Shown one piece after another: positions 1 to 64,000 of a stretch of DNA of 64,000 nt (within the stretch, counting starts at the first letter, position 1; each line of letters opens with the position of its first letter). Under the pieces are notes generated by a model, which saw nothing but the letters and a program-made list of their open reading frames with translations, was not told the origin of the DNA and searched no databases. The stretch is taken from NCBI RefSeq assembly GCF_000772955.1, contig NZ_JPVO01000043.1, positions 1 through 64,000 of the forward strand. The letters run 5' to 3'. The translations under genes were made by a program, and so were the position numbers. The DNA comes from Ureibacillus sinduriensis BLB-1 = JCM 15800 (GTDB taxonomy: Bacteria > Bacillota > Bacilli > Bacillales_A > Planococcaceae).

Positions 1-104
1 CTGTATTTTTCGTTGCAATTCTCTGCACTTTTCTCTTGCAAAATACAGGAGTAATTACTATGCTTCTTGGAGAAATTATACAAGGTGCCAATGGAGATGT
101 TTAA
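1..104 (+). CDS. C-terminal end of an unidentified, possibly membrane, protein (partial)
   Basis: A reading frame is open from the left edge of the window to a TAA at 102-104. The visible ~33 residues include a hydrophobic run (VFFVAILCTFLL) followed by a short polar tail ending in NGDV, as at the end of a membrane protein. No family is recognisable from so little sequence, and the open frame could be chance. A stem (ACCACTGA / TCAGTGGT) lies about 70 bases downstream and could terminate it. Confidence 0.25.
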   Translation, partial: VFFVAILCTFLLQNTGVITMLLGEIIQGANGDV

Positions 105-171
105 AAAATGGTAAAAGAAACCGTAATAATGAGGTACTGTTTATTGAAGCTCGAAAACTTATTAGCTTTTT

Positions 172-205
172 AACCACTGAGCATCCCAAATTTCAGTGGT
201 CTCTT
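172..205 (+). terminator. Possible intrinsic terminator
   Basis: The stem ACCACTGA / TCAGTGGT with a 12-base loop is followed by a short T-containing tract (CTCTTTAT). It could end the transcript of the partial frame at the left edge. A second stem of similar strength, AAAGGACTT / AAGTCCTTTT, lies near 328-358. Confidence 0.35.
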
Positions 206-427
206 TATACTTATGTACACTCCTAAAGAATTTGTTAATTAATTCACATATGCCATTTGGAAATGAATTTCTAAAAGGAAAGGTCAAGTAAATTTACCTT
301 TTCAGCCAGAGGTAAAAAAGCTATTAAAAGGACTTCCATATAATTGTAAGTCCTTTTACTTTAGCCAGTTTAATAAGTAAATGGGATATATTACATACTC
401 ATTACTGTACACACGCCCTGAAAATTT

Positions 428-470
428 TTAGCCCCAATATAGCCCCAATATAGCCCCAATTAGCCCCAAA
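428..470. repeat. Short tandem repeat, four copies of TAGCCCCAA
   Basis: The unit TAGCCCCAA occurs four times at spacings of 11, 11 and 10 bases. Nothing else recognisable lies between the terminators at 172-358 and the rpsD terminator. On the minus strand one frame reads glycine-rich through it and stops at once. Confidence 0.6.
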
Positions 471-510
471 TTTATGCTATATTATTCATTATTCTGCCTT
501 GATAAATAAA

Positions 511-557
511 ATAAAAAAAGCCCTGAAACCTTGAGTTAACAAGGTTTCTAGGGCTTT
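511..557 (-). terminator. rpsD intrinsic terminator
   Basis: Read on the minus strand, the stem AGCCCTAGAAACCTTG pairs with CAAGGTTTCAGGGCT (one bulge) and is followed by a run of seven T. It lies about 30 bases after the rpsD stop codon. Confidence 0.9.
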
Positions 558-585
558 TAACATTGCGTTATGCAAGGCAAAGAGA

Positions 586-1188
586 TTAACGAGAGTAGAA
601 CTCTACGATTAATTGTTCTTGAATTTCAGCTGATAATTCAGAACGCTCTGGAAGACGTACAAATGTACCTTCTTTTTTGTCTGCATCAAATGATAAGTAA
701 TCTGGAACGAAGTTGTTTACTTCGATAGCTTCTTGTACTACAGCTAAGCTTTGAGATTTTTCACGTAGAGAAATCACTTGGCCTGGTTTAACGCTGAAAG
801 AAGGGATGTCAACGCGTTTACCGTCTACTAAAACGTGACCGTGGTTAACTAATTGACGAGCACCACGACGTGTGCGAGCTAAACCTAGGCGGTATACTAA
901 GTTGTCAAGGCGAGTTTCAAGAAGGATCATGAAGTTTTCACCGTGTAGACCTTTTAATTTACCAGCTTTAACGAATACGTTTTTGAATTGACGTTCAGTC
1001 ATACCGAACATATGACGAAGTTTTTGCTTTTCTTGTAATTGCAAACCGTATTCAGATAATTTTTTACGTTGGTTTGGACCGTGTTGACCTGGAGCATAAG
1101 GGCGTTTTTCTAATTCTTTACCTGTGCCGCTTAATGAAATACCAAGACGACGAGACACTTTCCATGATGGACCTGTATAACGAGACAT
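586..1188 (-). CDS. rpsD: 30S ribosomal protein S4
   Basis: Primary-binding protein of the small ribosomal subunit that nucleates assembly of the 16S rRNA 5' domain; in Bacillus it also represses its own synthesis. The 200 residues match the usual length. The N-terminal [10 protein letters not shown], the basic [10 protein letters not shown] stretch and the S4 RNA-binding domain (about residues 90-155, with [20 protein letters not shown]) are all present. The frame stays open 231 bases further upstream, but the ATG at 1188 is preceded by AAAGGAGGAG at ideal spacing and gives the conserved N terminus. The gene is monocistronic, with its own promoter, long leader and terminator. It is a zinc-free type, without the N-terminal cysteines of some S4 paralogues. 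Confidence 0.98.
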
Positions 1189-1475
1189 AATTTTGTCTCC
1201 TCCTTTTAATTTGGTTTTTTGCACTGAAAGATAATAAATTTCTGCTTTCAGTATTAGAAAAGACATTTTTTCGTTATAATATCGAAGTGATGTTTTTTCT
1301 ATAGTAAAACAAAAACCAGTTGTACCCGAAACTTGCTGGATTTTATATTCATGCATCTTCGCCCTTGCAGCCGATAGGGTTACACAATACACCATCCTGG
1401 AAAACTTTATGTTAACCAAGAGGAATAAAATACAGGCACAGCTTATACAACTGCTGCGTTTATTTTACACGAGGA
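1189..1475 (-). promoter_or_regulatory. rpsD 5' leader, probable S4 autoregulatory region
   Basis: About 280 bases separate the predicted transcription start from the rpsD ATG, far more than translation needs. B. subtilis rpsD is known to be controlled by S4 binding to its leader. The long leader fits this, but I did not fold it or match it to the known structure. Confidence 0.5.
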
Positions 1476-1477
1476 TT

Positions 1478-1506
1478 ATTATATTATTTTTTTACCCATG
1501 AGTCAA
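1478..1506 (-). promoter_or_regulatory. Strong SigA-type promoter for rpsD
   Basis: On the minus strand TTGACT (1506-1501), a 17-base spacer and TATAAT (1483-1478) form a near-consensus vegetative promoter, as expected for a ribosomal protein gene. Confidence 0.85.
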
Positions 1507-1563
1507 GAAATGTTATTTTGGCAGTATCGTACATGTGAATAGTTATTAAGGTTGGATTAATTG

Positions 1564-1592
1564 TTAAAATTATGAAATAGGTATGCTATAAT
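1564..1592 (+). promoter_or_regulatory. Possible extended -10 promoter for dgcP
   Basis: TATAAT at 1587-1592 is preceded by TGC, giving an extended -10 element. The -35 (TTAAAA at 1564) is weak. This is one of two candidates upstream of dgcP. Confidence 0.4.
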
Positions 1593-1637
1593 AAATTGAA
1601 TTATTTGAATATATAATCCTATATAAATAGAAATTAA

Positions 1638-1666
1638 TAGTCAAATTGGCATAACAAGTGTATAAT
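1638..1666 (+). promoter_or_regulatory. Probable promoter for dgcP
   Basis: TAGTCA (1638-1643), a 17-base spacer and a perfect TATAAT (1661-1666) lie 54 bases before the dgcP start. Confidence 0.5.
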
Positions 1667-1719
1667 TTACATTAAGTTACATTAAATATATTTTTGTTAC
1701 TTGAGAAAAGGTGATTTTT

Positions 1720-3597
1720 ATGAGTGAACATCGGGAGATTTTAACGAATGTCAAATCCGATTTATTAAGCTTATGTATAGACTCAATGAATCAAAAAAAC
1801 TGCTATGATGAATATGTACAATTAATACAAAATTGCTTCAAACAGTATTTTGAAATCGATCGATGCTGTTTTCTTTTATACGAAAATGATTCATTAAACC
1901 CCTTAAATAGAAAGTCATCAGTTAAAGTGGACTTTGCCGATATTCAGTTGAGTAATCTTTGCACTCAGCTCCCAACGGAGAAGTTAATTGAAGTTCCAAA
2001 ATTTCTTTTAAATGAAAAAGAATTGAATGAATTCTCTCATCTATTTTTACTAAATACAGGATCATCCGGTGTATGTTGTATGATATTGCTAGATGCAACT
2101 GCAAAGTGGATGTCCTTTTCTCATGGTGAATATTTCGAAAATTTTGTAGATACACTTTCGAAAGTCTTAAAAGTATTATGCAAAAATATAGACATCATCC
2201 ACAATGAAAACCAATACCGTAAATTATATAACATGACGGACTTATTTCACTCCACTATGGATATCGATTTAATTTTGGAGAATATGTTGATAACAATACA
2301 GGATAACTTTCCCGACTTTAATGTCGAGTTAATTTTATCAAACGATCACGATCGGCAGACCAAGGTACATATTAAACCGTTTGATTACCTTTCGGAAAGA
2401 CCTGCGGCGATCGAGGCTTTTGTTTCAGGGAAAATTACGGTCGACCAGGCTGAAGAATTGAACCATTGCTTATTGAATGCTCCTATTAAAGGTAGGCAAG
2501 CTATATATGGTATTTTGCAGGTAAGTGCTCCGATGGGGTATGCCTTTTCAAAAACACAAGAGGATTTTATAAGGATGCTGGCACATGCATCAGGAAATGC
2601 CTTGGAGAATGCGAAACTTTATCATCAGTCCCACAGGTTGATAAGCGACCTTCAATTGATTAATGAAACATCGCATCGCTTGAATATGAAATTGGGAAGT
2701 AAAGAGATGTTTATGTTTTTGCATAAACAGCTAAAGAAATCATTCCAGCCGATGGAAATATGTTTTGTTTTGAAAAATGACTCCGAGTTGGAGCTTGTGG
2801 AGGAGTCTACAGAGCTTTTTCATACCGAAGAAGGTTCTGTATTTATTAATCATGTCTCAAAGCATTTTGAAAATAGCCAGGAGCCATTGTTTATTGCAGA
2901 TTGCAGCCGTTTGATCGGAAAAAATCTCCAGTACAATTCGATGATGGCTATCCCGATGATAGTGGAACAACGTATTAATGGTTTTAGTATTGTTCTACAT
3001 CGTGAATCCTACTTTTTCTCTTTCGATAGTTTTAAATTAATGCAATCACTCATACACCACTCTTCACTAGCCATTGCGAACTCTATTTTGCGCAATAAAT
3101 TACAGGAAATGGTCGATCATGATCACTTGACTAAATTACATGCGCGTAGTTTCCTCGATAAATATATAGAAAATTCATTGCAACATGACGGTTCAGGGAT
3201 GTTTCTATTGATCGATATAGATAATTTTAAAAAAGTTAATGATACCTATGGACACCAAGTTGGAGACGAGGTGCTTGTCCAGATAGGGAACCAGCTAAGA
3301 ACAATCATTGGCACCCGTGGAATATGTGCAAGGTGGGGTGGCGAGGAGTTAGCGGTTTATGTACCCAATATTTTAGTCGAGGAAGCGGGGAAATTAGCCG
3401 CACAAATCGTAATGTCGATACCGGAAGCCACGAATCCCGCAGTTACAGTATCGGCCGGTTTAATTACTTGGAATGCAACTGACAGGCCTGAATACAATAA
3501 ATTCTTTTTATATGCTGATACCGCACTTTACAACGCTAAATCAACAGGTAAAAATAAATATCTGACTTTTAAGGAGTCCATGCTTTTTCAACAATAA
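1720..3597 (+). CDS. dgcP: Diguanylate cyclase with GAF-type sensor region (DgcP/YtrP)
   Basis: Makes the second messenger c-di-GMP from two GTP. The ~160 C-terminal residues are a GGDEF domain with the metal and nucleotide motif IDIDNFKKVNDTYGH and the active-site signature WGGEEL (GGEEL at about 540-544), so activity is expected. The RxxD inhibitory I-site normally just upstream is not visible (TRGICARWGG). About 450 residues before it contain one or two GAF-like modules and no membrane segment, so the enzyme should be cytosolic. I use the ATG at 1720, seven bases after AAAAGGTG; a GTG three codons upstream is unlikely. Its place between rpsD and ytsP matches B. subtilis dgcP (ytrP). It is transcribed alone and ends at a strong terminator. 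Confidence 0.9.
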   Translation: MSEHREILTNVKSDLLSLCIDSMNQKNCYDEYVQLIQNCFKQYFEIDRCCFLLYENDSLNPLNRKSSVKVDFADIQLSNLCTQLPTEKLIEVPKFLLNEKELNEFSHLFLLNTGSSGVCCMILLDATAKWMSFSHGEYFENFVDTLSKVLKVLCKNIDIIHNENQYRKLYNMTDLFHSTMDIDLILENMLITIQDNFPDFNVELILSNDHDRQTKVHIKPFDYLSERPAAIEAFVSGKITVDQAEELNHCLLNAPIKGRQAIYGILQVSAPMGYAFSKTQEDFIRMLAHASGNALENAKLYHQSHRLISDLQLINETSHRLNMKLGSKEMFMFLHKQLKKSFQPMEICFVLKNDSELELVEESTELFHTEEGSVFINHVSKHFENSQEPLFIADCSRLIGKNLQYNSMMAIPMIVEQRINGFSIVLHRESYFFSFDSFKLMQSLIHHSSLAIANSILRNKLQEMVDHDHLTKLHARSFLDKYIENSLQHDGSGMFLLIDIDNFKKVNDTYGHQVGDEVLVQIGNQLRTIIGTRGICARWGGEELAVYVPNILVEEAGKLAAQIVMSIPEATNPAVTVSAGLITWNATDRPEYNKFFLYADTALYNAKSTGKNKYLTFKESMLFQQ

Positions 3598-3599
3598 AA

Positions 3600-3652
3600 A
3601 ACTTACTACTTCCTAATAAGTAACTTATTTGGAGTAGTAAGTTTTCTTTTTT
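3600..3652. terminator. Bidirectional terminator between dgcP and ytsP
   Basis: The stem AACTTACTACT / AGTAGTAAGTT, with an inner AATAAGT / ACTTATT pairing, is flanked by T-runs on both strands. It serves dgcP and the convergent ytsP. Confidence 0.85.
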
Positions 3653-3721
3653 ATGGATCGAGTGATCGACCTAAAAGTGCAATCTGCAAAATGTTAAAAG
3701 GTCAGGTCAAGCGTTATCCTG

Positions 3722-4204
3722 TTATGATAAATGCTTTTGTAAAGTTTTGACAAATAATTCCAGGCCTTGCTGGTCGTCCAGGGTAAATCGGGATTTAATC
3801 GGGCTATCGATATCTAATACACCAATTACTTCTTTCTCTTTGTAGATAGGGATCACAATTTCCGAATTGGATGCTGCATCACATGCAATATGTCCGGGGA
3901 ATGCATGTACATCATCCACTAGCATTGTTTTTTGTTCCGACACTGCCGTTCCGCAAACACCACGACCGACAGCTATCCGTACACAAGCCGGCAACCCCTG
4001 GAAGGGTCCTAAAACAAGTTCGCCATCTTTCATTAAATAAAATCCAACCCAATTAATATTGTCCAAAAATTGATTTAACAGTGCTGAGGCATTACTTAAG
4101 TTGGCAATTAGATCAGGTTCGCCTTCCAATAATGCGTCTAATTGTTTAGATAATGTTTCATATTTTTTTAGAACCGGACCTTCATATTGTACTTTTGAAA
4201 ACAT
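3722..4204 (-). CDS. ytsP: Free methionine-(R)-sulfoxide reductase (GAF-domain fRMsr, YtsP)
   Basis: Reduces free methionine-R-sulfoxide in the cytosol, part of repair after oxidative damage. The 160-residue protein is a single GAF domain, the normal length for the family. All three conserved cysteines are present: Cys74 in GLPACVRI, Cys84 in GRGVCG and Cys108 in FPGHIACD. The last two are the usual catalytic/resolving pair. The substrate-site SEIVIPI motif follows. The start has GGAGG seven bases upstream. It lies 82 bases downstream of hisJ on the same strand and may be cotranscribed with it. The neighbourhood matches B. subtilis ytsP. Confidence 0.92.
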   Translation of the reverse strand: MFSKVQYEGPVLKKYETLSKQLDALLEGEPDLIANLSNASALLNQFLDNINWVGFYLMKDGELVLGPFQGLPACVRIAVGRGVCGTAVSEQKTMLVDDVHAFPGHIACDAASNSEIVIPIYKEKEVIGVLDIDSPIKSRFTLDDQQGLELFVKTLQKHLS

Positions 4205-4286
4205 ATTAAACCTCCAAATGATTTATCGTTATAAATAGTAGTTGAAAAAGTCAAGTCGGGACTTGCCTCTAAGTCTTCAAGTTTCA

Positions 4287-5078
4287 TTATCCCATTATTG
4301 TACCATAATGTTGATGCAAATCCTTTACGCTATGTGCGTCTGAGCCGAAAATAAGTGGCAAAGAAATAGAACGCGCATATTCAATCATGTGCATTGGTGG
4401 GTAAGGCACCTTGCAAAAAGGTTTGCTTAATCCCGCACTATTCACATCCAGTTCATAGCCTTTTTCTTTCATCTTTGTTAGCACTTCAATAATACGGCGA
4501 TCGTCATCGATTTTTTCCCCATGTACAAGCTGGAATTTATGAACAAGGGTTGGATGACCGATCCTTCTAGGTTTAAAGTGACCGAGATTGGCATCGATGG
4601 ATTGTAGGATAGTGTCATAATATAGATTATAAAGTGTCTCAATTCCACCAAGTTGCCGAGCGAAATCCATATAAACACCATCTGAGAAATCAATGCAAGC
4701 ATATGTATCGTTGTGCTTTAGGAAATGAACAGAGAGAATCGCGTCATCAAGTAATGGGCCCGCGATGTCCAGTAAAGCTCTTGTTTCCGTTTCATAGCCA
4801 ATTATATAATCTACTTCCAATCCAACTTTAATGGTAATTCGATCTTTGTAATGCTGTTTCAGCTGCTTTAGTGTCTCCAAATAGGCAGTAAGATCCTTGG
4901 GCTTCATCCCGCTGTCCTTATTGGGTGTGGGGTCCGCAAAGTTGGTCGGTAATGGAGCGTGCTCGGTGAAAGTAATTTCTGAAAAGTTCTCTTCAATTGC
5001 TTTTTCTATATATTTTTCAAATGGATCCTTCGTACCATGCGGGCAAAAAGGTGAGTGTATATGGCCATCTTTTTTCAT
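4287..5078 (-). CDS. hisJ: Histidinol-phosphatase, PHP family (HisJ)
   Basis: Hydrolyses L-histidinol phosphate, the penultimate step of histidine synthesis. The 263 residues fit the PHP-type HisJ (HisK) family: the metal-binding DGHIHSPFCPHG at the N terminus, TEHAP near 40, GLEVDY, and a C-terminal FGSDAHS. The ATG at 5078 lies seven bases after GGAGG; an in-frame TTG two codons upstream is unlikely. In B. subtilis hisJ also sits apart from the his operon, between ytsP and ezrA. A stem GCTTCCA / TGGAAGC in the leader (about 5112-5133) is unexplained. Confidence 0.93.
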   Translation of the reverse strand: MKKDGHIHSPFCPHGTKDPFEKYIEKAIEENFSEITFTEHAPLPTNFADPTPNKDSGMKPKDLTAYLETLKQLKQHYKDRITIKVGLEVDYIIGYETETRALLDIAGPLLDDAILSVHFLKHNDTYACIDFSDGVYMDFARQLGGIETLYNLYYDTILQSIDANLGHFKPRRIGHPTLVHKFQLVHGEKIDDDRRIIEVLTKMKEKGYELDVNSAGLSKPFCKVPYPPMHMIEYARSISLPLIFGSDAHSVKDLHQHYGTIMG

Positions 5079-5372
5079 GAACAAACCTCCACATCTGATT
5101 AAGGAGTCAAGGCTTCCAAAAGCAAATGGAAGCTATCGTATCTATTATATATATATATGCCAAGTTAATAAAATAATAGTCTAATATATCGATTTTTTGT
5201 TAGTGGAACGACTTGAATTATTCAAGAAATGTTCGATTAACATAATCTGCTATATAATTATTACAATTTACTAGCAAAAAGCTGTATTTTTTTAAACAAA
5301 TGAAAAAAAACATGGTATATTATAGTTACAAAATTGTAGCACGTACAGTGATTTGGGAATAGGGGGCTTATG

Positions 5373-7082
5373 ATGCAGTATATCATCATTGTCGTCATCG
5401 TACTATTAGCATTATTTATCGTCGGATTAATCATCCGTCGGAAACATAATGTTGTTATACAGCGACTTGAACAAGAAAAAATGCAAATTCAGCATTATCC
5501 TATATTTGAGGAGCTAACTAAAGTAAAGTCTTTGAATATGAATGGCCAGACAGAGGAAAAATTTGAACATTGGCGTAATATTTGGACGGAAGTGATCGAT
5601 GTCCACGTAATCAAAATAGATTCCATGCTCTTTGATGCGGAGGAATATATCGACCGTTTTAAATTTAAAAAAGCTTCCAATGTTGAACGCGCGATAGAAG
5701 ATTATATCGCTAAATGTGAAAAAAGCAAAAATCAAATCATTAGTGAATTGGAAGAGTTGATTGGAAGCGAAGAAAAAAATCGTATCGAGATTGAACAAAT
5801 TAAAGAACATTATCGTTCCGCCCGAAAAACCTTGCTTGCCCACCAATATTCATTTGGTCCGGCTCTAGCAGCACTAGAAAAAAGAGTAGAACAATTTGGT
5901 CCAAAATTTGAAGAATACGATGAATTAACGGTAGAGGGTAATTATCTCCAAGCCAGAGAAATTGTTTTAGGGCTGAATAGTGAAGCGCAAACAATCTATC
6001 ATTTACTCTCGGAAGTCCCAACTTTGCTTTCTGAAATTCAAACAAAAATACCCGCATCCATACATGAGTTGCGTAGCGGGCAACGAGAGATGGAAGAACA
6101 ATCTTATTATCTAAATCATTTGGAGTTAACAAAGTACCTGGACCAACTTGAAGAAGAACTTGAAACATTAAAATCTAAACTGGCAGACTTGGATGTAGCC
6201 TCAGTTGCTCCAAGACTTAATGAGATAACTGACGAGATCGAGAATTATTATGACCTATTAGAAAAAGAAGTCATCGCAAGAAATTATGTCGACAAAAATT
6301 GTGATGACACTTTCCAAACACTTACCGAAGTAGTCAAAGCAACGAAAGAAATTAGCAATGAAGCTGTATATGTACAAAATAGCTACCATCTACCAGAAAA
6401 CGAAGCCGAAATTCCAAAGCTTGGTCTAAAGCAGCTGGAAATCATTCAAAAGCGTTTTGAACTTCTTGTATCCAGGGTGAAGGATGAAAAATCTGCCTAT
6501 TCTAGTTTGCAGGAAGAACTGGTTGAAATCAGTGAAGAAATTGATCGTATAAAAGACGAACAAGAACAATTCTCCAGTCGTTTGAAGAACTTGAGGATAG
6601 ATGAAAATAGAGCTCGAGCAAAACTGGATTCACTAAAACGGACATTACAAGAAACCGATCGTCAGCTAAATAAGGCGAATATTCCAGGAATTCCCGAAGA
6701 AATGGATGCCCGAATAGAGGAAGCCGAGGAACAGATTTATATCGTGATGCAAAGCTTGCAGGATGTGCCACTTAATATGCACCGTGTGCAAGGAAACATA
6801 GAAAATGCTGAAAAATGTATACAGGAAGTAAATAAACATGCTCAGGAAATGATAGAAAATGTCCTGTTGATAGAGAGAATTATTCAATATGGAAACCGTT
6901 ATCGTGCAACGAACCAAAAGGTGAATGACCTTCTGCTCGAATCAGAACATGCTTTTCATCAATACCGTTACATAAAAGCGTTGGAAGATGCAGCGGCCGC
7001 CGTTGAATTGGCAGAGCCTGGAGCGATCAAGCGGATAGAAGAACTTGTTCAAGATGAGCTTTACGAGAGATCTCAATATTAA
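5373..7082 (+). CDS. ezrA: Septation ring formation regulator EzrA
   Basis: Membrane-anchored regulator that inhibits FtsZ ring formation away from mid-cell and takes part in divisome assembly. It has one N-terminal transmembrane segment (about residues 4-20, rich in I/V/L) with the rest cytosolic, and more than 500 residues of heptad-rich coiled coil forming spectrin-like repeats. The family's C-terminal patch near NDLLLESEHAFHQYRYIKALE is present. Length (569) agrees with the ~560 usual in Bacillales. Two adjacent ATGs (5370, 5373) are possible; the second has better spacing from AGGGGG. The divergent hisJ gene lies about 290 bases upstream. Confidence 0.95.
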   Translation: MQYIIIVVIVLLALFIVGLIIRRKHNVVIQRLEQEKMQIQHYPIFEELTKVKSLNMNGQTEEKFEHWRNIWTEVIDVHVIKIDSMLFDAEEYIDRFKFKKASNVERAIEDYIAKCEKSKNQIISELEELIGSEEKNRIEIEQIKEHYRSARKTLLAHQYSFGPALAALEKRVEQFGPKFEEYDELTVEGNYLQAREIVLGLNSEAQTIYHLLSEVPTLLSEIQTKIPASIHELRSGQREMEEQSYYLNHLELTKYLDQLEEELETLKSKLADLDVASVAPRLNEITDEIENYYDLLEKEVIARNYVDKNCDDTFQTLTEVVKATKEISNEAVYVQNSYHLPENEAEIPKLGLKQLEIIQKRFELLVSRVKDEKSAYSSLQEELVEISEEIDRIKDEQEQFSSRLKNLRIDENRARAKLDSLKRTLQETDRQLNKANIPGIPEEMDARIEEAEEQIYIVMQSLQDVPLNMHRVQGNIENAEKCIQEVNKHAQEMIENVLLIERIIQYGNRYRATNQKVNDLLLESEHAFHQYRYIKALEDAAAAVELAEPGAIKRIEELVQDELYERSQY

Positions 7083-7122
7083 GCGATCACACAACTTGAC
7101 AATAGCGTTATAATTAATAGAG

Positions 7123-7155
7123 AAGCCACCGCACTTTCGTGCTGGTGGCTTTCTT
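7123..7155 (+). terminator. ezrA terminator
   Basis: AAGCCACCGCAC pairs with GTGCTGGTGGCTT (one bulge) around a TTTC loop and is followed by TTCTT. Confidence 0.8.
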
Positions 7156-7215
7156 AACGAGTGGAACCGAATTTTTTAAAATTTCTAAATGCAAGAATTG
7201 AAGGTGGAGTATAAA

Positions 7216-8364
7216 ATGATCTATCTAGATAACAGCGCTACAACAAAACCGCACAAAGAGGTTTTAAATACATTTTTACAAGTGAATGAATCTTACTATG
7301 CCAATCCTTCTTCCATTCATGAAGCAGGAGTCGAGGCAAATGCTTTATTGGACCGTGCGCGAGGCCAAATAGCCGATCTTCTACATACGGAAAATCAATA
7401 TGTATTATTCACAGCTGGAGGAACCGAATCCAACAACTTTGCAGTATTCGGTATAACGAAAGCAAATACTCATAAAGGAAAACATATTATTACGACGGAA
7501 GTCGAACACCCATCCATTATAGAGGCGGTAAAATCATTGCGAAATGATGGATATGAGGTCGACTTTTTGAAAGTTGATGAAAATGGGGTTATTTCGTTGG
7601 AAGAACTCCAAACAAAACTTCGAAAAGATACAGTACTTGTAAGCATTATGCACGTGAATAATGAAATTGGTGCGATTCAGCCAATCAATGAGGCAGCAAA
7701 AATAATACATGAAAATAGCCGTGCAGCGTTTCATGTGGATGCAGTGCAAAGTTTCGGAAAATTACCGATTGGCTTCAAGGATGAAGAAGGTCCCGATATT
7801 ATAACAATATCAGGACATAAAATTCATGGATTAAAAGGTTCGGGTATTATTGCATTTCGTAAAAAAATGAATATAATTCCGCTTTTGTTGGGTGGAGGCC
7901 AAGAACAGGGACTGCGAAGCGGGACTGTGGCGGTTCCCTTGGCAGTTGCAACCGCTAAAGCTGCGCGGATTGCTTGCGAAAATATGGGAAAATCGACCCG
8001 AAAGTATCGAAAATGGCATAATGATTTATTAGAATTTTTAACGGAATTCGGTGAAAATATTCATCTGCTGTCCGGCAAACCTGGTGCCGCGCATATTTTA
8101 TCCTTCAGTGTAAAAGATTTAAAGGGTGAGATCCTGATCAATGCACTTCAAAAGAGAGGGATTATTGTATCGACTTCAAGCGCCTGCTCATCCAAGCAAA
8201 AGAAAACAAGTCATGTAGTTGAAGCATTAAATATACATTCCAATTTTAAAAAAGGGGTTATTCGATTAAGTTTTGGCGAATTGAATACTGACGAAGATAT
8301 TCTTGAATTTAAAAAGGCTTTCACCGATGTGATGAAAGAATTAAAAGGAGATAAAAGTCAATGA
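7216..8364 (+). CDS. nifZ: Cysteine desulfurase partner of ThiI (NifZ/IscS-like)
   Basis: PLP enzyme that takes sulfur from cysteine and passes it as a persulfide to ThiI for 4-thiouridine in tRNA. The 382-residue protein has the NifS-family features: MIYLDNSATTKPH at the N terminus, HVDAVQSFGK, the PLP-lysine motif SGHKIHGLKGSG, and the catalytic cysteine loop STSSACSS near 320. The ATG at 7216 follows AAGGTGGAG; an upstream in-frame ATG lacks a good ribosome site. The stop overlaps the thiI start by four bases (ATGA), so the two are translationally coupled, as in B. subtilis nifZ-thiI. Confidence 0.93.
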   Translation: MIYLDNSATTKPHKEVLNTFLQVNESYYANPSSIHEAGVEANALLDRARGQIADLLHTENQYVLFTAGGTESNNFAVFGITKANTHKGKHIITTEVEHPSIIEAVKSLRNDGYEVDFLKVDENGVISLEELQTKLRKDTVLVSIMHVNNEIGAIQPINEAAKIIHENSRAAFHVDAVQSFGKLPIGFKDEEGPDIITISGHKIHGLKGSGIIAFRKKMNIIPLLLGGGQEQGLRSGTVAVPLAVATAKAARIACENMGKSTRKYRKWHNDLLEFLTEFGENIHLLSGKPGAAHILSFSVKDLKGEILINALQKRGIIVSTSSACSSKQKKTSHVVEALNIHSNFKKGVIRLSFGELNTDEDILEFKKAFTDVMKELKGDKSQ

Positions 8365-9569
8365 TCTGGAAAGAAATATTAATTAGATATGGTGAACTAT
8401 CAACAAAGGGGCGAAATAAAAAAGATTTTATTAATCGGCTTCGTGCAAATATTCGTCACACATTTTCTGATATTGCACCTTTGGAAATTGTAAGTGAACG
8501 TGATCGCATGCATATTAAGTTGGAAAATGAAGAGCAATATGAAGTGTTAATGAATAAATTACCAACTGTTTTCGGTATTCAATCCTTTAGCCCGGTTGCA
8601 GTAAGCAGCAAAAATCTGGATGACATGAAAAAGTTATCTCTTATAATAATGGAACAATTTAAAGACCAACAACTAACATTCAAGGTGGAAGTTCGAAGAT
8701 CCGATAAGAAATTCCCGATGGAATCACATGAAATACAACGTGAAATTGGCGGGCATGTACTGAGAAATAATCCAAATATAACGGTACAAGTAAAAAAACC
8801 GGATGTTGAACTTCGCATTGAAGTGCGGCAAGATGCTATTTATATGATGGCACAAATAATTCAAGGTGCCGGTGGTATGCCGGTTGGGTCAAATGGCAAA
8901 TCATTGTTGATGTTGTCCGGTGGTATCGATAGTCCTGTTGCCGGCTATCTATTAATGAAGCGCGGGGTTCGGCTGGAAGCAATTCATTTCTTCAGTCCTC
9001 CTTATACAAGTGATAATTCTTTGGAAAAAGTGAAAGTGCTGGCAAATGAATTGACGAAATTCGGCGCTAATATTCGATTGCACGTCATTCCATTTACAGA
9101 GATTCAAGTTTTGATAAAAGACCGTGTTCCAAGCAATACAATCATGACGACAACACGGAGAATGATGATGCGCATCGCGGACCAGGTGCGGAGCGAAATC
9201 GGTGCAATGGGCATTGTTACCGGCGAGAGTTTGGGACAAGTAGCCAGTCAAACACTTGAAAGCCTGACTGCGATAAATGATGTGACAAATACGCCGATCC
9301 TTCGTCCGTTGATCGCATTCGATAAACTTGAGATTATCAATATTGCCGAACAAATCGGAACTTACGAAACATCGATTCAACCATTTGAAGATTGCTGCAC
9401 AATCTTTACGCCTGCAAATCCAAAAACAAAACCTAAAGTTGAAAAAGTGACGTATTATGAAAGTTTTACTGAATTTGATGAACTAATTGACCGTGCTGTT
9501 CGAAACAGAGAAGTCTATAAGTTCCCGGAAGAAAATAAAGTAAAAGATAAATTCGAAGGATTACTGTAG
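8361..9569 (+). CDS. thiI: tRNA 4-thiouridine synthase ThiI
   Basis: Adenylates U8 of tRNA and inserts sulfur received from the desulfurase just upstream; in many bacteria it also supplies sulfur for thiamine. The 402 residues contain a ferredoxin-like N-terminal region, a THUMP domain (about 60-165) and a PP-loop ATPase with LSGGIDSPVAGYL near 180. The CC pair in EDCCTIF (about 344-345) is in the AANH domain. Like other Bacillales ThiI, it lacks the C-terminal rhodanese domain of the E. coli enzyme, so the persulfide must be carried otherwise. It starts inside the nifZ stop codon, with AAAGGAG upstream. Confidence 0.95.
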   Translation: MIWKEILIRYGELSTKGRNKKDFINRLRANIRHTFSDIAPLEIVSERDRMHIKLENEEQYEVLMNKLPTVFGIQSFSPVAVSSKNLDDMKKLSLIIMEQFKDQQLTFKVEVRRSDKKFPMESHEIQREIGGHVLRNNPNITVQVKKPDVELRIEVRQDAIYMMAQIIQGAGGMPVGSNGKSLLMLSGGIDSPVAGYLLMKRGVRLEAIHFFSPPYTSDNSLEKVKVLANELTKFGANIRLHVIPFTEIQVLIKDRVPSNTIMTTTRRMMMRIADQVRSEIGAMGIVTGESLGQVASQTLESLTAINDVTNTPILRPLIAFDKLEIINIAEQIGTYETSIQPFEDCCTIFTPANPKTKPKVEKVTYYESFTEFDELIDRAVRNREVYKFPEENKVKDKFEGLL

Positions 9570-9615
9570 CCATTTCAGTGACATTTAATAGGAAATACTT
9601 ACCTTTATTCTTGCG

Positions 9616-9645
9616 TGTATTAAAAGATTATTTTCGCACAATCTA
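9616..9645 (+). promoter_or_regulatory. Possible SigG-type promoter before the first SASP gene
   Basis: TGTATT and CAATCTA are separated by 17 bases, resembling the forespore sigma-G elements. The same pair at the same distance precedes the second SASP gene. The predicted leader would be very short, so the call is tentative. Confidence 0.35.
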
Positions 9646-9667
9646 ATTGCACAAGGAGGTGAGATAA

Positions 9668-9880
9668 ATGTCAAACAACAGCGGTGGCCGTAACAAGCTG
9701 ACTGTACCAGGTGCAGAACAAGCTTTAGATCAAATGAAATACGAAATCGCGCAAGAGTTTGGTGTTCAACTCGGACCTGAAGCGTCTTCTCGTGCAAACG
9801 GATCAGTTGGAGGAGAAATTACTAAACGTCTTGTACAAATGGCTGAATCACAATTACGTGGTTCTTCATCAGGACAATAA
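9668..9880 (+). CDS. Small acid-soluble spore protein, alpha/beta type (copy 1)
   Basis: Binds and shields DNA in the dormant spore and is cleaved by the protease GPR at germination to supply amino acids. The 70 residues show the family hallmarks: [20 protein letters not shown], which contains the GPR cleavage site at the E-I bond, and the second conserved block [16 protein letters not shown]. The ribosome site AAGGAGGTGA is strong. It differs from copy 2 (315 bases downstream) at only a few residues. Forespore expression is expected. It lies where B. subtilis carries sspA. Confidence 0.96.
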
Positions 9881-9895
9881 TATTTAAAATTACCA

Positions 9896-9932
9896 GGGCT
9901 AGTGGCTAATGCTGCTAGCCTCTTTCATTTTG
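9896..9932 (+). terminator. Terminator after SASP copy 1
   Basis: GGCTAG / CTAGCC with an inner GC / GC pair is followed by TCTTTCATTTT. Confidence 0.7.
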
Positions 9933-10142
9933 TCAAACAAATACTCTTAAAAGCGTATATGAATCATTATAGAGACCACACCTTTATAGTTTCCTTTTCC
10001 CAAGCGATTAATCTATCCGTTCTATAAAAAAGCGTGTTTAGAAATCATTGATAAAAGTTTGTGAAAATTGAAATAAGAATATTAAAAAAATTGTAAGTTG
10101 TCTACACTATAGAGCTAGAAACAAAAAAATTGCTATTTTGTA
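9933..10142. other. Spacer between the two SASP genes
   Basis: AT-rich sequence with no coding potential that I can support. It does not resemble the spacer before copy 1 except in the last ~50 bases, where the promoter and ribosome site of copy 1 are repeated almost exactly. Confidence 0.5.
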
Positions 10143-10172
10143 TGTATTAAAAGAAGATTTTCGCACAATCTA
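10143..10172 (+). promoter_or_regulatory. Possible SigG-type promoter before the second SASP gene
   Basis: TGTATT, a 17-base spacer and CAATCTA repeat the arrangement upstream of copy 1. Conservation of this block while the rest of the spacer diverged supports a function. Confidence 0.4.
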
Positions 10173-10194
10173 AATGCACAAGGAGGTGAGGTAA

Positions 10195-10410
10195 ATGTCA
10201 AACAACAGCGGTAGCCGTAACAAGTTGACTGTACCAGGTGCAGAACAAGCTTTAGATCAAATGAAATACGAAATCGCACAAGAGTTTGGTGTTCAACTCG
10301 GACCTGAAGCGTCTGCTCGTGCAAACGGATCAGTTGGAGGAGAGATTACTAAACGTCTTGTACAAATGGCTGAATCACAATTACGTGGTTCTTCATCTGG
10401 ACAACAATAA
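10195..10410 (+). CDS. Small acid-soluble spore protein, alpha/beta type (copy 2)
   Basis: Second DNA-protecting spore coat-core protein of the tandem pair. The 71 residues differ from copy 1 by Gly7 to Ser, one Ser to Ala near residue 45, and an extra C-terminal Gln. The DNA is also nearly identical, including the ribosome site, so this is a recent duplication or a pair kept alike by gene conversion. It has its own terminator and a conserved upstream element, so each copy is probably transcribed separately in the forespore. Confidence 0.96.
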
Positions 10411-10420
10411 TTAGTAAAGG

Positions 10421-10450
10421 GCTAGCAGCTATATGGCTGCTAGCTTTTAT
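10421..10450 (+). terminator. Terminator after SASP copy 2
   Basis: GCTAGCAGC / GCTGCTAGC with a six-base loop is followed by TTTTAT. Confidence 0.85.
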
Positions 10451-10746
10451 TGTGCACGAAACTATGAATGAATACCTTATGGTTTGGCTCAGGGAACTGG
10501 ACAGTAAATATGTCTGTTGAATATTGAAATGGTCAATACAGTTCTGTAAGCTGGAATCGTGCAGGCTGCTCGGTGAAAAGTTTAGTTTTGTATCTTCATT
10601 ACCTAATAATTGTTATTACTTTATACATACCTAATATGCATTTAATACGGTTATTTCTCGTTTTCGTGGAATATTTTGATATAATAGTTGAATATTATTA
10701 TAATTAGTAAATGTATCTTTCTTGGGTGCATAAAAGGGGGATAAAT
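10451..10746. other. mbcS upstream region
   Basis: No gene is visible. A TATAAT at 10680-10685 may be the -10 of the mbcS promoter, though no convincing -35 stands at the right distance. Confidence 0.4.
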
Positions 10747-12333
10747 ATGAGAAGAGAAGATTTACTAGCTCCTTCGAAATACAACATAGTCGATGAAATT
10801 GAAAAATATGCAAAAACAAGTTCAAAAATCGCATTGATGATTCATCAAGAAGATGGAAAAATCCAAAAAATTTCATATGAAACATTGATTAAAAAAGCAA
10901 ATAAGGTAGCCAATCTATTTAAAAGCAGTGGATTGAAAAAAGGTGATGTAATTCTCGTCATGGTTCCTCGCTCAGAAGAGGCATATGTTACATACATCGG
11001 AGCATTAAAGGCCGGCTTAACAATTATACCAAGTTCCGAAATGCTTCGCGCAAAAGATATCGATTATCGAATTACGCATTCAGGTGCCAAGGCAATTGTC
11101 GCTTTCGATAAGGAACTTGGACAATTCGATGATGCACAGCATTTAGATGGGTTGAAACTTTTCGTATTTGGAAAGTCCAAAAACAACTGGTTATCTATGG
11201 AACAATACCTGGAGAATGAGTCCGATGTCTTTGCTGGAGTGGAGACGGAAGATTCGGATATCGCTTTTTTATCCTATACAAGTGGCACAACCGGCAACCC
11301 TAAAGGAGTGGTGCATTCCCATGGTTGGGGTTATGCGCATTTAAGAACTACAGCTGCGCAATGGCTTGGAGTGCAGGAAGATGATTTAGTGTGGGCAACC
11401 GCGGCACCTGGATGGCAAAAATGGGTTTGGAGTCCATTCCTGGCTACATTGGGAAGTGGCGCAACAGCATTTATTCATCTAGGTAAATTTGATCCGGAAG
11501 GATACCTTCAAAAGCTGCAGGACCACCAAATAAATGTATTATGCTGTACACCAACTGAATACCGTTTAATGGCCAAAGTGGACAAGTTTGAGCAATATAA
11601 TTTATCAAGTATTAAAAGTGCCGTCTCCGCCGGTGAGCCTTTAAACAGTGAAGTAATTAACAAATTCTTGAATGTTTTCTCTCTTCAAGTCCGCGATGGT
11701 TATGGACAGACGGAAAATACATTGCTGGTTGGAACATTGTTAGGTATGAAGCCAAAACCAGGTTCTATGGGGAAACCGACTCCAGGGAACCTTGTGGAAG
11801 TCATCAATGAATTAGGTGAACCTACTGAAATTGGTGAAGTAGGGGATATCGCGGTGCATTCCTCAACTCCGGCATTATTTAAGGGATATTTAAACGATCC
11901 AGAAAAAACAAATCAGCAATTTCGTGGGGAATGGTTCTTAACAGGGGACCGTGCCTACAAAGATGAAGAAGGATACTTCTGGTTTGAAGGCCGTGGCGAC
12001 GATATTATCATCTCCTCGGGTTATACAATAGGGCCTTTCGAAGTAGAGGATGCTCTAGTGAAACATCCGGCTGTTAAAGAATGTGCGGTCGTAGCAAGTC
12101 CGGATGAAGTTCGAGGCAATATCGTAAAGGCGTTTGTGGTGCTGCGCGAGCCCGAACAAAAAAATAGTTCGACAATTGTTCAGGAATTGCAGAGTCATGT
12201 GAAAGAAATTACGGCACCTTATAAATACCCGAGGGCTATTGAATTTGTAGATGAATTACCAAAAACATCATCAGGTAAGATAAGACGTATTGAGCTTCGC
12301 GAGAAAGAATTCAAAAAAGAATTAACAAACTAA
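10747..12333 (+). CDS. mbcS: Acyl-CoA synthetase, MbcS/AcsM-like (medium or branched short-chain)
   Basis: ATP-dependent ligase that forms an acyl-adenylate and then the CoA thioester. The 528 residues carry the AMP-binding signature SYTSGTTGNPKGVVHSHG (about 180-197), the acid-binding region around WKWVWSPF, the GYGQTE motif and the C-terminal catalytic lysine in KTSSGKIRR. B. subtilis mbcS (ytcI) at this locus, next to sspA, activates methylbutanoate and similar acids to make branched fatty-acid primers. The exact acid used here cannot be told from sequence. I chose the ATG at 10747 (ribosome site AAAGGGGGA); a frame extension of 12 codons upstream has none. Confidence 0.85.
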   Translation: MRREDLLAPSKYNIVDEIEKYAKTSSKIALMIHQEDGKIQKISYETLIKKANKVANLFKSSGLKKGDVILVMVPRSEEAYVTYIGALKAGLTIIPSSEMLRAKDIDYRITHSGAKAIVAFDKELGQFDDAQHLDGLKLFVFGKSKNNWLSMEQYLENESDVFAGVETEDSDIAFLSYTSGTTGNPKGVVHSHGWGYAHLRTTAAQWLGVQEDDLVWATAAPGWQKWVWSPFLATLGSGATAFIHLGKFDPEGYLQKLQDHQINVLCCTPTEYRLMAKVDKFEQYNLSSIKSAVSAGEPLNSEVINKFLNVFSLQVRDGYGQTENTLLVGTLLGMKPKPGSMGKPTPGNLVEVINELGEPTEIGEVGDIAVHSSTPALFKGYLNDPEKTNQQFRGEWFLTGDRAYKDEEGYFWFEGRGDDIIISSGYTIGPFEVEDALVKHPAVKECAVVASPDEVRGNIVKAFVVLREPEQKNSSTIVQELQSHVKEITAPYKYPRAIEFVDELPKTSSGKIRRIELREKEFKKELTN

Positions 12334-12395
12334 CGTGCAATAGTATTTAGAAGAATACAAAGATATATTTCCTAGGGAATAATGTCGAATTTTAA

Positions 12396-12441
12396 AGGGG
12401 ATTTTAAAGTCATATGATATGGCTTTAAAATCTCTTTTAAT
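12396..12441 (+). terminator. mbcS terminator
   Basis: GATTTTAAAGTCATA pairs with TATGGCTTTAAAATC (one G-U pair) around a three-base loop and is followed by TCTTTT. Confidence 0.8.
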
Positions 12442-12554
12442 TATTAGTATAATTAATTTGTTCACATTATGGATTTTTTTTCTAAAAAAAGTAGATGGAT
12501 TTTGAAACAAATATACAATTAATCCGTATGTAACAATGAAGGAGGAGTAATGAG

Positions 12555-13565
12555 ATGAATACAAAAAGATGGCTAGCACTAGTAGCGGCAGTTGTGTTGA
12601 TTGTTTTTTCAATTGGTTTGAATACGGTGATTTCCATATTTAAAACTGATTTTTTTTCAAACTTTGATAGCTTAACCGCAACGGAACAAACAATGATCGA
12701 AAACGTGGTGGAACCAGGTGATATGGGAAGCAGAATCGCTTTATTATCCGTCGATGGTACAATCCAAGATGTCGGATCGAGCACGCCTTTCACAGATATT
12801 GAATACGATCACCAAAACTTCTTGGCACAACTGGAAATGGTTTTAAACGATCAGTCCATCCAGGCCGTTGTATTATATGTTAACTCGCCAGGTGGTGGAG
12901 TCATTGAGTCTGCCGAGATTCATGAAAAACTAGTCGAAATCAAGGAACAAAGAAATATTCCGATTTACGTTTCGATGGGCTCCTATGCAGCATCAGGAGG
13001 ATATTATATTTCTGCGCCTGCGGATAAAATCTTTGCACATAAGGAAACGATAACTGGTTCGATCGGTGTCATCATGCAAAGTTATAATTTCTCGGAGCTT
13101 GCCGATAAATTGGGAATCGAATTTGAAACAATCAAATCAGGTGCGCACAAAGATATGTTTGGTGGAACAAGACCGACGACACCTGAGGAAATAGCCATGC
13201 TACAAGAAATGATCGACGAATCCTATGAAGACTTTGTTGACGTGATCGAGCAAGGCAGAGGTATGTCAGAAGCACAAGTGAAAAAGTTCGCGGACGGACG
13301 CATTATGGGTGGAACTCAGGCCATTAAAGCTGGTTTTGTTGATGAAATTGGTGGAATGGAAGAAGCTATAGCGGCATTAAGAGCAGACTATGGGTTAGAA
13401 GATGCAGAAGTATTTGAATATGAATCGAACTTCGGTGGATTGACGTCAATGTTTGGCATGAAAATCAGTTCATTCTTAGGCCATTCTCCCGAACAACAAT
13501 TCTTAACTAAACTGATGTCTTCACATGGTGGACCACGTATGATGTATCTATACGGTGAGAATTAA
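12555..13565 (+). CDS. sppA: Signal peptide peptidase SppA
   Basis: Membrane-anchored serine protease (S49 family) that degrades cleaved signal peptides. The 336 residues have one N-terminal transmembrane segment (about 6-27) with the catalytic part outside the membrane. The Ser/Lys dyad is complete and in B. subtilis numbering: Ser147 in SYAASGGYY and Lys199 in SGAHKDM. It is the short, half-size form typical of Gram-positives, which assembles as an octamer. The ribosome site GAAGGAGG is strong. The stop is 13 bases from the yteJ start, so the two form an operon as in B. subtilis. Confidence 0.96.
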   Translation: MNTKRWLALVAAVVLIVFSIGLNTVISIFKTDFFSNFDSLTATEQTMIENVVEPGDMGSRIALLSVDGTIQDVGSSTPFTDIEYDHQNFLAQLEMVLNDQSIQAVVLYVNSPGGGVIESAEIHEKLVEIKEQRNIPIYVSMGSYAASGGYYISAPADKIFAHKETITGSIGVIMQSYNFSELADKLGIEFETIKSGAHKDMFGGTRPTTPEEIAMLQEMIDESYEDFVDVIEQGRGMSEAQVKKFADGRIMGGTQAIKAGFVDEIGGMEEAIAALRADYGLEDAEVFEYESNFGGLTSMFGMKISSFLGHSPEQQFLTKLMSSHGGPRMMYLYGEN

Positions 13566-13578
13566 GGAGGGGTTATGG

Positions 13579-14178
13579 ATGTCAGAAAATGAAAATTATG
13601 ACTCAAATGTTTCGCTTCCTAAAGATGAACTTGTTCCAAACCTTCCAAAAAGAAAAACTCAAATTGTAGAACACATTGAAGAGAAAACGGCAGGTTTTTG
13701 GATGCGCTTTTGGGCGTTTGTGGTAGACATATTGATTGTGTCGGCTCTTGTGGGGATTGTAATTAATCCACTATTCCACTTATTTGACTGGAGTCTATCT
13801 GAAAAGAACTGGTATTCCCCGATGTCCATTGTATCAGGGGTGTTCTATTATGCATATTTCACAATTCTAACGAAATATTGGCAACAGACAGTAGGGAAGA
13901 TGATTTTTGGCTTAAAGGTAAAAGGGAAAAATGGAGAAAAGTTGGATTGGTTAACGGTTTTGTTTAGGGAACTGGTGGGCCGATTTATTAGCAATAAGAT
14001 TCCGATAATTTACCTAATGGTTGCCTTCATGCCAAACAATAAAGGCTTGAACGATATTATCGCCGATACTATGGTCGTGCAGGAAAAGGTGTTTGTTAAA
14101 AGGAAAAAGGAAGTAGTGACAGAAAATCCTCAAGTGGATGATCTTGACACTCAAAATTCCATTACACCGACTGTTTAA
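13579..14178 (+). CDS. yteJ: RDD-family membrane protein (YteJ)
   Basis: Integral membrane protein of unknown biochemical role; RDD proteins are often linked to transport or stress. The 199 residues carry a polar N terminus, FWMRFWAFVVDILIV (the RDD signature region with Arg and Asp), three hydrophobic segments (about 40-62, 75-97, 130-155) and a charged C-terminal tail. AAGGAGGGG overlaps the sppA stop codon, placing the start at the ATG at 13579. In B. subtilis yteJ also follows sppA, where it modulates SppA function; the same link is inferred here. Confidence 0.85.
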   Translation: MSENENYDSNVSLPKDELVPNLPKRKTQIVEHIEEKTAGFWMRFWAFVVDILIVSALVGIVINPLFHLFDWSLSEKNWYSPMSIVSGVFYYAYFTILTKYWQQTVGKMIFGLKVKGKNGEKLDWLTVLFRELVGRFISNKIPIIYLMVAFMPNNKGLNDIIADTMVVQEKVFVKRKKEVVTENPQVDDLDTQNSITPTV

Positions 14179-14194
14179 ACAGTTCAACAGACAA

Positions 14195-14218
14195 GGGCGA
14201 AGAAGTAATTCTTCGCCC
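14195..14218 (+). repeat. Perfect hairpin, left copy of a duplicated stem-loop
   Basis: GGGCGAAGAA / TTCTTCGCCC with a four-base loop lies just after yteJ. Almost the same stem-loop recurs at 14421-14440. It has no T-run of its own because a repeat element begins directly after it. Confidence 0.75.
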
Positions 14219-14343
14219 AGACTGTTGACAAACGCTTTCATCCTGCGTTGGTTGTCTCGTTCGTCCCCTCGTGAACGTTTATGTTCTACTCGGGTCTTCA
14301 CTCGACTGCCCGCCTTGTCTGCCAAGCGTTTTCAAGACAGTCT
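14219..14343. repeat. Dispersed ~125-base repeat, copy A, with terminal inverted repeats
   Basis: The element begins AGACTGTTGACAAACGCTT and ends with the approximate inverse AAGCGTTTTCAAGACAGTCT. It is very similar to 23043-23163, with an uninterrupted ~40-base match in its right part (through CACTCGACTGCCCGCC). I see no coding capacity. It resembles a miniature inverted-repeat element. Confidence 0.8.
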
Positions 14344-14420
14344 GGTTAATCATTCGTTTAAGGAAATAGCCTAAATAACGTGTAGACAAAGTCGAATATC
14401 GACTTTATCTATACTGTGGA

Positions 14421-14447
14421 GCGAAGAAGCAATTCTTCGCCCTTTTT
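14421..14447 (+). terminator. Terminator of the sppA-yteJ operon
   Basis: GCGAAGAA / TTCTTCGC is followed by CCTTTTT. It is the right copy of the stem-loop at 14195-14218, so this terminator appears duplicated around the repeat element. A longer imperfect hairpin (TAGACAAAGTCGA / TCGACTTTATCTA) lies just before it. Confidence 0.8.
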
Positions 14448-14539
14448 ATCAGTGCATTAAAAAAAGTAAGATAAGTTATTTGCAAAGAAGGAATTAACTT
14501 TAGTAAGATTATTTATGTAAAATAAGGGAGGGTTCCAAA

Positions 14540-15043
14540 TTGGCACAAGTAACATTTAAAAACAACCCGGTAACATTAGTTGGAAATGAAGTGAAAGTAG
14601 GGGAGAAAGCGCCTGACTTTACAGTTTTGGCAAACGATCTATCGCCAGTGACATTGAAGGATTCCGAAGGGAAAGTACGCTTGTTCAGCGTTGTACCATC
14701 ATTGGATACGGGTGTTTGTGATGCACAAACTAGACGCTTTAATGAGGAAGTAGTAGCATTGGGAGATGGAGTAGCATTCTATACGATTTCTGTTGACCTA
14801 CCGTTTGCTCAAAAACGCTGGTGTGCTGCTGCTGGTCTTGAAGGTGTCCACACTGTATCCGACCATAAAGAGTTATCTTTCGGAAAAGCTTACGGAGTTT
14901 ATATGGAGGAACTGCGTTTGCTTGCTCGTTCTGTATTTGTAATCGACAAGGAAGGTACTGTAACGTATGTTGAATACGTTTCGGAAGGTACAAGCCATCC
15001 CGATTATGATGCAGCGATTGAAGCTGTAAAAGCATTGATTTAA
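14540..15043 (+). CDS. tpx: Thiol peroxidase (atypical 2-Cys peroxiredoxin)
   Basis: Reduces hydrogen and alkyl peroxides using thioredoxin; cytosolic. The 167 residues match the Tpx family length. The peroxidatic Cys60 lies in [11 protein letters not shown] and the resolving Cys95 in QKRWCAAAG, the spacing of atypical 2-Cys Tpx. The start is TTG at 14540, seven bases after GGGAGGG, and gives the conserved [15 protein letters not shown]. Order tpx-ytxK matches B. subtilis, but the ytfIJ genes found there between yteJ and tpx are absent here. Confidence 0.96.
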
Positions 15044-15105
15044 GTTTATCTAATAGATAAATGATAGACTTAGAATTGTCTAGAATATAGGAATGCCTAG
15101 ATGTA

Positions 15106-15142
15106 CACCCACTCGAGAATTTTTCGGAGTGGGTTGTTCATT
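15106..15142 (+). terminator. Terminator between tpx and ytxK
   Basis: CCCACTC / GAGTGGG is followed by TTGTTCATTTC. The T-tract is imperfect, so partial read-through into ytxK is possible. Confidence 0.6.
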
Positions 15143-15161
15143 TCAAAAGGAGTTTTTTTAA

Positions 15162-16091
15162 TTGGAAAAGTTTGAACAAATATTTTCATTTATTAATGAA
15201 AAAGCTGAAAAGTATGAGAAGGCTGACGGTCATTCATTTTTGGACGGTGTATTGCAATCACTTGAAGATGTTCTTGACGAAAAGGTACAATGGGCCTTTC
15301 AGGATGCATCGAAAGAAGAAGTTCGAAAAGCCATTCAAATTGCCATCTTAAAAGGGATGCGGAAAACTTCGCAGCCAAACCATCAAATGACACCTGATAC
15401 GCTTGGTTTGTTAGTTGGTTATTTTGTAGAACAATTCTTTACCGAGCAACTAAAGACGGGCCAAATTTCTTTGCTGGATCCAGCTGTCGGTACAGGGAAT
15501 TTGTTATTGACAGTAATGAATTTACTGGAGGGAAAAGTGTCTGCAACTGGGATTGAAGTAGATGATTTGTTAATTCGTCTGGCGGCCGACACTGCAGAGC
15601 TTATCGAACAACCAGTAGTTCTATACCATCAAGATGCATTGCAAAAAATGTTGGTTGATCCGGTTGATGCGGTAGTTTGCGATTTGCCAGTAGGATATTA
15701 CCCGAATGAGGAAGTGGCCGTTGACTATGAGCTTTGTGCACATGAGGGGATGAGCTATGCTCACCATCTGTTCATCGAGCAATCCCTCAATCACACAAAA
15801 GAAGGGGGATATTTATTTTTCCTAATCCCGGCAAATCTCTTTGAATCCGAACAGTCAAAGGATTTACATAAATTCCTGAAAAAATCGGCTTGGATTCAGG
15901 CGGTCATTCAACTTCCGGAAAACTTGTTTTCAGCGAAAGCTCATGAGAAAAGCATTTTAATACTGCAAAAACAAGCGAAAACTTTAAGAGCTCCTCGAGA
16001 AGTATTACTGGCAAAAGTACCAAGTATGTCCAATAAAGAAGCCTTGTCCATGTTTTTTGAAAAGGTTCAAATGTGGAAAGAAAGTAAATAA
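15162..16091 (+). CDS. ytxK: Class I SAM-dependent methyltransferase, N6-adenine type (YtxK)
   Basis: Predicted methyltransferase of unproven substrate. The fold and motifs resemble N6-adenine DNA methylases: the SAM loop LDPAVGTGNLLL (about 107-118) and a DLPVGYYP motif in the place of the catalytic NPPY. That altered motif makes a standard DNA-adenine activity uncertain. The 309-residue length and the helical N terminus agree with YtxK of other Bacillales. Related proteins lie by ackA in many Firmicutes; here ackA is not adjacent. The start is a TTG about nine bases after AAAAGGA. No specificity subunit or endonuclease lies nearby, so it is not part of a restriction system here. Confidence 0.8.
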   Translation: MEKFEQIFSFINEKAEKYEKADGHSFLDGVLQSLEDVLDEKVQWAFQDASKEEVRKAIQIAILKGMRKTSQPNHQMTPDTLGLLVGYFVEQFFTEQLKTGQISLLDPAVGTGNLLLTVMNLLEGKVSATGIEVDDLLIRLAADTAELIEQPVVLYHQDALQKMLVDPVDAVVCDLPVGYYPNEEVAVDYELCAHEGMSYAHHLFIEQSLNHTKEGGYLFFLIPANLFESEQSKDLHKFLKKSAWIQAVIQLPENLFSAKAHEKSILILQKQAKTLRAPREVLLAKVPSMSNKEALSMFFEKVQMWKESK

Positions 16092-16097
16092 CTAAAT

Positions 16098-16140
16098 GGT
16101 ATCTGAGTGTTTGAAGTTACGCGCCCAGATACCTTTTTTG
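16098..16140 (+). terminator. ytxK terminator
   Basis: GGTATCTG / CAGATACC is followed by six T. Confidence 0.85.
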
Positions 16141-16179
16141 TTGAAATGAGCCTGATTTTAGGGGGGGGTCATTCAAAGG

Positions 16180-16228
16180 AAAGACAAACAAAAACCCTTC
16201 CACGGTTAATCATCCTTGTGTGGAAGGG
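16180..16228 (-). terminator. Terminator of the universal stress protein gene
   Basis: Read on the minus strand, CCCTTCCAC / GTGGAAGGG is followed by TTTTTGTTTG. Confidence 0.85.
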
Positions 16229-16260
16229 AATATCGATAAGCCGCATATTTGAAATTAATA

Positions 16261-16704
16261 TCAATCCGGTGTTCTTACTACTAACACATCGCATTTTGAT
16301 GAACGTACAATCGCTTCCGAAACGGAGCCAATAAGGAATCGTTCGACAGTACTAAGTCCCGTTGCACCACAGATGATTAAATCCGCTTCTACAATATTTG
16401 AAAGCTCTTTTGTAATAATTGTTTTAGGGGAGCCATATTCAATGATTGTATTGACATTTGCAAGACCAGCAGCCTCCGCTTTCACTTTATAGTCGTTCAA
16501 TAATTGTTCCGAGAAGTTTTGCGCACGTTCAGACATCGAACGATCATAAGCCTCGATTGCTGCAAAGGAGCGAGTATCAATTACGTTTACTAAATTGAGT
16601 TTGGCTTCTGGGTTGCGTTTAGCGATATCAATCGATTTTTTGAAAGCATACTCCGCTTCTTTCGAACCATCCACTGCAACGATGATACTTTTATATTGAC
16701 TCAT
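16261..16704 (-). CDS. Universal stress protein, UspA family
   Basis: Small nucleotide-binding protein of the UspA superfamily, generally made in stress or growth arrest; no specific function can be assigned. The 147 residues form one Usp domain, with IIVAVDGSKEAEYAF at the N terminus and the ATP-binding motif G-x2-G-x9-G-S (GATGLSTVERFLIGS) near 115-129, so ATP binding is expected. GGAGG precedes the ATG. It is divergent from ald, and an exact cre match lies in its upstream region, suggesting CcpA control. In B. subtilis the ytxK neighbour is ackA, which is not found here. Confidence 0.9.
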   Translation of the reverse strand: MSQYKSIIVAVDGSKEAEYAFKKSIDIAKRNPEAKLNLVNVIDTRSFAAIEAYDRSMSERAQNFSEQLLNDYKVKAEAAGLANVNTIIEYGSPKTIITKELSNIVEADLIICGATGLSTVERFLIGSVSEAIVRSSKCDVLVVRTPD

Positions 16705-16777
16705 AATAATTCCTCCTTTATCAATACTCTAATTATAGCAGACAAGATATGGAATGAACGTCAATTAAATGTTAAAA

Positions 16778-16791
16778 TGAAAACGTTCACA
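16778..16791. promoter_or_regulatory. Catabolite-responsive element (cre), exact consensus match
   Basis: TGAAAACGTTCACA fits the CcpA consensus TGWAANCGNTNWCA at every position. It lies about 74 bases upstream of the usp start and about 45 bases upstream of a TATAAT (minus strand, 16737-16732). This is where CcpA tends to activate (as at B. subtilis ackA). It is about 250 bases from ald. Confidence 0.75.
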
Positions 16792-17037
16792 TTCATTTTT
16801 CAAAGTAGTCATAAATTTGTCGCACAATATATGCTCTTTAAAAATATTCCTCTTTTTTGTGGGAATAAACTTGATATTAACTGGAAACTACTTAAAAATC
16901 CTATTTTTTTACAATTTAGAAAATAATTTTAACGAACGTGAATTTAGTATCTTACAATATAGGGAAAATATTGGTATTATGGATTTGCATTCATATTAAT
17001 GGATACATAAATTCTACAACAGGGAGAGAGATCAGCT

Positions 17038-18150
17038 ATGAAAATCGGGATACCGAAGGAAATCAAAAACAATGAAAATCGTGTAGCAATGACGCCTGCT
17101 GGAGTAGTAACATTAACAAGTGCTGGCCATGAGGTATTTATTGAAACAGGTGCTGGGATTGGGTCTTCATTTTCCGATGAGGACTACGTAGCAGCCGGTG
17201 CAACAATTGTTGGCACAGCAAAAGAAGCATGGGCACAAGAAATGGTGATGAAGGTAAAAGAGCCTATCGAAAGTGAATATCAATATTTCCACGAAGGCTT
17301 AGTATTATTTACGTATTTACACTTGGCACCGGAGCTGGAATTGACACAAAGCTTACTGGACAACAAGGTGGTTGGGATTGCATATGAAACGGTACAATTG
17401 CCAAATCGATCTTTACCATTGCTAACTCCTATGAGTGAAGTGGCAGGCAAAATGTCTGTGCAAATTGGCGCTCAATACCTGGAGAAGATGAATGGCGGAA
17501 AAGGAATTTTATTAGGTGGAGTATCCGGAGTGCCACGTGGCAAAGTAACGATTGTCGGTGGTGGAATGGCTGGCACCAACGCAGCTCGAATCGCTGTTGG
17601 CATGGGTGCGGAAGTAACCATTCTGGATTTAAATCCGGAACGTCTTCGTCAGCTTGAAGATATCTTTGGCTCATCTGTACAAACTTTAATATCCAATCCT
17701 TACAATATTGCTGAATCGGTGAAAGATTCCGATCTAGTCATCGGTTCTGTTTTGATTCCAGGCGCAAAAGCACCGAAGCTCGTAACAGAAGAAATGGTGA
17801 AATCGATGCGTCCTGGTTCTGTCATAGTTGATATTGCCATAGACCAAGGTGGGAGCTTCGAGACAACTGATCGTGTTACAACACATGATGATCCGACCTA
17901 TATTAAACACGGAGTGGTGCACTATGCCGTTGCCAATATGCCTGGTGCGGTACCTCGTACAGCTACGATTGCCTTAACGAACAATACGGTTCCTTATGCC
18001 CTGCAAATTGCCAATAAAGGCTTTAAACAGGCTTGCATTGATAATGAAGCGTTGCGAAAAGGCATCAATACATTAGAGGGAAATGTAGTTTATAAAGCAG
18101 TTGCTGAAGACCAAGGGCGCGATTACGTTCCTGTGGACTCCCTTTTATAA
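17038..18150 (+). CDS. ald: Alanine dehydrogenase
   Basis: NAD-dependent oxidative deamination of L-alanine to pyruvate and ammonium, for alanine use and, in B. subtilis, normal sporulation. The 370 residues match the family. The N-terminal [17 protein letters not shown], the catalytic Lys74 (MKVKEP) and His95 (YLHLAPE), and the nucleotide-binding [13 protein letters not shown] near 175 are present. GGGAGAGAG precedes the ATG. It is transcribed alone, diverges from the usp gene and ends at a strong terminator. The 333-base gap to usp holds a cre site but no recognisable AdeR operator. Confidence 0.97.
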
Positions 18151-18176
18151 AAAAATCCTGAATAGACTTTTGGAAG

Positions 18177-18214
18177 CTACTTGCTGGAAATTAAACCCGG
18201 CAGGTAGTTTTTTT
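18177..18214 (+). terminator. ald terminator
   Basis: CTACTTGCTGG / CCGGCAGGTAG is followed by seven T. Confidence 0.9.
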
Positions 18215-18413
18215 AATTAACCAGAAGGGTGAACTATCAAAATGATGCTCAATGTTGCCCGAGTATACTTATGGTGTATATCTATCAAGTTTTCTAGTAG
18301 ATCACATTAGTAGTTATCTGAAAATACGAATTATTTAGAAATTACTATTTACTTTTACGCAGAAATGTAATTTAATAGAATTGCTCGTAAAATTAGGAAA
18401 AAGAGGGATTATT

Positions 18414-19568
18414 ATGGACAAGTTACTTCGTAAATCATTCGCATTATGTGCAGTTTTGATGTTGCTTTTACTGGCAGCATGCAGCGGGGAGAATGCAGGA
18501 AGTGAGGGGGCAACTGGGGAACAAAGTGGAACGCTCAATGCGAAAATTGGGGTAGTATCGTACTTGACTGGAGCTGGTGCCGCCTATGGAGAAGCAATAA
18601 CACAGGGCTTGAAATTGGCGCAAAGCGAGATAAATGAACAAGGTGAAGTTAACATTGAATTGGTAATAGAAGATTCCGCAGGTGAAGCGGAGCAAGCTCT
18701 TTCAGCTTCGCAAAAATTAATGAGCGATGATAATATACTTGCGATTATTGGTCCAACATTAAGTACTGAATTTTTTGCGGTTGCACCGGAAGCAGACTTA
18801 AATGGTATCACAATCATGGGAACTTCAACAACAGCCGAGGGGATTCCGGAAATTGGTGACTATGTTTTCAGAAACGCCATTCCAGAAGCACTGGCCATTC
18901 CGACAGCAATGGAAAAAGCGGTTGAAAGAACCGGAGCAAAGAAAGTAGCAATGATTTATGGAAATGATGATGTTTTAACACAATCCGGTTTTGAAACAAT
19001 GAAGAAGACAGCAGAAGATATGGGATTGGAAATTTTAACGATTGAAACTTTCCAAAAAGGACAAAGCGATTATAATGCACAGCTAACAAAGATCAAAAAT
19101 ACAAATCCTGACTTGATTTTAGCTTCGGCTTTGTACAACGAAGGGGCTGTAATAATGGACCAAGCTCGTAAAATGGGCATTGAAGTACCATTTGTTGGAG
19201 GTAATGGTTTCAACTCTCCTCAAGTGATTGAAATTGCTGGGGATGCAGCGAACGGTTTAATCGTAGCTACGCCTTGGTTTGGGGAATCAGAAGAAACGAA
19301 AGTAGTCGATTTCAATAAAAAATATGAAGCAGAGTACGGTGAACTACCGGACCAATTCGCTGCACAGGCTTATGATGCGCTATATATTTATGCGGACGCT
19401 TTAAAAAGAGCGGGAGAAGCTGATCGCGAATTGTTCCATGAAGCTCTCGCTGCAACGGAAGACTTCGAAGGTCTCCTAGGCAATTTCTCCTTTGACGAAA
19501 TAGGAGATGTTGTCATGGACGTAAAAGTTGTGGAGATTAAAGACGGAAAATTCGTAGAATTCGAGTAA
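18414..19568 (+). CDS. livK: Branched-chain amino-acid ABC transporter, lipoprotein binding component
   Basis: Extracytoplasmic receptor of a HAAT-family importer for leucine, isoleucine, valine or related amino acids. The 384 residues begin with a lipoprotein signal whose lipobox LLAAC places the lipidated Cys at 23, followed by an acidic linker and a periplasmic-binding type I fold (IGVVSYLTGAGAAYG... VEDSAG... IIGPTLSTEF). The ATG at 18414 has AAGAGGGA upstream; an 11-codon frame extension would bury the signal peptide. It heads the five-gene liv operon, with 97 bases before livH. Exact substrate cannot be told from sequence. Confidence 0.92.
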   Translation: MDKLLRKSFALCAVLMLLLLAACSGENAGSEGATGEQSGTLNAKIGVVSYLTGAGAAYGEAITQGLKLAQSEINEQGEVNIELVIEDSAGEAEQALSASQKLMSDDNILAIIGPTLSTEFFAVAPEADLNGITIMGTSTTAEGIPEIGDYVFRNAIPEALAIPTAMEKAVERTGAKKVAMIYGNDDVLTQSGFETMKKTAEDMGLEILTIETFQKGQSDYNAQLTKIKNTNPDLILASALYNEGAVIMDQARKMGIEVPFVGGNGFNSPQVIEIAGDAANGLIVATPWFGESEETKVVDFNKKYEAEYGELPDQFAAQAYDALYIYADALKRAGEADRELFHEALAATEDFEGLLGNFSFDEIGDVVMDVKVVEIKDGKFVEFE

Positions 19569-19665
19569 TTCGTCTCGCAAGCGATTGGTGGATGCATGCA
19601 TGTAAATATGAATCTACAAATAGACTAATAGATTTCATCAAAATTGATATTAAAGGATGATTAGC

Positions 19666-20547
19666 GTGCTATTAGAACAATTAATTAATGGAATAACCCT
19701 TGGGAGTATATATGCAATTGTCGCCCTAGGGTTTACCCTTGTCTTTGGTGTTTTAGGGATTATCAATATGGCCCATGGGGAAATTTTTATGGTTGGCGCC
19801 TTTGTAGGTGTAATGACGACAGGGGTACTGGGATGGCCTTTATGGCTTGCATTTGCAGCTTCGATTGTCGTGACTTCAATATTGGGCTATTTGTTGGAGC
19901 GAATGACTCTGCGCCCCTTGAGAGGCAAAAAGGGGGTTTCCCATTTAGCGCCACTAATTAGTACGATTGGTGTTTCCATCTTGCTTGAAAATTTGTCGCA
20001 TCATATTTTTGGGGCCGGAAATAAACCGTTCCGAACAGAATTTGCAGAAATTAGTATTGAAATTGGTCAGGTGACAGTCTATATCGTGCAAATTGTTATT
20101 TTCGCAATCTCCATCATATTAATGATAGGTTTATCAATTTGGCTATCAAAAACTAAAGCTGGGAAGGCCTTGCGTGCGACTGCAGAAAATTTGGAGACGG
20201 CTAGCATACTCGGGGTAGATACAAAAAAAATCATTACCTTAACTGTCATTATTGCTTCTGCGATGGGAGGCATCGCGGGAATTTTAGTCGGAATGGCGTT
20301 CAACTCGGTTAGTCCACAAATGGGATTGGCGATCGGTCTAAAAGGCCTTGCAATCATTATTTTGGGTGGAATGGGAAATGTCAAAGGTGCGATGGTTGGT
20401 GGATTGCTGCTTGGTCTTTCCGAAACGTTCCTCGTTGCTTATGGGGATTCGGGCTATCGTGACGCCATTGCATTCATAATGATTATTTTAATACTACTAT
20501 TAAGGCCTCAAGGAATCTTTGGTTCAAAGATGGCAGAAGGCAGGTGA
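19666..20547 (+). CDS. livH: Branched-chain amino-acid ABC transporter permease LivH
   Basis: First membrane subunit of the liv importer. The 293 residues are strongly hydrophobic with about eight predicted membrane segments. The family signature GITLGSIYAIVALGFTLVFG is at the N terminus, and the GLKGLAIIILGGMGNVKGAM region that contacts the ATPase is near 225-245. The GTG at 19666 is seven bases after AAGGATG and preferred over an ATG at 19657 that overlaps that ribosome site. The stop is four bases before livM. Confidence 0.93.
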   Translation: MLLEQLINGITLGSIYAIVALGFTLVFGVLGIINMAHGEIFMVGAFVGVMTTGVLGWPLWLAFAASIVVTSILGYLLERMTLRPLRGKKGVSHLAPLISTIGVSILLENLSHHIFGAGNKPFRTEFAEISIEIGQVTVYIVQIVIFAISIILMIGLSIWLSKTKAGKALRATAENLETASILGVDTKKIITLTVIIASAMGGIAGILVGMAFNSVSPQMGLAIGLKGLAIIILGGMGNVKGAMVGGLLLGLSETFLVAYGDSGYRDAIAFIMIILILLLRPQGIFGSKMAEGR

Positions 20548-20551
20548 GGGC

Positions 20552-21502
20552 ATGTTAGATTTCATTAATCCGTATTACTTACAAATTGGTTCATTTATCT
20601 TAATCAATATTTTATTGGCTGTCAGTGTTTATGTTCCTTTGTCATCTGGACAATTATCCTTGGGAAGTGCAGGGTTTATGGGGATTGGAGCATACACATC
20701 GGCTCTACTAACCATCAATTTTGATTTGCCTATTTTTCTCGGTGTGCTGGCCGGTGCATGTTTGGCGGGTATTTTAGGAATTATTGTCGGTCTACCCTCT
20801 CTAAGATTAACCGGTGTTTATTTAGCAATTGCAACTCTGGGGTTGGGAGAAGTAATCCGTGTGATTTTTGTAAACTGGGAGTCACTGACAAGAGGTTCGA
20901 TCGGTTTGACAGGAGTTCCACAAATCGGGAGAGAACTACTGAATCTAGTTAGGGGATTTGGATTTGAACCTTCCATGATTGGCTTGAAAAATAACCAGTT
21001 TGTTTTTTTATTGGTGTTCATATTGTTATTCCTTATTGTTCTCGCAACGATATGGTTTGTTGTAAGACAACAGAACTCAAGAGTCGGAAGGTCGTTTTCA
21101 TCCATACAAATGGATGAAAAAGCGGCGGAATCCATGGGAATCAATATTATGTACTTCAAAGTGTTATCATTTGCGCAAGGTGCATTTTTAGCAGGACTTG
21201 CAGGTGCTTTGTTTGCGCATGTAATGGGTTATATATCTCCTTCCGATTTTTCATATCACCGGGCTGTTGAAATCTTGATCTTTACTGTCTTCGGCGGCAG
21301 CGAGGTCATTATCGGATCGGTATTTGGCGCTATATTCTTAACGCTGATGCCTGAATTATTACGTTTTGTAAGTGAATATCGATATATTATATACGGTATC
21401 ATGCTCGTTATCTTAATGGCTGTACGTCCTCAAGGAATCTTGGACATCCATTTATTGGGAAGATTTAAAGGAATAAAACGTTCAAAAGGGGGCATGCGAT
21501 AA
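20552..21502 (+). CDS. livM: Branched-chain amino-acid ABC transporter permease LivM
   Basis: Second membrane subunit of the liv importer. The 316 residues have eight or more hydrophobic segments and the LivM hallmarks SLRLTGVYLAIATLGLGEVIR (in part), TRGSIGLTGVP and the ATPase-contact region FTVFGGSEVIIGSVFGA. AGGTGAGG lies just before the ATG and inside the livH stop region. The last base of the stop codon is the first base of the livG start (TAATG), indicating coupled translation. Confidence 0.94.
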   Translation: MLDFINPYYLQIGSFILINILLAVSVYVPLSSGQLSLGSAGFMGIGAYTSALLTINFDLPIFLGVLAGACLAGILGIIVGLPSLRLTGVYLAIATLGLGEVIRVIFVNWESLTRGSIGLTGVPQIGRELLNLVRGFGFEPSMIGLKNNQFVFLLVFILLFLIVLATIWFVVRQQNSRVGRSFSSIQMDEKAAESMGINIMYFKVLSFAQGAFLAGLAGALFAHVMGYISPSDFSYHRAVEILIFTVFGGSEVIIGSVFGAIFLTLMPELLRFVSEYRYIIYGIMLVILMAVRPQGILDIHLLGRFKGIKRSKGGMR

Positions 21503-22275
21503 TGGTGCTTGACATAAAAAATGTCTCAAAAAACTTTGGCGGCATTCATGCCCTGAAAAATGTTTCTTTCTCTATCAAACAAGGAGAAATTTACGGGTTA
21601 ATAGGCCCAAATGGTGCAGGAAAAACAACCATGTTTAATTTAATCACAAATATTTTTGAGCCATCTTCCGGGGACATCATTTTCGACAGCCAAACCATTA
21701 CCGGCCTTAAGTCTCATAAAATAACAGAGAAGGGGATTTGCCGGACATACCAGAACATTCGCCTATTTTCACAAATGACAGCCCTTAAAAACGTAATGGT
21801 TGGTGGACATAGCCGGAGTTCTTCAGGTGTATTTAGCAGTGTGTTTCGAACAAAAAAACAAAGAGAAGAAGAAATACAGCTCAATCAGAAAGCTGAAGAC
21901 TTGTTGGAACTGGTGGGTCTCCTTGAACATAAAGATACACTTGCGGAAAATTTGGCTTATGGCCAACAAAGAAGATTGGAAATTGCACGTGCAATGGCAA
22001 GCAATCCAAAGCTTTTACTATTGGATGAACCTGCGGCAGGCATGAATGAAAAAGAGACTGATAGTTTGTATGATTTGATTAAAATGATTCAATCAAAAGG
22101 AATCACCGTGTTAATTATTGAACATGATATGCCGCTGGTCATGAAACTTTGTGATCGTATTACGGTACTGAATTTTGGTGAAAAGCTCGCTGAAGGAACG
22201 CCAACTGAAATACAAAACAACGAAGCAGTTATCGAAGCCTACCTCGGAAAAGAGGAGGAATACGAAAGTGCTTAA
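21502..22275 (+). CDS. livG: Branched-chain amino-acid ABC transporter ATPase LivG
   Basis: One of two ATPases that power the liv importer at the inner membrane face. The 257 residues have Walker A GPNGAGKTT (about 37-45), the LivG-type signature LAYGQQRRLEIARA in place of LSGGQ, Walker B LLLLDEPAAGMN and the switch His in IIEHDM. It overlaps the livM stop by one base and the livF start by eight. Confidence 0.95.
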   Translation: MVLDIKNVSKNFGGIHALKNVSFSIKQGEIYGLIGPNGAGKTTMFNLITNIFEPSSGDIIFDSQTITGLKSHKITEKGICRTYQNIRLFSQMTALKNVMVGGHSRSSSGVFSSVFRTKKQREEEIQLNQKAEDLLELVGLLEHKDTLAENLAYGQQRRLEIARAMASNPKLLLLDEPAAGMNEKETDSLYDLIKMIQSKGITVLIIEHDMPLVMKLCDRITVLNFGEKLAEGTPTEIQNNEAVIEAYLGKEEEYESA

Positions 22276-22999
22276 CTTATCAAATGTTGAAACGTATTAC
22301 GGTCAAATCCAAGCATTAAAAGGCATCAATTTGGAGGTTCAAGAAGGTAAAATCATTACTTTACTTGGTGCAAACGGAGCCGGAAAATCGACGACAATGA
22401 AAACAATCGCAGGATTACTAAAACCTAAAAACGGCAGCGTCGAGTTTTTGGGCGAGAATGTAACAGGATTACGTCCTGATCAATTATTAAGAAAAGGAAT
22501 TGCCCTAGTTCCTGAAGGACGTGCCATTTTATCGAGCATGACGGTATTGGAAAACTTGGAGATGGGAGCATATCATCGAAAAGATCATGCCGTGAAAGCG
22601 GATATTGAAAATGTTATGCAACGTTTCCCGATTTTGCATGAAAGGCAAACCCAAATGGCGGGAACATTGTCGGGAGGGCAGCAACAAATGTTGGCAATCG
22701 CCCGTGCATTATTATCGAAACCGAAGCTCCTATTACTGGATGAGCCTTCAATGGGTCTTGCGCCATTAATTGTTGCGGAAATTTTCAAGATCATTAAGGA
22801 GATTAAAGATGCAGGTACAACAGTGCTTCTTGTTGAGCAAAACGCAAAACAAGCGTTAAAAATCGCAGACTACGGTTATGTAATGGAGACGGGAAATATC
22901 ATTATTGATGGAAAAGCATCAGATTTAATAGTGGATCCTAGGATTGTTGAAGCGTATTTAGGTAGAAAATCGACTAGTGAACAAGCGCTGGTGAAATAA
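22268..22999 (+). CDS. livF: Branched-chain amino-acid ABC transporter ATPase LivF
   Basis: Second ATPase of the liv importer, pairing with LivG. The 243 residues include Walker A GANGAGKST, the signature LSGGQQQMLAIARAL, Walker B LLLLDEPSMGL and the switch His region replaced by LVEQN as in other LivF proteins. The start is a GTG at 22268 inside the end of livG, eight bases after AGAGGAGG; the longer frame upstream runs inside livG and lacks a ribosome site. Confidence 0.95.
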   Translation: MLNLSNVETYYGQIQALKGINLEVQEGKIITLLGANGAGKSTTMKTIAGLLKPKNGSVEFLGENVTGLRPDQLLRKGIALVPEGRAILSSMTVLENLEMGAYHRKDHAVKADIENVMQRFPILHERQTQMAGTLSGGQQQMLAIARALLSKPKLLLLDEPSMGLAPLIVAEIFKIIKEIKDAGTTVLLVEQNAKQALKIADYGYVMETGNIIIDGKASDLIVDPRIVEAYLGRKSTSEQALVK

Positions 23000-23004
23000 G
23001 ATTA

Positions 23005-23040
23005 AAAAAGGTGGTGCGAAGGAAGTCTTTGCACCACCTC
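23005..23040. terminator. Terminator between livF and the convergent M24 peptidase gene
   Basis: GGTGGTGC / GCACCACC has a T-run only on the minus strand, so it best serves the convergent peptidase gene; in the livF direction there is no T-tract because a repeat element begins. Confidence 0.7.
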
Positions 23041-23042
23041 AT

Positions 23043-23163
23043 ATTGTTGAGAAACCCTTTCCTTGCGTTGGTTGTCTCATTCGTCCTCTTGTGATCGTTT
23101 TATTCTACTCCGGTCTTCACTCGACTGCCCGCCTTGTCTGCCAAGCGTTTTCAAGACTGTCTG
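23043..23163. repeat. Dispersed ~125-base repeat, copy B
   Basis: This closely matches 14219-14343 throughout, with the right end (ending CAAGACTGTCTGG) best conserved and the left terminal repeat degraded (TTGTTGAGAAACCC). Like copy A it lies beside a terminator stem-loop. Confidence 0.8.
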
Positions 23164-23190
23164 GGCTAGCCTTCATTTTTGCCGTTAATA

Positions 23191-24279
23191 TTAAAGAATG
23201 ATTAGATCTTTTGTGAACTTCGTCAAAACTTCCACACCATTTTCTGTAACAACCACATCATCTTCAATCCGGACACCAGTTATATCCGATTTATAAACAC
23301 CTGGCTCAATTGTGAAGACCATTCCTGTTTTAAGCTCCAATTCGTTCGTTCCAGTGACAGAAGGGAACTCATGCACCGAAATCCCAAGTCCATGACCTAG
23401 ACGATGAGTAAAGTATTCCCCGTAACCGGCATCAGTTATGGTTTCACGTGCAATCTTGTCCAATTCCATTGCACGAATCCCCGGTTTAACGGCTGCAATT
23501 GCATTTTCATTTGCCTTTCGTACGGTATTGTATATTTCCTTCTGTGCTTCAGTTGGTTCCCCATAGGCAACTGTACGTGTAATATCCGAACAATAGCCCT
23601 CGTAAATAACGCCTAAATCAAATAAAATCATATCCCCCTTCTGGATTTGGCGATCGCCAGGTGTACCATGCGGAGAAGCTGTTTTTGGACCGGAAAGCAC
23701 CATCGTTTCAAAGGACATTTTACAGCCCTTTGCTTGAACAGCTGTTTCAATTGCGGCCAAGATTTCAATTTCCGTTTTGCCCTCCGCAATTTCCTTGCAA
23801 CCTACTTCAATTGCATAATCGGCAAGTTGAGCGGCTTTTCTCAGCTTTTCAATTTCAACTTCGTCTTTAATCACACGCATTTCGTTCAATTTATCATCAA
23901 GTCGTACAAAGTTGGCTTGTGGATAAATTTCTTGTAAGCTCTCCAAACGTTCAACCGTTAGATGGGACTTTTCGATTGCTAGATTGGAAAGTGTAATGCC
24001 TCGTGACTGCGTTGCTTGCGCAACTAGATTCCATGGATTATCCGTATCCAAATGGCCAACGATTTCTTGGCTCCATCCAGAATTGGCCGCATCCGGTACT
24101 TCCATTTTTGGGCAAATCAAGAAAGGCTCCGCCTCCTGGAACACCATCACCCCCAATAAACGTTCATGTGGATTGCTTTTGAAATTGGTGAAATAAAAAA
24201 CATTATCTGGCGTTGTAATAAAAGCTGCATCATATTGATTTTCTTTTAAATAAGCTTGTAATTGCTGTATTTTGCTCAT
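23191..24279 (-). CDS. M24-family metallopeptidase (Xaa-Pro aminopeptidase/dipeptidase)
   Basis: Cytosolic dinuclear-metal peptidase expected to remove an N-terminal residue before proline or cleave Xaa-Pro dipeptides. The 362 residues comprise an N-terminal creatinase-like domain (about 1-130) and the pita-bread catalytic domain. All metal ligands are visible: Asp in LFDLGVIYEGY, Asp in CSDITRTV, His in HRLGHGLGISVHE, Glu in FTIEPGVY and Glu in RIEDDVVV. The ATG at 24279 follows AGGAGG; a longer frame upstream lacks a ribosome site. Whether it is an aminopeptidase P (YqhT-like) or a prolidase cannot be decided. Confidence 0.9.
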   Translation of the reverse strand: MSKIQQLQAYLKENQYDAAFITTPDNVFYFTNFKSNPHERLLGVMVFQEAEPFLICPKMEVPDAANSGWSQEIVGHLDTDNPWNLVAQATQSRGITLSNLAIEKSHLTVERLESLQEIYPQANFVRLDDKLNEMRVIKDEVEIEKLRKAAQLADYAIEVGCKEIAEGKTEIEILAAIETAVQAKGCKMSFETMVLSGPKTASPHGTPGDRQIQKGDMILFDLGVIYEGYCSDITRTVAYGEPTEAQKEIYNTVRKANENAIAAVKPGIRAMELDKIARETITDAGYGEYFTHRLGHGLGISVHEFPSVTGTNELELKTGMVFTIEPGVYKSDITGVRIEDDVVVTENGVEVLTKFTKDLIIL

Positions 24280-24491
24280 AAAAATCCTCCTAGCGGTTTC
24301 ATCAAAAAATTGCACGGGTATTGTTATAAACTGTATAATTTTACCGTGCAGCATAAAAGCATGATTCGTTGAAGTTCTCAACTTTTGGAAACACTTACTT
24401 TATTCAGCTGTCTATAGTATAGCAAAAGAAGGAAAAAAACGATTAAAAAAAGAATTAGATTATTTGATCATAATTCACAGGAGGACAGACA

Positions 24492-25169
24492 ATGCAAATT
24501 TCATATCATGGACATTCGGTTGTAAAGATTAAAACAAACGACAAAACAATATTGATTGACCCTTTCATTAGCGGGAATGGACTGACAGATTTGAAAGTGG
24601 AAGAAGAAAAACCTGATGTTATTCTTTTGACTCATGGACATAACGACCATGTAGGGGATACTGTGGAATTGGCGAAAGCAAATAATTCCCTCGTGGTTGC
24701 ACCAAACGAATTGGCGGTTTATCTCGGTAAGCAAGGCTTAAATGTACATGCTATGGGAATCGGTGGGGCATATGAATTTCCGTTTGGAAAAGTAAAATAT
24801 ACCTTAGCATTTCATGGCTCCGTCTATGAAACGGAAAACGAAGTGATTAATACAGGCAATCCGGGGGGCATATTATTCTATGCAGAAGGGCTTACAATTT
24901 ACCATGCTGGTGATACAGCCCTATTCGGGGATATGAAACTGATTGGAGACAGAAATGCAATTGATGTTGCCTTCCTACCAATTGGCGATAACTTTACAAT
25001 GGGACCGGAAGATGCTGCTTATGCAGTGGAATTGCTTAAACCGAAGACAGTTGTTCCCATCCACTACGATACTTTCCCGGTAATCAAACAAGATCCATCA
25101 GTCTTTGCCGAACTTGTTAAGGACAGTAAGGTACAGATTGTAAAACCTGGTGAAAATGTGGAACTATAG
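24492..25169 (+). CDS. ytkL: Metal-dependent hydrolase, UPF0173 (YtkL)
   Basis: Metallo-beta-lactamase-fold hydrolase of unknown substrate. The 225 residues fit the UPF0173 family: start [13 protein letters not shown], the metal motif [11 protein letters not shown] (H-x-H-x-D-H), [11 protein letters not shown] and the C-terminal [17 protein letters not shown] ribosome site precedes the ATG. B. subtilis ytkL also lies upstream of ytoI. It is transcribed alone and has a terminator. Confidence 0.92.
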
Positions 25170-25179
25170 TTGAATAAAA

Positions 25180-25251
25180 GAAAGTAGCAAAGGGAGCAAA
25201 GTATGATAAACATCCTTCGTGACCCTGTATTTTACGCTACTTTCTTTTTTT
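25180..25251 (+). terminator. ytkL terminator
   Basis: GAAAGTAGC pairs with GCTACTTTC across a long loop and is followed by seven T. Confidence 0.7.
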
Positions 25252-25313
25252 ATACATATATCAAATATGGTACACTAATATCAGGAAAGATAGATGGGAA
25301 TAGGTGATCAAGT

Positions 25314-26621
25314 GTGTCAACAAAACATGAGAAAATTTTACAGTATATAGAATCACTGCCTGTGGGCGATAAAATTTCAGTTCGGCAAATCGCTAAGGAA
25401 ATGCAAGTGAGTGAAGGAACGGCATACAGAGCGATAAAAGAAGCTGAAAACCGCCGTTTAGTAAGTTCCATTGAACGTGTTGGAACCATCCGAATAGAGA
25501 AAAAGAAAAAAGAAAATATTGAGCGACTAACTTATGCCGAAATAGTCAATATTGTCGACGGACAAGTATTGGGTGGAAAAGACGGGTTGCACAAAACGCT
25601 AGGCAAGTTCGTCATCGGAGCGATGCAATTAGATGACATGATGCGCTATACCGATGCTGGAAGTTTACTCATTGTAGGAAACCGTTTCAAGGCTCATCAA
25701 AATGCATTAAAAGCAGGGGCGGCCGTGTTGATTACCGGTGGATTTGATACAACCGAGGACAATAAACTACTGGCTGATGAATTGGAATTGCCAGTGATAT
25801 CTACAAGTTATGATACATTTACCGTGGCTACAATGATTAACCGAGCAATATATGACCAGCTCATTAAAAAGGATATATTGTTGATTGAAGATATCTATGT
25901 ACCAATTGAGGAAACGTATTCATTAAAAACAACGGATACAATCGCAGACTTCCATAAGCTCAACTTGCAGACCACACATGGAGCTTACCCTATAGTGACC
26001 GCGACCAATAAGCTAATCGGAATGATTTCGGTAAAAGATGTTATTGGAAGGGAAGAAAGTGAAACGGTTGATAAAGTGATGACTAAAAATCCGATTTCAG
26101 GCTCCATGAAAACAAGTGTGGCCTCTGCCGGGCACCGGATGATTTGGGAAGGAATCGATTTATTGCCGATTGTCAATGATGATGGAATACTGCAAGGAGT
26201 CATTAGTCGGCAAGATGTACTAAAAGCGTTGCAGCATGCCCAACGCCAGCCGCAGCATGGCGAGACAATAGACGACTTGGTAAAAGCGGAAATGAAAGTT
26301 ATGGGAGAAGAGGATGTTGTAGTCGAGTTTACAGTAACCCCGCAAATGACCAACCAGTATGGCGCTATCTCATATGGGGCATTTACTACCTTGCTTTCGG
26401 AAGTGGGTTCCTTTGCATTAAAACGGAGAAAACGGGGAGACGCCGTTGCAGAAAATATGACGATATACTTTATTAAACCCGTTCAAATGGAAAGTGTATT
26501 AACAGTTGTTCCACATATCTTGGATATGAGCCGCAAATTCGTGAAAATGGATTTTGATATTTTTAACGAGACAGTACTTGTCGGTAAAGCAATGATGATG
26601 TTCCAATTATTGGAACGCTGA
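25314..26621 (+). CDS. ytoI: HTH-DRTGG-CBS-hotdog domain protein (YtoI)
   Basis: Likely a ligand-sensing regulator of unknown target. The 435 residues read as a GntR-like winged helix (1-60, with ISVRQIAKEMQVSEGTAYRAIKEAE), a DRTGG domain (about 75-185), a CBS pair (about 195-310, with YPIVTATNKLIGMIS and LPIVNDDGILQGVISRQD) and a C-terminal hotdog thioesterase-like domain (about 325-435, with NQYGAISYGAFTTLLSEVG). The CBS pair probably binds adenine nucleotides. The GTG start at 25314 follows AGGTGATCA. B. subtilis YtoI has the same four-part layout. Confidence 0.88.
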   Translation: MSTKHEKILQYIESLPVGDKISVRQIAKEMQVSEGTAYRAIKEAENRRLVSSIERVGTIRIEKKKKENIERLTYAEIVNIVDGQVLGGKDGLHKTLGKFVIGAMQLDDMMRYTDAGSLLIVGNRFKAHQNALKAGAAVLITGGFDTTEDNKLLADELELPVISTSYDTFTVATMINRAIYDQLIKKDILLIEDIYVPIEETYSLKTTDTIADFHKLNLQTTHGAYPIVTATNKLIGMISVKDVIGREESETVDKVMTKNPISGSMKTSVASAGHRMIWEGIDLLPIVNDDGILQGVISRQDVLKALQHAQRQPQHGETIDDLVKAEMKVMGEEDVVVEFTVTPQMTNQYGAISYGAFTTLLSEVGSFALKRRKRGDAVAENMTIYFIKPVQMESVLTVVPHILDMSRKFVKMDFDIFNETVLVGKAMMMFQLLER

Positions 26622-26628
26622 ATAAAAC

Positions 26629-26666
26629 AAAAAGCAATATACAAAAAATGCTTGTATATTGCTTAG
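26629..26666 (-). terminator. ytpI terminator
   Basis: Read on the minus strand, AAGCAATATACAA / TTGTATATTGCTT is followed by TTTTGTTTT. It lies between the convergent ytoI and ytpI. Confidence 0.8.
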
Positions 26667-26676
26667 GCTATTGGAC

Positions 26677-26979
26677 TTACTTATTTAATTCATACTCTTC
26701 TTTAACAAACCGGCCTTCGTGGCGAACTCGTTTATAGCTGGAAAAGGCTTTGACGCCTCCAACCAGAATAAATACGGCGGCAATTAAAAAGCCGACTACT
26801 GTTGGATTAACGACACATGTATTAAGGCCGAATAAAATCACGAAAATTCCGAGCGCAACACCAGCTTTTGCTTTATACCATTTCCTTTGAATAGGCAGAG
26901 TGGAACGGAATTCCTTCGCTTTGTTGTAAAGATAAGCTGCAAATGAGACGATTATAAAAAACAAGAAAAATATATTCAC
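26677..26979 (-). CDS. ytpI: Small membrane protein YtpI
   Basis: Function unknown. The 100 residues have three hydrophobic stretches: MNIFFLFFIIVSFAAYLY, AGVALGIFVILFGLN and VVGFLIAAVFILVGG, with charged loops (KEFRSTLPIQRKWYK) and a charged tail. The GTG at 26979 is eight bases after GGGAGG; the longer upstream frame overlaps nrnA and has no ribosome site. It is divergent from nrnA. B. subtilis has ytpI in the same place. Confidence 0.85.
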   Translation of the reverse strand: MNIFFLFFIIVSFAAYLYNKAKEFRSTLPIQRKWYKAKAGVALGIFVILFGLNTCVVNPTVVGFLIAAVFILVGGVKAFSSYKRVRHEGRFVKEEYELNK

Positions 26980-27103
26980 CGATTTTACCTCCCAAAAGGT
27001 GCGTAATTGCTTTATGTACTGAGTGCTTCCATTATTGTAACGATTTTTATAAAAAAAAGCTAACACATAAAACGAAAAACAGAAGATACAGGAGGAATTC
27101 CTT

Positions 27104-28051
27104 TTGAAACGACAAATCATCGACAAAATTGAGCAATATGATACAATAATCATCCATAGACATGTTCGGCCGGATCCGGACGCATATGGTTCACAATTTG
27201 GACTAAAACGACTACTAGAAGCGAACTACCCAAATAAAAGAATCTATGCGATTGGGGAACACGATCCGTCTCTAACTTTTTTGGAAACTCCGGAAACAAT
27301 CACTGATGAAGTATTTAATGAAAGCCTGGTTATAGTAACAGATACTGCAAATACAGGACGGATTGATGATACTCGATATAATGCCGGCGAATTCCTGATT
27401 AAAATAGACCATCATCCGAATGATGATCAATACGGTGATTTGTTATGGGTGGATACAGGCGCAAGTTCATGCAGTGAAATGATTTATGAGTTATTCATGG
27501 AAGGAAAAGAGTATAAAAATTGGAATTTGCCAGATGCAAGTGCACGTCTCCTTTTTGCGGGTATCGTTGGTGATACGGGTCGCTTCATCTATCCAAGTGC
27601 TTCTGTAAGAACATTTGAAATTGCAGGCCAATTGATCAAATATAATTTTGACAGAACTGAAGTATTTAACGGGATGTATGAGAAAGAACCAAATTTATTG
27701 CATCTGCAAGGATATATCTATGAAAATTTTGAAATAGATGAAAATGGAGCTTGTTTTATAAAACTGACAAAAGAAGTTCTGGAGAAGTTTCAAGTAACGC
27801 CTTCCGATACGTCGTTATTGGTGGGTTCTTTAAGTGATATTAAAGGGGTTGTTGCTTGGGTATTTTTGGTGGAAGAAGCGGAACAAATCCGTGTACGTCT
27901 TCGCTCGAAAGGTCCTGTCATCAATGAGCTAGCAAAGAAGTTCAACGGAGGTGGGCATCCCCTTGCTTCAGGTGCAACCGCATATTCATGGGAAGAAGCA
28001 AGCCGGGTAATAGAAGAATTAAAAGAAATCTGCCAACAATTTAAAAAATAA
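27104..28051 (+). CDS. nrnA: Bifunctional oligoribonuclease / pAp phosphatase NrnA
   Basis: DHH-DHHA1 phosphoesterase that degrades nano-RNA 2-5 nucleotides long and dephosphorylates 3'-phosphoadenosine 5'-phosphate. The 315 residues show the metal motifs HRHVRPDPDAYGSQ, VTDTANTGR, DHHPNDD and, in the DHHA1 domain, the substrate loop NGGGHPLASGA near 285. The start is TTG at 27104, with AGGAGGAATT upstream. B. subtilis carries ytrH and ytrI between nrnA and dnaE; here dnaE follows after 17 bases, so those sporulation genes are missing from this locus. Confidence 0.95.
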   Translation: MKRQIIDKIEQYDTIIIHRHVRPDPDAYGSQFGLKRLLEANYPNKRIYAIGEHDPSLTFLETPETITDEVFNESLVIVTDTANTGRIDDTRYNAGEFLIKIDHHPNDDQYGDLLWVDTGASSCSEMIYELFMEGKEYKNWNLPDASARLLFAGIVGDTGRFIYPSASVRTFEIAGQLIKYNFDRTEVFNGMYEKEPNLLHLQGYIYENFEIDENGACFIKLTKEVLEKFQVTPSDTSLLVGSLSDIKGVVAWVFLVEEAEQIRVRLRSKGPVINELAKKFNGGGHPLASGATAYSWEEASRVIEELKEICQQFKK

Positions 28052-28068
28052 TATTGGAGGGATGAAGT

Positions 28069-31000
28069 GTGACAGTTGTATATCCACAAATACGAACGAG
28101 TGCAGATTTATTGAAAAGTACAATTCGTATGGAAGAGCTCATCCCTTTTTTACAATCCCAGAAGGCAATAGTGTGTGCAATGGTTAATACGAAATTGTAC
28201 GGGCTTTTGCCTTTTTGGTATACGATGAAGAAAAACGGAATTCACCCGGTGATCGGTTTATCCATTATGGTTGAACTTACCGATGAAATTTCCCTTCCGC
28301 TGATCATATACGCAAAAGATAATGACGGATATAAAAATCTATTGAAAATAAGCAGTAGTATTTCCATCCGTAAAGATGAAAAGATTCCATGGCGTTGGCT
28401 GGCAGCTTATTCAAAAGGGTGTGCGGCCGTTATTTCAACGGAATCTGAGCAGTGGTTCAGTGAGAGCAATGTGGGATTTGTAGAGCAGGTTGCCGAAACT
28501 TTCCAATTTGATTTTTACTTTGGTATTGCTCGAAGTGGAGGAATTATTTCGCCGATAGAACAAAGAGCCATGCACTTGAGTCAAGTATACAACATAAAAT
28601 GTATAGCCACTCACGAATGCTTATTTTTATATCGGGAAGACCATTTTGCATATAAGGTTGCGAGAGCAATCGAAACGGGTGTCAAACTGAACGAAGCAAT
28701 ACATAGTCCTCATGAAAATAAGTTTGTCCCAACAGCAGCGGAGTGGCAAGATTGGTATCAAGATCAACCCCAATTGCTCGAAAATAGCAGGCACTTTCTA
28801 TTGAACTGTCGGGTTGACCTTTCGTATGATCAACACTTCATGCCAAAATTCCCCTTAGAATCCGGTCAGACTTCGGCAACAGTTTTGGCTGAAATGGCTA
28901 TGTCGGGCCTGAGGGAACGTTTGCAGACAAACACCCCAAATGAACAGTACGTTAACCGGCTGCAATATGAATTACAGGTCATTATTTCCATGGGATATGC
29001 AGATTATTTTCTGATTGTTGCCGACTTCATGAACTTCGCCAAAGATGCGAAAGTCTTGACGGGTCCCGGACGTGGATCCTCTGCAAGTTCGCTTGTTGCC
29101 TATTGTTTGAATATAACTCAGGTAGATCCTTTAAAATATGGCCTATTATTTGAGCGATTCTTAAACCCTGAACGGATTACCCTTCCGGATATCGATATTG
29201 ACTTTGTTGATACAAAGCGACAGGAAGTCATTCAATATGTAGCCAATAAATACGGCAAACAATATGTAGCTCAAATTATCACCTTTGGGACTTTGTCTGC
29301 AAAGGCTGTGGCAAGAGATGTTGCCCGGATGTTCAATTTCGAAAGTGAGACACTTGCCATGATCTCGAAGTTGATACCCAATAAAACGGGAATTACTTTG
29401 CAGGAAGTCTATGCAACTTCCGAAGGCTTCCGGAAGTGGGTGGAAGCCGAAGAAATTCGGAAAACTTGGTTTACAGCGGCGAAAAAACTTGAGGGTCTGC
29501 CAAGGAATGCATCAACACATGCTGCGGGGGTAGTACTTAGCCCAATGCCATTAGTTGAAGTAGTGCCCATTGAAGAAGGGCATGACGGGATTTATTTAAC
29601 ACAGTGGCCGATGCAAGAAGTTGAACAAGTAGGCTTATTAAAAATGGATTTTTTGGGCCTCCGTAATTTAACAATATTAGAAAATATCCGCCAATCAATT
29701 TACTACACACATAAAAAGTGGATCGATTTTGACCAAATCCCATTAAATGATGAAAAAACCTTTCAGCTATTAAGAAATGGTGATACAACGGGAATATTCC
29801 AGCTTGAATCGGATGGGATGAAAAATGCGTTAAGAGTGATAGCGCCGACTGAGTTTTTGGATATTGTGGCGGTAAATGCCCTTTATCGACCAGGCCCGAT
29901 GGAATTTATTCCAGTATACGCCAGAAGGAAAGCGAAGCAGGAGCGTGTCGGGATGCCGCATCCTGTACTGGAACCAATTCTAAAGGAGACATATGGAGTA
30001 ATTGTGTATCAAGAGCAAATAATGCAAATTGCCCATATATTTGCCGGTTTTACAATCGGTCAGGCGGACTTGTTAAGAAGAGCTGTCAGTAAGAAAAAAA
30101 GGGAAGTGATGGAACAACAGCAACAAGCATTTGTAAACGGAGCAATATCGAAAGGCTACCCGGAAAGTATAGCAAAAGAAGTTTACGATTTAATTGTTCG
30201 GTTTGCGGATTATGGTTTCCCAAAGAGCCATGCAGTTGCCTATAGTATAATCTCCTATCAAATGGCATATTTGAAAGCAAACTACCCGGCCAATTTTTAC
30301 GCCGCCCTGATGACGAATGCTACAGGCAATCATGAAAAGCTTTTCCAGTTGATACTAGAAGCAAAAAATAAGGGGATAGCTGTCTTGAAGCCTTCTATCC
30401 GAAAGAGCCAGCGGTTTTTTACAGTGGAAGAAGGGAAAATACGGTTCAGCTTATCGGCCATTAAAGGTGTACCGCAGCCATTCTTGCAAAAAATTATCGC
30501 CATTCGAAAATCGAAAGAGCAACCTTTTGAAGATATTTTTGATTTGGCTGTATCTTTGAGTGCTGTCCACTTTACTCGAAAAGTCATCGAACCTTTGGTG
30601 AAGTCAGGAGCTTTAGATGATTTCGGGAAAGATAGAGCTACACTTTTGGCCACCATCGAAGCTGCAGGAAAGCATGCTTCACTCGTTCGACCAAACGAAG
30701 AAGATAATGACTTATTCACAACCGATAGCTTAATCTTTGGCAAACCGAAATATGTAGAAGCACATACAATACCCGAAAAGATGAAGCTCCAGTTTGAAAA
30801 AGAAGCGCTAGGTTTTTACTTAAGCGAGCACCCGGTTGCATTGGAGAGAGCGAAATGGCAAGACGTGAATGCTACGACAAAAGGCCTTGATCAAGCCCGA
30901 TCAAATAGCTTTATAAAATTTGTGGGGATGGTTGAAAGTATACGCCAAATCCGTACGAAAAAAGGGGAGTTAATGGCTTTTATCCAACTGCAGGACGAGT

Positions 31001-31152
31001 ATGGGTCGATCTCTGCCACACTTTTTCCGCAAAGCTATAATGAAGTCATCGGCTGGATCAAAGAGGACAGGATTGTGCGTGTTGAAGGAATACTGGAACA
31101 ACGCAATGGAAATTTGCAAATTAAAGTAAAAACGATGGAAATCGGTCAATAG
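28069..31152 (+). CDS. dnaE: DNA polymerase III alpha subunit DnaE (short, DnaE3-like)
   Basis: Error-prone replicative polymerase that in Firmicutes extends RNA primers before PolC takes over. At 1027 residues it is somewhat shorter than B. subtilis DnaE. The order is a PHP-like domain (1-200), palm with the catalytic LPDIDIDFVD (near 375), fingers with NASTHAAGVV, helix-hairpin-helix and an OB fold near the C terminus (SFIKFVGMVESIRQIRTKKG). The PHP metal residues are lost: the HxH at the start is replaced by YPQIR and TDHG by MVNTK. The GTG start follows GGAGGGATG. It is probably cotranscribed with nrnA. Confidence 0.94.
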   Translation: MTVVYPQIRTSADLLKSTIRMEELIPFLQSQKAIVCAMVNTKLYGLLPFWYTMKKNGIHPVIGLSIMVELTDEISLPLIIYAKDNDGYKNLLKISSSISIRKDEKIPWRWLAAYSKGCAAVISTESEQWFSESNVGFVEQVAETFQFDFYFGIARSGGIISPIEQRAMHLSQVYNIKCIATHECLFLYREDHFAYKVARAIETGVKLNEAIHSPHENKFVPTAAEWQDWYQDQPQLLENSRHFLLNCRVDLSYDQHFMPKFPLESGQTSATVLAEMAMSGLRERLQTNTPNEQYVNRLQYELQVIISMGYADYFLIVADFMNFAKDAKVLTGPGRGSSASSLVAYCLNITQVDPLKYGLLFERFLNPERITLPDIDIDFVDTKRQEVIQYVANKYGKQYVAQIITFGTLSAKAVARDVARMFNFESETLAMISKLIPNKTGITLQEVYATSEGFRKWVEAEEIRKTWFTAAKKLEGLPRNASTHAAGVVLSPMPLVEVVPIEEGHDGIYLTQWPMQEVEQVGLLKMDFLGLRNLTILENIRQSIYYTHKKWIDFDQIPLNDEKTFQLLRNGDTTGIFQLESDGMKNALRVIAPTEFLDIVAVNALYRPGPMEFIPVYARRKAKQERVGMPHPVLEPILKETYGVIVYQEQIMQIAHIFAGFTIGQADLLRRAVSKKKREVMEQQQQAFVNGAISKGYPESIAKEVYDLIVRFADYGFPKSHAVAYSIISYQMAYLKANYPANFYAALMTNATGNHEKLFQLILEAKNKGIAVLKPSIRKSQRFFTVEEGKIRFSLSAIKGVPQPFLQKIIAIRKSKEQPFEDIFDLAVSLSAVHFTRKVIEPLVKSGALDDFGKDRATLLATIEAAGKHASLVRPNEEDNDLFTTDSLIFGKPKYVEAHTIPEKMKLQFEKEALGFYLSEHPVALERAKWQDVNATTKGLDQARSNSFIKFVGMVESIRQIRTKKGELMAFIQLQDEYGSISATLFPQSYNEVIGWIKEDRIVRVEGILEQRNGNLQIKVKTMEIGQ

Positions 31153-31179
31153 CGAGAAAAAAGAAACGTTAATTACGAA

Positions 31180-31210
31180 AACTGTGCAACTGTTGCACAG
31201 TTTTTTCTTT
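31180..31210 (+). terminator. dnaE terminator
   Basis: ACTGTGCAAC / GTTGCACAGT is followed by TTTTTTCTTT. The T-tract overlaps the -35 of the next promoter. Confidence 0.8.
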
Positions 31211-31236
31211 ACAAAAGGAACAACATTATGTATTCT
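31208..31236 (+). promoter_or_regulatory. Promoter of the FadR-type regulator-accDA unit
   Basis: TTTACA (31208-31213), a 17-base spacer and TATTCT (31231-31236) put the start of transcription near 31243, at the edge of the dyad operator. Confidence 0.55.
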
Positions 31237-31241
31237 AATGG

Positions 31242-31260
31242 AAAGTGGTCAGACCACTTT
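31242..31260. promoter_or_regulatory. FadR-type (GntR-family) operator dyad
   Basis: AAAGTGGTCAGACCACTTT is a perfect 19-base dyad whose core TGGTCAGACCA matches the TGGTnnnACCA half-site pattern of FadR-subfamily regulators such as PdhR and LldR. It overlaps the predicted transcription start, where binding would repress. Confidence 0.75.
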
Positions 31261-31415
31261 TAAGCTGATAAAATTTTAAAAACCAAAAATCAGTTTTTCA
31301 GAGCTCATTATATTTTCTAGTCTAACCAAAATATCATCATTTCTAATGTTTGTTATGTGATTTACATTTGTGCGGATAAAAATGCCTTTAGTTCCTAACG
31401 TCATGCGGGGTGCTT

Positions 31416-32063
31416 ATGGATAAAAAACAAGAAAACAAAAAAGTATTTTTAGAGATTGTTAATCAATTAAGACAGTTAATTAAACACGAGGGGATTAAAC
31501 CGGGGGAAAAACTACCTTCAGAACGTGTACTATCTGAAAGACTGAATGTTGGCCGTTCTTCAGTAAGAGAGGCGCTGCGCAGCTTGGAGCTGCTGGGACT
31601 TATCGAAACAAGACATGGCGGGGGTACCTTTTTATCTTCTGTTTCATCCAACCAACTGGTTGAGCTCCTAGCATCCTTTATTTTACAAGAAAATAAGGCG
31701 ATAGAGGATGTTCATATAGTGAGAAGAATGCATGAAAAGGAAGCCATAAGAGTCATATGTTCAGAACAATCTTTAAGAAGTTTGCCGGTTTGGGAGAGCT
31801 TGTTCATGAAACTGGAACTAGAGAATGAAATTGTCAGGGACCTATTACTAAGAGAAATAATGATTGCATCCGGTAATAGATTAGCTTTAAAAATATGGCT
31901 GCAGCTCGTCGCATATAGTGCAACACCATTAAAAAAGCTATCCACTGAAGAAGAAAAACCGATGCTTCAAAGACTAGTAAAATCATTGCAGCTAGGTTAT
32001 GAAAATGAAGCTACCAGCGCATATGAAAACTGGATGCACTATTTGAAAAATTCATCATCATAA
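31416..32063 (+). CDS. FadR-subfamily GntR transcriptional regulator
   Basis: One-component repressor or activator that responds to a small organic acid or acyl-CoA. The 215 residues have an N-terminal winged helix (about 10-75: GEKLPSERVLSERLNVGRSSVREALRSLE in part, then RHGGGTFL) and a short helical FCD-type effector domain. The start is ATG at 31416 after GCGGGG. It is 18 bases upstream of accD and probably in one operon with accDA. A perfect FadR-type dyad lies at its predicted promoter, pointing to autoregulation and control of accDA. In B. subtilis malS, not a regulator, lies between dnaE and accD. The effector is unknown. Confidence 0.85.
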   Translation: MDKKQENKKVFLEIVNQLRQLIKHEGIKPGEKLPSERVLSERLNVGRSSVREALRSLELLGLIETRHGGGTFLSSVSSNQLVELLASFILQENKAIEDVHIVRRMHEKEAIRVICSEQSLRSLPVWESLFMKLELENEIVRDLLLREIMIASGNRLALKIWLQLVAYSATPLKKLSTEEEKPMLQRLVKSLQLGYENEATSAYENWMHYLKNSSS

Positions 32064-32081
32064 ATGCAAGGGGGAAAAACA

Positions 32082-32954
32082 GTGGCAATTAGAAGTTTAT
32101 TATCTATTAACAAAAAGAAACAAAAAGGTGTCATTGTAGACCGCAACAAAGAAAACTCCTTTCCAGCAGATTTAATGACAAAATGTCCGGAGTGTAAAAA
32201 AATCTACTTAACGAAGGAATTGGACAACAATTTAAAAGTTTGTCCTAATTGCGATCATCACTACAAAATGACTGCATGGGAACGAGTTTCTATTTTAATG
32301 GATGAAGGTACATTTGTGTCTTTCGATGAGAACCTGCGTACTTCCAACCCATTAAAATTCCCTTCCTATCTAGACAAAATTGAGATTGATTCACATAAAA
32401 CGGGTTTAAACGAAGCGGTATTGACGGGAATGGGAAGCATTGATGGATCGCAAGTGGTTGTAGCCATTATGGATTCGCATTTTCGTATGGGTTCGATGGG
32501 ATCGGTGGTTGGCGAAAAAATAACACGGGCGATTGAAAAAGCGACGGAATATTCATTGCCATTTATAATTTTCACTGCTAGTGGTGGAGCACGTATGCAA
32601 GAAGGCGTAATCTCGCTTATGCAGATGGCCAAAACAAGTGTTGCACTTAAACGCCATAGTGATCATGGGCTGCTTTTCATCTCTATTATGACCCATCCGA
32701 CAACAGGAGGGGTATCGGCAAGTTTTGCATCACTAGGGGATTTAAACATTGCTGAGCCACAAGCTTTAATCGGTTTTGCTGGGAGACGTGTAATTGAACA
32801 AACGGTTCGTGAAAAGCTGCCGGAAGATTTCCAAACAGCGGAATTTTTACTTGCACATGGTCAACTGGATGCTATCTTCCATCGCAAAGAAATGCGCGAT
32901 AAGTTAGCGACAATTGTTAAGCTGCACCAAAAAGGAGGAGTTTCGAATGTCTAA
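32082..32954 (+). CDS. accD: Acetyl-CoA carboxylase carboxyltransferase subunit beta
   Basis: With AccA it transfers the carboxyl group from biotin to acetyl-CoA to make malonyl-CoA, the committed step of fatty-acid synthesis. The 290 residues have the N-terminal zinc finger [12 protein letters not shown]... CPNCDHHYK and the crotonase-fold core with [12 protein letters not shown] and [10 protein letters not shown]. The GTG at 32082 follows AAGGGGG; an in-frame ATG six codons upstream has no ribosome site. The last eight bases overlap accA. Confidence 0.96.
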
Positions 32955-33912
32955 GTCTCTTGACTTTGAAGAACCTGTTGTAAAACTACGTGAAAAAATC
33001 GGTGAATTAAAAGAAATTGCCAAGAGTGCAGAAGTCGATATGTCAAGCGAAATTGAAACACTTGAAACGCGACTTAAACAATTAGAAGCAAAGATCTACT
33101 CAAATATGGAGCCTTGGGACAGGGTGCAAGTAGCTAGACATGCCCAACGTCCTACCACATCCGATTATATTGAAGAAATCTTCTCGGATTTTATCGAATT
33201 GCATGGGGATCGATCTTTCGGAGATGACGAAGCAATAATTGGGGGAATTGCAAGTTTTGAAGGGCAGCCGATTACGATTATCGGTCATCAAAGGGGTAAA
33301 TCAACAAAAGAAAATATACGACGTAATTTCGGGATGCCGCATCCGGAGGGCTATCGAAAAGCATTACGTTTAATGAAGCAAGCAGAAAAATTTAACCGGC
33401 CAATCATCTGTTTTATTGATACAAAGGGAGCTTATCCTGGTAAAGCTGCTGAAGAACGTGGACAAAGTGAAGCGATAGCAAGAAACCTTTTTGAAATGGC
33501 TGGACTAAAAGTACCTGTTATTAGTGTTGTCATTGGTGAAGGTGGCAGTGGGGGAGCACTGGCGTTAGGCGTTGCAAACAAAATTTATATGCTAGAAAAT
33601 TCAACATATTCTGTTATCTCTCCGGAAGGTGCTGCGTCAATTCTTTGGAAAGATGCATCATTGGCTAAACAAGCGGCAGAGGCTATGAAAATTACTGCGT
33701 TTGATTTGAAAGAGATGGGGATTATCGATGGGATTGTCAATGAGGTTGCTGGGGGAGCGCACCGGGATGTACAAGCTCAAGCACTAGAATTAAAAAATTG
33801 CATTTCCGAAGCGTTATCGCAACTGAATTCTTTATCAGAAGCTGAATTGATTGATGATCGATACGAGAAATTTAGAAAAATAGGGGAATTCATCGAAGAA
33901 GAAGTAAACTGA
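32947..33912 (+). CDS. accA: Acetyl-CoA carboxylase carboxyltransferase subunit alpha
   Basis: Partner of AccD in the carboxyltransferase. The 321 residues show a coiled helical N terminus ([18 protein letters not shown]), HGDRSFGDD, the CoA/biotin site residues in [18 protein letters not shown] and [13 protein letters not shown]. The ATG at 32947 follows AAAGGAGGAG inside accD, so the two are coupled and made in equal amounts. A terminator follows. Confidence 0.97.
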
Positions 33913-33959
33913 TTGAGCATGAGATGCTAATAGAATACTTTGAAAATAATGCCAGCGAA

Positions 33960-33994
33960 ATGACAAAATCCTAAATGGGTTTTGTCGTTTTTTT
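33960..33994 (+). terminator. accDA terminator
   Basis: GACAAAATCC / GGGTTTTGTC is followed by a run of seven T. Confidence 0.85.
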
Positions 33995-35375
<1,381 letters not shown>

Positions 35376-35398
35376 CTATAGTAAACGGAGAGAAGACT

Positions 35399-37159
35399 AT
35401 GAGAAAAACAAAAATCGTTTGTACTATTGGTCCAGCCAGTGAATCGAGTGAATCGCTTACCAAATTAATGGAAGCAGGAATGAATGTAGCAAGATTAAAC
35501 TTTTCCCACGGGAATCATGAAGAACATTCAGTCAGAATTGCGACAATTCGTGAAGTGGCACGAAAATTGAATAAAACTGTAGGAATATTATTAGATACAA
35601 AAGGTCCTGAAATTCGTACACATACAATGGAAAATGGTGAGTTGCATCTTAAGCAAGGACAAGTAATCGACATTTCGATGACAGAGGTAATAGGAAATGA
35701 AAACTGCTTCTCTGTGACGTATGAAAACCTAATTGAAGATGTAGACCAGGACGATCGCATTTTATTGGATGATGGGTTGATCGAACTCCGTGTACTTGCA
35801 AAGGATCTTGAAAAAGGTTTAATCCATACAATTGTTGAAAATGCCGGCCTTTTGAAAAATAAAAAAGGTGTCAACGTACCAGGCGTATCCGTGAAACTTC
35901 CTGGAATTACCGAAAAAGATGCCCAGGATATTTTATTCGGTATCGAACAAGGGGTTGATTTTATCGCTGCATCCTTTGTTCGTACAGCTAAAGACGTTCT
36001 TGAAATCCGTGAATTGCTTGAACAAAATAATGGTAGCCATATTCAAATCATTCCAAAAATCGAGAACCAAGAGGGTGTCGATAATATTGATGAAATTATC
36101 CAAGTCTCGGATGGTTTAATGGTTGCCCGAGGGGATTTGGGGGTTGAAATTCCGGCAGAAGAAGTTCCGCTTGTTCAAAAAACATTAATTAAAAAATGCA
36201 ATTTAGTAGGCAAACCAGTCATTACCGCGACTCAAATGTTGGATTCGATGCAGCGCAATCCACGTCCAACACGTGCTGAAGCAAGTGATGTTGCCAACGC
36301 AATTATTGATGGAACAGATGCCATCATGCTTTCCGGTGAAACAGCTGCCGGACTTTACCCGGTCGAATCGGTCATCACGATGAATAAAATTGCGGAGTAT
36401 ACAGAGAACTCGCAAGATTATCGAGCGATTGTAAACAAGCGCAGTAAAGAAAGAGGAGCTACAATGACGGAGGCTCTTTCCCAAGCGGTTGCTTATACAT
36501 CCATAAACCTTGGCGTAAAATCCGTACTTGCACCTACAGCAAGCGGCACAACCGCTAGAATGATCGCAAAATATCGTCCAGGGGTGCCCATTATCGCCAT
36601 AACGAATATTCCATCGACAGCACAAAAGTTAACGCTTGTTTGGGGGGTAACACCTATCGTTACACCGAAAGTGACGACAACTGACGAAATTTTGGAATTA
36701 TCAGTGGATGAATCGTTGAAGCACGGCTACGTGGACCATGGAGATGTCGTGATCATTACGGCGGGAGTTCCTGTTGGTGAGGCAGGTACGACCAACTTAA
36801 TGAAGGTACATGTAATTGGTGATTTATTGGCAAAAGGGCAAGGTGTTGGCAAGCGTTCGGTTGTTGGTAAGGCAATTGTAGTGAAGAACGCTGAAGAAGC
36901 ACGCAGCTACGATGCTGAGGATGCTATTTTAGTAACTGTAGGAACCGACCGTGAAATGATGGAAGCAATTAAGAAATGTGCCGGAATTATTACGGAAGAA
37001 GGCGGCTTGACAAGCCACGCTGCTGTCGTTGGTTTAAGCCTCGGCATTCCTGTAATTGTTGGCGTAAATGAAGCTACAACACTTATCCGACACGGCCAAG
37101 AAATTACGATGGACGCAGAAACTGGTGTAATTTATAAAGGCCATGCAAGTGTTTTGTAA
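35399..37159 (+). CDS. pyk: Pyruvate kinase with C-terminal PEP-utiliser-like domain
   Basis: Converts PEP and ADP to pyruvate and ATP. The 586 residues have the barrel start [28 protein letters not shown], the catalytic [12 protein letters not shown] and [12 protein letters not shown]. Beyond about residue 475 there is the extra domain of Bacillus-type enzymes, related to the phosphohistidine domain of PEP synthases ([12 protein letters not shown] with the conserved T-S-H). In B. subtilis the gene follows pfkA likewise. GGAGAG precedes the ATG and a strong terminator follows. Confidence 0.97.
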
Positions 37160-37180
37160 ACAATAGAACTGAGTAAAATT

Positions 37181-37219
37181 AAAGGGGGCGCCTCGACTTT
37201 AGAGGCTGCCCCTTTTTTC
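37181..37219 (+). terminator. pfkA-pyk terminator
   Basis: AAGGGGGCGCCTC / GAGGCTGCCCCTT is followed by TTTTTTCTT. Confidence 0.92.
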
Positions 37220-37298
37220 TTGTGAGCAGGTTGAAACTATTATTCCATGAAAGCGTATATACTATTATAGAAACAAGTCCAAAAGTGGAGGTTCATTA

Positions 37299-37688
37299 AT
37301 GCGAAAAATAATAGGTGCACTGATAGCTGCGATATTAGTTGAAATAGCCGTTTTTATAGTGGTTGGAAAATTGCTGGGTGTCTTGCCAACATTATTGTTG
37401 ATCATGTTGACTAGTGTGATTGGCGCTTTGGTCGCCAAAAAACAAGGGATCGAGTCTGTACGTAGATTACAAACGAACCTCGCTGAAGGGAACGCCCCGG
37501 GAGTTGCCATCATCGATACTTTTCTAATTTTTGCAGGTGGAGTTTTATTAGTCGCTCCAGGGTTTTTAACAGATCTCTTAGGTGTATCTTTGATTCTTCC
37601 ATATACGAGAAAGTTGTTTAAGCCTGCAATCTACTACTGGTTAAGAAATAAAATGAAAAATGGGCAAATGTTCATTATTCATAAATAG
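37299..37688 (+). CDS. fxsA: FxsA-family membrane protein
   Basis: Small membrane protein; the E. coli homologue suppresses phage T7 exclusion by F plasmids when overproduced, but the housekeeping role is unknown. The 129 residues contain membrane segments at about 5-45 (two) and 70-95, with the conserved GAFLLLIPGFLTD-like block seen as GGVLLVAPGFLTDLLG. A ribosome site GTGGAGG precedes the ATG. Its 3' end overlaps the convergent ytvI by 14 bases, so the two transcripts must overlap. Confidence 0.9.
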   Translation: MRKIIGALIAAILVEIAVFIVVGKLLGVLPTLLLIMLTSVIGALVAKKQGIESVRRLQTNLAEGNAPGVAIIDTFLIFAGGVLLVAPGFLTDLLGVSLILPYTRKLFKPAIYYWLRNKMKNGQMFIIHK

Positions 37689-38643
37689 ATTTTTGCTTGA
37701 TTTTCACCGCAATCAACAGTAGGAACGGACTGATTAATATTCCATAGACACCAAACAATAAAATGGAGGCCGCACTGATAAAGAAAGTATGTACAGTTCT
37801 TAGATGGAAAGTGGAAGCCCATAATAAAGATTCCGCAATTTGCCGTGTTAACTGAATGAAAATATAAAGAATGATCAATGAGAAACATAGAAATTTTTCT
37901 CCAATTACGAAGAAATAGATAGCAATCGGGATGAGGAATAGGCCGATTCCGAAAAACGGAAGGGCGTCCGCCAATGAAATTAAAAAGGACTTGCTGATAG
38001 GATGTTCAAACTGCAACAATGCCAGTCCACCGCTCAATAATAAGAAGGTAATGATGAACAGTTGAAATTCAACATAGAGAAAGTACCCAAAAAGACCTGT
38101 CGCCTTAGTAAAATAGCCTTTCCATTCTTCACGATATTGTTTTGGAACATAAACGAAAAACCAATATTTGTTTTTTCTTGATTCGAATATGGAGAAAAAG
38201 AACGCAACGATAAAAATAAAAAGTTCGATAATATAGGACAAGATATCTTGAAGTACATTTGCAATACCCATGATGGCGCCATCGATATAAGACAATGACT
38301 TATTGAACACAGTTTCCAATAAGATGTGGTCACCTGAATTTAGAATATCCAAATTTTGAACTTGCACCTTCACTTCAGGGTAAATAGAAATAATGCTCTG
38401 GACAGTCATAAAAAAGAATACATAAGTCGAAAGAAATATTAACATGGAAATCAAAATAGCGCTTAATATGTATGGTATTCTTAACCTATTGTGAAAAAAG
38501 TTGATGATAGGGAACAAAAAATAGGCAAAAAATATGGCTATGGATACAGGTAATATAAGCCATAATACAACAAAGTACAAAATCAACAGTAAATATTTAA
38601 GGTTTTTTTTATACGGAATGACGTTCTTTTTACTTGTTTGCAA
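37675..38643 (-). CDS. ytvI: AI-2E family (PerM-like) transporter YtvI
   Basis: Polytopic membrane protein of the AI-2 exporter/PerM superfamily; substrate unknown. The 322 residues have six to eight hydrophobic segments and the family's C-terminal region (ADALPFFGIGLFLIPIAIYFF; GVYGILISPFLL). B. subtilis YtvI lies in the same place and is a sporulation-associated member. The start is TTG at 38641-38643 after GAGGTGTG. There is no dedicated terminator visible; the transcript runs into fxsA on the other strand. Confidence 0.85.
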   Translation of the reverse strand: MQTSKKNVIPYKKNLKYLLLILYFVVLWLILPVSIAIFFAYFLFPIINFFHNRLRIPYILSAILISMLIFLSTYVFFFMTVQSIISIYPEVKVQVQNLDILNSGDHILLETVFNKSLSYIDGAIMGIANVLQDILSYIIELFIFIVAFFFSIFESRKNKYWFFVYVPKQYREEWKGYFTKATGLFGYFLYVEFQLFIITFLLLSGGLALLQFEHPISKSFLISLADALPFFGIGLFLIPIAIYFFVIGEKFLCFSLIILYIFIQLTRQIAESLLWASTFHLRTVHTFFISAASILLFGVYGILISPFLLLIAVKIKQKSIYE

Positions 38644-38753
38644 AATTCACACCTCTATTTCATGTAATTCATATGTCACTTGTAACGTTTTTTTCTCCTT
38701 TAAGCATATTTTTCATTAAATAATCAGTTTTTTCTTAATTTCATCTAATTTCA

Positions 38754-38782
38754 TTCACAAAGACGTCAAAATTTATTATAAT
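38754..38782 (+). promoter_or_regulatory. citZ promoter
   Basis: TTCACA (38754-38759), a 17-base spacer and a perfect TATAAT (38777-38782) place the start of transcription near 38789. Confidence 0.7.
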
Positions 38783-38788
38783 ATGGGA

Positions 38789-38802
38789 TGTAAGCGATTT
38801 AC
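38789..38802. promoter_or_regulatory. cre-like site at the citZ transcription start
   Basis: TGTAAGCGATTTAC agrees with the cre consensus except at the last two positions and is itself a near-palindrome. It sits on the predicted start of transcription, a repressing position. B. subtilis citZ is known to be CcpA-controlled. Confidence 0.5.
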
Positions 38803-38844
38803 TTATAGGTTCATATGAGCAGAATTATTTTAGGTGCTGCAAAA

Positions 38845-38858
38845 AGAAAGCACTTACA
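38845..38858. promoter_or_regulatory. Second cre-like site in the citZ leader
   Basis: Read on the minus strand, TGTAAGTGCTTTCT fits the cre consensus at 12 of 14 positions. A site here could act as a roadblock. Confidence 0.4.
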
Positions 38859-38891
38859 ACTAAAATATTTTACAAGAGGGAGCGATTTTTT

Positions 38892-40007
38892 ATGACAGCA
38901 ACACGCGGTTTAGAAGGTATCGTAGCTGCAGAAAGTAAAATCAGTTCAATTATCGATGACACACTTACATACGTTGGATATGATATTGATGATTTAACTG
39001 AAAATGCTACATTTGAAGAGGTAGTATACTTACTTTGGCATACACGTTTACCGAAAAAGGATGAGCTAGCACAGTTAACGAAAGAATTAGCAGAAAATGC
39101 TGAAGTGCCTCAAGCTATCTTTGATCAATTCAAAACATATCCATTAGATACAGTACATCCAATGGCAGCTCTACGCTCAGCTATTTCACTATTAGGTGTT
39201 TTTGATTCTGAAGCGGATGAAATGTCTCCTGAAGCAAACTACCGCAAAGCGATCCGTCTACAAGCTAAAATTGCTACTGTAGTTACTGGTTTCTCTCGTA
39301 TCCGCAAAGGTTTGGAACCAATTGCACCAAAACCTGAATTAGGATATGCTGCAAACTTCTTATATATGTTACATGGTAAAGAACCAGCACCAATCGAAAT
39401 TGAAGCATTTAACAAAGCTTTAGTTTTACATGCTGACCATGAATTAAACGCTTCAACATTTACAGCTCGCGTTTGTGTAGCTACATTATCTGATGTATAT
39501 TCAGGAATTACTTCCGCAATCGGTGCTTTAAAAGGACCTTTACACGGTGGAGCAAACGAGCAAGTTATGAAAATGTTATCAGAAATCGGTTCACTTGAAA
39601 ATGTTGAATCATATATTCAAACGAAATTGGATAATAAAGAAAAAATTATGGGCTTCGGTCACCGCGTATACCGCAAAGGCGACCCACGTGCAAAACATTT
39701 GCGTGTAATGAGCGAAAAATTAACTAAACTAACTGGTAAACCAGAACTATATGAAATGTCAGTGAAAATCCATGACATGATCGTTGGGCAAAAAAATCTT
39801 CCTGCAAACGTGGACTTCTTCTCAGCATCAGTTTATGATTCATTAGGAATCGAACATGACTTATTCACACCAATCTTTGCAGTTTCTCGTACATCAGGTT
39901 GGATTGCACATATCTTAGAACAATATGCGAATAATCGTTTAATTCGTCCTCGTGCAGAATATGTTGGACCTGGAATGCAAAAATACGTATCAATCGAGGA
40001 AAGATAA
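38892..40007 (+). CDS. citZ: Citrate synthase (CitZ type)
   Basis: Condenses acetyl-CoA with oxaloacetate to enter the TCA cycle. The 371 residues are the short dimeric type, with the catalytic histidines in LHADHELNASTF and GFGHRVYRKGDPR and the catalytic Asp in NVDFFSA. AGAGGGAG precedes the ATG. Codon use is noticeably biased (T-ending codons such as GCT, CGT and GGT), as in strongly expressed genes. It starts the citZ-icd-mdh series. An imperfect terminator separates it from icd. Confidence 0.97.
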   Translation: MTATRGLEGIVAAESKISSIIDDTLTYVGYDIDDLTENATFEEVVYLLWHTRLPKKDELAQLTKELAENAEVPQAIFDQFKTYPLDTVHPMAALRSAISLLGVFDSEADEMSPEANYRKAIRLQAKIATVVTGFSRIRKGLEPIAPKPELGYAANFLYMLHGKEPAPIEIEAFNKALVLHADHELNASTFTARVCVATLSDVYSGITSAIGALKGPLHGGANEQVMKMLSEIGSLENVESYIQTKLDNKEKIMGFGHRVYRKGDPRAKHLRVMSEKLTKLTGKPELYEMSVKIHDMIVGQKNLPANVDFFSASVYDSLGIEHDLFTPIFAVSRTSGWIAHILEQYANNRLIRPRAEYVGPGMQKYVSIEER

Positions 40008-40030
40008 TTTTTATAATATATGTTAAAATT

Positions 40031-40062
40031 GTCTAGGACTGTGAAATCACAGTCCTAGATTT
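40031..40062 (+). terminator. Long palindrome between citZ and icd (attenuator or processing site)
   Basis: TCTAGGACTGTGA is followed after two bases by its exact inverse TCACAGTCCTAGA, then TTTATG. The stem is very strong but the T-tract is short, so only partial termination or mRNA end-protection is expected. Confidence 0.65.
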
Positions 40063-40087
40063 ATGAAAATAGGGAGGCAACATCTAT

Positions 40088-41347
40088 ATGTCTAAAATTG
40101 CAGTAGAAAACGGTGTACTTCAAGTACCAAATAATCCAACGATTCCTTTCATCGAAGGTGACGGAATTGGTCCAGATATCTGGGTTGCGGCATCTCGTGT
40201 AATCGATGCAGCTGTTGAAAAAGCTTATAATGGCGAAAAGAAAATTGAGTGGTTAGAAGTACTTGCTGGCGAAAAAGCATTCAACCAAACTGGCGAATGG
40301 TTACCACAAGAAACTTTAGATAAAATCAACGAATACTTAATTGCTATTAAAGGGCCTCTTACAACTCCAATCGGTGGCGGTATCCGTTCTTTAAACGTAG
40401 CATTACGTCAACAACTTGACCTATATGTATGTTTACGTCCAGTGCGTCACTTTGAAGGTGTACCTTCTCCAGTTAAAAAGCCAGAAGATGTTGATATGGT
40501 AATCTTCCGTGAAAACACTGAAGATATCTATGCGGGTATTGAATATGCTCAAGGTTCAGAAGAAGTGAAAAAAGTTATCAACTTCTTAAAAGAAGAAATG
40601 GGCGTTAATAAAATCCGTTTCCCAGAAACTTCAGGTATCGGTATTAAACCAGTATCGGTTGAAGGTACTGAGCGTTTAGTACGCGCTGCTATCGAGTACG
40701 CAATCAAACATAACCGTCCTTCTGTAACTCTAGTTCACAAAGGGAACATCATGAAATTCACTGAAGGTGGATTCAAACAATGGGGTTATGATTTAGCTGA
40801 GCGTGAATACGGCGATAAAGTATTCACTTGGGATCAATATGACCGCATCAAAGAAGCAGAAGGTGTAGAAGCTGCTAATAAAGCTCAAGACGAAGCTGTA
40901 GCTGCTGGTAAAGTAATCATTAAAGATTCTATCGCTGATATCTTCTTGCAACAAATCTTAACTCGTCCAAATGAGTTCGACGTAGTAGCTACAATGAACT
41001 TAAATGGTGACTATATTTCTGATGCATTGGCTGCACAAGTTGGTGGTATCGGTATCGCTCCTGGAGCTAACATCAACTATGTAACTGGACATGCGATCTT
41101 CGAAGCAACTCACGGTACAGCTCCTAAATATGCTGGCCAAGACAAAGTAAACCCATCTTCAGTATTGCTTTCTGGCGTTTTAATGCTTGAACACTTAGGA
41201 TGGCAAGAAGCTGCAGACTTAATTACTAACTCTGTAGAAAAAACAATTGCTTCTAAAGTTGTAACTTACGACTTTGCACGTTTAATGGATGGTGCTACAG
41301 AAGTTAAATGTTCTGAGTTTGCTAACGAATTAATCAAAAATCTTTAA
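40088..41347 (+). CDS. icd: NADP-dependent isocitrate dehydrogenase
   Basis: Oxidative decarboxylation of isocitrate to 2-oxoglutarate. The 419 residues match the bacterial homodimeric enzyme: [13 protein letters not shown] at the N terminus, the substrate motif [13 protein letters not shown] with the Ser that is phosphorylated in E. coli, [26 protein letters not shown] and the Asp pair of the metal site in LNGDYISDA. The adenine region [19 protein letters not shown] has the Lys/Tyr pattern of NADP users. Like citZ it has the codon bias of a highly expressed gene. GGGAGG precedes the ATG. Confidence 0.97.
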
Positions 41348-41378
41348 TTCATAGCAATGCTAATAAGATAAATTAAAT

Positions 41379-41441
41379 AAAAGGGTAGCTGATAACATTA
41401 AAGTAGCAATGCTTTATGTATTATCAGCTATCCTTTTTTTA
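41379..41441 (+). terminator. icd terminator
   Basis: AAGGGTAGCTGATAA / TTATCAGCTATCCTT, with an inner ATTAAAG / CTTTAT pairing, is followed by a T-run. Confidence 0.9.
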
Positions 41442-41594
41442 ATATGTTTCCCTTAATTGGATATAGTAATAATAGATAGATCATGCTTATCAATGTTGAA
41501 ATTTTCTTAAGAGGGGGTTCTGGGAGAACGATCCACCCTTTAGATGAATGTTGAGCACCATTACTGAACAAGGTTCAAAAGGAGTGTTGGCAAT

Positions 41595-42533
41595 ATGCCG
41601 TTAAAGCGCAAAAAAATTTCTGTCATTGGGGCTGGTTTTACTGGTGCAACTGCAGCATTTTTAGCTGCACAAAAGGAATTGGCAGATGTTGTATTAGTCG
41701 ATATTCCGGAATCTCACAATCCGACAAAAGGGAAGGCTTTGGATATGTGGGAGGCGGCCCCTGTCCAAGGATTTGATTCTTATGTTAAAGGCACCTCCAA
41801 TTATGCAGACACGGCTGATTCCGATCTAGTAATTATCACTGCTGGTGTAGCTCGTAAACCTGGGATGAGTCGGGATGATTTGGTCCAAATAAATCAAAAG
41901 GTTATGAAATCAGTGGCATCCGAAATTGCCAAATATTCTTCAAACTCAATCATCCTTGTGCTGACAAACCCTGTCGATGCTATGACTTATACAGTATTTA
42001 AGGAATCTGGATTCCCAAAAAACCGTGTTATCGGGCAATCGGGCGTTTTGGATACAGCTCGATTCTGTGCATTTGTTGCAGAAGAATTAAAGATTTCAGT
42101 GAAGGATGTTCGAGGATTCGTATTAGGAGGACATGGCGATACGATGGTGCCCTTGACTCGCTATTCATATGCGGGCGGTATCCCTTTGGAAACACTTATT
42201 GCTCCTGAGCGTTTGGAAGAAATTGTGCAACGGACGCGGGTTGGCGGCGGTGAAATCGTAAACCTGCTCGGTAACGGCTCAGCCTACTATGCGCCAGCCG
42301 CTTCACTTATAGAAATGGCGGAAGCAATTATTAAAGATCAACGGCGTATCATGCCTTCTATCGCATATCTGGAAGGCGAATATGGATATGATGGAATTTA
42401 TCTCGGTGTCCCTACATTGTTAGGTGCCAATGGAATTGAAAAAATCTATGAATTAGAACTAACAGAATCAGAAAGAGCGGCATTGGATGTGTCTGCTAAC
42501 GCGGTAAGAGAAGTAATGGACGTGTTGGAATAA
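41595..42533 (+). CDS. mdh: Malate dehydrogenase (LDH-like type)
   Basis: Oxidises malate to oxaloacetate with NAD. The 312 residues have the nucleotide-binding [11 protein letters not shown], an Asp at the end of strand beta2 (VLVDIPE, NAD preference), [15 protein letters not shown] with the malate-specific arginine, and the catalytic His in [11 protein letters not shown]. An AAAGGAG ribosome site precedes the ATG. Unlike B. subtilis, a full terminator separates it from icd and a 153-base gap leads to mdh, so it probably has its own promoter. Codon use is less biased than in citZ and icd. Confidence 0.96.
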
Positions 42534-42543
42534 AGATATGGCT

Positions 42544-42576
42544 AAAACGAGTGGGAAGTACCTCACTCGTTTTTTA
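42544..42576 (+). terminator. mdh terminator
   Basis: AAAACGAGTG / CACTCGTTTT with a ten-base loop is followed by further T. Confidence 0.9.
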
Positions 42577-42794
42577 ACGCCTGTAGGAAAACTAATGTGG
42601 AACTAGATTCATAGAATTAATCGAGGGCATTATAAATATACAAAAAGGGACTAAAAAGCTCATTATTCCCCTCCTTGAAATTGTTTAAAGTAAGTCAATC
42701 TTTTAAGTGTTCCTAAAAATGTAGTGGCGGTAAAATTAAGAAGAATTTCTAGCCTGCGGATAAGTAAGCTTTAAAGAGTAGTTATTTCTATAGA

Positions 42795-42823
42795 TTGTTA
42801 TTTTGTGTAAAAATTGATACTAT
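42795..42823 (+). promoter_or_regulatory. Promoter of the maoC-like gene and phoPR
   Basis: TTGTTA (42795-42800), a 17-base spacer and TACTAT (42818-42823) stand 33 bases before the TTG start. The rest of the mdh-maoC gap shows nothing else recognisable. Confidence 0.5.
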
Positions 42824-42855
42824 GAAATTAATCGAGAAAGTAAGGGGTTGCTTAA

Positions 42856-43293
42856 TTGCTGCTACGCAAGGATATGAAACTTGGAAAGAAGATTGATAAA
42901 ATCACTGTTGGAGAAAAGCTGCAGTTGAACGAAAAGATTGAAGACAAAGATCTACTTCTTTACTTAGGCTTAACGAACGACAACAATCCGCTATATATTC
43001 AATATGACTACGCAATCGGAACACCATACAAAAAACCGATTATTCCTGTTATCATGTTGAATGGAATCATTACTTCCGCCATATCCAAACATCTACCAGG
43101 TCCCGGTTCACATATCCGTGAACAGAATATTATTTACTTGGAGCCAGTGTACCATAATGAAACAATCGAAATTTCACTGGAAATCCAACATATTGATCTA
43201 ATACAAAATGTAGTGGAAATATACGTGAAAGCATCAAAAGAAAAGAGTATACAGGTATTGCATGGTGTAATAAAGGTAGTGCCACCTTATTAA
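42856..43293 (+). CDS. MaoC-like hotdog-fold protein
   Basis: Predicted (R)-specific enoyl-CoA hydratase-type fold; the true substrate is unknown. The 145 residues contain the region LGLTNDNNPLYIQYDYA, matching the MaoC position of the catalytic D-x4-H dyad, but where most hydratases have NPxH this protein has NPLY, so catalysis is doubtful. The TTG at 42856, eight bases after AAGGGG, is preferred; an ATG at 42874 is directly adjacent to AAGGAT. It lies 54 bases upstream of phoP and likely shares its transcript. Confidence 0.7.
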   Translation: MLLRKDMKLGKKIDKITVGEKLQLNEKIEDKDLLLYLGLTNDNNPLYIQYDYAIGTPYKKPIIPVIMLNGIITSAISKHLPGPGSHIREQNIIYLEPVYHNETIEISLEIQHIDLIQNVVEIYVKASKEKSIQVLHGVIKVVPPY

Positions 43294-43347
43294 AGTTTTG
43301 TTTTGCGATTTGGAATGGGGGTTTCAAATCATTATTGGAGGTTGTAT

Positions 43348-44061
43348 ATGTTAAAAACAATTTTGGTCGTAGAAGATGAAGTATCAATCGCAACACTATT
43401 AAAATACAATTTAGAACGTGCCGGATATGAAGTGCTGCTGGCGCACGATGGGAAAATAGGTCTTGAGATGGCGATTGAGCACTCACCAGATCTTATATTG
43501 CTAGATTTGATGCTGCCAACTATGGATGGAATGGAAGTATGCAAGGAGCTTCGCAGTCAAAAACGCAATATTCCTATTATTATGCTGACAGCTCGAGATG
43601 ACGAGTTCGACAAAGTATTAGGTTTAGAACTGGGTGCGGATGACTATATGACAAAACCATTCAGTCCGCGCGAAGTGATTGCACGTGTAAAAGCCGTACT
43701 GCGACGCTTTACTCCTGTTTTGCAGCATGAAGAAGAAGAACCGGAAAATGTAGTGTATCACTTTGGCAAACTACAAGTATATCCAAATCGATTCGAAGCA
43801 TTTCTTGAAGAAGAATCATTGGAATTCACACCAAAGGAGTTCGAACTTTTGGTCTATCTGCTTGAAAATAAAAATCGTGTACTTACACGTGATCAGCTGT
43901 TAAGTGCTGTTTGGAATTATGATTTTGCAGGTGATACACGAATTGTTGATGTGCATATCAGTCATTTGCGCGATAAAATAGAGGAAAGTAGCCGTAAGCC
44001 AAAATTCATTAAAACGATAAGGGGTATCGGCTATAAATTTGAGGAGCCAAAAAGCCTATGA
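43348..44061 (+). CDS. phoP: Response regulator PhoP (OmpR family)
   Basis: DNA-binding regulator of phosphate starvation, phosphorylated by PhoR. The 237 residues comprise a receiver domain (Asp10, phosphoacceptor Asp53 in LLDLMLPTMDG, Lys in MTKPF) and an OmpR-type winged helix (ending HISHLRDKIE... TIRGIGYKFE). TTGGAGG precedes the ATG at 43348; a 15-codon upstream extension has no ribosome site. It overlaps phoR by four bases (ATGA). The order mdh-phoP-phoR is that of B. subtilis, which supports the name over other OmpR regulators. Confidence 0.9.
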   Translation: MLKTILVVEDEVSIATLLKYNLERAGYEVLLAHDGKIGLEMAIEHSPDLILLDLMLPTMDGMEVCKELRSQKRNIPIIMLTARDDEFDKVLGLELGADDYMTKPFSPREVIARVKAVLRRFTPVLQHEEEEPENVVYHFGKLQVYPNRFEAFLEEESLEFTPKEFELLVYLLENKNRVLTRDQLLSAVWNYDFAGDTRIVDVHISHLRDKIEESSRKPKFIKTIRGIGYKFEEPKSL

Positions 44062-45503
44062 AGGCATATCGGAACCGATTATTTGTTACCTTCATCATTC
44101 TAGCAGGTTCTATTTTAGCTGTCCTTGGCTTTATCTTGGGTCAGCTTTTTCCATTTATAATTGAAGACTTTGCAACCAAAAGCAATATTGAGTTCAATGC
44201 TATGCAGCTGGAAGAAATACGGAGACAATTTGCCTCCATCATTGCTTTTTTAATTTTTGTTAGTTTTGTCTTAATATGCCTTGTTGCCAATCATCTCATC
44301 CGAAATTTGCTGGAGCCAATCGAAAATATTACGCTGACCGCTAAAGAGCTGACAAAAGGAAACTACCGTGCACGTGCCTACGCACTAGGTCCGGCAAGTA
44401 TTGTGGAATTAAGAAATTCCATCAACATTTTAGCCAGAAACCTGCAGGAAATCGAGAAAATACGGGAAATAGAAGATGAGCGACTAAAAACCTTAATTGA
44501 GAACATGGGAAGTGCGCTTATCATGATCGACCGGGAAGCAGTCGTCTCAATCGTGAATCGACAGTTTCTGGAGGGATTTGAATTATCAATCGACGAAGTC
44601 AAAGGTTATAACTTTTTAACTTTGGGTTTGCCGAATGAATTGGAGAAATTTATAGATCACGTCTTTCTAACGGAACTTCCTTACCGAAAACAAATAGAAG
44701 TGGAAATCCAACAGGAAATTCAATACAAGCAAGTCTACGGTGCCCCCGTAGTTGGAGACCATGGGCGTTGGCTCGGTGTGGTCATCGTCATGCATGACAT
44801 TTCTGAATTGATTCGACTGGAACAAATAAGGAAGGACTTTGTAGCGAACGTATCCCATGAATTAAGAACGCCGATAACTTCCATAAAAGGGTTTTCGGAG
44901 ACGTTATTAGATGGAGCATTTAAAGATGAAAAAATGCTTATTTCATTTTTAGATATCATATATCAGGAAAGTAATCGACTTCAAATGCTGATTCAAGATT
45001 TGCTTGAGTTATCAAAAATTGAACAGCATGGATTCTCTGTCAATATTGCACCGGCGAGTTTGCAGGAAGTCCTGATAAGGGCAGTGGAATTAACGAGCCC
45101 GCGTCTTGATGAGAAGAATATGCAGTTCGATGTGGATATTATGCGTGACGTCATGGTTATGGGCGACTTCAACCGACTTATTCAAATCTTTACGAATCTA
45201 ATTACGAATTCAATTACCTACTCACCGGAAAATACAACCATTACATTGCGGATAAAGGCCAATGCCGATTATGGAATAATTGAAGTGGAAGATCAGGGAA
45301 TGGGCATCGAGAAGAGCGAGATTGCCCGTATTTTTGAACGTTTTTACCGTATTGATAAAGCTCGGAACCGCAATTCGGGGGGGACTGGATTGGGCCTTGC
45401 CATAGTAAAACACTTGGTGGAAGCTCATCATGGGAAAATTAATGTTGAAAGTACAGTCGGGAAAGGTACTTGCATGAAGGTATTAATTCCGTTAAAAAAG
45501 TAA
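44058..45503 (+). CDS. phoR: Sensor histidine kinase PhoR (short sensor form)
   Basis: Membrane kinase paired with PhoP. The 481 residues read: TM1 (about 9-32), a short outside loop (~25-30 residues), TM2 (about 60-80), HAMP (about 80-130), a PAS domain (about 140-245), HisKA with the phosphoacceptor His267 in NVSHELRTP, and the HATPase (ending GGTGLGLAIVKHLVEAHHG). B. subtilis PhoR is about 100 residues longer because of an extracytoplasmic PAS-like domain; here that domain is nearly absent. Signal input must therefore come through the cytoplasmic PAS or the membrane. Confidence 0.9.
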   Translation: MKAYRNRLFVTFIILAGSILAVLGFILGQLFPFIIEDFATKSNIEFNAMQLEEIRRQFASIIAFLIFVSFVLICLVANHLIRNLLEPIENITLTAKELTKGNYRARAYALGPASIVELRNSINILARNLQEIEKIREIEDERLKTLIENMGSALIMIDREAVVSIVNRQFLEGFELSIDEVKGYNFLTLGLPNELEKFIDHVFLTELPYRKQIEVEIQQEIQYKQVYGAPVVGDHGRWLGVVIVMHDISELIRLEQIRKDFVANVSHELRTPITSIKGFSETLLDGAFKDEKMLISFLDIIYQESNRLQMLIQDLLELSKIEQHGFSVNIAPASLQEVLIRAVELTSPRLDEKNMQFDVDIMRDVMVMGDFNRLIQIFTNLITNSITYSPENTTITLRIKANADYGIIEVEDQGMGIEKSEIARIFERFYRIDKARNRNSGGTGLGLAIVKHLVEAHHGKINVESTVGKGTCMKVLIPLKK

Positions 45504-45504
45504 C

Positions 45505-45554
45505 TTAACAATAGCTTTACAATACTGTTATTGATACTTCATATTTCTATCATA
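45505..45554 (+). promoter_or_regulatory. PhoP-box-like array directly after phoR
   Basis: TTAACA (45505), TTTACA (45516), GTTATT (45527), TTCATA (45538) and ATCATA (45549) are spaced exactly 11 bases apart. PhoP of B. subtilis binds direct repeats of TT(A/C/T)ACA at this period. Only the first two are good matches, and no gene starts within 700 bases downstream. Confidence 0.4.
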
Positions 45555-45620
45555 TGATTATTCATAGAAACCCCCCTGTTTCAAATATTGTGATTAGATA
45601 AGTATACATGAAAGAAAATG

Positions 45621-45690
45621 CCCCTCTTTGGCAGGGGCATCCAGACTGTAGACAAACTCGAATTTTCGAGTTTGCCTACAGTCTTTTTTC
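45621..45690 (+). terminator. phoPR terminator pair
   Basis: A first stem GCCCCT / AGGGGC is followed at once by a long stem AGACTGTAGACAAACTCGAA / TTCGAGTTTGCCTACAGTCT and six T. The long stem's left arm resembles the left end of the repeat at 14219. Confidence 0.85.
45623..45640 (+). repeat. 18-base direct repeat, left copy
   Basis: CCTCTTTGGCAGGGGCAT occurs here and again, base for base, at 46154-46171, flanking about 510 bases of mobile-element-like sequence. Confidence 0.85.
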
Positions 45691-45727
45691 TTATAGAATA
45701 AAATTAATTGCTTTTGAAAATAGAGTT

Positions 45728-45853
45728 AGTTGATTTCCGTTTCGGCGGACGCTTTCCGCGGGCGTGGGCCAATCCTCCTCGTCGCTGTGCTCCTGTGGGG
45801 TATCGGCCGTCACGCTTGTCCCGCAGGAGTCGCCGCCTACACTACAATCAACT
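45728..45853. repeat. GC-rich interspersed palindromic repeat
   Basis: The block is bounded by AGTTGATT and AATCAACT and contains TTTCGGCGGACGCTTTCCGC near the left end and CCCGCAGGAGTCGCCGCC near the right. It is far richer in GC than its surroundings. I recognise this type as a common non-coding repeat of Bacillus and relatives; function is unknown. Confidence 0.75.
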
Positions 45854-45886
45854 ACTCTCTAAATATAGGTTGAGGTGAATGGATAG

Positions 45887-46046
45887 ATGAAAGAAAAATC
45901 AAATAAATGAACGCGATCAAATTATTACAATTGAACAACTTGTTCCACGGGATCATCTTGTCAGAAAGCTTGAATGCCATGAACCTAAAGAAGCTTGCCA
46001 ATTGGACATAGCAAGCTCCGGTAATGGTCTAAATTACAAAATTTGA
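45887..46046 (+). pseudogene. Fragment of an IS1182-type transposase (frameshifted, truncated)
   Basis: An ATG at 45887 starts MKEKSNK and hits a stop. One base over, the frame continues as NERDQIITIEQLVPRDHLV and then RKLECHEPKE before running to a TGA at 46044-46046. The block QIITIEQLVPRDHLVRKLE is the conserved N terminus of IS1182-family transposases, normally ~450-500 residues; only about 50 remain. The frameshift and missing catalytic region show that it is dead. No inverted repeats of the original element could be identified. Confidence 0.75.
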
Positions 46047-46153
46047 AGAGTACTTTTACTTAAAATCAGACTAGAAAATACCTGGAAAAATCTCGAAATA
46101 CAAAAAGCCTTCAGAATGTGACCATTCAAAAGGCCTTTTGTCGACAATCTGAT

Positions 46154-46171
46154 CCTCTTTGGCAGGGGCAT
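46154..46171 (+). repeat. 18-base direct repeat, right copy
   Basis: CCTCTTTGGCAGGGGCAT is the exact copy of 45623-45640, here followed by a T-run (TTTTTTCTT). The pair may mark the ends of an insertion that duplicated half of the old terminator. Confidence 0.85.
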
Positions 46172-46269
46172 TTTTTTCTTAGATAAATATCCCCTCTTCC
46201 TGAAACTTTTCACACCATCATCCGTAAATAAACTAAAGATTTCATAATTATTATGAGGAGGATCCAAAA

Positions 46270-47241
46270 ATGAGTGTGAAACGTACTTTGATGATTACAG
46301 CACTAAGTTTGTTTTCGATTATTGCATTAATCGCCGTATTTACATCTTGGTATACAGTCGATGAATCCGAACAAGCTGTCGTGATCACATTTGGCCAGGC
46401 CGAAGAAACAATCACCGATTCAGGGCTGCATTTCAAATTACCATGGCCGGTTCAGAAGGTAGAGATACTTTCAAAAGAGACGTATAGTTTGCAATTTGGA
46501 TATGAACAAACGGAAGATGGGGCAATCGAGGCATATGACGACGAGACGAAGATGATTACTGGTGATGAAAACATTGTTTTAACGGACTTAGTCGTACAAT
46601 GGAAAATAACAGACCCTCAAAAATTCCTATTCAATGCAGAAAATCCAAAACAAATATTACATAGCGCCACGTCCAGTGCAATTCGTTCTATTATCGGCAG
46701 CTCCACAATAGACGATGCGTTGACGAATGGAAAAGCAGATATTGAACTAAGCACACGTGATTTACTAGTTTCATTAGTAGATAAGTATGACATCGGAATC
46801 AGTATATTAGGTGTTAAGCTTCAGGATGTTGAATTGCCGAATAAGGAAGTTCGTGCCGCCTTTACCGCAGTAACAGATGCGCGCGAAACAAAAAGCACGA
46901 AAACAAATGAAGCAGAAAAATATAAAAACCAGAAGTTAAGTGAAGCCAAAGGTGAAGAAGATGCCATTCTGTCACGTGCAGAGGGGGAGAAAGTGGCCCG
47001 TGTTCAACAGGCTGAAGGAGAAGTGGCTATTTTCACAGAGTTATATGAAGAATACCAAGGCAACCAAGAAATTACTCGACAGCGTCTCGTTCTGGAAACA
47101 CTAGAAAATGTCTTGCCGAACACGCAAATCTATATTATGAATGATGATGGAGAAACATTGAAATATTTACCGCTTCAACCGACGACAAATGCTCCTGTGC
47201 AAAATGCAGAAGAATCCACTCAAGGGGGCGATAAGCAATGA
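46270..47241 (+). CDS. hflK: HflK, SPFH/prohibitin-domain membrane protein
   Basis: Forms with HflC a membrane complex that in E. coli cages and regulates the protease FtsH. The 323 residues have one N-terminal membrane segment (about 8-28), then an SPFH domain (VDESEQAVVITFGQ... VQWKITDPQKFLF) and a long charged coiled region (KTNEAEKYKNQKLSEAKGEE...) ending in an acidic, glutamine-rich tail. TGAGGAGG precedes the ATG. It overlaps hflC by four bases. B. subtilis lacks this pair at the locus, so it belongs to the inserted segment between phoR and polA. Confidence 0.92.
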   Translation: MSVKRTLMITALSLFSIIALIAVFTSWYTVDESEQAVVITFGQAEETITDSGLHFKLPWPVQKVEILSKETYSLQFGYEQTEDGAIEAYDDETKMITGDENIVLTDLVVQWKITDPQKFLFNAENPKQILHSATSSAIRSIIGSSTIDDALTNGKADIELSTRDLLVSLVDKYDIGISILGVKLQDVELPNKEVRAAFTAVTDARETKSTKTNEAEKYKNQKLSEAKGEEDAILSRAEGEKVARVQQAEGEVAIFTELYEEYQGNQEITRQRLVLETLENVLPNTQIYIMNDDGETLKYLPLQPTTNAPVQNAEESTQGGDKQ

Positions 47242-48266
47242 GTAACAACAATAATCAATATGATGGCGATTTAGAGAAATTTGTTAAATCGTTGTTCGGG
47301 AATAATAAAAACAAAAGAAAAAATGAAGGCGCTCCTATGCAGGAAACAAAGATTGGAAAAGAAAAGGCGAAAAAACCATTCAACGGCCGTCAATTCTTCA
47401 AATCTGCCATTCTTCTAACCGTTATTTTCGCCGTGCTTGTTATATTGATCGCTAATGTATATGTCGTGAAAGAGAATGAATACAAGGTCGTGCGGCAATT
47501 TGGAGAAGTGGTAAAATACGAAGAGGAACCAGGATTGAATTTTAAAATCCCATTCATCCAAAGTGTCACGACGCTACCAAAAAACTTGATGACTTATGAA
47601 ATGACTCAAGAAGAAATTAATACATTGGATAAAAAACGCATTATCATCGATAATTATGCTGTTTGGCGTGTTACAGATCCAAAATCCCTGATTTCAAATG
47701 CAGGTACCCTTATCAATGCGGAATCCCGAATGGAGGAGTTTATTTACTCGGTCATTCGTACGCAACTTGGGCAATTAAATTACGATCAAATTATTAATGA
47801 TGAAAATTCAGAACGGGGCAGCCTCAATGACCGTGTAACAGAGGAAGTAAATAAATCCCTTAAAAATGGTAACTTCGGTATCGAAGTGGTCGATGTTCGT
47901 ATCCGACGTACCGATCTACCCGAGGAAAATGAGCATTCAGTTTACACACGTATGATTTCCGAGCGTGAATCAATTGCTCAAAGGTATTTGTCTGAAGGGG
48001 ATGCTGATAAGAACAGAATTGTAGCCCAAACCGATCGTGAAGTTCAAGAACTTTTAGCCACTGCACAGAAAAAGGCATCCGTTATTCGTGCACAAGGAGA
48101 AGCAGAAGCTGCACATATTTACAATGCGGCCTTCTCCCGTGATCCTGAATTTTATGGACTGTACCGAACACTGGAATCATACAAAAAAACTATCGGTGAA
48201 GATACAGTCATCATTTTGCCGTCGGATTCACCATATGCAAGAATCTTGTCAGGTTATTTAGAATAG
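47238..48266 (+). CDS. hflC: HflC, SPFH/prohibitin-domain membrane protein
   Basis: Partner of HflK. The 342 residues begin with an unusually long, charged, asparagine/lysine-rich cytosolic stretch of about 55 residues before the membrane segment (about 55-76, SAILLTVIFAVLVILIANVYV), then the SPFH domain (VKENEYKVVRQFGEVV; WRVTDPKSLISNA) and a C-terminal coiled region. E. coli HflC has almost no such N-terminal arm. The start lies inside the hflK stop (ATGA). A terminator follows. Confidence 0.92.
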   Translation: MSNNNNQYDGDLEKFVKSLFGNNKNKRKNEGAPMQETKIGKEKAKKPFNGRQFFKSAILLTVIFAVLVILIANVYVVKENEYKVVRQFGEVVKYEEEPGLNFKIPFIQSVTTLPKNLMTYEMTQEEINTLDKKRIIIDNYAVWRVTDPKSLISNAGTLINAESRMEEFIYSVIRTQLGQLNYDQIINDENSERGSLNDRVTEEVNKSLKNGNFGIEVVDVRIRRTDLPEENEHSVYTRMISERESIAQRYLSEGDADKNRIVAQTDREVQELLATAQKKASVIRAQGEAEAAHIYNAAFSRDPEFYGLYRTLESYKKTIGEDTVIILPSDSPYARILSGYLE

Positions 48267-48269
48267 TTC

Positions 48270-48303
48270 AATGGGTTGGTCTTAAAGAGGCCAACCCATT
48301 TTG
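48270..48303 (+). terminator. hflKC terminator
   Basis: AATGGGTTGG / CCAACCCATT with an 11-base loop is followed by TTGC; the T-run is short. Confidence 0.75.
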
Positions 48304-48846
48304 CATATGTGGAAGTGAATTGAATGGTCAACGATAGATTTAACTATTGCTAGGAGCATACTTCATACTTCAGTTTCAGTGCAAGTCGCAAGTAACCATT
48401 TTTTCAATACCATGACTCATTCCATAGTATAGGTTTCCCTAAACCAGTGGGACGACTAAACGATGAAAACAAATTCCACCCTCCTCCTCAGGTAAAATGA
48501 ATATGTGGGACCCTGGGAAGCACCGGCAATGAACTTGCAAGCATCTTCCAGTGGCAATCTCCCAATAAACTCACTCCTTTTAAAACTTTTCAAGCAACCA
48601 TTTCAAATTTTAGAAATTGCACGCATATTATATAGGGTTCGACAAAATTGTGGACCATTTTATCAGAAGTGCGATGATTATACTCTCTTTATATGCATGA
48701 AGCATAGAATTCCTTTGTTCAATAGCCAACTGGAAACATTGGATTGCTGCACGGGCTCATTCAATTCAAAAGTGTGATGAATATTACGGATGATTCATAA
48801 AAGTGTAACCGATTACAAAATTTGTGAAGAAACGGAGAGGGACTGT
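48304..48846. other. Long leader/spacer before the AtuA cluster, with a decayed minus-strand frame
   Basis: No intact gene is convincing. On the minus strand, about 48735-48450, one frame reads as protein-like sequence interrupted by several stops (blocks NGPQFCRTLYNMRAISKI and IGRLPLEDACKFIAGASQ). This looks like the remains of a gene of unknown family. No strong promoter for the downstream cluster could be identified, and no regulator gene lies beside it. Confidence 0.4.
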
Positions 48847-50202
48847 TTGCAAAATGGCGTAAAGATACTATCTCCTTGTGGCATTCTTGGGTATGGATTT
48901 CCCAAACAACCATTTCTTGATGCCTTTAAAGAAAAAATTCATGGCATTGTAGTCGATGCAGGGTCTACCGATGCTGGTCCACATAAATTGGGGGCAAATG
49001 TTTCAATCGTAAGCCGCCGTGCCCTGAAAAAAGATTTGTCCATCATTCTTGAGAAAGGATTATCACATCGCATTCCTGTCATTATTGGTTCTGCTGGAGG
49101 GGCAGGAGCGAGGGCACATGTTGAATTGACTCTTGAGGTTGTAAAAGAACTTTTGGTTGAACAAAATATCCATGCTAAGATAGGCATCATTTGGGCGGAT
49201 TTTAAACAACGGACCATCATTGATGCGCTGCGGGAAGGTCGCATTACACCATTAAGCTCCAATATTCCAGACCTTACGATTGAAAAGATTTTGGATACCG
49301 GAACAATTGTGGCGCAGATGGGGCACGAACCAATCCTTAAAGCATTGAAACAGCAATGCGACATTATTTTATGTGGAAGAAGTTACGATCCTTCACCTTT
49401 TGCGGCATTAGGCATTTATCATGGGATGGATCCGGGGCTATCGTATCATTTAGGGAAAATATTGGAATGCGGTGCTTTGTGTGCTGAGCCTGGAACGACA
49501 AAGGACGGCATAATCGGCACCCTTTATCATGACTCTTTTACTGTTCAAGCTTTGAACCCAATCCGTAAATGTACGCCAACGAGTGTCGCTGCACATACTT
49601 TTTACGAAAAAGAGCATCCATATATTTTGCATGGGCCAGGTTTTACATTAAATCTGGAAAACTGCGAATTTAATGAAAAAGCAAATGGGATAGTCGAAGT
49701 TCGCAACAGTCAATATACACAAGATAAAGAGGTGCGAATTAAGCTGGAGGGCGCCCGGAAAGTTGCGTATCGTACATTTGTTGTTGCCGGGATACGGGAT
49801 CCGCTGTTGATCAATCAACTGGAAGAGGTTGAAAAAGAGGTTGTCGGGCAGGTCAGTAATTATTTTGCCGAAATATCTGAAGATGATTACAAAATAAACT
49901 TTTATCATTACGGGAAGGATGCAGTGCTGGGCAATCATGAGCCATCGACTTTTAGTGGACATGAAATCGGCGTTATGTTTGAAGTATTGGCGAAAAATCA
50001 GGAATTGGCCAATGCTGTTTGTGCCAATGTCAGATCTACCTTTCTGCATTTTGGATATGAGGGAAGGAAATCGACTGCAGGTAATTTGGCTTTCCCATTT
50101 GCTCCAAGTGATATTGAATTTGGCCCGGTGTATGAATTTTCTATTTACCATTTAATGCGAATTACACAAGATCCATTTCTTTTGGAAATAGTGGAGGTGT
50201 AA
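48847..50202 (+). CDS. AtuA-family protein (DUF1446-type)
   Basis: Member of the family named for acyclic terpene utilisation; no reaction has been firmly assigned to it. The 451 residues contain the blocks KILSPCGILGYGFP, VVDAGSTDAGPHKLG, IGSAGGAGARAH, ILCGRSYDPSPF, ILECGALCAEPG and CTPTSVAAHTFYE, diagnostic for this branch. The TTG at 48847 is chosen because GGAGAGGG stands five bases upstream and the protein then begins MQNGVKILSP, as relatives do; an ATG 19 codons earlier has no ribosome site. It opens the seven-gene cluster, three bases from the DUF4387 gene that typically accompanies it. Confidence 0.82.
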   Translation: MQNGVKILSPCGILGYGFPKQPFLDAFKEKIHGIVVDAGSTDAGPHKLGANVSIVSRRALKKDLSIILEKGLSHRIPVIIGSAGGAGARAHVELTLEVVKELLVEQNIHAKIGIIWADFKQRTIIDALREGRITPLSSNIPDLTIEKILDTGTIVAQMGHEPILKALKQQCDIILCGRSYDPSPFAALGIYHGMDPGLSYHLGKILECGALCAEPGTTKDGIIGTLYHDSFTVQALNPIRKCTPTSVAAHTFYEKEHPYILHGPGFTLNLENCEFNEKANGIVEVRNSQYTQDKEVRIKLEGARKVAYRTFVVAGIRDPLLINQLEEVEKEVVGQVSNYFAEISEDDYKINFYHYGKDAVLGNHEPSTFSGHEIGVMFEVLAKNQELANAVCANVRSTFLHFGYEGRKSTAGNLAFPFAPSDIEFGPVYEFSIYHLMRITQDPFLLEIVEV

Positions 50203-50205
50203 AGT

Positions 50206-50514
50206 ATGGTCAAATTAGTTGAGGTTGCAAAGATTTTACGCAGTAAAAATGCAGGTCCGTTCGAAATAACGTTGGATGTGTTGTTTGATGATAAAGAAAT
50301 CTACGACCAAATAAAGAATGGGGGGGTTATTACAAAAGAGAAAGTGGCAAAAATTTATCATTTGAGTATTGAGGATATACACCATCTCGTTTATTTCGAT
50401 CAGGCGCTTGGCATAAAAATAACCATGGCCAGAAAAATCTCATCCGGCAGCCCGGGGGATCGGGATGTCTATGGTGCCCAACAGCATGTCCCATTAATGA
50501 ATCTTGAACTTTAA
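50206..50514 (+). CDS. DUF4387-family protein
   Basis: Small protein of unknown function that often neighbours AtuA-family genes, suggesting that the two form one enzyme. The 102 residues show the conserved N-terminal LRSKNAGPFEITLDVLF and the C-terminal SGSPGDRDVYGAQQHVPL. There is no signal peptide or membrane segment. GGAGGTG overlaps the end of the preceding gene, and the start is three bases past its stop, so translation is probably coupled. Confidence 0.85.
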   Translation: MVKLVEVAKILRSKNAGPFEITLDVLFDDKEIYDQIKNGGVITKEKVAKIYHLSIEDIHHLVYFDQALGIKITMARKISSGSPGDRDVYGAQQHVPLMNLEL

Positions 50515-50544
50515 CATAGAAAGCCTTTTAGAAGGGAGTGGGGG

Positions 50545-51447
50545 ATGAAAAAGGTGAACCGCATTAAGCGTATACGAAAAGACTGGCTATTGTATGTAAT
50601 GTTATTGCCCGGAATGCTCTATTTTGCAATATTCCACATTGTTCCCATCATCAATATGAAACTGGCATTCCAAGATTATAGAATCATTGGCGAAAACGTG
50701 TGGGTTGGGTGGAAGCATTTTGAACAGCTATTCAGCTCCCCGGCGTTTAAAGATGTTTTAATGAACACCGTAATCATCAGCTCGATGAAGATTATTTTTA
50801 TTTTTCCAATCCCCATTCTTTTCTCGCTTTTAGTAAACGAATTGCGTTTTGGTCCTTTCCGGAAATATGTACAATCGGTTTCTTATTTACCCCATTTCCT
50901 ATCATGGGTGGTCATAGCGGGAATTTGGATTACGTTGCTTGATCCCGTTGATGGGGGAGCCAATGTGATTCGGAATTTTTTTCAATTGCCTTCCCTTGAC
51001 TATATGACGAGCAAAGAACATATTCGTTGGGTGCTTGTGTACTCCGAGATGTGGAGAAGTGCAGGGTGGGATTCTATCTTATATTTGGCGGCTATTTTAA
51101 AGATTAGTCCTTCTCTTTATGAAGCAGCCCGAATAGATGGGGCATCCACCCTTCACCAAATGAGGTATATCACCCTCCCGTCGCTTATGAGTACGGTGGT
51201 CACGTTGTTTATTTTAAACTTGGGATTCTTTATGAGTGCGGGATTCGACCAAGTGTTTAACTTAATGAATGATTCCGTGTTAAGCGTCATTGATATTTTA
51301 GATACGTATGTTTATAGAATCGGTATCTTGAATGGTCAATATTCTTATGCGACGGCAGCAAGCTTGTTCAAAGGCGCCATTGGGTTGATATTGATATTAG
51401 GCACCCATTTTCTGTCAAAACGCTTAACGGGAAAAGGCGTATGGTAG
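50545..51447 (+). CDS. Carbohydrate-type (CUT1) ABC permease, LplB-like
   Basis: First membrane subunit of an importer for a sugar, oligosaccharide or related compound. The 300 residues have six predicted membrane segments, the N-terminal LLYVMLLPGMLYFAIFHIVP block and the EAA loop EAARIDGASTLHQMRYITLP (about 192-211) that docks the ATPase. The closest general type is LplB/YtcP of B. subtilis. GGGAGTGGGGG precedes the ATG. No ATPase gene is present in the cluster. Confidence 0.9.
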   Translation: MKKVNRIKRIRKDWLLYVMLLPGMLYFAIFHIVPIINMKLAFQDYRIIGENVWVGWKHFEQLFSSPAFKDVLMNTVIISSMKIIFIFPIPILFSLLVNELRFGPFRKYVQSVSYLPHFLSWVVIAGIWITLLDPVDGGANVIRNFFQLPSLDYMTSKEHIRWVLVYSEMWRSAGWDSILYLAAILKISPSLYEAARIDGASTLHQMRYITLPSLMSTVVTLFILNLGFFMSAGFDQVFNLMNDSVLSVIDILDTYVYRIGILNGQYSYATAASLFKGAIGLILILGTHFLSKRLTGKGVW

Positions 51448-51460
51448 AGGAGGAGTTAAG

Positions 51461-52339
51461 ATGAAGCAATTCAGCATGACAAAGGCGATTATTCAATTTA
51501 TTTTATTTCTATTTACATTGGCTGTCTTGATTCCTTTATTAAATATCCTTGCGCTTTCGTTATCTGAGCCCTCGAGAGTCGATGAATTATCAGGACTTGG
51601 GGTTATCCCGAAAGGATTTTCACTTATTAACTTTGAAATTATCATGTCCAATCCGTTCATAGTAAGAAGCATTGTGAATTCGGTTTTCATAACCATTGTG
51701 GGTACTTGTTTAAACCTGTTTTTAACCGCCATTACCGCTTATGTATTAGCGAGAACGGAATTTGTAGGGAAACGGCTTGTGCTGGTTGTCTTGATTGCCG
51801 TAATGGTATTTGAACCTTCCATGATCACCGAATATTTATTAATGAAAGATTTGCATTTATTGAATTCATATGCTGCCGTCATTTTATACAAGGCAATTAA
51901 TGTTTATTATTTATTCATCCTGATGCGTTTCTTCCAAGAGGTGCCAAACAGTATATTGGAAGCGGCCAAAATAGATGGTGCAGGGCATTTCCGAATTTTC
52001 ACGACCATTGTGCTGCCTTTGTCTAAGCCGGCCCTTGCTACTTTAGCGTTATTCTATGGCGTCTATCATTGGAATGAGTACTTCAGGGCAACCATCTATT
52101 TAACAGATCCGAATAAATGGCCGTTTCAAGTGGTGTTGCGACAATTTGTTGTAACGCAAGACAACACCACATTGCTAAAAGGAGTGGAAGGGATGACACC
52201 GGAACTGCTGGCTAGTCTGGATTTTGGTTCCCTGCAGTCTGCAACGATAGTGGTGGCCGTTATTCCTATGTTATTGCTTTATCCATTAATACTGAAGTAT
52301 TTTACGAAAGGGACTATGGATGGTGGAGTGAAGGAATAA
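51461..52339 (+). CDS. Carbohydrate-type (CUT1) ABC permease, YtcP-like
   Basis: Second membrane subunit, pairing with the one 13 bases upstream. The 292 residues have six membrane segments and the EAA loop EAAKIDGAGHFRIFTTIVLP (about 167-186). The N terminus FTLAVLIPLLNILALSLSEP and the C-terminal region (LLLYPLILKYFTKGTMDGGVKE) are typical of the YtcP/MalG branch. AGAGGAGG precedes the ATG. Confidence 0.9.
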   Translation: MKQFSMTKAIIQFILFLFTLAVLIPLLNILALSLSEPSRVDELSGLGVIPKGFSLINFEIIMSNPFIVRSIVNSVFITIVGTCLNLFLTAITAYVLARTEFVGKRLVLVVLIAVMVFEPSMITEYLLMKDLHLLNSYAAVILYKAINVYYLFILMRFFQEVPNSILEAAKIDGAGHFRIFTTIVLPLSKPALATLALFYGVYHWNEYFRATIYLTDPNKWPFQVVLRQFVVTQDNTTLLKGVEGMTPELLASLDFGSLQSATIVVAVIPMLLLYPLILKYFTKGTMDGGVKE

Positions 52340-52408
52340 GCGGGATTACCATCTCCGCGGGTACCGCCTGGAAATGAGGGACTACAAATATATTTTGGGG
52401 GTTACGGA

Positions 52409-53872
52409 ATGAAGAAACTGTTATGGATGTTGTTTGGGCTGCTTGCGATTTTCTTGGTGGCATGTAGTGACAAAGGGGATGAGGAAGCTGTTGCACCAGA
52501 GCCGTCAGAGGATGGAAAAACAGCCATTACAATTGCTTATAAAGATGATGGACCTTCAAGTGAGGATTCTGTGAAATATTATGATGCTCTTGAAGCCGCA
52601 TTAAAGGAACATCGGGATTTGGATGTGGAATTTAACATTGTCGAAATTGCCCAAGGCGATTATGCGGAAAAGTTAAATCTGCTTCTCTATAGCGGGGAAA
52701 TTCCTGACATCATTTACTTCCAAGGAAGTGACGAACAAATTGCAGCGCAAGGATTGTTGGAAGATCTAACGCCATATATCGAAGGCTCCGAATATTTGAA
52801 AGATATTTTGTATGATCACAATGGTACAAGGTTGGATAATTATCCATATTTATTGTGGGTAAAACCAATCAATCATAAAGTACCCGTTGTGCGAACGGAC
52901 TATTTGGAACAGCTATCTTCATCCGAAACTTTGCTAGCCGATCCGACTATTGAAAACTACCGGGCTTTCTTTCAAGAATTGGTCGATAAAGGATTGACCG
53001 AATATGGAATAACTGTCGCAGGTGATATAGCGGAGCTTGATTTCATTTTTAACCGCGCATTTGGTGTTACATCAACTTGGTTGGAAGATGGAAATGGAGG
53101 CTATGTATATAAAAAAGTATCAAATGCCGAAAAGGAAAAACTCGCATTTTATGCAGAGCTTTATGCTGGTGGGTTACTGGATAATCAGTATCTAACAAAA
53201 CAATGGGACGTAAAAGAAGATGATTTCTATAACAACAAAGCGGGAGTCATTGTCGGTACAAATGGAAAAGTAATCGACTTATACAATACCCGCATAAAGG
53301 CAGTGAATGGAGAGAGTGCGGAGCTGACTGTATTGCCGGGGGCATCTGGCATCTCATCCGGCTATGCGGCAACGAGCGTTACAAAGGAGCCGAGAGGACT
53401 TGCAATTTCATCCCAGTCGCCAAACAAAAACATTGCATTTGAAATCTTGGATTTTTTGGCTAGTCCTGAAGGGATGAAGCTGGATTTATTGGGGTACGAA
53501 GGCGAGCACTACAATATCGAGAATGGCGAAATCGTGTTGACAGATAAATATTATTCTGAATGGTTTTCTCGATTCTGGGAACCGCAAACAATAAAGCTCG
53601 ATACGGCCATCAGTGAGAGGACGCCTCTATTAAGCCCTCCAGGTCAAGCATCTACAAATGCGGTAATCGAGTCTTACGAGGCCGATAACGACTTCACCAT
53701 ACCCGAGGAAAATATAAGCCAATGGGATGCTATGGAAAACTTATATAAGGAATATGCTGCGGATATTATTACGGGCAAGGTGTCCATCGATGCCTTTGAT
53801 ACATTTGTAGACGAATGGTACGGGGCAGGTGGGGAGGACATTACAAAATTGGCGAATGAAAAGTTAAAATAA
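52409..53872 (+). CDS. Extracellular solute-binding lipoprotein (CUT1 family 1)
   Basis: Receptor of the importer, anchored outside the membrane. The 487 residues begin with a lipoprotein signal (lipobox LVAC, lipidated Cys19), an acidic linker, then the large two-lobed fold of family 1 binding proteins (LNLLLYSGEIPDIIYFQGSDEQ; NNKAGVIVGTNG; PRGLAISSQSPNKNIAFEILDFLAS). It is of the LplA type, whose members bind oligosaccharides and other bulky solutes. TGGGGG precedes the ATG; the 69-base gap before it holds a short GC-rich palindrome. Substrate unknown. Confidence 0.9.
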   Translation: MKKLLWMLFGLLAIFLVACSDKGDEEAVAPEPSEDGKTAITIAYKDDGPSSEDSVKYYDALEAALKEHRDLDVEFNIVEIAQGDYAEKLNLLLYSGEIPDIIYFQGSDEQIAAQGLLEDLTPYIEGSEYLKDILYDHNGTRLDNYPYLLWVKPINHKVPVVRTDYLEQLSSSETLLADPTIENYRAFFQELVDKGLTEYGITVAGDIAELDFIFNRAFGVTSTWLEDGNGGYVYKKVSNAEKEKLAFYAELYAGGLLDNQYLTKQWDVKEDDFYNNKAGVIVGTNGKVIDLYNTRIKAVNGESAELTVLPGASGISSGYAATSVTKEPRGLAISSQSPNKNIAFEILDFLASPEGMKLDLLGYEGEHYNIENGEIVLTDKYYSEWFSRFWEPQTIKLDTAISERTPLLSPPGQASTNAVIESYEADNDFTIPEENISQWDAMENLYKEYAADIITGKVSIDAFDTFVDEWYGAGGEDITKLANEKLK

Positions 53873-53885
53873 AGGACTGTTCAAA

Positions 53886-55040
53886 ATGACAACATTTGAG
53901 GATCGTGTGAAAGGCGTTCTAATTTCAGCAGCACTGGGCGATGCGCTCGGTGCTCCTGTTGAAAAATTGTCAAGGGAAGAAATAGAACAAAAATATGGCT
54001 ATGTCACCACATTAAAAACAAGGTGGTATAAAGAAGCATCAGGGGAAGAGGTGACACTTGGCAAACGGAGAGGCAACGGGATTATTACTGATGATACTTT
54101 GATGATTCTTGCGCTATGTCGTGTATATAAGAAGGAAAAACGTCATTTGGATGCCTATGATTTAGCCAATGAGTTTACGAAAGAAATAGCTTTCCGCAAA
54201 ACGTTTATTCCTGAATTTGACCGTGAGACCTTTATATTGGATCGATTATTTTACCCAGAAAAACATATTTTCCTGCGCCATGTGCTGGCAAACTGTGAGC
54301 CGCGTGAAGGCGGGATGGGGAATATGGTGAACTGTGGTGCAGCGATGTATATTGCCCCAATTGGAATCGTAAACGCAGGAAATCCACTTGCTGCATATAA
54401 TGAAGCAATAGCTTTTGCTTCGGGGCACCAAGTAAGCTACGGTCTTGAAGCGGCTGGAGTATTGGCAGCTTGTGTGGCATGTGCGTTCTCACCGGATGCA
54501 GCAGTGGAAGATGTTGTTGAAACCGCAATTGCTTTGGCTAAGGATGGCACTAAACAAGCAATAATAGCGCTTACAAAAAAAGCGGGGGAGTTAAAGAAAA
54601 TCCATAGCTCATACAAGGAAGTGGTGGCGATCTTGCATGAGTGCATTGCACCTTTTTCGCCAATGGGGGACGATGTGCACCGCAAAATTGAGAAGGTTGG
54701 TATTCCTTCAAACCATTATACACCAAGCCGATTGTTCTCTATCGAGGAGTTGCCCCTTGCATTGGCCTTCATCGTCTATAACGATGGGGGATATTACAAA
54801 TCTATTTTGGATGGCATAAATTCCGGAAGAGATACAGACTCGATTGGTGTTATGGTGGGCGCAATCCTGGGAGCGATGTATGGCACAAAGTTTATTGAAG
54901 AAGAAGATGTCCATTTGCTCTCCAAGACAAACCGATTGGATTTTGATGCAGAAGCCGCCTCTTTCGCGGAAGCAGCAAAAGAGATACTTGAAAGAGACTT
55001 GCAAATTGCACGTAAACAGGAAGGAATTATTGGGCATTAA
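53886..55040 (+). CDS. ADP-ribosylglycohydrolase-family enzyme (DraG fold), copy 1
   Basis: Dinuclear-metal hydrolase of the ARH/DraG superfamily, whose known members cleave N- or O-glycosidic bonds to ribose. The 384 residues contain the N-terminal SAALGDALGAPVE, the metal site ITDDT (Thr68-Thr71), and the C-terminal GRDTDSIGVMVGAILGA with Asp316 and Asp318, so activity is expected. There is no signal peptide, so it acts on a substrate after uptake. It lies 13 bases after the binding-protein gene. Relatives such as YegU occur with nucleoside transport genes, so the substrate may be a glycoside rather than an ADP-ribosylated protein. Confidence 0.87.
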   Translation: MTTFEDRVKGVLISAALGDALGAPVEKLSREEIEQKYGYVTTLKTRWYKEASGEEVTLGKRRGNGIITDDTLMILALCRVYKKEKRHLDAYDLANEFTKEIAFRKTFIPEFDRETFILDRLFYPEKHIFLRHVLANCEPREGGMGNMVNCGAAMYIAPIGIVNAGNPLAAYNEAIAFASGHQVSYGLEAAGVLAACVACAFSPDAAVEDVVETAIALAKDGTKQAIIALTKKAGELKKIHSSYKEVVAILHECIAPFSPMGDDVHRKIEKVGIPSNHYTPSRLFSIEELPLALAFIVYNDGGYYKSILDGINSGRDTDSIGVMVGAILGAMYGTKFIEEEDVHLLSKTNRLDFDAEAASFAEAAKEILERDLQIARKQEGIIGH

Positions 55041-55054
55041 TGGGGGGCCATAAG

Positions 55055-57151
55055 ATGATCCCAAAAAACTATCTAGAAAAAGTATATGCGAGTATTTTGG
55101 CGATGAACGCCGGAATACGATTAGGTGCGCCTGTTGAACCACCTGAATGGACTTCGGAAATGATTCAAGATGTTTTCGGGGAAATCAAAGATTATGTGAA
55201 GGTGTATGATGTTTTTTCTGCAGATGATGATGCAAACGGCCCGATATTTTTTATAAGGGCTTTGCTGGATCATGCAAGGAACCGGCAATTAGAACCGCAG
55301 GATGTTGCGAAAACTTGGCTGAACTATTTGCGCGAAGGGTTAGGCATGGTTTGGTGGGGGGGCGACCAAATCAGCACTGAGCATACGGTATATCTAAATT
55401 TGAAAAAAGGAATTCAGGCACCACGTTCTGGATCAATCGAACTGAATGGTGAGATTCTGGCAGAACAAATTGGCGGTCAAATTTTTATTGATTCCTTTGG
55501 TTTGATTTTTCCGAATAATCCCGTCAAGGCAGCACAATACGCCGAAATTGCGGCGAGTGTCTCCCACGATCGGAACGGGATATATGGGGCGCGTTTTATA
55601 GCTGCATGCATCGCTTTGGCATTCACAAAGGAGACAGTACTTGAAATACTTTTGGAAGCTCTAGAACAGATTCCTGCAGAAAGTACTTATGCCAAGGTAG
55701 TTCGAGCGGTTATAGATTTTCATAAGTTGCATCCTGATGATTTCCGTGCTTGCCGCGATTTTTTGGAAGACGAGTGGGGATACGATAAATTTACTGGAGT
55801 TTGCCATATCATCCCCAATGCGGGTGTATGCATCCTCGCCCTTTTATACGGCGAAGGGAATGTAAGCCGGACAATTGAAATTGCAACGATGTGTGGTTGG
55901 GATACGGATTGTAATGCAGGGACTGTTGGATCGATTGTTGGAGCCTTGAGTGGGCTCGATGGAATTGCTTCCAACTATCGAAAGCCTATCAATGACGCCA
56001 TCGTTGCATCTAGTGTCTCGGGTTATTTAAATAACGTGGATTTGCCTACATTTGCAAAACAGATTGCTCTATTGGGCTATCGGGAAGCAAGGGAAGAACC
56101 GCCACCCCGATTAGTCGAAAGCTATAAAGAGAAGGAAATCTATTTTGATTTTACATTGCCAGGGTCAACACATGGATTTTGCACGAGTTATCCGTTTAAA
56201 ACATTTTTGCGAAATTCCGGTAATAAAGGGTTTTCCACAAACGGTTCCTTGGAAATTATCGTATTTAGGATGTATGAAGGGGATATTTCGACAGTTTTTT
56301 ATAGAACTTTTTACAGGCGAAATCTTTTCATGGATGAAAAATATTCACCAACCTTTGCCCCCACCGCCTATAGTGGGCAAACGGTTTCCATGAAAGTGAA
56401 GGTGGAGCGGTTGCATGGTAAAGCCATCGTTTTGACGCCATACGTGCGTACTACATCCGATAAAAAAATAATCAAGACGAAGGATCCTATAATAGTCAAT
56501 TCGATCTGGCAAACGATTGAATTCACAGTACCAAATACAAAAGGAGATTTAATAGAAGAAGTGGGTCTGATGATTCACTCGGACTCTTCTAGAACAGAGA
56601 GGGCGTTTGGTAAAATCTTTTTGGATGAGTTTCGAATTTATGGTAAGCCGTCCTACGAAATTGATTTTAAAAAACAAGTTGTCGAGTTCAAGTGCGTGAC
56701 ACCGTTTTCTCATCATCGGGGAAAATGGACGCTCGAAGAGGATGCAATGAAAATGGAAAGCAATGAAGGTGCATTTTGTTTCACGGGACATTATTTTATG
56801 GAAGATGCGATTATTGAAGCCAATATTAAACCTATAAAAGGAAATTCACATGGTATTCTCTTTAGATCGTCTGGAATAGAGCAATATTATTTTGCAGGGT
56901 TTGACTCTGAAAATAAAGTGATACTCGGTTCACGGGATTTTGGGGCAACTTTATTGGCTGAAGCCGACTACAGGTGGAAGCATGGCGAGTTGTACCGCTT
57001 AAAATTGAAAGCAATGGATAATAATTTATCTTTTTATATAAATGATGAACTTTTGTTGACTGTACAAGATGATACCTTCCAACATGGTATGTGGGGTTTT
57101 TATGCTTTTGAAGGTGGGGAATGCACCTACACGGACATAAAAATAAATTAG
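55055..57151 (+). CDS. ADP-ribosylglycohydrolase-family enzyme fused to two beta-sandwich modules
   Basis: Large second DraG-fold enzyme of the cluster, 698 residues. Residues 1-330 are the hydrolase: the usual GDALG motif is changed to NAGIRLGAPVE, but the metal residues Asp57-59 (SADDDAN) and Asp283/Asp285 (CGWDTDCNAGT) are kept. From about 350 to 535 a beta-rich module resembles carbohydrate-binding CBM4/9-type domains, and about 540-698 resembles a concanavalin/LamG or DUF1080-like domain (GHYFMEDAIIEANIKP; GILFRSSG). There is no signal peptide. The ATG at 55055 follows GGGGGG; one at 55040 overlaps the previous stop. Domain names in the second half are inferred from pattern only. Confidence 0.8.
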   Translation: MIPKNYLEKVYASILAMNAGIRLGAPVEPPEWTSEMIQDVFGEIKDYVKVYDVFSADDDANGPIFFIRALLDHARNRQLEPQDVAKTWLNYLREGLGMVWWGGDQISTEHTVYLNLKKGIQAPRSGSIELNGEILAEQIGGQIFIDSFGLIFPNNPVKAAQYAEIAASVSHDRNGIYGARFIAACIALAFTKETVLEILLEALEQIPAESTYAKVVRAVIDFHKLHPDDFRACRDFLEDEWGYDKFTGVCHIIPNAGVCILALLYGEGNVSRTIEIATMCGWDTDCNAGTVGSIVGALSGLDGIASNYRKPINDAIVASSVSGYLNNVDLPTFAKQIALLGYREAREEPPPRLVESYKEKEIYFDFTLPGSTHGFCTSYPFKTFLRNSGNKGFSTNGSLEIIVFRMYEGDISTVFYRTFYRRNLFMDEKYSPTFAPTAYSGQTVSMKVKVERLHGKAIVLTPYVRTTSDKKIIKTKDPIIVNSIWQTIEFTVPNTKGDLIEEVGLMIHSDSSRTERAFGKIFLDEFRIYGKPSYEIDFKKQVVEFKCVTPFSHHRGKWTLEEDAMKMESNEGAFCFTGHYFMEDAIIEANIKPIKGNSHGILFRSSGIEQYYFAGFDSENKVILGSRDFGATLLAEADYRWKHGELYRLKLKAMDNNLSFYINDELLLTVQDDTFQHGMWGFYAFEGGECTYTDIKIN

Positions 57152-57157
57152 ATCACT

Positions 57158-57192
57158 AGGTATAACCAATTTGCTTAAGGTTATACCTTTTT
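57158..57192 (+). terminator. Terminator of the AtuA-ABC-glycohydrolase cluster
   Basis: AGGTATAACC / GGTTATACCT around an 11-base loop is followed by five T. Confidence 0.88.
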
Positions 57193-57310
57193 AACTAGAG
57201 CTTCATAGATTTATTAAAAATTAGTATAAAAGATACAGTATTTACTACTTTCTATTAATATAACTTCTGTTGTACTATAAAGGTATATTATGTGAAAAGA
57301 GGAATGGAAG

Positions 57311-57736
57311 TTGTTCAAAGTAAATCAACTGATTCAAAATATACTTCTGGCATTCATCATGTCTTGTTCTATTACTTCGATATTTAAGGCAACACCTTAT
57401 ACATGGTTAAAAGCTGAAGTCATACATATACCACTATTGTTTATTGTCATGTTCGGTCTATCCCTTCTCGTTGTCGAGGATGTAAGAAATAGTTTTAAAA
57501 AAGTGCTGAAATTTGAATCAAGAAAAGATAAACGGCCAATCTGGCAAGTAGGTGTGGGGATGATTTTTTATTTCACGCAGGTAGGGCTAATCGAAGTATT
57601 TGCCCGAAGCCTAATGGTATACAATTTAGGGGGAATGCCGCTTTATTTGGTATTTGCCTTTATGAATGCATTTTTGCTTACTGTTATTTATGAAGAAATC
57701 TTCTACCCAAAAATTTCAAAAAAATCTTACTCCTGA
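57311..57736 (+). CDS. Small membrane protein of unknown function
   Basis: I do not recognise the family. The 141 residues contain four hydrophobic stretches: about 8-24, 38-56 (IPLLFIVMFGLSLLVVE), 80-100 and 108-128 (GMPLYLVFAFMNAFLLTV), with a basic loop between the second and third (KKVLKFESRKDKRP). The start is TTG at 57311 with GAGGAATGGAAG upstream, and the plausible ribosome site plus membrane pattern favour a real gene. It stands alone between the cluster terminator and polA. Confidence 0.65.
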   Translation: MFKVNQLIQNILLAFIMSCSITSIFKATPYTWLKAEVIHIPLLFIVMFGLSLLVVEDVRNSFKKVLKFESRKDKRPIWQVGVGMIFYFTQVGLIEVFARSLMVYNLGGMPLYLVFAFMNAFLLTVIYEEIFYPKISKKSYS

Positions 57737-57772
57737 AACTTTCGTTTAGTTGAAGTAAATAAGGTTCATTCC

Positions 57773-57812
57773 TGCACGTATTGGTCGTATTTTCGGCTGG
57801 TACGTGTTTTAT
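57773..57812 (+). terminator. Weak terminator before polA
   Basis: CACGTA / TACGTG with a 20-base loop is followed by TTTTAT. The stem is short and the loop long. Confidence 0.35.
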
Positions 57813-57912
57813 AATGGAAAAAAGCGTGTTGAAAGGATAAAGTTAATAGAGACACATTATTTAAGACAAAGACTAGTTGCCATTGATGAAGATTGATGAA
57901 GGAGAGCGTTAA

Positions 57913-60540
57913 ATGAGTAGAGATAAATTATTGTTGCTGGACGGAAATAGTTTGGCTTATCGAGCATTTTTTGCGTTGCCGCTGCTTGCCAACGACAGTG
58001 GAATCCATACAAATGCAGTATATGGATTTACAACCATGCTTCAAAAAATAGTAGAAGAAGAGAAACCGACAAAAATGCTTGTTGCTTTCGATGCAGGGAA
58101 AACAACCTTCCGCCACGAATCTTACGGGGAGTATAAGGGTGGACGCCAAAAAACCCCACCAGAGTTATCTGAACAATTTCCTTATTTGCGAAAGCTGATA
58201 GATGCCTATCAAATTAAACGTTATGAAAAGGAACTTTACGAAGCGGATGATATTATCGGTACCCTCGCGAAGCAAGCCGAAAACGAAAATATGGATGTAA
58301 TCGTTGTGTCGGGCGATAAAGATTTAACCCAGCTTGCCACCGATCAAGTGACGGTTTATATCACTCGTAAAGGAATGACGGATATTGAAAAATATACGCC
58401 TGCGCATATAGAAGAGAAGTACGGGCTGACGCCGCTTCAAATTATCGATATGAAGGGGCTCATGGGCGATCCTTCGGATAATATTCCGGGCGTACCGGGG
58501 GTTGGGGAAAAAACGGCCATTAAATTACTAAAAGAATATGGGTCTGTTGAAGCTTTGTATGAACAAATCGAAGACATGAAAAAGTCGAAAATGAAAGAAA
58601 AGCTAGTGGAGAATGAAGAGCAAGCGAAACTATCCAAAAAGTTGGCGACCATCTTCACTGAAGCGCCTATCGATATCACCCTTGGGGATTTGAGCTACCC
58701 AGGACCGAATGAAGAAGAACTTTTAAACGTATGGCAGGAACTTTCGTTTAAGTCTTTGATTGAGAAAAGCGATTTCCAGGCTGAAGAAATAGAAACGGCT
58801 GAATTGGATTTTGACATTGTGCAGGAAGTGACGGAGGAGATGCTCGGGGATGTCATGGCTGTTCATGTTGAAATTGAAAACGAACATTATCATACATGCC
58901 GGGTTTTAGGTTTTGCCTTTACAGATGGTGTAAAGACATTCTATCTTTCTTTTGAAGCGATGCAACAAAACGAAGTGATTAAAAATTGGCTGGAAGATGA
59001 AACGAAGAAAAAATATATGTCGGATAGTAAAGCAGCGCAAGCGATTTTGAATCGTGTGGGAATCAATCTGCATGGTGTGGAATTCGATATGTTGTTGGCG
59101 GCCTATATTGTGAATCCAGCCATTTCCGGCGATGATATCGCCACTCTTGCAAAAGAGTTTGGTTATACAGATATCCAAGCGAATGAAACGATATATGGAA
59201 AAGGGGCAAAATGGACGGTTCCGGCAGAGAAGGTTCTGGCTGAGCATGTCAGCCGCAAAGCTTTCGCCATTTGGACGCTCCAGCCCATTGTTGAAGGCAA
59301 GCTAAAGGAAAATGAACAGTTCGAGCTGTATTACGATCTTGAGCTTCCTCTTGCCTCTATCCTCGGTTCTATGGAAAGTAAAGGCATTAAAGTTGATATT
59401 CCGACACTTGAAAAGATGGGTGAGGATCTCGAACAGAAAATTAGCTCACTTGAAAAAGAGATTTATGAACTTGCAGGAGAGAAGTTCAATATTAACTCCC
59501 CTAAGCAATTAGGAGTGATTTTATTTGAGAAATTGGGCCTTCCGGTAGTGAAGAAAACGAAAACAGGTTATTCAACAGCTGCCGATGTTCTAGAGAAGTT
59601 GCAAAATGAACATAAAGTCGTTCAATATATTCTTGATTACCGACAGCTTGCGAAATTGCAATCCACCTATATTGAAGGGCTTATGAAGGAAGTGCATTGC
59701 GAGGATAGCAAGGTGCATACGCGGTTCCAGCAAGCTTTAACTTCCACGGGTCGACTAAGCTCCACTGATCCGAACCTTCAGAATATCCCGATTCGTCTGG
59801 AAGAAGGTCGAAAAATTCGACAGGCGTTTGTCCCTTCAGAAGAAGGATGGGTCTTATTCGCAGCGGATTACTCACAAATCGAATTACGTGTTTTGGCACA
59901 TATGTCCAATGATGAAAATTTAGTGGAAGCATTTAAAGAAGGAATGGATATTCATACTCGTACAGCAATGGACGTATTCCATGTCTCGGAAGATGAAGTG
60001 ACTTCCAATATGCGCCGTGCGGCAAAAGCCGTTAACTTCGGTATTGTTTATGGTATTAGTGATTATGGACTGTCCCAAAGCTTGAATATTACACGGAAAG
60101 AAGCAGGGGATTTTATCGAGAAATATTTGGAAAGCTTCCCTGGTGTTAAACAATATATGGATACAATCGTGCAGGAAGCAAAACTTAAGGGATATGTGAC
60201 AACGATTTTAAATCGTCGGCGTTATTTGCCCGATATTACGAGCAGGAACTTTAATCTGCGAAGTTTTGCCGAGCGTACGGCGATGAATACGCCGATTCAA
60301 GGCAGTGCGGCGGATATTATTAAAAAAGCGATGATCGATATGGATGCACGCTTGAAAGAAGAAGGACTTAAATCAACACTACTGTTGCAAGTACACGATG
60401 AATTAATTTTTGAAGCACCAAAAGAGGAAATTGAAATTTTAGAGCGAATTGTACCGGAAGTCATGGAACATGCCATTGAATTGGCAGTTCCGTTAAAAGT
60501 GGATTTCAACTATGGTCAAACTTGGTATGATGCGAAATAA
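57913..60540 (+). CDS. polA: DNA polymerase I
   Basis: Gap-filling and primer-replacing polymerase used in repair and Okazaki fragment maturation. The 875 residues have the 5'-3' nuclease (LLLDGNSLAYRAFFALP; SGDKDLTQLA; MGDPSDNIPGVPGVGEKTA), an inactive 3'-5' exonuclease-like domain (about 300-470; the DxE metal residues read as VHVEIE) and the polymerase (ADYSQIELRVLAH; RRAAKAVNFGIVYG; LLQVHDELIFEAP). An inactive proofreading domain is normal for Bacillus Pol I. GAAGGAGAG precedes the ATG. It starts a polA-mutM-coaE operon. Confidence 0.97.
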   Translation: MSRDKLLLLDGNSLAYRAFFALPLLANDSGIHTNAVYGFTTMLQKIVEEEKPTKMLVAFDAGKTTFRHESYGEYKGGRQKTPPELSEQFPYLRKLIDAYQIKRYEKELYEADDIIGTLAKQAENENMDVIVVSGDKDLTQLATDQVTVYITRKGMTDIEKYTPAHIEEKYGLTPLQIIDMKGLMGDPSDNIPGVPGVGEKTAIKLLKEYGSVEALYEQIEDMKKSKMKEKLVENEEQAKLSKKLATIFTEAPIDITLGDLSYPGPNEEELLNVWQELSFKSLIEKSDFQAEEIETAELDFDIVQEVTEEMLGDVMAVHVEIENEHYHTCRVLGFAFTDGVKTFYLSFEAMQQNEVIKNWLEDETKKKYMSDSKAAQAILNRVGINLHGVEFDMLLAAYIVNPAISGDDIATLAKEFGYTDIQANETIYGKGAKWTVPAEKVLAEHVSRKAFAIWTLQPIVEGKLKENEQFELYYDLELPLASILGSMESKGIKVDIPTLEKMGEDLEQKISSLEKEIYELAGEKFNINSPKQLGVILFEKLGLPVVKKTKTGYSTAADVLEKLQNEHKVVQYILDYRQLAKLQSTYIEGLMKEVHCEDSKVHTRFQQALTSTGRLSSTDPNLQNIPIRLEEGRKIRQAFVPSEEGWVLFAADYSQIELRVLAHMSNDENLVEAFKEGMDIHTRTAMDVFHVSEDEVTSNMRRAAKAVNFGIVYGISDYGLSQSLNITRKEAGDFIEKYLESFPGVKQYMDTIVQEAKLKGYVTTILNRRRYLPDITSRNFNLRSFAERTAMNTPIQGSAADIIKKAMIDMDARLKEEGLKSTLLLQVHDELIFEAPKEEIEILERIVPEVMEHAIELAVPLKVDFNYGQTWYDAK

Positions 60541-60552
60541 GGAAGTGGAATT

Positions 60553-61425
60553 ATGCCTGAATTACCAGAGGTAGAAGGTGTTGTTCGGGCACTTGTGCCT
60601 TCAGTTGAAGGGAAGACCATTATGAAAGTGGAACTCTCGGAAACTATATACACGTCATTTGGGCTTGGCAAGCAATGCATTGTTAAAAATATGGCACCGA
60701 ACCTATTTGTAGAAGCGATGCAAGGGATGGAGATCAAAAAAATCACCCGTCGTTCCAAATATATTTATTTTCATTTGGAGAAAAACAAAGAGAGATTTCT
60801 TTTTGTAAATCATTTAGGAATGACCGGGGCGTGGTTTGTAGTTCAATCTTTGGATGATATTACGGAAGAGAAGTTTCGAAAGCATGTGCATGCAATATTT
60901 AGCCTGCAATCAGGGGAACTTCTAGTATATTCAGATATACGGCGATTTGGCGAGCTTCGCTTTATAAAAAAAATGGAAGAGCATCCCCCCCTTCTTCTAA
61001 TGGCACCGGAACCGTTCGAGAGTCGCGCATGTGATTTCTTTTTGGAAAAGTGTGAGTTGCCGAAATATCAACACAAGCCCATTAAAGAAGTAATTATGGA
61101 CGGGCAAGTCATCTCGGGATGCGGCAATATCTATGCAACGGAAGCTCTTTTTAGAATGGGTATTCATCCAGCGAGGAAAACGAATCGTATCAGTAAAAAA
61201 CGAAAAATCGAGCTGTTTGAAGCGATACGTACAATTTTACAAGAAAGCATCGAGATGGGCGGGTCAACAATTTCGGACTATCGGAATATAAACGGGGAAG
61301 CAGGAGGAATGCAGAACCGTTTGAAAATGTATGGCAAGAAAACTTGCCCTGAGTGTGATACAGCTACAAAATCGTTAATTATAGGGGGACGTACTTCGGT
61401 ATATTGTCCAAAATGTCAGCATTAA
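60553..61425 (+). CDS. mutM: Formamidopyrimidine-DNA glycosylase
   Basis: Removes 8-oxoguanine and formamidopyrimidines from DNA and nicks the abasic site. The 290 residues begin MPELPEVEG with the catalytic Pro2 and Glu3, and have LGMTGAW with the conserved lysine-region context, the helix-two-turn-helix (ISGCGNIYATEALFRMGIHP) and a C-terminal zinc finger CPECDTAT...VYCPKCQH. The start is 12 bases after the polA stop, with AAGGAAG upstream. In B. subtilis ytaF follows; here coaE comes directly after. Confidence 0.96.
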   Translation: MPELPEVEGVVRALVPSVEGKTIMKVELSETIYTSFGLGKQCIVKNMAPNLFVEAMQGMEIKKITRRSKYIYFHLEKNKERFLFVNHLGMTGAWFVVQSLDDITEEKFRKHVHAIFSLQSGELLVYSDIRRFGELRFIKKMEEHPPLLLMAPEPFESRACDFFLEKCELPKYQHKPIKEVIMDGQVISGCGNIYATEALFRMGIHPARKTNRISKKRKIELFEAIRTILQESIEMGGSTISDYRNINGEAGGMQNRLKMYGKKTCPECDTATKSLIIGGRTSVYCPKCQH

Positions 61426-61441
61426 AAGGGTGTTTAGTGGA

Positions 61442-62035
61442 ATGATTATTGGGTTAACAGGCAGCATTGCGAGCGGTAAAAGTACCGTTGCCAATATGCT
61501 GAAAAATTACGGTCTGCCAATTGTCGATGCAGATATAGTGGCCCGGCTAGTAGTGGAGCCGGGTACACCAACCTTGCGAAAAATTGTAGAGGCATTTGGA
61601 GAGGAAGCGTTAACAGATGAAGGTGCAATGGATCGCCAGAAAATCGGCTCCATCATTTTTAATAATGAAGAAAAAAGAAAACAGTTGAACGGCATCATTC
61701 ATCCAGCCATACGGCAAGAAATGCTCCGTCAACGCGACGAGCACTTTGGGAATGGCGCTAACACGGTAGTGATGGATATACCTTTATTATTTGAAAGCAA
61801 ATTGCAGCATTTTGTAGAGAAGATAATCGTTGTGTCGGTATCCGAAGAAACACAATTGAACCGGTTAATGGAGCGGAACCAATTGACGGAGGAGGAAGCC
61901 AAAGCACGTATTGCATCACAGTTGCCTCTTAGCGAAAAAGAACAAGGGGCGGATGCAGTGATTGATAACAATGGAACGATTGAGCAAACAGCCCGGCAAT
62001 TAGAAAATATATTGCGTAAATGGGAAGTTATTTAG
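61442..62035 (+). CDS. coaE: Dephospho-CoA kinase
   Basis: Last step of coenzyme A synthesis, phosphorylating the ribose 3'-OH of dephospho-CoA. The 197 residues have the P-loop GLTGSIASGKST, the acceptor region PIVDADIVAR, VVMDIPLLFES and the lid region NRLMERNQLTEEEA. The ATG at 61442 gives the standard N terminus MIIGLTGS; a GTG four codons earlier is possible. AAAAGGG lies upstream. It ends the polA operon at a terminator. Confidence 0.95.
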   Translation: MIIGLTGSIASGKSTVANMLKNYGLPIVDADIVARLVVEPGTPTLRKIVEAFGEEALTDEGAMDRQKIGSIIFNNEEKRKQLNGIIHPAIRQEMLRQRDEHFGNGANTVVMDIPLLFESKLQHFVEKIIVVSVSEETQLNRLMERNQLTEEEAKARIASQLPLSEKEQGADAVIDNNGTIEQTARQLENILRKWEVI

Positions 62036-62093
62036 CAAATAGTACATTTTCTTGTACTTTAGTCACAGAACCTAGCCTAATATGTTATACAAT

Positions 62094-62128
62094 TGGTCGA
62101 CTTTGTAAAGTCGGCCTTTTTATTTTTT
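62094..62128 (+). terminator. polA-mutM-coaE terminator
   Basis: GGTCGACTTT / AAAGTCGGCC (one G-U-type mismatch) is followed by TTTTTATTTTTT. Confidence 0.85.
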
Positions 62129-62261
62129 AAAAATAGTTAATCTAGGCAAGAAAGTGGGTAACGATACAGTAGACGAAAGATTGCAAGATAATTTTCAATT
62201 TCCTTTATACACAGCGTATTTTTTCAGAAAATAGAAACTTTTTAAATCTGAATAAAATGTG

Positions 62262-62289
62262 TTCACCTTTTAGGTAAATGTGTTATACT
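62262..62289 (+). promoter_or_regulatory. gapB promoter with embedded CcpN-type site
   Basis: TTCACC (62262-62267), a 16-base spacer and TATACT (62284-62289) form the promoter. The -10 is part of TGTGTTATACT (62279-62289), an exact match to the CcpN operator consensus TRTGHYATAYW as I recall it. A second, poorer copy (TGTGTTCACCT) covers the -35. Confidence 0.65.
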
Positions 62290-62347
62290 AATTGCAAGAG
62301 ATTGGATAAAATATTACTAACCGCAAATACAGGAGGATTTTCAAATA

Positions 62348-63367
62348 ATGACAGTTTCTATTGCTATTAATGGGTTTGGCCGTATCGGACGCATGGTTTT
62401 CCGCCAAGCAATTGCTCAAGATGAATTAAATATTGTTGCGATAAATGCTAGTTATCCATCAGAAACGTTAGCACATTTAATTAAGTATGACACAAATCAT
62501 GGCCGATTTGACGGAACAGTTGAAACGGAAGAAAATGCTTTAATCGTCAATGGTAAGCGCATTCAACTAATAAGTGAACGTGATCCATTACAATTGCCAT
62601 GGAAACAATTAGGTGTAGATATCGTAATTGAAGCAACAGGTAAATTTAATGATCGTGAAAAAGCAGCAATGCATTTAGAAGCTGGTGCCAAGAAAGTTAT
62701 TTTAACTGCTCCGGGTAAAAATGAAGATATAACACTAGTGATGGGTGTGAATGACGAGTTATTGGATATTGATAAGCATGATGTCATTTCAAATGCTTCT
62801 TGTACTACAAACTGTCTGGCACCTGTAGCAAAAGTATTGAATGATACATTTGGCATTGAAAATGGTTTAATGACAACAGTTCATGCCTATACAAATGATC
62901 AAAAGAATCTCGACAATCCACACAAGGATCTGCGTCGTGCTCGTGCATGTGCAGATAGCATCATCCCGACTTCAACAGGCGCTGCAAAAGCATTATCGCT
63001 TGTATTGCCTGAATTAAAAGGTAAATTGCATGGAATGGCCCTACGTGTCCCAACTTCGAATGTATCATTGGTTGACCTTGTAGTGGACCTTCAAAAAGAT
63101 GTTACGGTTGAAGAAGTAAATGAAGCTTTTAAAGCTGCTAGCGAAGGCCCGTTAAAAGGAATTTTAAACTTTACAATGGAGCCATTAGTTTCAACAGATT
63201 ATAATTCAACAACATATTCCTCTACAATCGACGGCCAGCTGACAATGGTTATGGGCTCCCGCAAAGTGAAAGTGCTTGCTTGGTATGACAATGAGTGGGG
63301 ATATTCCGCACGAGTAGTGGACTTGACAAAGAAAATTGTGAAAGAACTTGAAAAAGTTACAGCATAA
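62348..63367 (+). CDS. gapB: Gluconeogenic glyceraldehyde-3-phosphate dehydrogenase (GapB type)
   Basis: Converts 1,3-bisphosphoglycerate to glyceraldehyde 3-phosphate, preferentially with NADP(H), in gluconeogenesis. The 339 residues have INGFGRIGRMVFR, the catalytic Cys in SNASCTTNCLAPV (about 152) and the catalytic His in TTVHAYTNDQ. After strand beta2 the sequence is INASYPSETLAHL, lacking the Asp that selects NAD in GapA, which marks the GapB class. AGGAGG precedes the ATG. The CcpN-type operator at its promoter supports shut-off during glycolytic growth. It is transcribed alone. Confidence 0.95.
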   Translation: MTVSIAINGFGRIGRMVFRQAIAQDELNIVAINASYPSETLAHLIKYDTNHGRFDGTVETEENALIVNGKRIQLISERDPLQLPWKQLGVDIVIEATGKFNDREKAAMHLEAGAKKVILTAPGKNEDITLVMGVNDELLDIDKHDVISNASCTTNCLAPVAKVLNDTFGIENGLMTTVHAYTNDQKNLDNPHKDLRRARACADSIIPTSTGAAKALSLVLPELKGKLHGMALRVPTSNVSLVDLVVDLQKDVTVEEVNEAFKAASEGPLKGILNFTMEPLVSTDYNSTTYSSTIDGQLTMVMGSRKVKVLAWYDNEWGYSARVVDLTKKIVKELEKVTA

Positions 63368-63383
63368 TGTGCAACAGTACACA

Positions 63384-63418
63384 AAAGGTAGAAGTGGATA
63401 CTTCTATCTTTTTTATTT
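63384..63418 (+). terminator. gapB terminator
   Basis: AAAGGTAGAAGT / ACTTCTATCTTT with a four-base loop is followed by TTTATTTT. Confidence 0.9.
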
Positions 63419-63805
63419 TGAGATGTTAGATTGATGTAACGTTTTATTATATTTACACAAATGGAACACGCAGTGAAGTTTTGATTGTCCCGGGGTTTGT
63501 CTTTTGGAGGCGCAAGAGATAATCGTCATGAGCATTCAACGCAATAGGGAGCAGTCTCACAGACATTTTGAGAAGAAAAAGTTTAAAAATAAGTGTTTTC
63601 TATTGCAAAATATATTAGAATTTACTATTACGAACACAAAATAACTGCTATTTTTCTATATAAATAAGATTTGTTATAATGAGAGTATCAAAGAACTTGG
63701 TTTTTCGCCCCTAGCTTTTGGCGATCAGCTTTAGTTGGATTTATACGGATAAGAATGTTGCATTCTATCTTATTTGTCTAAAAAGAGTGAGACGGGAGAA
63801 ATACT
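63419..63805 (+). promoter_or_regulatory. nrdR upstream region with promoter and structured leader
   Basis: No gene is visible in this stretch; B. subtilis has speD here. A TATAAT at 63675-63680 (weak -35) is the likely nrdR promoter. The ~120-base leader holds two stems: TCGCC / GGCGA near 63709-63724, and GATAAGAATG / CATTCTATC (one bulge) near 63748-63769 followed by TTATTTG. An attenuator is possible but unproven. Confidence 0.4.
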
Positions 63806-64000
63806 ATGAGATGTCCAGCTTGTCAATATAATGGAACACGTGTTGTGGATTCAAGACCTGTTGATGATAATAAAGAAATTCGACGCCGACGGGAATGTGA
63901 GTCCTGTGGTGTTCGTTTTACTACATTTGAAAAGATTGAAGAAACGCCTTTGATCGTTGTTAAAAAGGATGGTTCGAGGGAAGAATTCAGCCGGGAAAAA
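63806..64000 (+). CDS. nrdR: Transcriptional repressor NrdR (N-terminal part, runs off the window)
   Basis: Zinc-finger/ATP-cone repressor of ribonucleotide reductase genes. The 65 visible residues contain the whole zinc ribbon (CPAC... CESCGVRF, with [18 protein letters not shown]) and the start of the ATP-cone ([14 protein letters not shown]). The ATG follows GGGAGAA. The frame is still open at the right edge; NrdR is usually about 150 residues. In B. subtilis nrdR (ytcG) lies in the same region downstream of gapB. Confidence 0.96.

What the first reader, a model, noticed from the sequence alone, without database searches (positions are those of the whole stretch)
48847..57192. Undescribed uptake-and-degradation cluster: AtuA + DUF4387 + CUT1 importer + two ADP-ribosylglycohydrolases
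Seven genes in one direction, with gaps of 3-69 bases and a single terminator, sit between hflKC and polA, where B. subtilis has none of them. AtuA and DUF4387 are families without a firm reaction, the importer is of the carbohydrate type, and both glycohydrolases lack signal peptides. The simplest reading is a pathway that imports a bulky glycoside, cleaves its glycosidic (perhaps ribosyl) bond inside the cell with the DraG-fold enzymes, and processes the aglycone or acid with AtuA/DUF4387. The substrate is not deducible from sequence.
Basis: partly seen in the sequence, partly recalled or inferred. Interest (0 to 1): 0.8.

Follow-up and report, generated by a model that had tools for sequence, protein, structure and literature searches.

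The report
Predicted ribosyl-citramalate uptake and breakdown operon
Seven neighbouring bacterial genes, found in recognisable form in many related bacteria, look like a system that imports an unknown sugar-acid compound, cuts off its ribose-like sugar and splits the remaining acid, which points to a nutrient that my literature searches did not find described.

Summary
In detail: seven same-strand genes (48847/48790-57151), small gaps, one terminator. The cluster is conserved: of the 80 best genome loci encoding a GH2 relative (Bacilli and Clostridia), 77 have matches to both permeases, 78 to the binding protein, 75 at least two DraG-fold frames, 69 AtuA+DUF4387, 62 a ribokinase-like kinase. 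AtuA/DUF4387 are not without a reaction: they match solved structures deposited as citramalate lyase subunits A and B (E 3.5e-127, 1.7e-27), and in 45 of 80 DUF4387-bearing Bacillota genomes searched, methylaspartate ammonia-lyase lies within 10 kb. In 6 loci the pair is replaced by CoA-transferase + CitE-type lyase (2) or CitDEF (4), two systems of the same reaction class that share a CitE-type subunit; none of the 69 AtuA loci has them. With cluster ribokinases and a CBM66-like module on GH2, the best reading is import of a ribofuranoside of citramalate (or a close relative such as citrate), cytoplasmic cleavage by DraG-fold glycosidases, sugar phosphorylation, and cleavage of the acid to pyruvate + acetate. 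The substrate is inferred, not shown. Citrate versus citramalate, and ribose versus another furanose, remain open.

The parts
48790..50202 (+). AtuA family protein, CmlA-like subunit of a citramalate-type lyase (likely start TTG 48847)
   Evidence: Pfam PF07287 69 bits; PDB 9erq_A citramalate lyase subunit A, E 3.5e-127
50206..50514 (+). DUF4387, CmlB-like subunit
   Evidence: Pfam PF14330 132 bits; PDB 9erq_B citramalate lyase subunit B, E 1.7e-27; only DUF4387 match in this genome
50545..51447 (+). CUT1-type ABC permease 1
   Evidence: PF00528; best NCBIfam relatives GlcT and UgpA, below cut-off
51461..52339 (+). CUT1-type ABC permease 2
   Evidence: PF00528; best NCBIfam relatives GlcU, UgpE, MalG, below cut-off
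52409..53872 (+). Solute-binding lipoprotein (lipobox read by eye)
   Evidence: PF13416/PF01547; distant similarity to solved family-1 binding proteins, among them AlgQ1/AlgQ2
53886..55040 (+). GH1: single-domain ADP-ribosylglycohydrolase-fold protein; no signal peptide seen by eye
   Evidence: PF03747 141 bits; TDDT and DTDS motifs align with MJ1187 and DraG; AF2 model pLDDT 82.8, best match MJ1187 (TM to target 0.71, rmsd 6.3), also DraG and ARH3
55040..57151 (+). GH2: ADP-ribosylglycohydrolase domain (about 10-350), beta-rich region and CBM66-like C-terminal module (start may be ATG 55055)
   Evidence: PF03747 172 bits; AF2 model pLDDT 92.8; Foldseek MJ1187/ARH3, and B. subtilis CBM66 with TM to target 0.79-0.82; D62, D63, D64, D288, D290 invariant in 46 rows
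57158..57192 (+). Rho-independent terminator
   Evidence: 10-pair stem, 11-base loop, T-run, -12.6 kcal/mol
48267..48789 (.). Gap between hflC and AtuA; upstream of AtuA the four fetched congeners carry a divergent UgpC-like ATPase and three of them a ribokinase; no such gene or detectable remnant here
   Evidence: Congener maps L047-L050; tblastn of the congeners' kinase and ATPase finds nothing in this stretch

Best explanation
The operon imports and degrades a ribofuranoside of citramalate, or of a very similar 3-hydroxy acid. The lipoprotein and two permeases, powered by a UgpC/MsmX-type ATPase encoded elsewhere in this genome, bring in the intact compound. The two DraG-fold enzymes hydrolyse the sugar-acid bond in the cytoplasm, GH2 with help from a CBM66-like module. 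The freed ribose is phosphorylated by a ribokinase, encoded in the cluster in most relatives and by another gene here. AtuA/DUF4387 (CmlAB type, presumably without CoA or carrier protein) splits the freed citramalate into pyruvate and acetate. Shown here: gene content, conservation, homology to deposited citramalate lyase, and replacement of AtuA/DUF4387 in some relatives by other lyase systems of the same reaction class. Inferred: the substrate, the glycosidic bond and its anomer, location of the enzymes, CoA-independence, and the order of steps.
For: (1) AtuA and DUF4387 match PDB 9erq/9evf chains A and B, deposited as citramalate lyase cmlA/cmlB. (2) In 45 of 80 searched DUF4387-bearing Bacillota genomes, methylaspartate ammonia-lyase lies within 10 kb, same strand in all 45; that pathway produces citramalate (PMC4682846, passages). 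(3) Of 80 GH2 loci, 69 have AtuA+DUF4387, 2 CaiB-type CoA-transferase + CitE-type lyase, 4 CitF with CitD and CitE, 5 none. In L139 citD, citE, citF, ligase, citX and citG pass NCBIfam cut-offs; in L149 citF passes. The alternatives never occur with AtuA (6 of 9 longer loci without it against 0 of 69; Fisher 3e-7, relatedness ignored). (4) On a quick GH2 tree the CoA-transferase/CitE pair is one nested clade and CitDEF needs at least 2 origins. (5) Ribokinase-like match in 62 of 80 loci; 8 of 12 cluster kinases scored pass the TIGR02152 ribokinase cut-off. (6) GH2's C-terminal module resembles CBM66, founded on the levan-binding module of B. subtilis levanase (PMC6560043, passages). (7) In 250 genomes of the order, 11 of 12 with DUF4387 also have GH2.
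Against: No such compound was found in print (13 papers hold 'citramal' and 'ribofuranos'; titles and starts of abstracts seen only). The two replacing systems share a CitE-type subunit (28-29% identity), so they are not two independent witnesses, and the L054 CoA-transferase and CitE pass no equivalog cut-off. The CitF proteins of the CitDEF loci do not group with methylaspartate-linked CitF, and L139 CitE just passes the citrate lyase cut-off (445 of 443 bits), so citrate is not excluded. 18 of 80 loci lack a kinase match of 100 bits; 4 of 12 kinases fall below the TIGR02152 cut-off and none of the 12 reaches the second ribokinase model NF008353 (341 bits). This locus has neither kinase nor ATPase. 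In the phylum the DraG cluster is a minority setting of DUF4387: 3 of 80 genomes have a strong GH2 match. DraG relatives are known for ADP-ribose bonds. The citramalate lyase name rests on the deposition; I saw no paper on it. L108, L129 and L144 have no lyase in the stretch, though the genomes of L108 and L144 carry DUF4387 and/or citF elsewhere.
Confidence: 0.47

Rival explanations
1. Same pathway logic, but the acid is citrate (or malate) rather than citramalate: a ribosylated citrate-type compound is imported, hydrolysed, and the acid cleaved to an oxoacid plus acetate.
For: CitD, CitE, CitF and the ligase of L139 pass citrate lyase equivalog cut-offs; CitF proteins of the CitDEF loci lie apart from methylaspartate-linked CitF; solved relatives of the L054 CitE include malyl-CoA lyase and human CLYBL.
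Against: The commonest lyase, in 69 of 80 loci, is the one whose solved homologue is deposited as citramalate lyase.
Confidence: 0.2
2. The furanose is not ribose but another sugar such as fructofuranose; the kinase and the DraG fold have shifted specificity.
For: The best module-level match of the GH2 C-terminal domain is CBM66 of B. subtilis levanase, a levan binder; 4 of 12 cluster kinases fall below the TIGR02152 cut-off and none reaches NF008353.
Against: 8 of 12 cluster kinases pass TIGR02152; L059 combines two GH2-like genes with CUT1-type permeases, a ribonucleoside-hydrolase homologue and a kinase that passes TIGR02152 (its second PfkB-type kinase scores only 38.9); staphylococci carry an ADP-ribosylglycohydrolase-permease-ribokinase trio (PMC3637587, passages).
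Confidence: 0.17
3. Two neighbouring but functionally unlinked modules: a riboside importer/glycosidase set, and a lyase that handles citramalate from another source.
For: Among searched DUF4387 genomes of the phylum the gene lies far more often beside methylaspartate ammonia-lyase (45 of 80) than in a genome with a strong GH2 match (3 of 80).
Against: Linkage kept in 69 of 80 GH2 loci across Bacilli and Clostridia, with another lyase system in 6 more; in the genome of L108 AtuA+DUF4387 sit elsewhere but again beside a DraG-like gene; G310 and G275 show further DraG-like neighbours of DUF4387 or citF.
Confidence: 0.1
4. Salvage or detoxification of ADP-ribosylated molecules, as the Pfam name of GH1/GH2 suggests.
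For: Fold and metal motifs are those of ADP-ribosylglycohydrolases.
Against: For GH1 the DraG and Tri1 equivalog models are far below cut-off and GH2 matches neither; it does not explain lyase or importer. ADP-ribosyltransferases were not searched for.
Confidence: 0.03

Closest known systems
CmlAB citramalate lyase (PDB 9erq, 9evf)
   Same: AtuA + DUF4387 as two subunits; 428 and 99 bits over nearly the whole chains
   Different: Here in a DraG/CUT1 operon; this genome has no methylaspartate ammonia-lyase match at E 1e-80. Specificity of this copy untested.
ADP-ribosylglycohydrolase-permease-ribokinase trio of a staphylococcal element (PMC3637587, passages seen)
   Same: Glycohydrolase, transporter and ribokinase encoded together
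   Different: Cytosine/purine-type permease instead of a CUT1 ABC importer; one glycohydrolase; no lyase among the three genes named.
ADP-ribosylglycohydrolases (MJ1187, DraG, ARH3)
   Same: Fold and metal motifs
   Different: Catabolic-looking operon; GH2 carries a CBM66-like module; DraG equivalog cut-off not met.
rbs ribose utilisation (recalled)
   Same: Ribokinase in relatives
   Different: CUT1 importer, glycosidases and lyase; this genome has a separate ribokinase-like gene 58% identical to a congener's cluster kinase on contig C1.
CitDEF citrate/citramalate lyase
   Same: Reaction class; stands in for AtuA/DUF4387 in 4 of 80 loci
   Different: Different protein families, includes an acyl carrier protein; no citF match at E 1e-50 in this genome.

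Membership tests
CmlAB citramalate lyase | Near full-length homology of both subunits to the solved enzyme | tested here: met
CmlAB citramalate lyase | Subunit genes adjacent | tested here: met
   3-base gap
CmlAB citramalate lyase | Context of a citramalate-producing (methylaspartate) pathway | tested here: not met
   seen for DUF4387 in 45 of 80 other genomes, but no methylaspartate ammonia-lyase match at E 1e-80 in this genome
CmlAB citramalate lyase | Cleaves citramalate | not testable with these tools
   enzyme assay needed; no paper on the solved enzyme seen
ADP-ribosylglycohydrolase (DraG) superfamily | PF03747 above cut-off, fold and metal-binding acidic motifs | tested here: met
DraG / Tri1 protein-ADP-ribosyl hydrolase proper | Equivalog cut-off | tested here: not met
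   GH1: TIGR02662 54.8 of 337 bits, NF041672 29.3 of 490; GH2: no NCBIfam match
CUT1 sugar ABC importer | Two permeases and a family-1 binding protein | tested here: met
CUT1 sugar ABC importer | Own ATPase in the operon | tested here: not met
   absent here; UgpC-like ATPase upstream of AtuA in the four fetched congeners; nearest in this genome 64% identical, contig C42
CBM66 | Fold of the B. subtilis module | tested here: met
   TM to target 0.79-0.82, rmsd 2.1-2.2; galactocerebrosidase and CBM22 chains also match GH2 at low TM
CBM66 | Ligand-binding residues and ligand | not tested
   residues not compared
Ribokinase step in the cluster | Kinase above ribokinase cut-off | tested here: inconclusive
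   8 of 12 relatives' cluster kinases pass TIGR02152, 0 of 12 pass NF008353; none in this locus

The most novel reading that the evidence does not exclude
An undescribed but environmentally common class of natural compounds, O-ribofuranosides of citramalate or a near relative, feeds many Bacillota through a dedicated pathway in which DraG-fold enzymes act as catabolic ribofuranosidases, and in which the acid-cleaving step has been exchanged several times between AtuA/DUF4387 and CitE-based lyase systems.
Probability: 0.38. Interest if true: 0.78.

Novelty: new variant of a known kind. Interest (0 to 1): 0.62.

Why it matters
It gives AtuA/DUF4387 a second genomic setting beside the methylaspartate pathway, recasts some ADP-ribosylglycohydrolases as likely nutrient glycosidases, and predicts the chemical class of an unknown nutrient for Bacillus, Paenibacillus and Clostridium relatives. 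The in-place exchange of one lyase for another turns a 'substrate not deducible' cluster into a short list of compounds that can be tested with purified proteins.

Tried and rejected
Rejected: 'AtuA/DUF4387 have no known reaction' (PDB deposit). Not found: ribokinase/ATPase remnant upstream of AtuA (tblastn). Tested and not supported: that the CitF proteins of the CitDEF loci belong with methylaspartate-linked CitF (its L174 row has a long, unsure branch). Corrected on re-reading: I first called the replacing systems 'three unrelated lyases'; the two replacing AtuA/DUF4387 share a CitE-type subunit, so I lowered two odds slightly (0.50 to 0.47, 0.40 to 0.38). Relation of AtuA to CitE was not tested beyond BLAST labelling.

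Literature, listings only unless said: no held paper contains DUF4387 or citramalate with AtuA; 7 hold DUF1446, one read in passages; 5 since 2020 hold 'citramalate lyase', none on this enzyme by title; 4 hold ADP-ribosylglycohydrolase and citrate lyase, none on such an operon by title; 4 hold ADP-ribosylglycohydrolase and ribokinase, one read in passages; 9. One search was too broad to inform. Ligand residues of the CBM66-like module and of CmlA were not compared.

The methylaspartate test used 80 of the 92 DUF4387 genomes other than the window's own, because the tool takes 80 handles. Kinase count: one search also scored two kinases of L059, left out of the 12 (one passes at 339 bits, one scores 38.9). 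One search counts the window's own row as AtuA, hence 70 there. It is a quick tree with long rows (L148 among them), so its star values are less sure.
Full report
What is there. The window holds seven same-strand genes between hflKC and polA: AtuA, DUF4387, two permeases, a binding lipoprotein and two ADP-ribosylglycohydrolase-family proteins, here GH1 and GH2. Pfam names all seven above cut-off. Gaps run from 3 to 69 bases (GH1/GH2 overlap by one base, or lie 14 apart if GH2 starts at ATG 55055), with a terminator after GH2.

Conservation. In 250 genomes of the order, GH2 is found in 14 and DUF4387 in 12, with 11 in common. Of the three GH2 genomes without DUF4387, two (G598, G619) carry a CoA-transferase/CitE pair instead and one (G597) has only distant GH2 relatives (32-33%). 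The one DUF4387 genome without GH2 (G559) has a distant AtuA (31%) near two ABC ATPase matches. Five of the 24 genomes of the genus have GH2; the four congeners fetched hold the cluster beside polA. A scan of the named genome collection kept 80 loci from Ureibacillus, Bacillus, Paenibacillus, Cohnella, Clostridium and others. Over these 80: matches to both permeases 77, binding protein 78, AtuA with DUF4387 69; at least two DraG-fold frames 75 (four in 9), ribokinase-like match of 100 bits or more somewhere in the held stretch 62, LacI- or GntR-like regulator 67.

The lyase. AtuA and DUF4387 match the two chains of PDB 9erq/9evf, deposited as citramalate lyase cmlA and cmlB; I saw no paper on that structure, and CoA-independence is my inference from the two-subunit make-up. 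Across Bacillota, DUF4387 occurs in 93 of 398 sampled genomes. Of 80 of these searched, 53 have methylaspartate ammonia-lyase over cut-off and 45 have it within 10 kb of DUF4387, same strand in all 45; only 9 have any GH2-profile match at E 1e-10, three of them strong. A 2015 paper on the methylaspartate pathway in E. coli O157:H7 noted an unknown DUF1446 gene downstream of the ammonia-lyase gene, and found the fate of citramalate unclear (PMC4682846, passages seen). That DUF1446 is the older name of AtuA is recalled.

The replacement. In two Sporosarcina loci (L080, L083) the AtuA/DUF4387 slot holds a CaiB-type CoA-transferase and a CitE-type lyase. In L054 (the same locus as L080) neither passes an equivalog cut-off; solved relatives include succinate-hydroxymethylglutarate CoA-transferase, malyl-CoA lyase and human CLYBL. 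In L139, citD, citE, citF, the ligase and citXG follow the glycosidases and pass curated cut-offs, citE narrowly; L147, L149 and L151 have CitE, CitF and CitD matches, of which L149 citF passes and L147 CitE does not. The two replacing systems share a CitE-type subunit, so they are partly one witness. They are absent from all 69 AtuA loci and present in 6 of 9 longer loci without AtuA (Fisher 3e-7, not corrected for relatedness). On a quick GH2 tree the CoA-transferase pair is one nested clade and CitDEF needs at least two origins. Of the five loci with no lyase, L082 and L110 are short contigs; the genome of L108 has AtuA+DUF4387 beside a DraG-like gene, and a citF, elsewhere; the genome of L144 has three citF genes, one in the clade of L147/L149/L151; L129's genome gave neither DUF4387 nor citF. 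A further genome, G275, carries citF and CitE matches beside four DraG-like stretches and a permease match. Exchange of AtuA/DUF4387 for CitE-based systems in one slot suggests that the acid released in this pathway is citramalate or citrate.

Against this. The CitF proteins of the CitDEF loci do not join the methylaspartate-linked CitF proteins, so citrate remains open. 18 of 80 loci lack a ribokinase-like match of 100 bits; of 12 cluster kinases scored, 8 pass TIGR02152 and none passes NF008353.

The glycosidases. GH1 and GH2 have the ADP-ribosylglycohydrolase fold (models pLDDT 82.8 and 92.8; best solved match for both MJ1187, with DraG and ARH3 also listed; the GH1 superposition is loose, rmsd 6.3) and keep the acidic metal motifs, but GH1 is far below the DraG and Tri1 equivalog scores and GH2 matches neither. 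GH2's C-terminal module matches B. subtilis CBM66, a levan-binding module (PMC6560043, passages). A related locus (L059) combines two GH2-like genes with CUT1-type permeases, a ribonucleoside-hydrolase homologue and a ribokinase.

This locus compared with its neighbours. Upstream of AtuA the four fetched congeners carry a divergent UgpC-like ATPase, and three of them a ribokinase (the ATPase of L050 passes the UgpC subfamily cut-off). Here both are gone without detectable trace. This genome has other candidates: a ribokinase-like gene 58% identical to the congener's and UgpC-like ATPases up to 64% identical.

Conclusion. The best reading is a ribofuranoside-of-citramalate utilisation operon; the substrate is inferred, not shown.

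Noticed in passing
window 48267-48789: Upstream of AtuA congeners carry a divergent UgpC-like ATPase (L047-L050) and a ribokinase (L047, L049, L050); both absent here, no remnant detected. In L047 and L050 the ATPase lies next to hflC; in L048 and L049 other genes follow it.
   Followed up: partly
window 57311-57736: Small conserved frame (141 aa, no Pfam or NCBIfam match) between the cluster and polA, kept in the four fetched congeners at 83-91% identity.
   Followed up: no
   Followed up: partly
L174 (G275): citF and CitE matches beside four DraG-like stretches and a CUT1-type permease match: a further lyase/DraG pairing outside the 80 loci.
   Followed up: partly
L136 and L137 (Clostridium): A 255-aa frame sits between GH2 and a second DraG-like gene; in L136 it has weak, below-cut-off matches to esterase-type models, hinting that some substrates carry an ester.
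   Followed up: partly
L177 (G381): AtuA/DUF4387 and CitE/CitF matches within 8 kb of each other, with a GntR-like match and no DraG match in the 14 kb: both lyase types together.
   Followed up: no
L095-L100, L141 (Bacilli): Two extra DraG-like genes stand upstream of AtuA (in L095 right after the binding-protein gene), giving four DraG-fold frames in one cluster.
   Followed up: no
L158 (G559): A distant AtuA/DUF4387 pair (31% and 42%) lies near two ABC ATPase matches: a different AtuA setting in the same family of bacteria.
   Followed up: no
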